Below are positions 1 through 32,841 of a DNA stretch of 32,841 nucleotides, one piece after another (position 1 is the first letter of the stretch; each line of letters opens with the position of its first letter). The DNA lies in the NCBI GenBank assembly GCA_029267755.1, contig JAJUHS010000010.1:1-32841 (forward strand), read 5' to 3'. The DNA comes from Clostridiales bacterium (GTDB lineage: Bacteria; Bacillota; Clostridia; Oscillospirales; Oscillospiraceae). The position numbers were made by a program, and so were the translations under genes. The notes below the pieces were generated by a model. It was not told the origin of the DNA, did not search any database, and saw nothing but the letters and a program-made list of their open reading frames with translations.

Positions 1-2981
1 AAACGAAAAAGCCGGATATGATTTTCGACCTAACCGGGCATTTGAACAGCTGCAGGGAGCTGATAAACGGGAAATCCGACCGGGAAGAACTTGCCGACCT
101 GAATATAATGGCCGGGAAAAAAGCGGTGAAATCTACTGCTTTCTCAACAGCCTTAAGTTATTTTGAAACAGCCAGATCCTGTCTTTTTGAGGAAGAATGG
201 TCAGAAATCCCCGACAAGCTTTTTTCCCTGTCGTTGGAGCAGACATCGGCAGCGATACTGTCGGGCGATTTTCATAAGGCTGACTCATTGTGCGGATATT
301 TATCGGGTATCGCAAACAGCACTATGGAAAAATGTTCTGTTTCCGGAATGAAAGCTTCTCTGCTGATTCTTCAGGGAAAGCTTGTTGAAGCAATCTCCGA
401 ATTGAGCAGAGCGTTGCTCCTTTTGGATATTGTTCTTCCAGAAAGCGCCGAGGAGGTCGAGGCCAGGGCGCAGGAAGGAATCGTAAGGCTACGCGCTTTT
501 TTGGAAAAAAACAGAGTTGAGGAACTCGTAAATCTTCCTGTAATGAGCAATACCGAAAAAGTCATTGCCATGCAATTGCTTTATCAGGCCAATCCGCCCG
601 CCATTCAGGTTAATCCCCGACTGTTCAGCCTTATAACATTAACTATGTTTGAGCTTACCGTTACATATGGCGCTACGCCATTTTCATGCAAATGCTTTAG
701 CGATTGCGGCGGGCTTGTCGGGTCTGTGCTTTCAGATTATAAAACAGCCTATAAGCTGGGAGAAGCCTCTCTTGCTTTAATCGGCAAATTTAAAGCTGAA
801 TTTCAAAAACCTCCTGTATATTTTATGCTTCCCTTCCTTTCCTTTTGGGTAAAGCCTTATCAGGAAAGCATCGATTATTACGACCTTTCCTATAAATCGG
901 GATTGGAAAACGGAGATCTTATGCATGCGGCGTATGCCGCCGCGCATAAAGTACATTTATTAATGTGGGTCGGAAAAAATCTGACTGTCTGCAAAAATGA
1001 AGCCGAGAGCGCCATAGCTTTCATTAAACGGGTAAAAGGTGCACCTCCCCTGCTTTTAGCGGAAATCGTTCGCTATTCTATCCGAAAGCTTCAGACAGCC
1101 CCGGAGCGGGATGACGAGTCGGATTTTGAAGCCGAAGACAAAGAGATGCTGGAAAATATCAAAAAAACGCATAATATTGTTTTTCTATGCAGGTTCCTTC
1201 AATATAACACCTTAATTAACTTTATTTTGGGCAATATTGAAGAGGCCGAAAAATGGAACAAAATGGCGGAAGAAACGGTGTTTTCAGTACAAAATGACTT
1301 TTCATTGCCTGACCATTATTTATTCAAAGCTTTAATAATGATTTATAAGTGGAATAATGCTTCACCTGCGGAACGGAAAGAAATTAAAAAAAATCTTGTC
1401 GGTATTAAAGAAAGAATTAAATGCTGGGCTGAAATCTGCCCGGAAAATTTTGCGCATAAATATTATCTGCTTTCCGCTGAAATTGCCGTAATTGAGAAAA
1501 GGCCTCTTGATACAATAGTCGATCTGTTTGAAAATGCAATCAAATCAATAAACGGAAATGATTTTATGCATTTAGGGGCGCTTTGCAGAGAGCTTTACGG
1601 CAATTTCTGGATAAAAAAGGGCAATGAAACCATAGGAAAGGCATACATCAAGGAAGCGTATTACTTATATAAGCAATGGGGGGCTTACGGAAAAACTGCG
1701 CTTATGGACGAAGCCAGCCAGAAAACGGCAAGCACAAGAATCGTCTCCAACCCGGTCTCAACAACAGTAACAAATTATATTGATATGATATCGATTTTTA
1801 AATCAACGCAGGCAATATCCAGCGAAATAAAAATTGAAAGACTCCTCACTATTCTGATTAATATTTTAATTGAAAACGCCGGCGCACAGAGAGGCTGCAT
1901 ATTGCTCAGAAACGAAAGGGACGGTCATTTTTATATTGAGGCAGTACAGGATACTGCCGGCTGCCGCAGGGTTATTCAAACTGTACCGCTTGCCGAAAGC
2001 GATGAGTTTTGCCATGAAATCGTACAATATGCTATAAGGACCGGAAATCCCATAGTTATCCGTGATGCCTGCTCGGATTCAACCTGGCAGACCAACGCGT
2101 ATGTAAATAAAAACCGTATCAGATCGGTTCTGTGTATGCCCGTTTATTATCAAAACAGGTTAAAGGGCATCGTTTATCTGGAAAATAATCTTTCCGATAA
2201 TGTTTTCACATCAGCCAGATTGGAAACCATAAAAATACTGGCGTCACAGGCTGCAATTTCCATTGAAAATGCCAGACTATACGAAACGATGGAGGAAAAA
2301 ATCAGGGAGAGGACTCGGCAATTAAATGCGGCCAATGAAAGACTTGTTAAATTATCATTACATGACTCGCTGACCAATTTATATAACCGCAGGTATTTTT
2401 ATAATATTGCATGCAAAAAAGTATCTTCATATCTGAAACACTATAATATTTCGCAAAAGGATTGTATAGGGGTATTTTTAATAGACATAGATCATTTTAA
2501 GGAAGTAAACGATACATATGGTCATTCGGCCGGGGATAATGTCTTGATTACCATATCCAAGGTTTTGAAGCAGCTTATCGGAAAGGATGACATCCTTGTA
2601 CGCTGGGGAGGTGAGGAATTGCTGATCGTTATGAACTACCAAACCGCAGATTATTACAGGGAGTTTTCTGAAAAAATTACTAAAATAATTGAAAATACGC
2701 CGTTGAGAGTATCCGATAACAAAATTATATATAAAACATGCTCATTGGGATATACCGAGGTTCCTTTGGATCCAAGCAATCCCGAACTATTAAATTTGGA
2801 TCAGATCGTAAATATATGTGATTACGCTTTATATTACGCCAAAGAAAACGGAAGAAACTGTGCGGCTCATTTTAAATTGAATAGACAAATCGGAATGGAT
2901 GCCGATTTAAAAAAGTATTTGATCGGCTTATCAAGATCAGCAGGGCTTAATAAGGAATATTTTACAATAGAATTCAACTGA
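1..2981 (+). CDS. Large signalling protein, C-terminal part (helical repeats - GAF - GGDEF diguanylate cyclase), 5' end off window
   Basis: The reading frame is open to the left edge (codons run from base 3 with no stop), so the Met at base 18 is probably internal. Numbered from that Met, residues 1-580 are helical, TPR-like sequence. They resemble the middle of giant Ser/Thr kinase-AAA ATPase-sensor proteins, so kinase and ATPase domains are expected upstream (inference). A GAF sensor domain covers about 600-755 and a short coiled coil about 756-780. A GGDEF domain follows (about 785-960), with DSLTNLYNRRYF and the active-site motif GGEEL at 864-868, so it should make cyclic di-GMP from GTP. 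The usual RxxD inhibitory site before the motif reads GKDD, so product inhibition by that site is probably absent. No membrane segment is visible; it is probably cytosolic. Domain assignment is firm, the input signal is unknown. Confidence 0.85.
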   Translation, partial: TKKPDMIFDLTGHLNSCRELINGKSDREELADLNIMAGKKAVKSTAFSTALSYFETARSCLFEEEWSEIPDKLFSLSLEQTSAAILSGDFHKADSLCGYLSGIANSTMEKCSVSGMKASLLILQGKLVEAISELSRALLLLDIVLPESAEEVEARAQEGIVRLRAFLEKNRVEELVNLPVMSNTEKVIAMQLLYQANPPAIQVNPRLFSLITLTMFELTVTYGATPFSCKCFSDCGGLVGSVLSDYKTAYKLGEASLALIGKFKAEFQKPPVYFMLPFLSFWVKPYQESIDYYDLSYKSGLENGDLMHAAYAAAHKVHLLMWVGKNLTVCKNEAESAIAFIKRVKGAPPLLLAEIVRYSIRKLQTAPERDDESDFEAEDKEMLENIKKTHNIVFLCRFLQYNTLINFILGNIEEAEKWNKMAEETVFSVQNDFSLPDHYLFKALIMIYKWNNASPAERKEIKKNLVGIKERIKCWAEICPENFAHKYYLLSAEIAVIEKRPLDTIVDLFENAIKSINGNDFMHLGALCRELYGNFWIKKGNETIGKAYIKEAYYLYKQWGAYGKTALMDEASQKTASTRIVSNPVSTTVTNYIDMISIFKSTQAISSEIKIERLLTILINILIENAGAQRGCILLRNERDGHFYIEAVQDTAGCRRVIQTVPLAESDEFCHEIVQYAIRTGNPIVIRDACSDSTWQTNAYVNKNRIRSVLCMPVYYQNRLKGIVYLENNLSDNVFTSARLETIKILASQAAISIENARLYETMEEKIRERTRQLNAANERLVKLSLHDSLTNLYNRRYFYNIACKKVSSYLKHYNISQKDCIGVFLIDIDHFKEVNDTYGHSAGDNVLITISKVLKQLIGKDDILVRWGGEELLIVMNYQTADYYREFSEKITKIIENTPLRVSDNKIIYKTCSLGYTEVPLDPSNPELLNLDQIVNICDYALYYAKENGRNCAAHFKLNRQIGMDADLKKYLIGLSRSAGLNKEYFTIEFN

Positions 2982-3021
2982 CATTGGGATATAGCCGGAG
3001 GATGTCGCCGGAAGCACAATA

Positions 3022-3059
3022 AAAAATAAGTGCACCCCGATATCGGTGCACTTATTTTT
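3022..3059. terminator. Bidirectional intrinsic terminator between convergent genes
   Basis: Perfect 15-bp inverted repeat (arms 3022-3036 and 3045-3059, aaaaataagtgcacc) with an 8-nt loop. The A-rich outer left arm and T-rich outer right arm give a U tract in both directions. It sits between the GGDEF gene (plus) and the dehydrogenase gene (minus), so it can end both transcripts. Confidence 0.9.
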
Positions 3060-3075
3060 GGCCGCGCCGCCGGGT

Positions 3076-4047
3076 CTACAACCCGTTAACCACGTTTATT
3101 GGGCGTTCGCCTGCGCTGACCTTTCTCAAATTGCCCCAGGCGATTTCGTAATAACGATAAAAACTGCCAGCCGTAATTCCCGCAATATGCGGTGAAAGAA
3201 TTACTTTATTTCGGACATCTGCTGGGAGCTGAAGAATTGGATTATCGGCTTGCACAGGCTCTGGGGACAGGGTGTCCAGACCGGCTCCACCCACTCTGCC
3301 GTCAATAAGGGCACGGCACAGGGCCTCATGATCTATAATCTCACCTCTCGCTGTATTTATTATGATTACTCCTCTCCTCATTTTATTGATGGTGTTGTCG
3401 TTTATCATATTTACAGTTTCGGGAGTAACCGGAACATGAAGGGAAATAATGTCACACTGAGCGTAAATCTCCTCAAGAGAAAGCCTGGGATAATTGACAC
3501 CCTTGGCTTCAAATAGATCATAATAGCTGATTCGGCAGCCGAAAGCATCAAGACGCTTCGCGACTTCCCTGCCTATCGCTCCAAAGCCTACAATACCGAC
3601 ATGACATCCGCCAAGCTCCCTGAGCCCGCTTTCAAAGCATCGGTTCTTTGCCTCTATCTGCTTCGCCTCAAAAACCATATTGTGATTCTCAATCAAATTT
3701 CGGAGGACTGCGAGCATCAGAAGTATAACCTGCTCGGCAACCGCCGTGGCGTTGGCTCCCGCACAGTTAGCCACATAGACTCCGGCCTTTTTGGCCGCCT
3801 CAATATCAATAAAATTAAAGCCTACCCCCTGGGATTGAACCAGCTTCAGATTTTTCAGCCCGTTGATCACCTTCGCGGAAATCGGGCACATTGCGTCGAC
3901 AAGTATTGCATCCGCATTCGTTGCAATAATTTTATCCTCGTCAGGAGTGCCGTTGCCCAGATGAACCAGCTCCCAATCAGCCGGGATCGCATTGGGAGCC
4001 GTATATCTCTCGCAATTTGCCCTGTTAACCAGAACAGCAACTTTCAT
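3076..4047 (-). CDS. D-2-hydroxyacid dehydrogenase (NAD-dependent, phosphoglycerate dehydrogenase-like)
   Basis: Full-length 323-residue member of the D-isomer-specific 2-hydroxyacid dehydrogenase family, which interconverts 2-keto acids and D-2-hydroxyacids with NAD(P)H. The Rossmann motif GFGAIG lies at 154-159. The catalytic triad is visible: Arg234 in NTARGE, Glu263 in SPEP, His287 in SPHIAG. The ATG start has an upstream aaaggag Shine-Dalgarno. It lies downstream of a TRAP transporter on the same strand but has its own promoter with a large palindrome over the -10 box. A job in oxidising or reducing a hydroxy/keto acid brought in by that transporter is likely but inferred. The exact substrate cannot be read from the sequence; there is no ACT or other regulatory domain as in SerA. 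Confidence 0.9.
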   Translation of the reverse strand: MKVAVLVNRANCERYTAPNAIPADWELVHLGNGTPDEDKIIATNADAILVDAMCPISAKVINGLKNLKLVQSQGVGFNFIDIEAAKKAGVYVANCAGANATAVAEQVILLMLAVLRNLIENHNMVFEAKQIEAKNRCFESGLRELGGCHVGIVGFGAIGREVAKRLDAFGCRISYYDLFEAKGVNYPRLSLEEIYAQCDIISLHVPVTPETVNMINDNTINKMRRGVIIINTARGEIIDHEALCRALIDGRVGGAGLDTLSPEPVQADNPILQLPADVRNKVILSPHIAGITAGSFYRYYEIAWGNLRKVSAGERPINVVNGL

Positions 4048-4145
4048 AGTCGTTTTCTCCTTTTACCTTACTCTGCTGCAGATAATTTTTCATTCTTCTA
4101 TTTTGCGCTGACAAAGGCTGCCATAGCATTTCATTCAAAAACATT

Positions 4146-4180
4146 TTGTAGTATAACTGGTAATACCAGTTATACTACAA
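4146..4180. promoter_or_regulatory. 35-bp perfect palindrome, probable repressor operator
   Basis: Two 16-nt arms (ttgtagtataactggt, 4146-4161, and its exact complement, 4165-4180) flank a 3-nt centre. The core ACTGGTAATACCAGT resembles GntR/FadR-family operators (TGGTNNNACCA type; family knowledge). It covers the -10 box and start point of the dehydrogenase promoter, the classic repressor position. No matching GntR gene lies in the window, so the regulator is unknown. Confidence 0.75.
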
Positions 4181-4197
4181 TAAAGGCAGTATGTCAA
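4169..4197 (-). promoter_or_regulatory. Sigma-A-type promoter of the dehydrogenase gene
   Basis: On the minus strand a perfect -35 TTGACA (4197-4192) is followed by a 17-nt spacer and a -10 TATAAC (4174-4169). Transcription would start near 4162, leaving a leader of about 115 nt before the ATG at 4047. The -10 box lies inside the 4146-4180 palindrome. Confidence 0.8.
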
Positions 4198-4236
4198 TAT
4201 GCCGGACAATTCGTAATAGCGAATTGCCCGGCATAT
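4197..4236 (-). terminator. Stem-loop after the first TRAP operon
   Basis: Inverted repeat with 17-nt arms (4197-4213 and 4220-4236, one mismatch) and a 6-nt loop, right after the dctP stop codon. No clear U tract follows on the minus strand, so it may be a weak terminator or an mRNA-stabilising 3' end rather than a strong stop. It abuts the -35 box of the dehydrogenase promoter. Confidence 0.55.
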
Positions 4237-4240
4237 ATTT

Positions 4241-5380
4241 TCAGCTTATTCCGTACCTCCCCTTATATTCGGAGATGGATTTCTTCCAGAATTCAAGGAC
4301 ATTGTCTACCTCGGTATAACCCTTGTCTTTGAGCTGCTTCAGAGTTTCGTCACCGTAAGGCTTGAGAGCGTCGACCCAGGCCTGCATATCGCTGCCCGTA
4401 ATCTTTGTTACAGGTATATTCCACTTTGCGGCGTCGTCATAATGACTCTTGTCGGATATAGTCCAGTATTCCACAGCATCTTTCCAAAGCTGCGCTCCCT
4501 GCATCTCTTCAGTAAATATCTGCCTGAGAGTGCTGTCGAATGAATTCCATTTGGCATCATTTATGCAGATGGCTCTCGTTCCTGTTGAGAAGCTTCTCTC
4601 AAACACATAAACCGACTTGGAAATTGCAAGAGCTCCGAAAATATTTATCACATGAATGCCGTTTATTACTCCGTCGACAACGCCGTTGCTCATGCTTGAG
4701 TAAAACTCCGTGGGAGGCTGCGCGACGGGAGTCGCTCCCTTGTCGGCAAGGAACTTGCTCATAACGCGGTTGTCGGTAACAAGTTTAAGCCCTTTAACCG
4801 AATCGGGTGTGGTTATCTTAACGTTGTTCTTAAATGCCATTGCCGTGCCCCATACTCCCAGGAAGAACAGAGGATAAATTTTTGCGGTCTTAAACTCATT
4901 CATCATAAGCTTGTTGTCATATATAACATTGTTCATAACCCCGGAGGCCATGGCGATGCTTGTAAATCCAAGGAAGGGGTATCCGGTAACCTGATGGGTG
5001 TAGACAAACCTCTCGGGGAAGTTGGCCATAGTGACATCTGAAATGTCGCATAGCCCCGATCCGAGTCCGTCAAGCACCTCGGTCGGCGCGAGAAGCGAGC
5101 TGCTGTAATACGGAACAAATGTAACCTTTCCGCCTGTGCGCTGAGTTATCCGTTTGAAGGCGTCCATAAAAACCTTCGCCTGCGCCTCGTTTGAGGAGAA
5201 GTTTACTGTAAGTTCCATCTTGGGGCCGTTGTAGACCAACTCCTTGGATTCTCCCGACGGCTGCGAACTTCCCTGCGGGCTTTGTGCCGGGGATGCGCTT
5301 GTGGTTGGCTGACTTCCGCAGGCGCCGAAAAGCGAGATCAGCATTACCGTTGCAAGTACAATTGACAGCAGTTTTTTCAT
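4241..5380 (-). CDS. dctP: TRAP transporter solute-binding lipoprotein (DctP family), first system
   Basis: 379 residues, normal for DctP proteins, which capture a carboxylate outside the membrane and hand it to the DctQM permease. It begins with a lipoprotein signal (MKKLL, hydrophobic run, LFGAC with Cys21), then a Ser/Pro/Gln-rich linker to about residue 45. The DctP fold follows, with the typical late stretch NGVVDGVINGIH. At the place where most family members have GLK-hydrophobic-Arg, the ligand-carboxylate clamp, this protein has GLKLV (Val201), so ligand chemistry may differ. The start has an aggGAGG site 8 nt upstream. It is the last gene of dctQ-dctM-dctP, 34 nt after dctM. Confidence 0.92.
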   Translation of the reverse strand: MKKLLSIVLATVMLISLFGACGSQPTTSASPAQSPQGSSQPSGESKELVYNGPKMELTVNFSSNEAQAKVFMDAFKRITQRTGGKVTFVPYYSSSLLAPTEVLDGLGSGLCDISDVTMANFPERFVYTHQVTGYPFLGFTSIAMASGVMNNVIYDNKLMMNEFKTAKIYPLFFLGVWGTAMAFKNNVKITTPDSVKGLKLVTDNRVMSKFLADKGATPVAQPPTEFYSSMSNGVVDGVINGIHVINIFGALAISKSVYVFERSFSTGTRAICINDAKWNSFDSTLRQIFTEEMQGAQLWKDAVEYWTISDKSHYDDAAKWNIPVTKITGSDMQAWVDALKPYGDETLKQLKDKGYTEVDNVLEFWKKSISEYKGRYGIS

Positions 5381-5414
5381 TGTTTTTCCTCCCTAATTAA
5401 TATTTTTTCAACAG

Positions 5415-6713
5415 CTATTTCATCATGCTCGGGATATATGTCGCAATTTGCGGAAAAATGATCAAAAGCACCAGTATCAGAGCATCGACCGCAAGGAACG
5501 GCAGAACGCCCTTGAAAATTTTTTCCACTTTTATTCCGCTGACCCCGGCCATCGTAAACACAGTCATTCCGACAGGAGGCGATATGGATCCGACAGCCAT
5601 AAGCTTCACCACAAAGGCCCCCAGCCAGATGGGGTCGAATCCGACTTTAGTAAGCGCTGAGTAAAAAACGGGAATCGTAAGCGCCACCATCGGCACCTCC
5701 GGCAGGAACATGCCGAGTATAAAGTATAAAACTATAAGCGCCAAAGCCAATACCCACTTTGGGACCGCTAGGCTCAGAATAAGCTTCGACAGCCACATCG
5801 GGACGCGACTGAGGCTTAAAAAGGTTACAAACAGATATGTAGCGGCCACCAGGAAGAAAACCATTCCGCAGAGCACTGCCGTATCCTTTAGCGCTTTGAT
5901 AAATTTTCCGACAGTCAGCTGGCGGAACGCAAGAGAAATAATTATTGCTCCGAGCGCTCCTATGGCACCCGCCTCGGTGGTGGTAAAAAAGCCCCCGTAT
6001 ATTCCTCCGAGCACGAGAACCATAAGGAGAATTACTGGCAAAATTTTAAGCAGAGTCTTGAGCATATATTTAAGCTCAAACTTCGGCCCGCGCGGCCCGC
6101 GCTCAGGATTTATACGGCAAAGAATTGAAACAACAATAATATATAGAACCATCTGAAGTACGCCCACGCCAAGACCCGAGAGGAAAAGCTTGCCTATCGA
6201 ATTTTCGGTAAGTATGCCGTACATTATAAATCCCATACTGGGAGGTATAAGTATGCTTAGCGGGGCGCCCGCAGCCACGCAGCCGGCCGCAAACGATTCA
6301 TCGTACTTGTTTTTTGTCATTTCGGGCATGGCCACCCTGGACATTACCAGAACCCCGACCTGCGTCGAACCGCATATCGCGCCTAAGACACCGCAGGCAA
6401 CTATCGTAGCCGAAGCTAGGCCGCCCCTGAAACGGCCGACCCACGCATACGCCGCGCTGTAAAGGTCCTGCCCCATGCAGCTTTCCGCAATTATCAGCCC
6501 CATAAAGGTAAACATCGGGATAACGGTAAATGTATATGTATTAAGGTTTGTAAACCCGGAAGCGCCCGCCACAGTCATTGCTACGTTTACATTTCGCAGA
6601 ATTATTATGCCGATGATGCTCACGAGAGACATGGCGGCTCCCACCCACATTTTTAGCGCCATCAGAACGAGCAGGACAATTATGCCAAGAAGGCCGATAA
6701 GCTCCGGACTCAT
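5415..6713 (-). CDS. dctM: TRAP transporter large permease (DctM), first system
   Basis: 432 hydrophobic residues, the usual size of the DctM subunit that carries out ion-coupled substrate translocation across the cytoplasmic membrane. Around a dozen membrane segments are visible. Family-typical stretches include GAICGSTQVGVLVMSRVAMPEM near residues 111-132, PPSMGFIMYG, and FLPEVPMVALTIP. The ATG overlaps the dctQ stop as ATGA (6710-6713), indicating translational coupling. A G-rich Shine-Dalgarno lies inside the end of dctQ. The substrate is not readable from this subunit. Confidence 0.93.
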   Translation of the reverse strand: MSPELIGLLGIIVLLVLMALKMWVGAAMSLVSIIGIIILRNVNVAMTVAGASGFTNLNTYTFTVIPMFTFMGLIIAESCMGQDLYSAAYAWVGRFRGGLASATIVACGVLGAICGSTQVGVLVMSRVAMPEMTKNKYDESFAAGCVAAGAPLSILIPPSMGFIMYGILTENSIGKLFLSGLGVGVLQMVLYIIVVSILCRINPERGPRGPKFELKYMLKTLLKILPVILLMVLVLGGIYGGFFTTTEAGAIGALGAIIISLAFRQLTVGKFIKALKDTAVLCGMVFFLVAATYLFVTFLSLSRVPMWLSKLILSLAVPKWVLALALIVLYFILGMFLPEVPMVALTIPVFYSALTKVGFDPIWLGAFVVKLMAVGSISPPVGMTVFTMAGVSGIKVEKIFKGVLPFLAVDALILVLLIIFPQIATYIPSMMK

Positions 6714-7318
6714 TTTTCGCCCCCCTTTCCGTTTTCGTAACCTGCGGAGGTCTTTTCTTTTTCCGCGGCCTTAAGTTCCGCATATTTCTTTTTGCCTAAT
6801 ACAAACAGTTCGTCCTTGTCCTCCAGCTTTGCCTCGAGCTCCCACTGGCCGCTGGCCATGGCGGCAACCTTCCTCACGACAAGGGAAAGCGTCGTAAGCG
6901 CGCCGACTGCGTAAGCAAAGCAAAACATCGCAATAAAGGGCCACTGAGGAAGACCTATGGTGGTATAAAATACATGGTTTTTGAGGCTTTTCACAGCATA
7001 ATTGAACTGCTGCCATGAAATGAAAGCTATGGTTACAAATGTCAGCGTCAGCATCACGGTATCGATTATAACCTGCGCTTTGGGGCTCAGCTTGGATGTG
7101 AGCATATCCACTTTTATCTGGCGATTGCTTAGGATTGAGGAACTCAGAGCTGTCATGTTGCACAGCAGCAGCACCTGAGCCCATTCGGTGGCGCCCAAAA
7201 TTGAACGGTTGAAAATGGTTCGGTCCAGAACCTCCGCAACCATAAGAAGCATCAAAGCCGCTATGAATCCCATGCACAGCCATGTAAAAAATCTGGATAT
7301 GCCGCGGATTATCTTCAT
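6710..7318 (-). CDS. dctQ: TRAP transporter small permease (DctQ), first system
   Basis: 202 residues with four membrane helices, as expected for DctQ, the small subunit that partners DctM. The stretch LGATEWAQVLLLCNMTALSSS matches the family's second helix. The charged C-terminal tail (about residues 165-202, many Lys and Glu) is longer than usual. The ATG is preceded by aaggagtg. It is the first TRAP gene of the set and follows the two cupins by 88 nt. Confidence 0.9.
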   Translation of the reverse strand: MKIIRGISRFFTWLCMGFIAALMLLMVAEVLDRTIFNRSILGATEWAQVLLLCNMTALSSSILSNRQIKVDMLTSKLSPKAQVIIDTVMLTLTFVTIAFISWQQFNYAVKSLKNHVFYTTIGLPQWPFIAMFCFAYAVGALTTLSLVVRKVAAMASGQWELEAKLEDKDELFVLGKKKYAELKAAEKEKTSAGYENGKGGEK

Positions 7319-7406
7319 TTACATCACTCCTTATACTTGACAATACGTTTTTTGGCTAAAATATTGCTCAGCCGCCATGTCTGTATCCGGCATTAATGAA
7401 GATGCC

Positions 7407-7883
7407 TCATTCCCTATCTTGAATAAAGGTATATTCACCGTTCATAACAACCGAAAAATGAAATATCGGCCGATCGACGCGGTTAATCAGCAAGGGACAG
7501 TGGGGCATATCCTGCGGTATAAAAACCATGCAGCTTTTTGTGATTATTTGCGGTTCGCCGTCCAAATACAGCTCCACCTCTCCGCCGAGATCATCGGGTT
7601 CATCGGGGTTGGAACCGTAAAAGCCCAGTATTTCCGGGTAATTGTGAGTATGCGGTTTGCCAACCGGGCTGCCCGGATTCGAAAGTACGAACTCCCGGTT
7701 TGCCTTGTACCACCAGGATGTATTCATTTGAAACGAGCCTGGCATATTATTGCTATCCACCCAATGCAAACGCCGGCCGAAACGCGCATACGCGGCTAAA
7801 GCTGCGGGAGTCTTATGCGTGGCGGGCAAAATCAGATCCTGCATGACCAGATTACCGTGCCTGCCGTCCGTATTCATAGGCAT
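7407..7883 (-). CDS. Cupin-fold protein, paralogue 2
   Basis: 158 residues, clearly related to the next gene upstream along its whole length (both start MNTDG..., share PGxFQxxxSWxxKA, GFxGSNxxxPxDLGG and RPIFHFSVVM). A metal-binding cupin set is visible: HTHNYPE (two His and one Glu) and a later His in MPHCP. It could be a metal-dependent enzyme (isomerase, lyase or dioxygenase) or a binding protein for the compound handled by the operon. I do not recognise a named function. Start ATG at 7883 has aaggga about 9 nt upstream. It is 24 nt after its paralogue and ahead of the TRAP genes. Confidence 0.75.
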   Translation of the reverse strand: MPMNTDGRHGNLVMQDLILPATHKTPAALAAYARFGRRLHWVDSNNMPGSFQMNTSWWYKANREFVLSNPGSPVGKPHTHNYPEILGFYGSNPDEPDDLGGEVELYLDGEPQIITKSCMVFIPQDMPHCPLLINRVDRPIFHFSVVMNGEYTFIQDRE

Positions 7884-7907
7884 AATCTTTGTCCCTTCAT
7901 GTACTTT

Positions 7908-8405
7908 TTATTGTTCTCTAGGCTGATTTAGTATACTGGTTTCGCCGGTATTTGTATGAGTAGTGCTGTAAACCGGAGACATTACTACGGAAAAATGAAA
8001 GATGGGACGATGCATCTCTAGAATCGAAAGGGGTAAATGCCTCAGCCCCGCGGGAAGAAAAATCAGCGTGCTTTTCGTAATGCGATGCATCTCGCCCCCT
8101 ATGCCGATTTCTATCGTTCCTCCCAGATCATACGGATCCTCCTGATTTGATCCGAAGAAACCGATAAGCTCGTCAAAATCGTGGACATGCTCGTCGTGCT
8201 TTAATAAGGGTCGCACATCCGATGCTTTCATATACCACGACGAGCTGAATTGAAACGCGCCCGGAACGACGTTGTCGTCGATCCATAGAACCCTTTTGGC
8301 GTATGTATTGTAGAATTCTTCAAACCCCGGCGAAAACCTTGGAGCTTTTAGCTCCTGAACCATATACTTGCCGTATTCGCCGTCCGTATTCATGACAAAA
8401 TCCAT
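7908..8405 (-). CDS. Cupin-fold protein, paralogue 1
   Basis: 165 residues, tandem paralogue of the following gene. Cupin metal ligands are present: HVHDFDE, and His in LRHLP. The shared segment GFFGSNQEDPYDLGG lies between the two motifs. The C-terminal tail (SPVYSTTHTNTGETSILNQ) is longer than in the paralogue. Both copies keep the likely ligands, so both may be active, or they may act together as a heteromer (inference). It lies 86 nt downstream of the FAD oxidoreductase on the same strand. No named function recognised. Confidence 0.75.
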   Translation of the reverse strand: MDFVMNTDGEYGKYMVQELKAPRFSPGFEEFYNTYAKRVLWIDDNVVPGAFQFSSSWYMKASDVRPLLKHDEHVHDFDELIGFFGSNQEDPYDLGGTIEIGIGGEMHRITKSTLIFLPAGLRHLPLSILEMHRPIFHFSVVMSPVYSTTHTNTGETSILNQPREQ

Positions 8406-8491
8406 GCCTTTACCATTCCTTTCTCAAAAAAGCGTGCGATGTGTTTGTTTCAATTTTATGCATCCTTCCGCTCATTATTTGAATATTAATT

Positions 8492-10006
8492 TCAGTGAGC
8501 CGCATCTTTATTAGGATCCGGTATGCTGGACTGACGGTATTCCTTAAGTCCCGTGGCATCGGCCTTTGCTTTTCTTGCGAGCTCGGTGTATAGTCCGTAC
8601 TCGTATTCCTCGCATACCTCCGTATATGATTTGTCGACACGTTCGTTGCGGGGCAGCGGCACATCCTGATCTATCAAAATCTCCTGCACCTTGCGGATAT
8701 CCACGTTTCGTACATTAACGCCGTCCATTGAAGCAACGGCTGCCGCGACACCGGCGGCCTGGCCGGTTCCCACGCACTGTGGAATCAGATTCAGCCAGTC
8801 GATTGCCACGTTGTCCGCAGACAAATGGCGGCCCGGCGCAAGCAGGTTCTCGACCTTTTGCGGAAGCAGCGCGCGGTACGGTATCTCAACCGGCGCGCAG
8901 TCGTTTATCATGCATATGGTTGAGTGCCATGCGATAACGTCATCGTGTCTGGCAGCAAATGCAAAATCGTTCGCCGTCATTATGTACTCGCCCTTCAAGC
9001 GGCAGCTTCCGCGGGTTCCGAGCTGCGGCGCTATATCATATATGAACGAGTTGCGGAAAGCCAAAGGGCATACTTCCTGCAGATACTTAAGCACGTCGCG
9101 CATGGTATTGCGCGTATTCATTTCGGTTTCCGTAGCATCCTTTATCTTGGCGCAGTCGCGGTTTGGATGCCAGTTGTTTACCCAGCATATATCGTTTTGG
9201 GCGCTGGGAAGCGGAGCACAGGTGAAGCCAGCAACCTTGGCAAGGTTTTCTCGCAGAGCCGCAAACTCCTTCGGATTTGCTTTCTGCCACTCGAAGAAGA
9301 GATCGTAGTTCACTCCGCCTATACGCCATACTAGCGCTGTGGTGCTCGACCTTGTTTTGCCGTCCGCAAGCGTTGAAAACGGGGCGCCGGTTTGGCGGAA
9401 AATGTCGCCGTCGCCTGTTGCGTCGATAACTGTCTTGGCAAAGATGGCCTGGCGGCCCTCCTTGCTCTCGAAGATAACGCCCTTCACCTCGTTCCCTTCC
9501 ATAATCGGCTTTGTACCCCAGCTGTGGCAAAGAACGCGTATGGCGTCCCTATGCTCAAGAAGCATTTTGTCCATTTCAATCTTCAGTTGATTCGGCTCAT
9601 AATAGACGGCGCGCACAAGCCTTTTCGGTTCACTCTCGCTCACACATCCGTGGATGCGTGACCAGATGCCAATAAGCGCATAATCGTCGTCCTTGCCGAT
9701 TTTGCTGAGGTCTGGTCCCAATACGGCGTTCGGTATTGGACTGAGCCTTGTAAACCATTCCTCCTGAATGCCTCGCACGAAAGACTTGCCGTACCAGGAA
9801 AGCTTCGGCACCATGATGACGTAGCCTCCCGTTACATCTCCGCCCATGTAGCCGTAACGCTCCATGAGAATGATGTTTTTAGCACCCGCACGCGCTGCGG
9901 CAATTGCCGCGGAGTGCCCGGCGGCGCCGCCTCCGACGACAAGGATGTCGCATTCGTCGTATACGGGCAAAGTATTTTGAGCTTCGATGTATACCTTGTT
10001 TGCCAT
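8492..10006 (-). CDS. FAD-dependent oxidoreductase (PF12831-type)
   Basis: 504 residues, first gene of the minus-strand catabolic block. The N-terminal dinucleotide fold reads ILVVGGGAAGHSAA (GGGAAG at 25-30) with the ribose-binding acid in MERYG (Glu49). The second FAD motif VIDATGDGD is at 193-201. These fit the FAD_oxidored family, whose members oxidise or reduce small organic substrates. There is no N-terminal signal peptide or CxxCH haem motif, unlike secreted flavocytochrome fumarate/urocanate-type reductases, so it is probably cytosolic. ATG at 10006 has aggag 8-9 nt upstream. Co-location with two cupins, a TRAP importer and a 2-hydroxyacid dehydrogenase suggests redox conversion of an imported carboxylate; the substrate is unknown. 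Confidence 0.85.
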   Translation of the reverse strand: MANKVYIEAQNTLPVYDECDILVVGGGAAGHSAAIAAARAGAKNIILMERYGYMGGDVTGGYVIMVPKLSWYGKSFVRGIQEEWFTRLSPIPNAVLGPDLSKIGKDDDYALIGIWSRIHGCVSESEPKRLVRAVYYEPNQLKIEMDKMLLEHRDAIRVLCHSWGTKPIMEGNEVKGVIFESKEGRQAIFAKTVIDATGDGDIFRQTGAPFSTLADGKTRSSTTALVWRIGGVNYDLFFEWQKANPKEFAALRENLAKVAGFTCAPLPSAQNDICWVNNWHPNRDCAKIKDATETEMNTRNTMRDVLKYLQEVCPLAFRNSFIYDIAPQLGTRGSCRLKGEYIMTANDFAFAARHDDVIAWHSTICMINDCAPVEIPYRALLPQKVENLLAPGRHLSADNVAIDWLNLIPQCVGTGQAAGVAAAVASMDGVNVRNVDIRKVQEILIDQDVPLPRNERVDKSYTEVCEEYEYGLYTELARKAKADATGLKEYRQSSIPDPNKDAAH

Positions 10007-10204
10007 AATTTTATTCTCCTAATATAAAGTCTTTTACTGTGAATTTATCCTATTGAAAAACGGTATTAACGGCATTGTTACTATAATTATCTTAGCTTTT
10101 AAAACCAAATTTGTAAAATTCGTTTATTTTATATGCTCATAACGGAAACAAAGGATCAGTTCGTAATGCACACCTTCTTCGGGAGAAAAATACGCAAGCA
10201 TGCA
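10007..10204 (-). promoter_or_regulatory. AT-rich leader and probable promoter region of the oxidoreductase operon
   Basis: About 200 AT-rich bases. On the minus strand a possible -35 TTGGTT, 17-nt spacer and -10 TATAGT can be read near 10080-10108, but the match is modest. A GGTATTA element near 10062-10068 equals half of the palindrome core upstream of the dehydrogenase gene, so a shared regulator is possible. No coding sequence seen. Confidence 0.35.
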
Positions 10205-10238
10205 GAAAGTGCGCTCCCTAATATGGAAGCGCACTTTC
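10205..10238 (-). terminator. Stem-loop after the MATE gene
   Basis: Arms 10205-10218 and 10225-10238 form an 11-bp stem, one mismatch and two more pairs. It is about 60 nt past the MATE stop codon. A short T tract follows on the minus strand only after about 12 nt, so it is an imperfect intrinsic terminator separating the MATE gene from the oxidoreductase operon. Confidence 0.55.
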
Positions 10239-10296
10239 AATATACAACAATATAAAAAAATGCATCGGCGCAGGACCTTTTGCGGCTGTTTGAAAA

Positions 10297-11661
10297 TCAG
10301 CGGTTAAACGGCGGCATCTGAACGCCGCTGAGTTCTCCCCCGGTACGGATCTTTCTGTACAGAATAAGGCATACCGCCAGATCAATGGCGGAGCCAAAAT
10401 ACCAGGACCAGAAAAGGCCCGTATAGCTTTGAAGCATCCTCGTCAAAACGAAGCACATGGTCACGCGGACGGCGAAATCCAGAACGGTTACATAAAAGAA
10501 TTCACGCGTTCGCCCTAGTCCCCTTAGAAGCCCTCCGCTTGTAATTATAAAGCATATCAAAAGGTAATCCGGAGATATTATGCGCAGGAAATTCGTTCCA
10601 ACCTCAATAAGCCCGGAGTCTGTCGCCCCCTTTGTAAATAGTCCTATCAAAAACGGGGAAAAAAGCTGCATTACCATAACGACGAAGACGGCAATGCCCA
10701 GGCAGAACAGCGAAAAGGCCCTGAACCCCTCGCGTATGCGCTCGGATCGCCCCGCACCGTAATTCTGCGCCGTAAAGCTTGAAAAAGCGGTGCCTATGGT
10801 ATTCATGCTCATATAGGCAAAATTATGTATTTTTGCGGCCGCCTCATAGCCGGCGATAACGGAGTCTGAAAACGTATTGACAAGGCTTTGCACCACCGTG
10901 TGAGCAAGCGCGACGCAGGACTGCTGAAAGATACTCGGCACCGCGATGCGGCAAATATCTTTGAAAATGCGCGTGTCGAAGACTGCGGCGGGTTCTTCCG
11001 TTTTGATAGCGCGTATGCGTCGGATGAGGGTGAGCGTGGAAAGCAGCGCCGCAAAAAGCTGAGAAACAGTCGTCGCCCACGCGGCGCCTGCTACACCGAG
11101 CTTTAAACGGCCCACCGCAAAAATACAAAGAAAAATGTTTAGCAGTGACGACATGAACAGAAAATAGAGCGGACGCTTCGAATCCCCTAGCCCCGCGAAG
11201 ATTGCGTTGGAGGTATTATAAATGAACATAGGCAATACCCCAACCGAATATACCGCAAGGTAGGAGGAGGACGCTGCCAGTATGGCCTCTGAAGCGTTGA
11301 TCAGGCGCATCAGCGGGCGGCTCAGGAAGATCCCGGTGAGAGAGAGCAGGAAGCCGAGCAGAAAAAGAGAGATTATTGATGTAAAAATTGCACTTTTCAT
11401 ATCGCGCATCTTCTTGGCCCCGAAAAGCTGCGATATCACTACGGATGAGCCCATTGAGGCTCCCGTTGCAACGGCTATATAGAAAAGGGTGATGGGATAG
11501 GCGGCTCCGACGGAAGCCAGCGCCCCCGAGCCGACCATGCGCCCGACAATTATGCTGTTTGCGATATTGTACATTTGCTGCAAAACGGTGCTGAGCACGA
11601 GCGGCAAAGAAAAAGTAAGCACTGCCCTGGAGGGCTTTTCAAGCGTAAGATCCCTGAGCAT
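10297..11661 (-). CDS. MATE-family multidrug/cation efflux transporter
   Basis: 454 residues from the ATG at 11661, with about 12 membrane segments in two homologous halves. This is the normal size and pattern of MATE (DinF/NorM superfamily) antiporters, which export cationic drugs or metabolites using an ion gradient. Typical N-terminal stretch: PLVLSTVLQQMYNIANSIIVGRMVG; the second half has FQQSCVALAHTVVQ and FTAQNYGAGR. A GTG at 11673 would add four residues, but the ggaaagg site touches that codon and lies about 12 nt from the ATG, so the ATG is preferred. It is transcribed divergently from the molybdenum-related unit. Substrate unknown. Confidence 0.9.
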   Translation of the reverse strand: MLRDLTLEKPSRAVLTFSLPLVLSTVLQQMYNIANSIIVGRMVGSGALASVGAAYPITLFYIAVATGASMGSSVVISQLFGAKKMRDMKSAIFTSIISLFLLGFLLSLTGIFLSRPLMRLINASEAILAASSSYLAVYSVGVLPMFIYNTSNAIFAGLGDSKRPLYFLFMSSLLNIFLCIFAVGRLKLGVAGAAWATTVSQLFAALLSTLTLIRRIRAIKTEEPAAVFDTRIFKDICRIAVPSIFQQSCVALAHTVVQSLVNTFSDSVIAGYEAAAKIHNFAYMSMNTIGTAFSSFTAQNYGAGRSERIREGFRAFSLFCLGIAVFVVMVMQLFSPFLIGLFTKGATDSGLIEVGTNFLRIISPDYLLICFIITSGGLLRGLGRTREFFYVTVLDFAVRVTMCFVLTRMLQSYTGLFWSWYFGSAIDLAVCLILYRKIRTGGELSGVQMPPFNR

Positions 11662-11816
11662 AATAAGCCACACCTTTCCAGTTTAGAAAGTAATACAATT
11701 ATAATATATATCCATATAATTTGGGAAACTTCTTTTTTGCGATCAGGGTTACAACCCATAGATTGTAATCGTTTCGTAACAACCTGTTTTTGATGCCGAT
11801 TACAACATAATTTGAG

Positions 11817-11845
11817 TTGACGTTTTTTGCTTAGGCATATAAAAT
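11817..11845 (+). promoter_or_regulatory. Sigma-A-type promoter of the Moco-riboswitch unit
   Basis: -35 TTGACG (11817-11822), 17-nt spacer, -10 TAAAAT (11840-11845); each box has five of six consensus bases. Transcription would start near 11852, upstream of the structured leader and about 285 nt before the first gene. Confidence 0.8.
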
Positions 11846-11907
11846 AAATAATGCGTAAGCTGGGTTATTATCCGGTGAAACAAAATAAATAATATTCTCT
11901 GAGCGAA

Positions 11908-12040
11908 AATGTCTGAAGCCTTTAGGGTATGACATTAAGCCGGCACGGATTTCGTGCCCGGGTTCAGCGGGAAACTGCGGAGCCTTCCCTGTTTGAAAAG
12001 GAGATGTGCGGCCTGACAGCCATTTGCGGTTGTCCGGTTT
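11908..12040 (+). ncRNA. Probable molybdenum-cofactor (Moco) riboswitch aptamer
   Basis: A highly structured, GC-rich leader lies between a strong promoter and a terminator ahead of a MobA-like gene. Visible parts are a small hairpin GGCAC/GTGCC (11942-11946 with 11954-11958), a purine-rich GGGAAACTGCGGAGCC segment at 11969-11984, a CCTT/AAGG-type hairpin, and GTGCGGCCTGACAGCC (12006-12021). From memory this matches the Moco RNA motif (Rfam RF01055), which senses molybdenum or tungsten cofactor and controls Moco synthesis and molybdate uptake genes. The downstream genes fit exactly. I found no cobalamin-riboswitch signature. Limits are approximate; a covariance-model search would settle it. 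Confidence 0.65.
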
Positions 12041-12044
12041 GTTT

Positions 12045-12076
12045 CCGTGTGCTCCTTTCGGTGCACGCGGTTTTTT
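12045..12076 (+). terminator. Intrinsic terminator of the riboswitch (expression platform)
   Basis: Stem arms 12045-12055 and 12060-12070 (ten pairs including one G-U, and one mismatch), 4-nt loop tttc, then six T (12071-12076). It lies after the aptamer and 62 nt before the first start codon, so ligand-controlled premature termination is the likely switch mechanism. Confidence 0.8.
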
Positions 12077-12137
12077 GTTGCGAAAAACATGTCGGCCGCG
12101 CAAATAATAGTGTTAATCTTGGATGGAGAGGGAGAAT

Positions 12138-13328
12138 ATGAAGATCGGCGCGGTAATACTGCGCGGCGGAAAAAGCAGCCGCATGGGCAGCGATAAGGCT
12201 GAGCTGAAACTTGGAGGAAAAACCTTTCTCGAATGTATAAAAAGCGAGTTGAGCGATTTTGAAGAGCTCTTGGTTTCGGTCGCAGGAGAAGCAAGCGGTC
12301 CCTGCGAGGTTAAGGATATTTATAAGGAGCAAGGCCCCATGGGAGGCATTTATTCGGCGCTTATGGCGTCGAAATCCGACGCGCTGCTGGTGATCCCCTG
12401 CGATCTGCCGCTTTTCGGACGTTCGCTGGCGAGACGGCTTGCCGCTTCAATGGACGAAGACGCCGACGCTCTAGTTTGCGTATCGGACGATGGGATACAT
12501 CCTCTTTGTGGAATATACTCGAAGACCTGCCTTAAGCCGATGAAAAAGTGCCTCGAAGCCGGGGAGAACAAGATGATGCTGCTTATCGACCAGATAAGAA
12601 CGAAACAGCTTTATATAGGCACCGACGCTTATATGCTGAAAAACATAAACACACCGCTTGACGCGCAGGCCCTCCACACCGGAGAGGCGGGCTGCAGGGT
12701 GCTTTCAAGCAAGAGAAACCGCGTACTGCTGATGACGGGCCGTGAGCCCCCTGTTATAATCAAAAGATTCGACGAGGAAACCTGCCTAAAAAAGGAGCTT
12801 TCCATGCTAAGGCGCTTGAAATTTACGGGGCTGCCGGTGTCGGCGGCGAAAAGGCTGGACGAATATACGCTCGAGCTGGAATATATTCCCGGAATCACAG
12901 CGCTAGAGTATTTTGAAAATAGGGAATTGTCCCAAAACACATTCGGGGAAACGGACATGGATACCTGCCGAATGCTCGTAAAATGGCTCTGCGATTTCTA
13001 TTCGGCGGCGGGAGAAGGCGTTTGCCTTAACGACATGAACCTTAGAAATTATATATACCAGCCGGATAAGAGCCGCTTTATCGGCGTTGATTTCGAGTGC
13101 TGCGGCGAAGGTAGCCGCGCCCGCGACGCGGGCGCCCTGCTTGCCTATATTCTCACCTATAATCCCGAGCAAACAGGCTACAAGCTTTCTATGGCCGGAT
13201 ATCTTCGCGGCTTGCTGGCGGCCGGGCTCGGGGTTTCGGAGGATAGGATAGCCAGCGAATGTTTAAGGGAGATTGAAAATATCAAGCTAAGACGCGGAGC
13301 AGGAAGCTGGAAAGGAGGATGCGGATGA
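12138..13328 (+). CDS. MobA-like molybdopterin nucleotidyltransferase fused to an aminoglycoside-phosphotransferase/RIO-like kinase domain
   Basis: 396 residues. Residues 1 to about 185 are MobA-like: nucleotide-binding LRGGKSSRMGSDK at 8-20, GPMGGIYSAL, and the metal-binding PCDLP. MobA joins GMP (MocA joins CMP) to molybdopterin. Residues about 195-390 look like a small protein-kinase-fold phosphotransferase: Lys209 in IIKRF, catalytic Asp299 and Asn304 in NDMNLRN, and metal-binding Asp318 in VDFE. The canonical MobA is about 190-200 residues, so this is a true fusion in one open frame. The ATG at 12138 is chosen over 12123 because GGAGAGGGAG lies right before it. The end overlaps the permease gene as ATGA. 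The role of the kinase part is unknown. Confidence 0.85.
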   Translation: MKIGAVILRGGKSSRMGSDKAELKLGGKTFLECIKSELSDFEELLVSVAGEASGPCEVKDIYKEQGPMGGIYSALMASKSDALLVIPCDLPLFGRSLARRLAASMDEDADALVCVSDDGIHPLCGIYSKTCLKPMKKCLEAGENKMMLLIDQIRTKQLYIGTDAYMLKNINTPLDAQALHTGEAGCRVLSSKRNRVLLMTGREPPVIIKRFDEETCLKKELSMLRRLKFTGLPVSAAKRLDEYTLELEYIPGITALEYFENRELSQNTFGETDMDTCRMLVKWLCDFYSAAGEGVCLNDMNLRNYIYQPDKSRFIGVDFECCGEGSRARDAGALLAYILTYNPEQTGYKLSMAGYLRGLLAAGLGVSEDRIASECLREIENIKLRRGAGSWKGGCG

Positions 13329-14338
13329 AAAAGCGTTTTTCAGGGACAAAGGTAATTTGGCTGCTGGCGCTTATGCTGGCAGCGGCGGCGGTCTGCTCGT
13401 TTTGTCTCGGCAGATTTTCCGTCAGCCCCAGGCAGCTTTTCGGCATCCTGCTATCCAGGATAATATATATAGAGCCGTTCTGGACAGGAACCATGGAAGT
13501 GGTTGTATTCAATATACGCCTGCCCCGCATACTGCTCGCCTGTCTTGTCGGCTGCTCGCTTTCGGCGGCAGGTGCGGCCTATCAGGGGGTTTTTCAAAAC
13601 CCCATGGCATCTCCGGATTTGCTGGGGGCTTCGTCCGGCGCCGCCTTTGGCGCGGCGCTTGCCATACTTTTGGGGGCCTCCAGCGCTATTATTACCCTCT
13701 CCGCCTTTCTGTCAGGCATAGTATCCGTAGCGCTGGTTCTGCTTATCGGCCAGCGGGCGCCGGGTAAGAAGGTAGTCAACCTTATACTTGCGGGAATCAT
13801 GGTAAGCTCTATCGCCTCTGCGGCGACCTCGTTTGTCAAACTCGTAGCGGATCCCTCAAATCAGCTACCTGCCATTACCTACTGGCTTATGGGCAGCCTT
13901 TCAGGGGCAAAGCGGGGCGAGCTGCTCTTCGCCGCCATACCCATGGCTATCGGCCTTATACCCCTTTTCGCGTTCAGATGGAGGATAAATATACTGTCGC
14001 TGGGCGATGACGAGGCGCGAAGCATGGGAGTGAATGTAAATATGCTACGGACAGCGGCTGCTCTTTGTGCCACGCTCCTGACGGCCGCAAGCGTTTCCGT
14101 CAGCGGCATGATCGGCTGGGTGGGCCTTGTTATGCCGCATATATGCCGCAGGCTTGCAGGAAACGACTACCGATTCCTTATGCCTGCATCGATGCTTGGC
14201 GGTGCTTTTTTTATGCTGCTTATCGACAATATCTCCCGCAATCTTCTTTCGACCGAAATACCCATAGGTATTCTTACAGCCTTTATCGGCGCGCCTTTCT
14301 TTATTTATCTGATACTTCGGAGAGGAGGCCGGATATGA
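13325..14338 (+). CDS. FecCD/BtuC-type ABC importer permease (probable molybdate/tungstate system)
   Basis: 337 residues, about ten membrane segments, typical of type II importer permeases that move iron chelates, cobalamin, haem or, as in the MolBCA system, molybdate/tungstate. Family signs are FNIRLPRILLACLVGCSLSAAGAAYQGVFQNP (residues about 58-90), GASSGAAFG, and GWVGLVMPHICR in the loop that contacts the ATPase. ATG at 13325 is preferred over 13319 because AAAGGAGG ends at 13318, giving a 6-nt gap. The gene overlaps the MobA-kinase stop and the ATPase start, both as ATGA, so the three are translationally coupled. Confidence 0.92.
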   Translation: MKKRFSGTKVIWLLALMLAAAAVCSFCLGRFSVSPRQLFGILLSRIIYIEPFWTGTMEVVVFNIRLPRILLACLVGCSLSAAGAAYQGVFQNPMASPDLLGASSGAAFGAALAILLGASSAIITLSAFLSGIVSVALVLLIGQRAPGKKVVNLILAGIMVSSIASAATSFVKLVADPSNQLPAITYWLMGSLSGAKRGELLFAAIPMAIGLIPLFAFRWRINILSLGDDEARSMGVNVNMLRTAAALCATLLTAASVSVSGMIGWVGLVMPHICRRLAGNDYRFLMPASMLGGAFFMLLIDNISRNLLSTEIPIGILTAFIGAPFFIYLILRRGGRI

Positions 14339-15114
14339 GCCTTACGGTGGAAAATCTGAAGTTCGCTTACGGGCGGCAAGAGGTCCTTAAAGGCATTTCC
14401 TTTACCGCTTCGGAGGGAGAACTGCTGTCGGTGCTTGGATGCAACGGGGCGGGCAAATCTACGCTCTTTAAATGTATGCTGGGGCTGCTGGAAGGTTATT
14501 CGGGCAGGATACTTGCGGACGGGCAGGACATTAAAACCCTTTCCCTGCGCAAGCTTGCCAGAAAAACAGCGTATATCCCCCAGCTTCATTATCCTGCCTT
14601 CAGTTACAGCGTTTTTGACATGGTGCTTATGGGTACGGCTCACAGGGTGTCGCCTATGGCCTCGCCGGGTGACAAAGAAAAAATCAGAACGCACAATGCA
14701 CTCGAACAAATGGGCATAGCAGGGCTAGCGGAGCGAAGCTACAACCATCTCAGCGGCGGGGAACAGCAGCTTGTACTGATGGCAAGGGCGCTTGCCCAGG
14801 AGGCTCGGATACTTATACTCGACGAGCCTACTGCGAGCCTGGACTTCGGCAACCGCATCAGGGTTCTCTCCAAAATCAGAGAGCTTGTCGGAAATGGCTA
14901 TACCGTTATTCAATCCACCCATGACCCCGAAAACGCCTTCATGTATTCAGACAGGGTGCTCGCCGTCAAATCCGGGAGAGTAATAGCCGAGGGCGCGCCT
15001 TCCGAAATACTGACTGAGGAGCTTATGAGGGAGCTTTACGGCGTAGAGGTTGATGTACGCAGCCTTGACGACGATAAAATAAGAATTTGCATACCGAAAA
15101 ACAGGAGGAAATGA
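14335..15114 (+). CDS. FepC/BtuD-type ABC importer ATPase (probable molybdate/tungstate system)
   Basis: 259 residues. Walker A GCNGAGKST at 35-43, signature LSGGEQQ at 139-145, Walker B ILILDEP at 159-165, His-loop STHD at 194-197. This powers the adjacent FecCD permease. The start ATG at 14335 overlaps the permease stop (ATGA) and has GAGAGGAGG just upstream; the longer open frame from 14065 only extends into the permease gene in another frame. Substrate is inferred from the Moco-riboswitch context, not from the ATPase itself. Confidence 0.93.
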   Translation: MSLTVENLKFAYGRQEVLKGISFTASEGELLSVLGCNGAGKSTLFKCMLGLLEGYSGRILADGQDIKTLSLRKLARKTAYIPQLHYPAFSYSVFDMVLMGTAHRVSPMASPGDKEKIRTHNALEQMGIAGLAERSYNHLSGGEQQLVLMARALAQEARILILDEPTASLDFGNRIRVLSKIRELVGNGYTVIQSTHDPENAFMYSDRVLAVKSGRVIAEGAPSEILTEELMRELYGVEVDVRSLDDDKIRICIPKNRRK

Positions 15115-15120
15115 TGTAAA

Positions 15121-16218
15121 ATGGGCAAGAGATTATTAGCATTATTATTGGCTCTAGTGATTGCATTAAGCGTAGCGGCCTGCACCGCCAAACCCGCTTC
15201 GACGGCGGCCCCGTCTGCGTCCCCCGCATCGGAAGCGAAGCAGACCCCGGGCAAAACCATTAAATTTAAGGATTCAACCGGGCGCGAGGTTGATGTGCCG
15301 GCCGAAATAAAGCGCATAGCTGTTACGGGGCCTTCAGCGCAAACGGTGGTGTTCGCACTGGCGCCCGATATGCTGGTCGGCGTCGCCACTCCGTTTGCAG
15401 ACTCTGCCGCCAATTTTCTGAATGAAAAATACCTTAAGCTGCCGGTTTTGGGCCAGCTTTACGGTGGTAAGGGCCAGATCAACCTTGAGGCGCTGCTGGC
15501 TGCTGCACCGCAGGTGGTAATCGACATCGGAGATACGACGGGGAACATCGCGGCGGATATGGATTCGCTCGCCAAGCAGACGGGCATACCCTTTGTGCAT
15601 ATTTCGGCGTCGATAGGAAAAATGGGAGAAACCTATAAAATGCTCGGCGAGCTTTTGGGGCTAAAAAACGAAGCAAAGGTTCTCGGCGATTACTGCGACG
15701 AGATCTATAACAAAACGACAGCAATAGCAAACTCCGCCAAAAAGGTAAGCGTGCTTTACTGCCTCGGAGATAAGGGCATAAACGTCATCGCCCAGAAATC
15801 ATATCATTCGGAGGCCATAGATCTTCTCGCCGACAACAAGGCGGTGGTGGCCTCGCCCTCGTCAAAGGGTACCGGCAACGAGGTCGATATGGAGCAAATT
15901 CTCAAATGGGATCCCGAGGTAATTATTTTCGCTCCGGACAGTGTATACAAAACGGTTTCCAAGGATCCCTCATGGCAGAAGCTTAAGGCAATATCGAGCG
16001 GCAGATATTACGAGGTGCCCTACGGTATGCATAACTGGATGGGTTTCCCGCCCTCTGTTCAGAGATATATGGGAATGCTTTGGCTTACAAAGATCCTGTA
16101 TCCCAAGGAAGCGACCTACGACCTCTATACCGAAATTCAGAGATACTACAAGCTCTTTTACCACTGTGACCTGACGCAGGAGCAGTATAAGGCCATGATG
16201 GTTAATTCTCTGGGCTGA
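15121..16218 (+). CDS. ABC transporter substrate-binding lipoprotein, BtuF/FepB/MolA-like
   Basis: 365 residues. A lipoprotein signal ends at Cys21 (LSVAAC), followed by an Ala/Ser/Pro-rich linker. The PF01497-type periplasmic-binding fold follows, opening with KIKFKDSTGREVDVPAEIKRIAV-like sequence and containing GGKGQINLEALLAAAPQVVIDIGD. It captures ligand for the adjacent permease and ATPase. Related proteins bind iron chelates, haem, cobalamin or molybdate/tungstate (MolA). AGGAGG lies 12 nt upstream, a long gap, with a tiny ATG-ATG-TAA between. It is the last gene before a strong terminator. Confidence 0.9.
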   Translation: MGKRLLALLLALVIALSVAACTAKPASTAAPSASPASEAKQTPGKTIKFKDSTGREVDVPAEIKRIAVTGPSAQTVVFALAPDMLVGVATPFADSAANFLNEKYLKLPVLGQLYGGKGQINLEALLAAAPQVVIDIGDTTGNIAADMDSLAKQTGIPFVHISASIGKMGETYKMLGELLGLKNEAKVLGDYCDEIYNKTTAIANSAKKVSVLYCLGDKGINVIAQKSYHSEAIDLLADNKAVVASPSSKGTGNEVDMEQILKWDPEVIIFAPDSVYKTVSKDPSWQKLKAISSGRYYEVPYGMHNWMGFPPSVQRYMGMLWLTKILYPKEATYDLYTEIQRYYKLFYHCDLTQEQYKAMMVNSLG

Positions 16219-16245
16219 CATAACCCTCTCTGAATGAAAGGTCAA

Positions 16246-16289
16246 AAACGAAGATGCCGAAGGAGAGCAAGCCTTCGGCATCTTCGTTT
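16246..16289 (+). terminator. Strong stem-loop terminator of the ABC operon
   Basis: Perfect 18-bp inverted repeat (16246-16263 and 16272-16289) with an 8-nt loop. The right arm ends in cgttt, and the left arm begins with an A run, so it could also work from the opposite strand for the thiolase transcript. Confidence 0.8.
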
Positions 16290-16412
16290 AGAGAGTATGA
16301 GTTTTACAATATCAATTAAATTAACTGATATTCAATATAGGGGGGGCATCTAAGGTAAAAATAACTTTTTAAGAGGCGGCCGCGATGCCAAGACAGCCTC
16401 AAAAATGGGAGC
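16290..16412. other. Intergenic spacer with AT-rich near-palindrome
   Basis: Spacer between two gene 3' ends. It holds a 23-bp near-palindrome (16309-16331: 11-nt arms atatcaattaa / ttaactgatat, one mismatch, around a single A) and a run of seven G near 16340. No gene is adjacent that it could control as an operator; function unknown. Confidence 0.35.
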
Positions 16413-17594
16413 CTATACTTTCTCCCATATGGTGGCTACGGCCATTCCGCCGCCGATACAGAGTGTAGACAGGCCGAGCTTCGCTTCGGGACGTCTCTTC
16501 ATCTCATGTATAAGAGTAACAATAATACGCGCTCCGGAAGCTCCGACCGGATGACCGATGGCGATTGCGCCGCCGTTTACGTTGACCTTCGACGCGTCAA
16601 GACCGAGGTCGCGGCAGACGGCAATGGATTGAGCGGCAAAGGCTTCGTTGGCCTCAACAAGATCGATGTCCTCCGCCTTAAGGTTGGCGCGCTCCATAGC
16701 CTGACGGGAGGCATAAATCGGGGCCACACCCATTATCGAGGGATCTACGCCGCCGTGTCCCCAGGATACAAGGCGTGCAAGAGGCTTGAGCCCGAACTTT
16801 TTTACGGCATCCTCCGAAGCCAGAAGTATAGCGGCGGCGCCGTCGTTGATGCCGGACGCATTGCCGGCGGTAACGCGTCCTCCGTCCTTCTTGAAAGCGG
16901 GTTTAAGGGAGGCAAGGGCTTCGGCGCTTGTGGCGCGTGGAAATTCGTCGACTTTGAATTCCACGGTCTGCTTTTTGACAGTGACGGGAACTGGAACTAT
17001 CTCCTCTTCAAATTTCCCTGCGGCTATCGCGGCCGCCGCGCGCTGCTGCGAGCGCAGGGCAAAGGCGTCCAGCTCCTCGCGGGTAATTCCCCATTTATCA
17101 CAGACGTTTTCGGCGGTCATGCCCATGTGATAGTTGTTATAGGCATCCCAAAGGGCGTCGTTAACCATCGAATCGACCATCGTGGCATTTCCCATGCGCG
17201 CTCCGAAGCGGGTGGTTTCGGACACATATGGTGCGGCAGACATATTCTCTGTACCGCCGGCGAGGACGACGTCGGCATCGCCGCAGGAGATTGCTCGGGC
17301 CGCTTCGATAACACTCTTCATGCCTGAGCCGCAGACCATGCCGACGGTATAGGCCGGCTTTTCAACCGGGATGGACGCGCCTATGGCGACCTGGCGGGCA
17401 ACGTTCTGGCCGAGACCTGCCGTCAGCACACAGCCGAACATTACCTCGTCCACATTCTCTGGAGCGAGGTTCGCGCGGCGCAGAGCTTCCTTGGCGACTA
17501 TAGCGCCGAGCTTAGCGGCGGGTGTATCCTTCAGTGTGCCGCCGAATGAACCGACGGCCGTTCTGCAGCAGCTTACAAGATAAATGTTTTTCAT
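16413..17594 (-). CDS. thlA: Acetyl-CoA acetyltransferase (thiolase)
   Basis: 393 residues, full-length biosynthetic thiolase, which condenses two acetyl-CoA to acetoacetyl-CoA (or the reverse). All catalytic residues are present: Cys88 in MVCGSG, His348 in GHPVGASG, Cys379 in LCIGGG. Cytosolic; in Clostridia it feeds butyrate or related C4 pathways, but no other pathway gene is adjacent. The ATG at 17594 has GGAGG 7 nt upstream; a TTG six bases earlier is too close to that site. Either thlA/atoB naming could apply. It is divergent from the small cupin gene. Confidence 0.95.
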   Translation of the reverse strand: MKNIYLVSCCRTAVGSFGGTLKDTPAAKLGAIVAKEALRRANLAPENVDEVMFGCVLTAGLGQNVARQVAIGASIPVEKPAYTVGMVCGSGMKSVIEAARAISCGDADVVLAGGTENMSAAPYVSETTRFGARMGNATMVDSMVNDALWDAYNNYHMGMTAENVCDKWGITREELDAFALRSQQRAAAAIAAGKFEEEIVPVPVTVKKQTVEFKVDEFPRATSAEALASLKPAFKKDGGRVTAGNASGINDGAAAILLASEDAVKKFGLKPLARLVSWGHGGVDPSIMGVAPIYASRQAMERANLKAEDIDLVEANEAFAAQSIAVCRDLGLDASKVNVNGGAIAIGHPVGASGARIIVTLIHEMKRRPEAKLGLSTLCIGGGMAVATIWEKV

Positions 17595-17669
17595 TTTCAA
17601 ACCTCCAAAAACTTTCGTATTTCATTAGTTTCATTATTTGTCCAGAACACGGCAACAACCAAAAAACGC

Positions 17670-17697
17670 TTGACATTGCCTTGTCCGGTGGTAAAAT
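17670..17697 (+). promoter_or_regulatory. Sigma-A-type promoter of the small cupin gene
   Basis: -35 TTGACA (17670-17675), 16-nt spacer, -10 TAAAAT (17692-17697), about 55 nt upstream of the ATG at 17752. The -35 box is a perfect match. Confidence 0.75.
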
Positions 17698-17751
17698 GAG
17701 CCCGAAAACCGGCGGCTGGCCGCCTTAGAAAAATGAAAGGAACGTGTTTTT

Positions 17752-18114
17752 ATGAGCTACAAGATAACAAGGAGAAACGAAGCCTACAACTATGAGGCAC
17801 CCGGTCACTTTGATGTCCGAACCACCCGCCTGCACAACCCCCAGGATGTAAACAACGGCAGCATAACCATGGGCCTGAGCCACTTCCTGCCCGGCGGCGG
17901 CTGCAGCTACGGATCAAATCTGCTGGAATCGATATACTACATAATCGAAGGCCAGATGTACCTTGAATGCGAGGTGGGCACTCCCGAGGAGGTAAAAACC
18001 ACGCTGTACGCCGGGGACAGTTTCCACTGCGGACCGAATACAAAGAAATCGATAATAAACAACGGCAACGTATCGTGTCAGATGCTCGTCGCTCTCGTAA
18101 AGCCGGAGCTGTAA
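17752..18114 (+). CDS. Small single-domain cupin protein
   Basis: 120 residues with a cupin beta-barrel pattern: FLPGGGCSYGSNLLESIYYIIEG (about 46-68), then YAGDSFHCGPNTKKSIINNG (about 87-106). The first metal motif lacks the usual HxH (SYGS replaces it), though Glu59 and His93 remain, so metal binding may be weak or absent. It is not closely similar to the two tandem cupins near 8 kb. It has its own promoter and terminator, so it is a single-gene unit. The start has aaagga 9-10 nt upstream. Function unknown; sugar, keto-acid or oxalate-decarboxylase-like binding proteins share the fold. Confidence 0.75.
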   Translation: MSYKITRRNEAYNYEAPGHFDVRTTRLHNPQDVNNGSITMGLSHFLPGGGCSYGSNLLESIYYIIEGQMYLECEVGTPEEVKTTLYAGDSFHCGPNTKKSIINNGNVSCQMLVALVKPEL

Positions 18115-18193
18115 TTCCCACTAGTTCAATCCTAAACCATAGTATTGTTCCAATGTCAAGCAAAATCCTTTTATAAAGCGGATAAAAAACCCC

Positions 18194-18232
18194 GAAAAGT
18201 TTCGTTCGATTTGCAATTGAACGAAACTTTTC
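18194..18232 (+). terminator. Stem-loop terminator after the small cupin gene
   Basis: Perfect 14-bp stem (gaaaagtttcgttc 18194-18207 and its complement 18219-18232) with an 11-nt loop; the right arm ends in a T run. Confidence 0.8.
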
Positions 18233-18314
18233 TCAAATTATATATCATAAGCGTGAAAAATATAAAATTTACGTCAAATTGCACTAGAAAGTTTTACAAA
18301 AAGCAAGGTTTGTA

Positions 18315-18343
18315 TTGCAAAAAGCATACTTTGGGATTAATAT
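18315..18343 (+). promoter_or_regulatory. Possible promoter of the PucR-type regulator gene
   Basis: TTGCAA (18315-18320), 17-nt spacer, TAATAT (18338-18343). Each box matches only four of six consensus bases; offered as the best candidate in the 166 AT-rich bases before the ATG. Confidence 0.4.
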
Positions 18344-18398
18344 GGATGATGTTAATATTAAACACAAAAAGTCTAAAATGTAGTCCGAGGTACAAAAC

Positions 18399-20030
18399 AT
18401 GCGGATATCTCTGAATATAATACTTGACAGCATAAGCCATTACGAGCATGAATTGCACGTTGAACTGCCCGCCAAAATAAACTTCCGCAGAGTGCTGCTC
18501 CTTCCGAAAAAAACGGCAGACATTGATCCGGATTGTTTGTATGTTTGCACATTGTCGGATGCCATGAGAATTCCGGACCGCAATCCCGATGTCTGCTTGT
18601 TTTGTATTCGAGACCGTATTCGGGACAAAAGCGAAACGGAAGAAAAGCTCAGAGGAATGATAATAATAAATGAAAATCTGGAATTTGAACAGCTTTTTTC
18701 CGAAATACAGGACACATTTGTAAAACTGAACAACTGGTATGAAACCATGCAGGAGGCAATTATCAGCCACAAAAGCATGCAGGACATCATCACCCTGAGC
18801 GAACCCATTATAGGAAATTTTATATCCGTATCCGATTCGGCCCTTTCTTTGCTTGCTTATACCAAGAATATTCCTACCGACGACGAGATTTCCCTGTTTC
18901 TTATTAAAAACGGATATCACTCGACCGAAACCATTAACAAGTTTAAGGAACTGGGGAGATTTAACATATGGATGAAATCGGACGGACCTATCGTCAGCAA
19001 TGAAAAGAGTTTTTCCAAACATACCATAATAAGCAAGGTGTTCAAATTTAACGACACCTATTTTACGCATGTCGTGATGACCTGCAATCATTACAAAATG
19101 ACAGACGGCCTTCTTGACCTCTTCGGTCACCTGAATACAATACTGGGATATTACATACATAGAAACTGGCAGGAAGAAAAGGAGTTCAACCATATCTACA
19201 ACTCCTTTATCGTAGATTTGATGGTGGAAAAAGGACTTGATAAAGAATCGGTTGACGAACGGGCTCGAATGGTCGGCATTAAGCCGAGCGACGAATATAT
19301 TGTTATGCTGCTGACGGGAAAGGACAGATGCAAGTCCGTATTTCCCGGCCGTATAGCGCAAGACATTTCCATGATGTTTCCGCGCATAAGGACCGTATGC
19401 TTCAACAGCCGCCTGATACTTTTTCTGAACCACGAAGACATATCGTTTTATATAGAACAGCAGGAAATCGAAAAAAAGCTGAACAACTACTTCCGAGAAA
19501 ATAATATATTTTGCGGCGTCAGCGATAAGTTTAACGACCTGCTGGAACTGCCTCAAGCGTACAATCAGGCCGAAGCTGCGCTGAACGAAAGCATGCTTTA
19601 CTGCCAGAGCAGGGAGGCAATTCCGGACGAATCCCCCACATGGAGCAACATCGCATTTCTCAATGAGCATTATGCAAGCTGTTTGTTGGATAAAAGCGAG
19701 AAAAGCAGACGTCTGTGGAAAAACAGCAAATACGGCAAATTACTCGCCGAACTATACAATTCGGATATAGAAAAGAACACCAACAATCTCAAAATGCTGT
19801 ATACTTATCTGATGAACGAGCGGCGCGCAAAAGAGACAGCCGATTTATTGCATATGCACAGAAATAATGTCGTATACCGGATAAGCAGGATAGAGGAGAT
19901 GCTTAATATCAGTCTTGAAGATAAAATGACAAGACTTAATCTGATGCTTTCCTTCCTTATGCTGAGATGCTTCGGGATGACGCAGGAAAAAAATTATACG
20001 CATCAGTATCTTCCCGATACTGATCCATAA
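18399..20030 (+). CDS. PucR/CdaR-type transcriptional regulator
   Basis: 543 residues. The C-terminal helix-turn-helix (about 478-530: TADLLHMHRNNVVYRISRIE, then EEMLNISL) is the hallmark of PucR/CdaR regulators, which activate catabolic operons in response to a substrate. The preceding GGDEF-like/CdaR middle region (about 280-400) is usual for the family. The N-terminal 1-250 is a sensory region I cannot name. There is no membrane segment. A gagg site lies about 9 nt before the ATG. It converges on the second TRAP operon and is the best candidate for its regulator (inference). A 458-codon open frame on the opposite strand is a shadow. Confidence 0.88.
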   Translation: MRISLNIILDSISHYEHELHVELPAKINFRRVLLLPKKTADIDPDCLYVCTLSDAMRIPDRNPDVCLFCIRDRIRDKSETEEKLRGMIIINENLEFEQLFSEIQDTFVKLNNWYETMQEAIISHKSMQDIITLSEPIIGNFISVSDSALSLLAYTKNIPTDDEISLFLIKNGYHSTETINKFKELGRFNIWMKSDGPIVSNEKSFSKHTIISKVFKFNDTYFTHVVMTCNHYKMTDGLLDLFGHLNTILGYYIHRNWQEEKEFNHIYNSFIVDLMVEKGLDKESVDERARMVGIKPSDEYIVMLLTGKDRCKSVFPGRIAQDISMMFPRIRTVCFNSRLILFLNHEDISFYIEQQEIEKKLNNYFRENNIFCGVSDKFNDLLELPQAYNQAEAALNESMLYCQSREAIPDESPTWSNIAFLNEHYASCLLDKSEKSRRLWKNSKYGKLLAELYNSDIEKNTNNLKMLYTYLMNERRAKETADLLHMHRNNVVYRISRIEEMLNISLEDKMTRLNLMLSFLMLRCFGMTQEKNYTHQYLPDTDP

Positions 20031-20038
20031 AAGCCAAA

Positions 20039-20083
20039 AACACGGCGGGGATGAGCTGATTTTCAGTTCATCCCCGCCGTGTT
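20039..20083. terminator. Bidirectional terminator between pucR-type gene and second TRAP operon
   Basis: 21-bp stem (20039-20059 with 20063-20083, one G-U pair) and a 3-nt loop, GC-rich and flanked by an A run at left. It separates two convergent genes. A smaller hairpin (20002-20024) overlaps the end of the regulator gene. Confidence 0.85.
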
Positions 20084-20102
20084 AAGAAGGAGTGAGATCC
20101 TG

Positions 20103-20636
20103 TTAAGCCGGCCAGTTGTCCATTACATCCCGGCGCACCTCCGGATTGAAGAGACCTATTGTGCTTTTCACAGCGCAGAATAACTGCACAATAAAATAAG
20201 CGAAAAAGCCTACTGCCATGAGCAAATAAAACGGATAAAAGGGGATTAGCAGGGCAGTCGTTGACATATTGACCTTACGCGTGAAGATAAAATGCAGCCA
20301 TGAGGCGTATGTCAATAGCCCAACAATGAAGGCTCCGCACCACTCGTGGAGCGTCCACAGAACCATGGGACTCAGTCCGGGGAGCTTCTTCATAAAAAAT
20401 GCTATGTGGACAAGGCCCTTTTTATGCTGGGTATAGGCAAGGGCGAAGAAAATTACTATTGACTCGGCCAGGCTTACATATTCGCTGGAGCCTATGATGG
20501 AATAATTGAAAAACTTTCGGCCGAAAACGTCTACCACAATGACCATCATAAGATATGTGAGAGCCGCTATGCTGACATAAGCGAAGGCGCTGGCAAAATA
20601 CCCCAGATACTTTTCGGCTTTTTTAACTTTGTTCAC
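20103..20636 (-). CDS. dctQ: TRAP transporter small permease (DctQ), second system
   Basis: 177 residues from a GTG start at 20636; four membrane helices. It contains the family-typical FNYSIIGSSEYVSLAESIVIFFALAYTQ (about 42-70). The GTG is chosen because AGGTGGT lies about 7 nt upstream; the two GTG codons at 20648-20643 overlap that site. It is the last gene of a dctM-dctP-dctQ order, unlike the usual position ahead of dctM and unlike the first system here. Confidence 0.88.
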   Translation of the reverse strand: MNKVKKAEKYLGYFASAFAYVSIAALTYLMMVIVVDVFGRKFFNYSIIGSSEYVSLAESIVIFFALAYTQHKKGLVHIAFFMKKLPGLSPMVLWTLHEWCGAFIVGLLTYASWLHFIFTRKVNMSTTALLIPFYPFYLLMAVGFFAYFIVQLFCAVKSTIGLFNPEVRRDVMDNWPA

Positions 20637-20669
20637 AGGTAACACCACCTAATGTCATTGTTTTTATAG

Positions 20670-21755
20670 TCACCCTTTGTATACCTCGTTAAACTCCTTG
20701 ATATATTTTACGGCGGTGTCGAAGATGGCCTGGCCGTCGTAGCCCTTGCTTTTCATCGTGTCGATCCACTGCTGCCAAGCGGGTTTTGCTGCGGCGGTAA
20801 GCTCGGCGGAAAACGCGCTGTCGGGAGCCGCTACCGTAACCTTATGCTCCTGGCACTTTGCAAGCATATTCTTGACCTGCTCGTTGTGAACGCCCGGGAC
20901 CTGCTTGAGGAACCAGTCTCCGCTTTCGTCGATGATTTTCTTAAGGTCATCTGGGAGCTTATTGTATACATCCTTGTTCATACAGAACATGGTAAGCGGA
21001 TAAATTGCGTTTGCTGTGAGCAGGTAGTCTATCTGCTCATAGAGGGCGGAGGACTGCAGCTGGTCAAAGAAGAAAAGGCCGCCGTCTATGATGTTCTTTT
21101 CCATATACTCATAGCCGTCGTTAATGCCGACGCTGACAGGATTTACGCCAAGGTTTTTCATCCAGGTTGTGGTATAGGCATTGGAAATGCGGAGTTTCAG
21201 TCCCGCCATATCCGCGGCGGATTTTATCTGCTTTTGCGCCGAGAAGAGTATCGGGCTTGCCGTGGCGGAATGCAAAGCAATAACCTTAAGGTTGGACCAT
21301 TCCTTTGTAAGATAGTTGGTTTCCTTAAGCATCTTGTTCATTGCCGCCGTAACGACCTCCTGGTTATTTGCCCCCATATAGGGAAGTCCGAAAACCTCCG
21401 TAGCCGGGAACACTCCGGGGTAAATCGTAACGCCGCTCCAAAAGCCGTCGGTCACGCCCCCGATGCAGTTGTTCACGCAGTCGGGGAGCTTGCCGAGCGC
21501 GCCGTTTGCGTAAATGGTCGCCTTGAGGCGGCCGTTGCTCTTCTCAGAGATGTATTCGGCCCATTTTACCAAAACCGGATATACCGCGGAATTCTCAGAG
21601 TTGGGGTAGTCGATTTTAAATGTATAAACTTTTGTGTCGGAAGCAGAGGAAGTCTTTGGGCCGCTTTGGCCCGTTCCCGAGCCGCAGGCGGCCAGGAGAG
21701 ATAGCGCGATGGCAACTACCAGAAGCAGCGATATGGCTTTGAACTGTTTTTTCAT
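20670..21755 (-). CDS. dctP: TRAP transporter solute-binding lipoprotein (DctP family), second system
   Basis: 361 residues from the ATG at 21755, which has aaggag 8 nt upstream; a longer frame to 21794 lacks a good site. Lipoprotein signal with Cys24 (SLLAAC). The ligand-carboxylate Arg is present as GLKLR (Arg189), so a carboxylate substrate is expected. Typical sections TIYANGALG and NDGYEYMEKNIIDGGLFF are visible. The protein differs strongly from the first system's DctP, so the two systems likely carry different substrates. It lies 33 nt before dctQ. Confidence 0.92.
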   Translation of the reverse strand: MKKQFKAISLLLVVAIALSLLAACGSGTGQSGPKTSSASDTKVYTFKIDYPNSENSAVYPVLVKWAEYISEKSNGRLKATIYANGALGKLPDCVNNCIGGVTDGFWSGVTIYPGVFPATEVFGLPYMGANNQEVVTAAMNKMLKETNYLTKEWSNLKVIALHSATASPILFSAQKQIKSAADMAGLKLRISNAYTTTWMKNLGVNPVSVGINDGYEYMEKNIIDGGLFFFDQLQSSALYEQIDYLLTANAIYPLTMFCMNKDVYNKLPDDLKKIIDESGDWFLKQVPGVHNEQVKNMLAKCQEHKVTVAAPDSAFSAELTAAAKPAWQQWIDTMKSKGYDGQAIFDTAVKYIKEFNEVYKG

Positions 21756-21793
21756 GTTATTTCTCCTTTTCAAAAAATTCTTATAAAAACGCA

Positions 21794-23107
21794 TCAGGCG
21801 GCCCCATATATTAAATTGGGCAGCCAGAGCGAAAGCTGGGGAACAAAGATGGCTATTATCGTGACGGCTATGAGAGCGATTACATAAGGTATGCTGGCTT
21901 TATAAATGCTGGCAAGGGAGATGCTTTTGTCAAGACCCGCCGCAATGAAGAGATTGATGCCGATCGGCGGAGATATCGTTCCGAGAACCATAACGAGAAC
22001 TATGATAACGCCGAACCAGACCGGATCGAACCCGAGCTTCATAACGATCGGATAGAATATGGGGATTGTGATGAGAACCGCGGAAAGCGTATCCATAAAC
22101 ATTCCGATTATGATATAAAGGACAAACATAAGGCCGATTATTACAAAACGGTTGACGTCCATACCCGCTATAGAGGCCGCCAGATTCTGGGGGAGGCGGG
22201 TAATTGTGAGGAAGTATCCGAAGACATAGGCGCCCATCATTATCTGGAAAATCATCATTGTTGACTTTAATACGGAATTCATGCGGTCAATAAATACCTT
22301 AAAGCTGAGTTTACGGCATATCAAGGTATATATTATAGCGAAGAACGCGCCGCAGGCCGCCGCTTCGGTTGACGAGAAGAAGCCGCTGAACATACCTCCT
22401 ATGACAACACCGAACAAAACTATAATCGGGATAAGGCCTTTCAGGGAAGCAAGCTTTTCCTTCAAAGGATAGGATTCTCCCCTTGGCGCCAAAGAGGGAT
22501 TGCGTTTACAGACTATCGCACAGGCAACCATGTAAGCGACTATCAGAAGCACACCGGGAACAATGCCCGCGGCAAAAAGGCGTCCTACCGAAACCGAGGC
22601 GGTAAGTCCATACAGAATAAAGCCGGTGCTGGGGGGTATCAGCCAGCTGAGAGTGCCTCCCGCGGCTGCCGTTGCGGCGCTGAAGCCGTCGTCGTACTTA
22701 TACCTCTGCATTTCTGGGAGAGCCAGCTTTCCCATCGTGGCTACCGCGGCCGAGCTTGAGCCGCAGATGGCTCCGAAGCCTCCGCAGGATACTATCGTTG
22801 CCAAAGAAAGACCGCCCGGAAATTTTCCGAACCATCTCTCGCAGGTATCGTACAGGCCCTTGCTCATTCCGGATTGCAGCGCAAATTCGCCCATTATTAT
22901 GAACAGGGGAATGACGCACATCGTGTAACTGGAGGCTGTGGTAAACGGAACGGTTCGGAATAGATACAACGCCGTTTTAAAGCTGCCGGAAGCAATTGCA
23001 TATCCGACCAGGCCTACCAAGAACATAGAGACACCCAAATTCATGCCCAGGATTACCAGGACAACCATTGCAATTATCCCTATGATCGCCAGTGTCATAA
23101 GATCCAT
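21794..23107 (-). CDS. dctM: TRAP transporter large permease (DctM), second system
   Basis: 437 residues, about 12 membrane helices. Family stretches include GGFGAICGSSSAAVATMGKLALPEMQ (about 108-133), PPSTGFILYG, GMFMDTLSAVLITIPIFYP and GTISPPIGINLFIAAG. It is the first gene of its operon and lies 38 nt ahead of dctP. The Shine-Dalgarno is poor (aaggtgg about 13 nt before the ATG), so translation may be modest or use the in-frame ATG three codons later. Confidence 0.93.
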   Translation of the reverse strand: MDLMTLAIIGIIAMVVLVILGMNLGVSMFLVGLVGYAIASGSFKTALYLFRTVPFTTASSYTMCVIPLFIIMGEFALQSGMSKGLYDTCERWFGKFPGGLSLATIVSCGGFGAICGSSSAAVATMGKLALPEMQRYKYDDGFSAATAAAGGTLSWLIPPSTGFILYGLTASVSVGRLFAAGIVPGVLLIVAYMVACAIVCKRNPSLAPRGESYPLKEKLASLKGLIPIIVLFGVVIGGMFSGFFSSTEAAACGAFFAIIYTLICRKLSFKVFIDRMNSVLKSTMMIFQIMMGAYVFGYFLTITRLPQNLAASIAGMDVNRFVIIGLMFVLYIIIGMFMDTLSAVLITIPIFYPIVMKLGFDPVWFGVIIVLVMVLGTISPPIGINLFIAAGLDKSISLASIYKASIPYVIALIAVTIIAIFVPQLSLWLPNLIYGAA

Positions 23108-23202
23108 AACTCTAAAAGCACCACCTTACAAGTTTCTCTTTTACCTTCTTTAGCTAACTTCACACAGAAAACGATTCGACAAGCTAAAGATTTTGTGGAT
23201 TA

Positions 23203-23245
23203 ATTATAAAATAAGCGAACGCTCTATGTCTTTGGCAAATGCCAA
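23203..23245 (-). promoter_or_regulatory. Candidate promoter and operator of the second TRAP operon
   Basis: On the minus strand a perfect -10 TATAAT (23208-23203) lies 18 nt from a weak -35 AAGACA (23232-23227). A perfect palindrome TTGGCA-aa-TGCCAA (23232-23245) sits directly upstream of the -35 box, an activator-type position. The neighbouring PucR-type regulator is a candidate binder. The rest of the 23108-23394 spacer is AT-rich without a recognisable gene. Confidence 0.5.
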
Positions 23246-23388
23246 CTTGTTTTGAGCAAAAAATAATTGTTTTTTACAATTTATCTGCGAAATTTATCTC
23301 AAAAAAGTTATTGTTGCACATAATTTTAGTTTTTGTTTTGATATTGAACAAAATCGGCAATGGTCCATTGTGTTTTTTTACAAAATCG

Positions 23389-23429
23389 AAAAAAGATAAA
23401 CCCGGGTCGCAAAACGAACCGGGTTTATC
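23389..23429 (-). terminator. Intrinsic terminator of the NhaC-RidA-MalY-DUF169 operon
   Basis: 11-bp stem gataaacccgg / ccgggtttatc (23395-23405 and 23419-23429) with a T6 tract on the minus strand (complement of 23389-23394). It is a textbook intrinsic terminator about 70 nt past the DUF169 stop codon. Confidence 0.88.
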
Positions 23430-23437
23430 GACAGTTT

Positions 23438-23465
23438 GAAACGGAGGCGAAACCGCCTCCGTTTC
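23438..23465 (-). terminator. Second, upstream stem-loop in the same 3' region
   Basis: Perfect 12-bp stem (23438-23449 and 23454-23465) with loop aaac, immediately ahead of the terminator on the minus strand. No T tract follows, so it may protect the mRNA 3' end or form a tandem terminator. Confidence 0.6.
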
Positions 23466-23499
23466 TCATCTAATATCATTATTACATTTATAATACCAC

Positions 23500-24273
23500 T
23501 CAGTGAAGATGGACCTTGCAGCCCATCTCTTTCGCCATGGCCTGCCAGTTATCCATACGCCTTTTAAGCTCCGATTTGCTCTCCTCGTCTTCACGAAACG
23601 CGATCGGCGTCCATGGCATCTCTTCGAGTGCGGTTACCACCTCGTCGATCTTCTGAAACGGTATCGCGATCATCCGAAGCCCTGCGGGATAGGCCTTTCT
23701 CCTTTTCAGCCCATGATAGAAACCGGTGGTAATATGGTTCACCTTACCCGAAATAACAGGATACGCATACATCCATGCGCAACTAATGACAGGAGATGAT
23801 TTCGATTCCCACAAATCGCCCGAAATATAGCTCGTCGCGCGCATTAAAATATCGCTTTGCGGAAAATCGGCAACGCAAATTATGAGATCGGGCTCGAAAT
23901 CGCAAATTCCCACCTGCGCGTACTGAACGTAATTGACCGTTCCCGGAACCAGCACAGGCAGCTTCTGGTACAGCTGTTGGCAGGCTACCGGCGTACGGTA
24001 GATCTCAAAATCGGCTCCCGCTTGGCCAGAAGCTGTGACAGGCGGCTTTTCAATCATGCCCAGAGGCATCTTGCCGTAGCAGGCATCGTCCTCCTTTGTG
24101 ATGTAAAAGGTAACCGCGTTTTCCTGGGCATACTTCAGGTACTGGCAGAACGCTAGCTTTTCTCCCTTGTAAGGGGGAATATCTTGAGGCTTGACAGCAT
24201 GAAATTTAAGCGCTACCGCCGGATACTCCATACCGAGTTTGTTGAACTGCTCTTTTGCTTTTTCGCCGAACAT
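23500..24273 (-). CDS. DUF169 family protein
   Basis: 257 residues matching DUF169 (PF02596): N-terminal YPAVALKFH..., FCQYLKYA (Cys43) and DACYGKMPLG, then ...PDLIICVADFPQSDILMRATSYISG. No biochemical function is established for the family to my knowledge. Several conserved Cys suggest metal or redox chemistry (inference). AGGAGGGG lies 8 nt before the ATG. It is the last gene of a four-gene unit, 36 nt after the MalY-type lyase. No signal peptide. Confidence 0.82.
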   Translation of the reverse strand: MFGEKAKEQFNKLGMEYPAVALKFHAVKPQDIPPYKGEKLAFCQYLKYAQENAVTFYITKEDDACYGKMPLGMIEKPPVTASGQAGADFEIYRTPVACQQLYQKLPVLVPGTVNYVQYAQVGICDFEPDLIICVADFPQSDILMRATSYISGDLWESKSSPVISCAWMYAYPVISGKVNHITTGFYHGLKRRKAYPAGLRMIAIPFQKIDEVVTALEEMPWTPIAFREDEESKSELKRRMDNWQAMAKEMGCKVHLH

Positions 24274-24309
24274 GTTGTTTGCCCCTCCTGATTTAAGTTT
24301 ATTTCCGAT

Positions 24310-25497
24310 CTATTTAAGATGCTTATTCAAAGTGCCTTTCAGGCGTTCAAGCCCCTCATATATATATCTCGTTGGACAGGCAAGATTCCAGCGTTCAAAA
24401 CCCGCGCCCTGTTCGCCGAAAATAAAACCTTCGTCGAAGAAGAGGTTTGCCTCTTCCTTCAGAATCCTCGCAAGCTCTTTAGCCTCGATTCCGAGGCCTC
24501 TGAAATCCATCCAAAGGAGGTATGTGCCTTCAAGCCTAAAGACCTTTATTTGCGGAAATTCCTCTGCGATAAAATCGGCTACTATCCTACGGTTCGTTTC
24601 AATGAGCGCAAGTGTCTGAGCAAGCCATTCCTCGCAGTGTTCATAAGCTAGCCTGCAGCCCTCGAGCCCAAGAATATTGCACTTCGGGTTTCCCTCCGTT
24701 GTACAAACCTCCTGCCAGTATCTCTCCCTAATCCTCTCGTTCGGAATAATAATATTGGACGTCTGAAGTCCCGCGAGATTGAAGGTTTTGCTCGGCGCCG
24801 TGCAGGTTATCGAATTCTGCGCAAACTTTTCGTCAATTGAAGCAAACACCGTATGTGTATATCCGGGCATTATAATATCGTTATGTATCTCGTCCGATAC
24901 TACGAGCACGTTATTGTCAACGCATATGCGCCCTATTCTCGTAAGTTCTTCCTTTGTCCATACGCGTCCAGTCGGATTGTGCGGGCTGCAAAGTATCAGC
25001 AGCTTCGTATTCGGATCCTTCGCCTTCTTCTCAAAATCGTCGAAGTCGATCTCATAGCGGTCTCCGTTAATAACCAGCCTATTGTCCACCAACACCCTGT
25101 TGTTTCTGTAAATCGCAAAATACATAGGATAATAGACTGGTGTCATCAGCATTACACCTTCGCCCTCTTTTGTAAAAGCCTTGACGGCCGTAAAAAAAGC
25201 GTTGATTACACCGGGCGCATCCTTTATCCAATTTGTATCGATTTCCCAATTATGGCGGCGCCGCATCCAGCTTTTCACCGCGTTTTTATATGCCTCTGTC
25301 GGCTGGGCGTAACCCAGAACCGAATTATCAAGGAAGGTTTTAAGGCCCTCGACTATCTCGGGAGCGTTTTTCAGCTCCATATCCGCTACCGAAAATGGTA
25401 TAATATCTTCCCCTACCCGGTACTTCTCCATCTCGTCCCACTTGCCGCTGCCGACGCCGCGCCGTTTTATTACTGTTTCAAAATCGTATTGTTTCAT
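24310..25497 (-). CDS. MalY/PatB-type PLP-dependent C-S beta-lyase (aminotransferase fold)
   Basis: 395 residues, full-length fold-type I PLP enzyme of the MalY/PatB group, which cleaves cystathionine, cysteine or S-conjugates to a thiol, ammonia and pyruvate by way of 2-aminoacrylate. PLP-binding Lys237 in TAPSKTFN, Asn174 in SPHNPTGR and Asp202 in SDEIH are present; the N-terminal start (YDFETVIKRRGVGSGKWD) is characteristic. Some relatives act as aminotransferases, so lyase activity is not certain. ggag precedes the ATG. It lies 32 nt after ridA, a gene whose product handles exactly the aminoacrylate intermediate. Confidence 0.92.
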   Translation of the reverse strand: MKQYDFETVIKRRGVGSGKWDEMEKYRVGEDIIPFSVADMELKNAPEIVEGLKTFLDNSVLGYAQPTEAYKNAVKSWMRRRHNWEIDTNWIKDAPGVINAFFTAVKAFTKEGEGVMLMTPVYYPMYFAIYRNNRVLVDNRLVINGDRYEIDFDDFEKKAKDPNTKLLILCSPHNPTGRVWTKEELTRIGRICVDNNVLVVSDEIHNDIIMPGYTHTVFASIDEKFAQNSITCTAPSKTFNLAGLQTSNIIIPNERIRERYWQEVCTTEGNPKCNILGLEGCRLAYEHCEEWLAQTLALIETNRRIVADFIAEEFPQIKVFRLEGTYLLWMDFRGLGIEAKELARILKEEANLFFDEGFIFGEQGAGFERWNLACPTRYIYEGLERLKGTLNKHLK

Positions 25498-25529
25498 CTG
25501 ATTCTCCAGTTTTCTATATTATACTATAT

Positions 25530-25910
25530 TTATCCGCGCCAAGCTATTGCCTCTATTTCAACAAGCGCATCTTTGGGGAGGCGAGAAACCTCGACCGCCG
25601 AGCGGGCGGGAAAAATGCTTCCGCTGAAAAACGATTCATAGACTTTGTTCATCGCGGCGAAGTTGTTCATATCGCTGAGAAATACCGTGGTTTTATAAAC
25701 CTTATCCATACCCGATCCCGCACTTTCAAGCACGTTTTTCAGGTTTTCAAGAGATCTCTCAGTTTGCTTTTCTATGCCCTCCGGCATGACGCCTGTCGCA
25801 GGGTCGATCGGCAGCTGGCCTGAAGCAAATACAAGGTTTTGCCCAGCAGTCCCCTGAGAATACGGACCGATTGCAGCGGGAGCTTTAGTTGTTTCTATTT
25901 TGGTTTTCAT
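25530..25910 (-). CDS. ridA: RidA (YjgF/YER057c/UK114) enamine/imine deaminase
   Basis: 126 residues, typical RidA length. It hydrolyses reactive 2-aminoacrylate and related enamines to keto acids and ammonia. Key residues are visible: Tyr17 (GPYSQG), Arg103 in PARSAVEV that binds the carboxylate, and Glu120 near the end (VEIEAIA). It forms a trimer in known cases. A gagga site precedes the ATG. It sits directly before the MalY-type lyase, matching a detoxifying or hydrolysing partner role. Confidence 0.95.
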   Translation of the reverse strand: MKTKIETTKAPAAIGPYSQGTAGQNLVFASGQLPIDPATGVMPEGIEKQTERSLENLKNVLESAGSGMDKVYKTTVFLSDMNNFAAMNKVYESFFSGSIFPARSAVEVSRLPKDALVEIEAIAWRG

Positions 25911-25942
25911 GTTTATTTCCTCATATCTTTAATTTAATGTGT

Positions 25943-25967
25943 GCAGGCCGAATGCAATTCGGCCTGC
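25943..25967 (-). terminator. Stem-loop between nhaC-type gene and ridA
   Basis: Perfect 11-bp stem (gcaggccgaat / attcggcctgc) with a 3-nt loop in the 99-nt gap. No T tract follows on the minus strand, so it is more likely an mRNA processing or partial attenuation point that lowers expression of the downstream genes. Confidence 0.5.
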
Positions 25968-26009
25968 CACAGACTTTGAGTGTTTTTATTTTCACAATTT
26001 CATTCCGGA

Positions 26010-27422
26010 TTATTCCGCCGCGGCTTCAACTATACCCTGGGCAGCAAGCATTTCGGGAGTCTCCTTCTTGCGTCCCCAGCCGGAAATGATGGCAAACCAG
26101 AACACAACCGCAAGCGCCATGCTATGGAAGTTGTAAACCACGAACTCTATCGGATTGTAACCCTGCCCGACCACGCCGGCGGCGATAGCGATTGCCGCGA
26201 GGTTAAGACAACCGGGGTTCGTCGGAACGAGGTAGCCGACGCCGCAGCCAAGGCCGTCAAGGAAGTTTGCGGCGCGGTTGCGGTCAATATGGAAGGGCCG
26301 CAGCAGGCTGCGTATAATCGGGCCGCAGCAGGTAATGGCGGTAGTACCGCTGCTTATCGCAATCGAAATTATGCTGACCATCGCTCCGGAAGCGATCTCC
26401 GCAGACTTTTCCGATCTTGCGTATTTTTTCATCCTGTCAAGCAGGGCTTCCAGTACTCCCGCCTCCGTAATCAGACTTACCGCCACAAAAATAAACAGGA
26501 TGAATATTATCGAACTGAGCATTCCGTCGATACCTGTGGCTATAAGGCCATTGGCGGCAAAAAGGGTTTTGAAGTCCATAAAGCCGAAAGCAAACAGCAT
26601 TATGATTCCAATAACTTCACTGACAAGGAACGCCGTAAGAAGGTTTGCCTTATTAAGCATCAGAACGATTATAATAACCGGAATTATCAGGAACACAAGG
26701 CTTGAAGCGTATGTCGCGTCTACGGCAATGCCTTTCGCTGCCGCCGCGTTTGTTGTATTGAGACCTACGATAGCAAAGGCAACAGCCGAAACGGCACCCG
26801 CAATAAGAGAATATTTAAGACGTGATTTGACGACATAGATTACGTTCGCCTCCTGAGTAAGCGAGGATGCAATCGTCGTGTCCGAAATAGGGGCCAGGTT
26901 GTCTCCGAAGCAGGCGCCGGACAGTATCGCTCCGCAAACCACGTTTACATTGCAGCCCATGGCCACGCAAAGGGGTATCATTATCGGGGCGGTGGCATTC
27001 ATCGAGCTGGCCGCGCTGCCGGTCGCGGTGGAGAGTATTACTGCGATAAAGAAGCAGACAAGAGGCATAAGCCCGGGGCTCATATGTACTTTTGACAGCA
27101 GCCACAAAAGGCTGTTGACAAGATGCGAGGCGGCTAGAATTTTTGACAGTATACCTGCAAAAATAAAGCAGGCTATCATAAATGCGAAAATATTGTTCTT
27201 TATACCGTCGATTACCGCAGTCTGGAAGCGGCTTTTATCCTTATAGACCAGAAAACCCACAAAAATCGCAAGGAATCCGGCGCTCCAGAAGTTCTTCGTC
27301 GAGCGCATTCCAAATGCCGCAAGAACAATCATTGCGGCCAACATGGTGATCAGCGGAAGCAAACCGCCGAAAAGGCCTCCGTATGTTTCCGCATACTGCT
27401 TTTTGGACTTTATGTTGTCCAT
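26010..27422 (-). CDS. NhaC-family antiporter (Na+/H+ or organic anion/amino acid exchanger)
   Basis: 470 residues, about 11-12 membrane segments. The family motif GDNLAPISDTT is at 173-183, and STATGSAASSMNATAPI at 131-147. NhaC relatives exchange Na+ for H+, and some (MleN) exchange organic acids. In this operon, with RidA and a C-S lyase, import of an amino acid or S-conjugate is possible, but this is inference. GAGGAGAG lies 7 nt before the ATG. First gene of the unit, preceded by a promoter and MarR-type motif copies. Confidence 0.88.
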   Translation of the reverse strand: MDNIKSKKQYAETYGGLFGGLLPLITMLAAMIVLAAFGMRSTKNFWSAGFLAIFVGFLVYKDKSRFQTAVIDGIKNNIFAFMIACFIFAGILSKILAASHLVNSLLWLLSKVHMSPGLMPLVCFFIAVILSTATGSAASSMNATAPIMIPLCVAMGCNVNVVCGAILSGACFGDNLAPISDTTIASSLTQEANVIYVVKSRLKYSLIAGAVSAVAFAIVGLNTTNAAAAKGIAVDATYASSLVFLIIPVIIIVLMLNKANLLTAFLVSEVIGIIMLFAFGFMDFKTLFAANGLIATGIDGMLSSIIFILFIFVAVSLITEAGVLEALLDRMKKYARSEKSAEIASGAMVSIISIAISSGTTAITCCGPIIRSLLRPFHIDRNRAANFLDGLGCGVGYLVPTNPGCLNLAAIAIAAGVVGQGYNPIEFVVYNFHSMALAVVFWFAIISGWGRKKETPEMLAAQGIVEAAAE

Positions 27423-27502
27423 GGCAAACTCTCCTCATAATCTTAATTTTTTATGGACATGGCGCCTCAGTCCACAAAATGCTCTAAGTCTCTCTTAATA
27501 AA

Positions 27503-27517
27503 GTTTAGCAGCAAAAC
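27503..27517. promoter_or_regulatory. Putative MarR operator 1 (GTTTAGCAGCAAAAC)
   Basis: One base off a perfect palindrome GTTTAGC-n-GCTAAAC. It lies about 8-22 nt downstream of the predicted start point of the NhaC operon, a position where bound protein would block transcription. The same pattern recurs at 27612 and 28209. Confidence 0.5.
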
Positions 27518-27531
27518 TTTTATTGAAACTA

Positions 27532-27560
27532 TATATAGCATTAGCCCATAAAAAAGTCAA
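27532..27560 (-). promoter_or_regulatory. Promoter of the NhaC-RidA-MalY-DUF169 operon
   Basis: On the minus strand -35 TTGACT (27560-27555), 17-nt spacer, -10 TATATA (27537-27532). The start point would be near 27525, giving a leader of about 100 nt. Confidence 0.65.
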
Positions 27561-27611
27561 TAAGTTGCAGTGCAATTCATTGAGTTGCACAATAAGGAGC
27601 ATCCGCAATTG

Positions 27612-27626
27612 GTTTAATTGCTAAAC
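27612..27626. promoter_or_regulatory. Putative MarR operator 2 (GTTTAATTGCTAAAC)
   Basis: Inverted GTTTA / TAAAC halves with a 5-nt middle, 11 of 15 bases shared with each of the other two copies. It lies upstream of the NhaC-operon promoter, just past the end of the marR gene. A 20-bp-spaced direct repeat of AGTTGCA (27563 and 27583) lies between this site and the promoter and could bind another factor. Confidence 0.5.
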
Positions 27627-27669
27627 AATAAAACGGCCATACGCAAAAGCATATAGCCGCAAAATCATG

Positions 27670-28176
27670 CTATTTTTTTCCCAGTTTTTCCTCGTAGTTT
27701 TTCTCAAATATTCTGTTCCTGCAACTAAGCACCTTAAAGAAGCTTTCTATTTCCTCCGGTGTGCATTCCAGCAGCATTTTATTGATCATATCCAGCATGT
27801 TCGCGCGGTCATATGCGCGGTGAATCTCACAGGCGCGCTTTCCCTCCTCCGTAAGGTAAATCCGGTATATCCTCTTGTTGTCAGGCTCGTTGACGCGTTT
27901 TACGAGCCCCTTGCTCTCAAGCTTTGATATAAGCTGGGAAACGGCTCCTTTTGTACGGTTGGTTTCAAGCGCAAGCTGGGTCGCGGTTATTCCGTATTGA
28001 TCTGCGATAAACCCAAGGGTGTGCGCCTCTATCTCGGTCATAAGATAACCCGTTCCATAGTCGCGCGGAGTCGCCGAATAATCGGCAAGCAGGCACTGGT
28101 GCTTATATATTATGTCGACTTTCTCATTTAAGTCGTTAAGTGTTTTTAAAATGCCGCGTTCAGTTTCCGAAGACAT
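27670..28176 (-). CDS. MarR-family transcriptional regulator
   Basis: 168 residues with a winged helix-turn-helix at about 50-110: ITATQLALETNRTKGAVSQLISKLESKGLVKR, then the wing NEPDNKRIYRIYLTEEG. Such dimeric repressors usually control a neighbouring transporter or enzyme operon and themselves, releasing DNA when a small phenolic or other ligand binds. aaaagggg precedes the ATG. It is upstream of, and in the same direction as, the NhaC operon, separated by 247 nt holding a promoter. Similar 15-bp motifs occur in both promoter regions. Ligand unknown. Confidence 0.92.
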   Translation of the reverse strand: MSSETERGILKTLNDLNEKVDIIYKHQCLLADYSATPRDYGTGYLMTEIEAHTLGFIADQYGITATQLALETNRTKGAVSQLISKLESKGLVKRVNEPDNKRIYRIYLTEEGKRACEIHRAYDRANMLDMINKMLLECTPEEIESFFKVLSCRNRIFEKNYEEKLGKK

Positions 28177-28208
28177 ACTTTTACCCCTTTTAATGCAGAA
28201 ACATCAAT

Positions 28209-28223
28209 GTTAACCAGCTAAAC
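28209..28223. promoter_or_regulatory. Putative MarR operator 3 (GTTAACCAGCTAAAC), autoregulatory
   Basis: Third copy of the motif seen at 27503 and 27612, between the predicted marR promoter and its ATG. Neighbouring TTAACC repeats (28210, 28219 as TAAACC, 28227) extend the site. Confidence 0.5.
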
Positions 28224-28252
28224 CGTTTAACCGATGAATTTATTTTTGTTTT

Positions 28253-28281
28253 ATAATACCATGTCCTTAGCAATTTGAAAA
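28253..28281 (-). promoter_or_regulatory. Possible marR promoter
   Basis: On the minus strand TTTTCA (28281-28276), 17-nt spacer, TATTAT (28258-28253). The -10 matches five of six bases, the -35 four of six. Confidence 0.45.
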
Positions 28282-28352
28282 GGGGAAATACATATTTCGG
28301 TATTTTCTGTGCTTTCTGCATATTCAAGCCAGCTTAAAATTACGCATTGCTT

Positions 28353-29354
28353 TCAGCAAATGTATAATATTTTCATGTTTCCAAGATTTTGCCTAAGCTT
28401 CATTCGTAAAAACTCCTCGGCCTCGGCCCGCAGATCGGCGCGGTAGCAGTACTTCCCCTGCCCGCGTCCGGTCATTTGTTCCCTGTCAAATATGGGTGCG
28501 GCGCCCGGAAATGCCTCCGCGTTGATTGCATTTTGAACGTAGCTGTATGTCATTAGGATAATTTCAATGAAGCCGCGGTTTTTTACCCTGTCGCACAGCG
28601 TGTCCGCAAGCCGCTCGATCAGCCCTGCGTACATCTCCTTCCAGCCCGGCAGCAGGATAACCGGCGCAATCAGCATCCCCACAGGATAGCCCGCCTCTGC
28701 AATACTGTTAAGGGCGCGAATACGCCCGTCAAGAGGCGAAGTCCCCAACTCCACACGGCGTATGATTTCCGAGGGGTTGAAGCTCATTCGGAATATTGTC
28801 TTGCCGCCGTGGTTAATGTCAAGCAGCGGCTCCACCATGTCAAACTTTGTAGGAAATGTAAGATAGCCCCTTCCCTCGCGCGCAAAGCGCTCAATTGTCC
28901 ATTCAAGATTTCCTGTTATGGTGTTTTCAAGCACAAGGTCGCTGTTGCTCCCTATCTCGAAGGTCTGCGGAGTCGGGGCTGCAGCGTCCGCTTTAAGCAG
29001 GTTTCCCATCATCTGCTCCCGATTTACGAACAGGCGCAGATAGGAGCATTTGTTGTAGCTGCATACGAGATAGCAGTAAAGGCACATTGCCCGGCAGCCG
29101 GATGATGTGTAAGGAACCAGCCAGTCGGAAACCTTGTGGTTCTCCGTATATTTATGCGTTTTCCTAACGCCGATGATAAGATGCCGCTTAAGCCTTGCGA
29201 ATTCCTTGTTTCCCGCGGAGCTAAGCTCCGGAATGCAGTTATGCGACTTGATTTTTATCCAAGGCAACGCCGCATATTTGTTATGCAGAATTTTTCCGAG
29301 TCTATAGTTAAGCGCCTCGGGTTCAAAATAAACCGCATCAAAATCCATATCCAT
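28353..29354 (-). CDS. Radical SAM protein of the spore photoproduct lyase (SPL) family, divergent
   Basis: 333 residues, about the size of SplB, which repairs UV-made spore photoproduct in germinating spores using a 4Fe-4S cluster and S-adenosylmethionine. The cluster motif is Cys87-x3-Cys91-x2-Cys94 in GCRAMCLYCY. The C-terminal half follows SplB closely (GTSPLDGRI, AGYPVGMLIAPV, GWKEMY, GKYCYR). At the place where SplB has FEAACTSD with the hydrogen-donor Cys (Cys141 in B. subtilis, recalled), this protein reads FEIGSNSD (132-139), with Ser136 instead. It also has extra Cys98 and Cys103. It may repair another lesion or be a paralogue with changed chemistry. gggaggg precedes the ATG; divergent from cotJ. 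Confidence 0.82.
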   Translation of the reverse strand: MDMDFDAVYFEPEALNYRLGKILHNKYAALPWIKIKSHNCIPELSSAGNKEFARLKRHLIIGVRKTHKYTENHKVSDWLVPYTSSGCRAMCLYCYLVCSYNKCSYLRLFVNREQMMGNLLKADAAAPTPQTFEIGSNSDLVLENTITGNLEWTIERFAREGRGYLTFPTKFDMVEPLLDINHGGKTIFRMSFNPSEIIRRVELGTSPLDGRIRALNSIAEAGYPVGMLIAPVILLPGWKEMYAGLIERLADTLCDRVKNRGFIEIILMTYSYVQNAINAEAFPGAAPIFDREQMTGRGQGKYCYRADLRAEAEEFLRMKLRQNLGNMKILYIC

Positions 29355-29485
29355 ATTCGGCCCTCCCGGCTATATTTTTGCCCGGAGCTGCTCTCACTAT
29401 TTGAATAAGCTTGTATGGGATGTTTTCCCTTTTAAAACGGTTTACGCTCTCCTGTTGCGCAAACCGAAACATTAAAAAAAAGTAT

Positions 29486-29493
29486 CATATAAT
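29486..29493 (+). promoter_or_regulatory. Possible sporulation-sigma -10 element for cotJ
   Basis: CATATAAT upstream of cotJA resembles the -10 box of mother-cell sigma factors (SigE/SigK, CATA-type); in B. subtilis cotJ is SigE-controlled (known). No convincing -35 box is seen at the right distance, so this is tentative. The rest of the 177-nt divergent spacer shows nothing else. Confidence 0.4.
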
Positions 29494-29531
29494 ATAATGC
29501 TAACCAAATAACGAATAAAGGAGTACATCAC

Positions 29532-29747
29532 ATGGCTATAAACAATCCTGAAGTATCGCAAAGCAAATGCATACCTCAGGAAACCTATATAAACAACGTG
29601 GAGCTTGCGCGAGCATATGTGCCCTTTCAACGGCTCTGCAACACTTTCACGCCGCTGGGAGCGCTGGTGAGAGGCACAGCGTTCCCGCCCTTGTACGACG
29701 CCTACGGATGGGAAAAAAGAAAGACGGGGGTTTATGACGATGACTAG
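29532..29747 (+). CDS. cotJA: Spore coat protein CotJA
   Basis: 71 residues. It has the CotJA pattern: ARAYVPFQRLCNTFTPLGALVRGTAFPPLYDAY, comparable to the family's Y-P-Q-x-hydrophobic ... P-x-x-A-L-x-x-GT-x-FP-x-LY. CotJA helps build the inner spore coat together with CotJB and CotJC. aaggag lies 8 nt before the ATG. It overlaps cotJB by 14 nt, indicating coupled translation. Confidence 0.9.
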   Translation: MAINNPEVSQSKCIPQETYINNVELARAYVPFQRLCNTFTPLGALVRGTAFPPLYDAYGWEKRKTGVYDDD

Positions 29748-30015
29748 GGACGAACTGCTTCAAAAAATCTCCGCTTTGGATTTTTATTTAATCGATATGA
29801 ATCTATATCTGAACACGCACCCGAACGACAACGATGCAATCGCGATGTACAACTACTGCGTTACTCAGGTAAAAGAGCTGCGCGAGGAATATAACAGGTT
29901 ATACGGAATGCTGCTCGCCAATAATTCCACCAGCCGGCAGCCATGGCAGTGGATAGACAACCCTTGGCCCTGGCAGAAAGAATACAATTTCAAGCTGAAG
30001 GGAGACGCAAATTAA
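29734..30015 (+). CDS. cotJB: Spore coat protein CotJB
   Basis: 93 residues, matching CotJB: LLQKISALDFYLIDMNLYLNTHPNDNDAIAMYN, ending in the PWPWQKEYN-like tail common to the family. The start overlaps the end of cotJA; ATG at 29734 or the second ATG at 29740 (9 nt from GGGGG) are both possible. The next gene follows with no gap. Its role is as a coat component made in the mother cell during sporulation. Confidence 0.9.
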   Translation: MTMTRDELLQKISALDFYLIDMNLYLNTHPNDNDAIAMYNYCVTQVKELREEYNRLYGMLLANNSTSRQPWQWIDNPWPWQKEYNFKLKGDAN

Positions 30016-30267
30016 ATGTGGATGTTTGATAAGAAGCTTGAATACCCCGTGAAAATCAAAAAGCCTGACCCTAGAATGGCAAAACTTATTATTACTCAGT
30101 ACGGCGGTCCCGACGGTGAGCTGGGGGCGGCCCTCAGATACTTAAGTCAGCGTTTTTCAATGATTACCCCACAGGCGAAAGCAACATTAAACGACATAGG
30201 TATATCGTTATCGTTATTGCCGCTTTCCCGTTTCGCCGATTATAAAATCCAACATATCCTTTGCTGA
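30016..30267 (+). pseudogene. cotJC: Truncated cotJC (manganese-catalase-like spore coat protein), 3' part missing
   Basis: The first 62 residues are plain CotJC (MWMFDKKLEYPVKI..., ITQYGGPDGELGAALRYLSQRFSM, ...KATLNDIG), but homology stops at about base 30201. The normal protein is about 190-200 residues and goes on with TEELAHLE, which carries further metal ligands; none of the three forward frames continues it. The remaining 21 codons read across the tail of the convergent DUF362 gene, so the frames overlap. The metal site would be incomplete and the product is probably nonfunctional. A deletion, insertion or assembly join at 30201-30213 explains this. Confidence 0.85.
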
Positions 30268-31317
30268 TGGCGGGCAGCCCTTGAGTGAGCGGCGGAAACC
30301 GCAGGTACAATTGCCGACTCCAATTTCCCCGGTCTTTTCTCGAAATCCCTGTCCTATGCAGATTGGGATTTTGATATTTTCTAGTTCCCCCATGTTTTCA
30401 AGCCTGGCAAGTGCGTGAATAAGGCTGCCGTAGCAGGCGCTGCAGGCACTCCGCGCGTCAGTATGCTTTACGAGCCTTTCTACCTTCCTGCCCGACCTGA
30501 TGCTTTTGACGATCCCCTCAGGACGGTTAAGCTCGCTTGCAACGCTGTCGGAGCCATATAAGCTTCCGACACCCAATTCGGCCGCCATCGTTATATATGG
30601 AACCTCTTTGGGAGAGTAGCCCATGAGTTCGCAGATGTACGAGTCGCAAAGTACAGGATCGAGAGCCGCGAACATTCTGTTCATCACGACCGGATTTCCG
30701 CCCTCCTCGAAGTCAAGGTCTCCGCAGATACCGTCTACGATAATAAAGTCGTTGCGGAGCCTCGTATTAAGATGCGCTATCGGCTTATGCAGCCCCATTG
30801 AGTGGAATCTTCGCTTTTCAGAGTTTGGAATAAGCCCCTTTCCGTTTTTGAGAGCGCCCGTCACAAGCGTCTGGCAATGCCCCTTAAGAACCGGGAGATT
30901 GAACATGAATTCCACCCTCATTGCTTCGTCGCAGATGCCGATTGGAACGCCCTTGCAGTCGTATTGTTTAAATGTATCCTTCTGAAGGTCAATAAGCCTC
31001 ACTCCGTACTTTTTTGCAAGCTCTGTATAGCCGCAGACGCGAAAAGCCTCCTGAGTGCGGTCGCCCACCCATGAGCCCTCGAGGATAACAATGTCGGAAA
31101 AGCCGTTATCCCGTAAATATTCGATGATTCCTGCGGCAATTTCCGGATGCGTCGTCGCACCTCCGGACGCAGGGCTGGCCAAAACAAGATTGGGCTTAAT
31201 ACCAATATGCTTGTTTTTGCCACCGATAAGCTTCTCCACCTCTGCCACCGCCATAAGCTTCTTTGTCATTTCAAGAGGGTTTTCACCATAAATAGCAATT
31301 ATTTCATTCTTCTTCAT
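30214..31317 (-). CDS. DUF362 family protein with C-terminal cysteine cluster
   Basis: 367 residues. The body matches DUF362 (PF04015): GIKPNLVLASPASGGATTHPE near 38-60, LPVLKGHCQTLVTGALKNGKG, and DPVLCDSYICELMGYSP. C-terminal Cys in SACSACYG and in NCTCGFRRSLKGCPPSA suggest a metal or iron-sulfur site (inference). Some relatives carry ferredoxin domains; function is not established. The start at 31317 has only a distant aaagg. The stop at 30214 lies against the truncated cotJC, with no terminator seen between. Confidence 0.82.
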   Translation of the reverse strand: MKKNEIIAIYGENPLEMTKKLMAVAEVEKLIGGKNKHIGIKPNLVLASPASGGATTHPEIAAGIIEYLRDNGFSDIVILEGSWVGDRTQEAFRVCGYTELAKKYGVRLIDLQKDTFKQYDCKGVPIGICDEAMRVEFMFNLPVLKGHCQTLVTGALKNGKGLIPNSEKRRFHSMGLHKPIAHLNTRLRNDFIIVDGICGDLDFEEGGNPVVMNRMFAALDPVLCDSYICELMGYSPKEVPYITMAAELGVGSLYGSDSVASELNRPEGIVKSIRSGRKVERLVKHTDARSACSACYGSLIHALARLENMGELENIKIPICIGQGFREKTGEIGVGNCTCGFRRSLKGCPPSAKDMLDFIIGETGKRQ

Positions 31318-31380
31318 ATATTGACCATGCCTTTCGAATTGGCTACCATTAGAATACCATTAAAAGGAATACTCATCAAG

Positions 31381-32289
31381 TTATAGAAATATCGAAAATA
31401 CAGGAATAGTAAAAAGGCTCAAAATAGTAGACAAACAAACATTTTTCGAAGCAAGCTCCGCATCGGCATCATACTTTAGCGCAAGCACCGCTGTCGAGGA
31501 GCCCACAGGCATTCCCGTCAGGATAACTGCCGTTGCCATTCTCATCCTGTCAAACCCGATAAGCTTTAAAGCGGCAAACACAACCGCTGGTAAAATAACA
31601 AGTCTTACAGCAGAAGCATAGAAGCTGTCAAGGCAAAATATCGATTTTAAGTCTATATCGGCAAGAATCGTCCCCACAATAATAAGCGACAAAGGCATTG
31701 AGCACTCACCTATTCTTTCAAGCGATGAATCAAAGAATTGCGGCAGATCTATTTTCAGCAGCATTCGCGCAGTCCCGAGGAAGAGCGCAATGATACACGG
31801 GTTGAGAAGAACGCTTTTTATCTTCGTTTTCATGTCAGTGTCAGTGAAGAGTGAAATGCCTGCGCTCCACATAAAAAAGCGGTTTGGCACGGTAAAAATT
31901 GTTGCAAGCAAGACTCCTGCGTCCCCGAAAGCGCTCTTAATTACAGGCAGCCCTGCAAAAACCGAATTTGGTATCAGTGTGCCGTACTGAAGTATTTTCC
32001 TTTTGGAAGCGGGATACATTTTAAATATAATCTTACCAAGAATATAAGAAAAAACGCAGACAGCCGTGGATACAAACAGCATAACGGAAGCCGAAAGTAT
32101 CTGCTGTAGTGCCAAGTCCTGATTGAAGGAATCGAAGATCATACAGGGCAGAAGGACAAGCATGATGATATCCGTGAGTTCCTTAACCGTCTTAGAAGAA
32201 ATCAGCTTAAGCCTACGAATAAGATAACCTGTAAGTAAAAACAAGAATAAGCTTGCCTGAATGCTGGCCATTAAATAAAAATTACTCAT
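31381..32289 (-). CDS. AEC (auxin efflux carrier)-family transporter
   Basis: 302 residues from the ATG at 32289 (gggg 6 nt upstream); an in-frame TTG at 32334 has no ribosome site. About ten membrane segments in two halves. Typical features are LLPCMIFDSF in the first half and the last-half GMPVGSSTAVLALKYDAD with LSTILSLFTIPVF at the end. Bacterial AEC proteins carry organic acids such as malate or malonate, or other anions; the substrate is unknown. It lies 63 nt ahead of the DUF362 gene in the same direction. Confidence 0.9.
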   Translation of the reverse strand: MSNFYLMASIQASLFLFLLTGYLIRRLKLISSKTVKELTDIIMLVLLPCMIFDSFNQDLALQQILSASVMLFVSTAVCVFSYILGKIIFKMYPASKRKILQYGTLIPNSVFAGLPVIKSAFGDAGVLLATIFTVPNRFFMWSAGISLFTDTDMKTKIKSVLLNPCIIALFLGTARMLLKIDLPQFFDSSLERIGECSMPLSLIIVGTILADIDLKSIFCLDSFYASAVRLVILPAVVFAALKLIGFDRMRMATAVILTGMPVGSSTAVLALKYDADAELASKNVCLSTILSLFTIPVFSIFL

Positions 32290-32320
32290 TATAAACCCCG
32301 AATCGATTATAAAGAACTCA

Positions 32321-32353
32321 AGCTGCTTAGCCAAGGCTTATAGCTAAGCAGCT
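32321..32353 (-). terminator. Stem-loop between DUF3237 and AEC genes
   Basis: Perfect 11-bp stem (agctgcttagc 32321-32331 and its complement 32343-32353) with an 11-nt loop. On the minus strand it is followed by tgagttcttt rather than a clean T run, so it may attenuate rather than fully end transcription. Confidence 0.5.
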
Positions 32354-32379
32354 TTTATGTTTAAACACATACGGTCACT

Positions 32380-32796
32380 TTACTCCGCATTTGTTTCAAA
32401 GAATCTGATTACAAGCCCGTTTTCGTCGCGGTTTCCTTCGCCGCGGAATTTATTGCTGTGCAGATATGGAGCGAGTGCCTTGCTGTCCGTGTAAAATGTC
32501 GGTATCGTTTTGAACGGCTTTGGAGCGTCGATGTGGAAAAAGCCGTTATTCTCGATATATATTCTGCACTTTTCTCCCGTATGGTCGAAGCCCTCCATCA
32601 TATACCTTGCGGACATATGCTTAATGCCGTTCACGTCTATGAGCTGAGTATCCACGCCGCCCGGAAGAATCTTGCCGTTAAATATTTCGCCAGAAACAGT
32701 ACCTTTAAATGTTATCATGTTTATCGTTCCGGCAGGCCCGTTCAGCTGCATTCTTTCATCAATGTCCACAAATACTTCCATTATCAGCTTATCCAT
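32380..32796 (-). CDS. DUF3237 family protein
   Basis: 138 residues. The pattern fits DUF3237 (PF11578): N-terminal VDIDERMQLNGPAG, then GTVSGEIFNGKILPGGVDTQLI, ARYMMEG and a C-terminal ENGLVIRFFE. Lipocalin-like beta-barrel folds are reported for the family; the function is unknown. ggagag lies 8 nt before the ATG. It is the first gene of the DUF3237-AEC-DUF362 set within the window; the promoter probably lies near or beyond the right edge. Confidence 0.82.
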   Translation of the reverse strand: MDKLIMEVFVDIDERMQLNGPAGTINMITFKGTVSGEIFNGKILPGGVDTQLIDVNGIKHMSARYMMEGFDHTGEKCRIYIENNGFFHIDAPKPFKTIPTFYTDSKALAPYLHSNKFRGEGNRDENGLVIRFFETNAE

Positions 32797-32841
32797 ATTG
32801 CACTCTCCAAGTTTTAATTGTGTTAGTCTGCTTCATCATTA

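Follow-up and report, generated by a model that had tools for sequence, protein, structure and literature searches.

A single reading frame of a clostridial genome joins a MobA-type nucleotidyltransferase to a small domain with a kinase fold, downstream of a molybdenum cofactor (Moco) riboswitch and coupled to the genes of an ABC importer, and homologs of the kinase are linked in other genomes to MobA or MobB and to ECF-type importers. An earlier note on the same DNA had placed the protein in a molybdenum/tungsten cofactor pathway, a placement that is now close to certain given five fusions with MobA, in either domain order, the adjacency of the kinase to MobB and the Moco riboswitches. We propose, with belief and doubt in about equal parts, that the fusion protein is a bifunctional Moco-salvage enzyme whose kinase would re-phosphorylate an imported, dephosphorylated molybdopterin cofactor, to which MobA would add GMP. 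In this model we infer the kinase activity, its substrate, the order of the steps and the cargo of the importers. The salvage and uptake context and the missing Moco synthesis genes are additions to what the earlier note had described.

The fused frame and its two domains

The frame at 12138-13328 (+) of the window (the whole 32,841-nt stretch that was analyzed) encodes 396 residues before its stop codon, and the two parts are joined without an internal stop, as the earlier note had claimed. An alternative start for the gene is the ATG at 12123, and GGGAGA lies upstream of the ATG at 12138. The MobA-type domain (12138-12680, +; approximately residues 1-181) was recognized by PF12804, TIGR02665 and MobA relatives in the PDB (2e8b, 1fr9). 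Residues 5-146 match NTP_transf_3 (PF12804) with an E value of 3.2e-30 and 105.9 bits against a cut-off of 27, and both MobA motifs read by eye in the note, LRGGKSSRMGSDK and PCDLP, were found in the translation; the half carries an Asp motif and a motif of the LxGGxSxRMGxDK type, which we take to be the MobA signature. TIGR02665 (MobA) is the best of 14 NCBIfam models on the fusion protein, at 105.5 bits over residues 4-176; its equivalog cut-off of 151.85 is not reached, nor does any other of these models reach its own. Taken from sequence, GMP transfer is the likely role of this predicted MobA half. When the fusion protein was searched against the whole genome of the window (2.0 Mb in 162 contigs, 93% complete), its own locus was the sole place that matched, and no second MobA was therefore found.

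The remainder of the frame (12693-13325, +; residues 186-396) was assigned as a small kinase-fold domain by profile searches of the PDB, AlphaFold2, Foldseek and VIA-align. A profile of 26 homologs matched RIO2 with an E value of 2.6e-7, and also KEOPS kinases, amicoumacin kinase and choline kinase. The AlphaFold2 model computed from the 26-homolog alignment (pLDDT 94.2, pTM 0.88) had human PRPK as its top Foldseek match (E 4.8e-9, TM 0.67). VIA-align placed it on PRPK with a Z score of 18.6 over 188 residues at 3.0 Å and, among further structures, on Bud32 (16.9), APH(3')-Ia (15.8), methylthioribose kinase (14.3) and homoserine kinase (14.0), with 11-17% identity in the alignments listed. The modeled two-lobed fold contains a β3 lysine (Lys209), an αC glutamate, the catalytic aspartate and its asparagine (Asp299 and Asn304) and the aspartate of the DFx motif (Asp318, in DFE); the stretch that follows DFE is short. 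All 26 aligned homologs share Lys209, Glu220, Asp318 and Glu320; conservation reaches 90% or more for Asp299, Asn304, Ser191, Asn194 and both residues of the Arg385-Arg386 pair. Thus the residues singled out beforehand by the note (Lys209, Asp299/Asn304 and Asp318) all prove to be kinase-motif residues, and structure prediction, which it had suggested as a check, confirmed a predicted kinase fold in the C-terminal half.

Judged by family cut-offs, the domain is outside the Bud32, APH and choline kinase families. Residues 293-340 match APH (PF01636) weakly (E 3e-4; 21.1 bits, just below the cut-off of 23.2); homologs from locus L079 (20.2 bits), locus L157 (20.9) and genome G446 (17.1) also fall below that cut-off, and the kinase of G279 gave no APH match up to an E value of 0.01. 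The NCBIfam Bud32 models did not match the window's protein up to an E value of 1, and the L079 homolog scored 30.1 bits against a cut-off of 188. A reading as a choline kinase of the LicCA type was rejected, as PF01633 gave 13.9 bits where 29 are required and the rest of the protein resembles MobA. A tblastn search of 72,556 plasmid records with the kinase domain returned no match. Altered catalytic loops were seen in two kinase homologs, at L010 805-1968 (DHLHLNH) and L007 1192-1887 (GNIDLKN). These belong to G279 and G108, both of which have MoaC, MoeA and MoaA matches; the altered loops would fit a lost need for the kinase where synthesis is intact, and two cases prove nothing.

The fusion is also present in other genomes, where the note had advised looking for it. 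The MobA-kinase order occurs in G024, of the same genus as the window, again without a stop, and the reverse kinase-MobA order occurs in G102, of the window's family, and in G279 and G446, of other families of the same order. Between the window and G024, dN/dS is ~0.16 for the MobA part and ~0.15 for the kinase part, approximate values, since synonymous sites are almost saturated. Since the join is conserved in G024 it is no assembly error, and an artifact or a chance joining of two genes, including the sequencing error that the note had named as a possible refutation, is scarcely credible and was rejected: both halves of the fusion kept in G024 show a dN/dS near 0.15, and three more genomes carry the fusion in reverse. 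In the tree, the three kinase-MobA sequences group together and the MobA-kinase pair stands separate; because long branches meet there, one origin or two are both possible. The kinase-MobA frame of G446 encodes 377 amino acids from a GTG start, and a TGA reported there falls upstream of that start. Separate but adjacent genes encode MobA, MobB and the kinase in Anaeromicropila populeti, where they are followed by a 1096-aa frame that matches a molybdopterin oxidoreductase profile built here; this frame may resemble the weak matches of 1060-1200 aa and was not counted as a molybdoenzyme.

Riboswitches, importers and other neighbors of the kinase

Upstream of the fusion, RF01055, the Moco riboswitch aptamer, was found by cmscan at 11885-12019 (+) with 69.7 bits over the full model (1-135) against a gathering threshold of 36, which bears out the Moco-type riboswitch that the note had claimed. 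It is preceded by a promoter-like site at 11817-11845 (+; TTGACG, 17 nt, TAAAAT), picked up by a consensus scan alone with 10 of 12 matches, and followed by a terminator-like hairpin and T run at 12046-12067 (+), located by a pattern scan, which is a possible expression platform. The coupling of the fusion to an ABC importer also held, as its stop overlaps by 10 bases the start, at 13319, of a gene for a FecCD/BtuC-type permease (13319-14338, +; PF01032, E 9.8e-91). Genes for an ABC transporter ATPase (14335-15114, +; PF00005, E 2.8e-32) and a substrate-binding lipoprotein of the Peripla_BP_2 type (15121-16218, +; PF01497, E 7e-18) follow. The closest solved relative of the permease is HI1471 (MolB; 2nq2, E 3.8e-69), and among solved structures the binding protein matches 4pag and 4ovk best and HI_1472 (MolA) third. 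MolBA carries molybdate, and molybdate may for these reasons be the cargo of the window's importer. No ECF S component was found within the window itself. Two TRAP-type transporter sets also lie in the window, at 5415-7318 and 20103-23107 (-); DctM was confirmed for 5415-6713 and the rest of these sets was assigned by eye.

Scanning 84,980 species genomes with the kinase alignment gave 58 pattern hits, from which 46 loci were named, mostly in Bacillota and also in Chloroflexota, Actinomycetota, candidate division WOR-3 and Sumerlaeota. With neighbor profiles built here, MobB was found in 38 of the 46, and in 30 of those 38 it lies on the same strand within 60 nt. EcfT occurs in 35 loci, a molybdopterin-domain-like (PF00174-like) protein in 33, and a vitamin-type ECF S component and a secreted nucleotide-pyrophosphatase-like protein in 32 each; the neighbor profiles were partly trained on genomes among these 46, so that some loci match by construction, and one of them (L152) is G024 itself. 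Four loci have neither MobA nor any of these five proteins, three of them on contigs shorter than 6 kb. RF01055 was present in 25 of the 43 loci scanned, the window included, and absent from 18; its position relative to the genes was read in several of the 43, without tabulation.

One cluster with a stand-alone kinase is L079 (genome G580), which encodes, in order, a binding protein, a TiaS-like protein, an S component (PF09819), a nucleotide-pyrophosphatase-like lipoprotein (PF01663), a molybdopterin-domain protein (PF00174), two EcfA, EcfT, a MobB-FeS protein and the kinase. Its ECF set is complete (PF09819, PF02361 and two ABC_tran proteins, for which ECF_ATPase_1 is the best NCBIfam model, below cut-off). 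The TiaS-like gene, at L079 1117-1866, encodes a TiaS/methanogenesis-marker-11-like protein inside the ECF-MobB-kinase cluster. G102 and G446 share a compact operon of a riboswitch, an S component, a PF00174-like protein and kinase-MobA. In G102 no Pfam domain was found in the S component and no PF00174 in its neighbor, where a DUF2116 match falls below cut-off; the two labels rest there on profiles built without the G102 and G446 sequences, with scores of 102 and 60 bits, respectively.

The S component matched PF09819 in all three loci tested (L079, L083 and L015). The sole sequence relative of the S components in the PDB is the HMP/thiamine protein YkoE (5edl), a weak match at E 0.0014, and the top Foldseek matches of an S-component model (pLDDT 80) are biotin, pantothenate and thiamine S components, again weak, with E values of at least 0.03. 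This likeness to YkoE and to vitamin S components points to an organic, vitamin-like cargo. An alignment of 14 of the PF00174-like secreted proteins showed no conserved cysteine; in sulfite oxidase a conserved cysteine is the molybdenum ligand.

Several further loci deserve description in their own right. In L137, a stand-alone kinase gene is immediately preceded by two Moco riboswitches in tandem (8608-8724 and 8771-8882). L087 has a second Moco riboswitch (2603-2729, -), which lies upstream of a large protein (828 aa, cut by the end of the stretch), and in L162, L164 and L165, which are related to L087, frames of 1512-1515 aa gave weak PF00174-like matches. In the WOR-3 loci L158, L159 and L160 the kinase has no recognized MobA or MobB nearby, and one of the three has an S component ~4.5 kb away on the opposite strand. 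The kinases of genus g113 (L098 7834-8502 and L097 2333-3001) have no recognized MobA or MobB adjacent and an ApbE-like gene, assigned by eye, near them; as no Moco synthesis, PF00384 or AFOR_C matches were found there, these kinases may serve another substrate.

Cofactor synthesis and molybdoenzymes in kinase carriers

MoaC, MoeA_N and the MoaA C-terminal domain were searched for in 41 genomes, comprising 31 carriers of the kinase and 10 hand-picked non-carriers. Six carriers came from a one-sequence search of the family and 4, 19 and 2 from three further searches; in the last two of these (19 and 2), matches above 60 bits were kept, and the rest, below 40 bits and mostly in much longer frames, were dropped. 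Two of the six from the one-sequence search score lower, G101 (36.6 bits) and G108 (28.1 bits, with its altered catalytic loop), and the non-carrier G066 has a 19-bit kinase match. All three synthesis markers were unmatched in 11 of the 31 carriers, the window's genome included (G000, G024, G102, G446, G386, G526, G701, G641, G206, G230 and G248), most carriers being fragmented draft assemblies and some well under 90% complete. Six of these 11 match PF00384 and five match AFOR_C, so that eight have one or both; the PF00384 match of G386 is in a 1111-aa frame that is possibly no molybdoenzyme, and the AFOR_C matches of G102 are partial. The window's genome encodes two enzymes of the pyrogallol-hydroxytransferase type. 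Of the two molybdopterin oxidoreductase (PF00384) genes beside the G102 fusion, one is interrupted by a stop. G206, G230 and G248, which belong to one genus, had no matches to Moco synthesis genes, PF00384 or AFOR_C. Two genomes of the window's genus without a kinase match, G120 and G183, have weak PF00384 matches alone, in frames of 1083 and 1060 aa. Among all 31 carriers, MoaC was found in 19 and AFOR_C matches in 22; as 19 have MoaC, possession of the kinase extends beyond cofactor auxotrophs.

The note had also asked how the gene is distributed relative to molybdoenzymes, and in a sample of 200 genomes of the window's family the kinase occurred in 6 of the 95 with PF00384 and in none of the 105 without it (p 0.011). 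A seventh match, in G160, was left out of this count, since its 1691-aa frame was read as an ordinary Ser/Thr kinase. MoaC, the one Moco synthesis gene searched for in this sample, was unmatched in 27 of the 95 PF00384 genomes, two of which (G120 and G183) have the weak PF00384 matches described above. A rule by which every MoaC-less PF00384 genome would carry the kinase was rejected: the kinase was found in 3 of these 27 and in 3 of the 68 with MoaC (p 0.35), a sample too small to show whether carriers without synthesis are over-represented and one in which carriers may be missed because the search used one sequence and not a profile. Several MoaC-less PF00384 genomes are more than 95% complete (e.g., G002, G054 and G061), and in 24 of the 27 the one-sequence search found no kinase; such genomes possibly have other routes to Moco, or genes that were missed.

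Proposed salvage route, its alternatives and known systems

In the route that we propose, the organism, which apparently makes no Moco de novo, would for that reason take up a pre-formed (metal-)molybdopterin or its dephosphorylated form. Outside the cell, the secreted pyrophosphatase-like protein would trim the cofactor, which would then be imported. The C-terminal kinase would restore the terminal phosphate on the pterin side chain and so trap molybdopterin inside, and the N-terminal MobA would join that phosphate to GMP, giving (bis-)MGD for enzymes of the DMSO reductase family. MobA requires the terminal phosphate of molybdopterin, and a two-step salvage logic of this kind is known for other cofactors (CobU, NadR, RibF). 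Because MoeA was not found, the imported form would be metal-bound, or loaded with metal by another route. The Moco riboswitch would lower expression of the operon when cofactor is plentiful, in the way that genes for B12 uptake are controlled by B12 riboswitches. In favor of salvage are the linkage of the kinase to MobA and MobB, the Moco riboswitches, the compact operons of G102 and G446, the vitamin-type S components and the 11 carriers without matches to the synthesis markers; a kinase coupled to MobA, a vitamin-type importer, a secreted pyrophosphatase-like protein and regulation by Moco would together form a coherent pathway. Several observations count against salvage, namely the resemblance of the window's importer to MolBCA, MoaC in 19 of 31 carriers, the 24 of 27 MoaC-less PF00384 genomes in which no kinase was found, the PF00174-like proteins without a conserved cysteine, the interrupted molybdopterin oxidoreductase gene of G102, the draft state of most carrier assemblies, and the three genomes G206, G230 and G248 without PF00384 or AFOR_C matches.

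The fold itself invites another explanation, in which the kinase acts as a Bud32/RIO-like ATPase or as a protein kinase, driving or controlling MobA, MobB or the importer, and leaves the cofactor unmodified. RIO and Bud32 proteins are mainly ATPases; PRPK (Z 18.6) and Bud32 (16.9) are the closest structures, RIO kinases are the top profile matches, and the many loci in which MobB lies next to the kinase would suit a partner protein. However, small-molecule kinases follow close behind (APH(3')-Ia, 15.8; methylthioribose kinase, 14.3; homoserine kinase, 14.0), and the short stretch after DFE is unlike protein kinases that carry a substrate-binding activation segment. Moreover, two-step salvage enzymes usually consist of a nucleotidyltransferase and a kinase in one fused protein (RibF, NadR, CobU, LicCA). 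We regard this explanation as unlikely; a partner protein as the kinase substrate is possible, and the best-fitting option of those listed in the earlier note is that the kinase phosphorylates a small molecule related to Moco.

The window's importer could also be read at face value, as part of an operon for molybdate or tungstate uptake and cofactor finishing in which the kinase acts on some other metabolite, e.g., a guanine nucleoside for GTP. The likeness of the permease to HI1471 and of the binding protein to HI_1472 suits this, as do the Moco riboswitches known upstream of molybdate transporters according to the accessible text of PMC2408646. Yet the window's genome has no MoaA, MoaC or MoeA matches, for which reason molybdate alone should yield no cofactor there, and in G102 and G446 the fusion is paired with a vitamin-type S component instead, so that such an operon seems to us distinctly unlikely. 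Finally, the kinase might belong to a modified or alternative de novo route of anaerobes, e.g., to a tungsten-pterin, rather than to salvage. The carriers with MoaC (19 of 31) and AFOR_C (22 of 31) are in keeping with it, but it leaves unexplained both the carriers without MoaA, MoaC and MoeA matches and the presence of importers and secreted proteins next to the kinase, and we hold it to be improbable.

Behind the salvage model lies a broader suggestion, which we advance tentatively, that Moco is an exchangeable vitamin of anaerobic bacteria, captured under riboswitch control, trimmed by a pyrophosphatase, imported by ECF- or BtuCD-type transporters, phosphorylated by a kinase of a new family and finished by MobA and MobB. 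No molybdopterin kinase or bacterial Moco salvage enzyme was found among the papers listed by our searches on Moco uptake and salvage, outside most subscription journals and bioRxiv, nor in the accessible text of PMC3766115, PMC2408646, PMC6147048, PMC9793310, PMC4511579, PMC12282271 and PMC9607355, and no two-step salvage enzyme of the kinase-nucleotidyltransferase type was found described for Moco in the literature searched. As far as the accessible parts of these papers go, a "molybdopterin import cluster" is mentioned without detail in Desulfitobacterium (PMC4511579), some T11SS proteins are suggested as possible molybdopterin uptake factors (PMC12282271), and a table of riboswitch-regulated coenzyme uptake covers B12, thiamin, riboflavin, queuosine and folate and not Moco (PMC3766115). 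The puzzle of orphan molybdoproteins is likewise already in print. If the salvage model is true, genomes without MoaA, MoaC and MoeA could run molybdenum or tungsten enzymes and part of this puzzle would be explained, kinase-MobA with a vitamin-type importer being a concrete, testable answer for some orphan molybdoproteins. It would place Moco among the cofactors shared between microbes, fill in a salvage step that is missing so far, and point to candidate transporters of the cofactor that, in the accessible text of PMC9793310, C. elegans takes from its food by unknown means. A possible biochemical tool would be the loading of molybdoenzymes from outside.

Among known systems, MobA (PF12804, TIGR02665) has the N-terminal domain, the motifs and the likely GMP-transfer role in common with the fusion, which differs in its sub-equivalog score (105.5 vs. 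151.85 bits) and its extra kinase domain. In the bifunctional MobA/MobB and MoaC/MobA proteins (PRK14489, PRK14490, PRK14500), MobA is likewise joined to a Moco-pathway domain; its partner there, going by model name, is MobB or MoaC, whereas in the window it is a kinase fold. Bud32/PRPK, RIO, APH and choline kinases have the same fold as the window's kinase and the same set of Lys, Glu, Asp, Asn and DFx-type residues, at 11-17% identity in the structure alignments listed and with no family cut-off reached, and where Bud32 and RIO have KEOPS and ribosome partners, kinases of the window's type have MobA and MobB. CobU, NadR, RibF and LicCA carry a kinase and a nucleotidyltransferase on a single polypeptide, and the two activities act successively on the precursor of a cofactor; these enzymes serve other cofactors, and several of them have other folds. 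The S component of the kinase clusters resembles those of YkoE and other vitamin ECF transporters in matching PF09819, and YkoE itself weakly, with EcfA and EcfT adjoining in L079, but the clusters differ by their MobB, kinase and molybdopterin-domain-like neighbors, their frequent Moco riboswitch and low identity. MolBCA (HI1470-1472) includes the closest solved relative of the window's permease, and its binding protein also matches; what sets the window's importer apart is its coupling to the MobA-kinase fusion and a genome in which MoeA_N has no match. Dietary Moco uptake by C. elegans, as the accessible part of PMC9793310 describes it, concerns an animal, protein-bound Moco and transport by unknown mechanisms, and it shares with the salvage model the use of pre-formed, external Moco.
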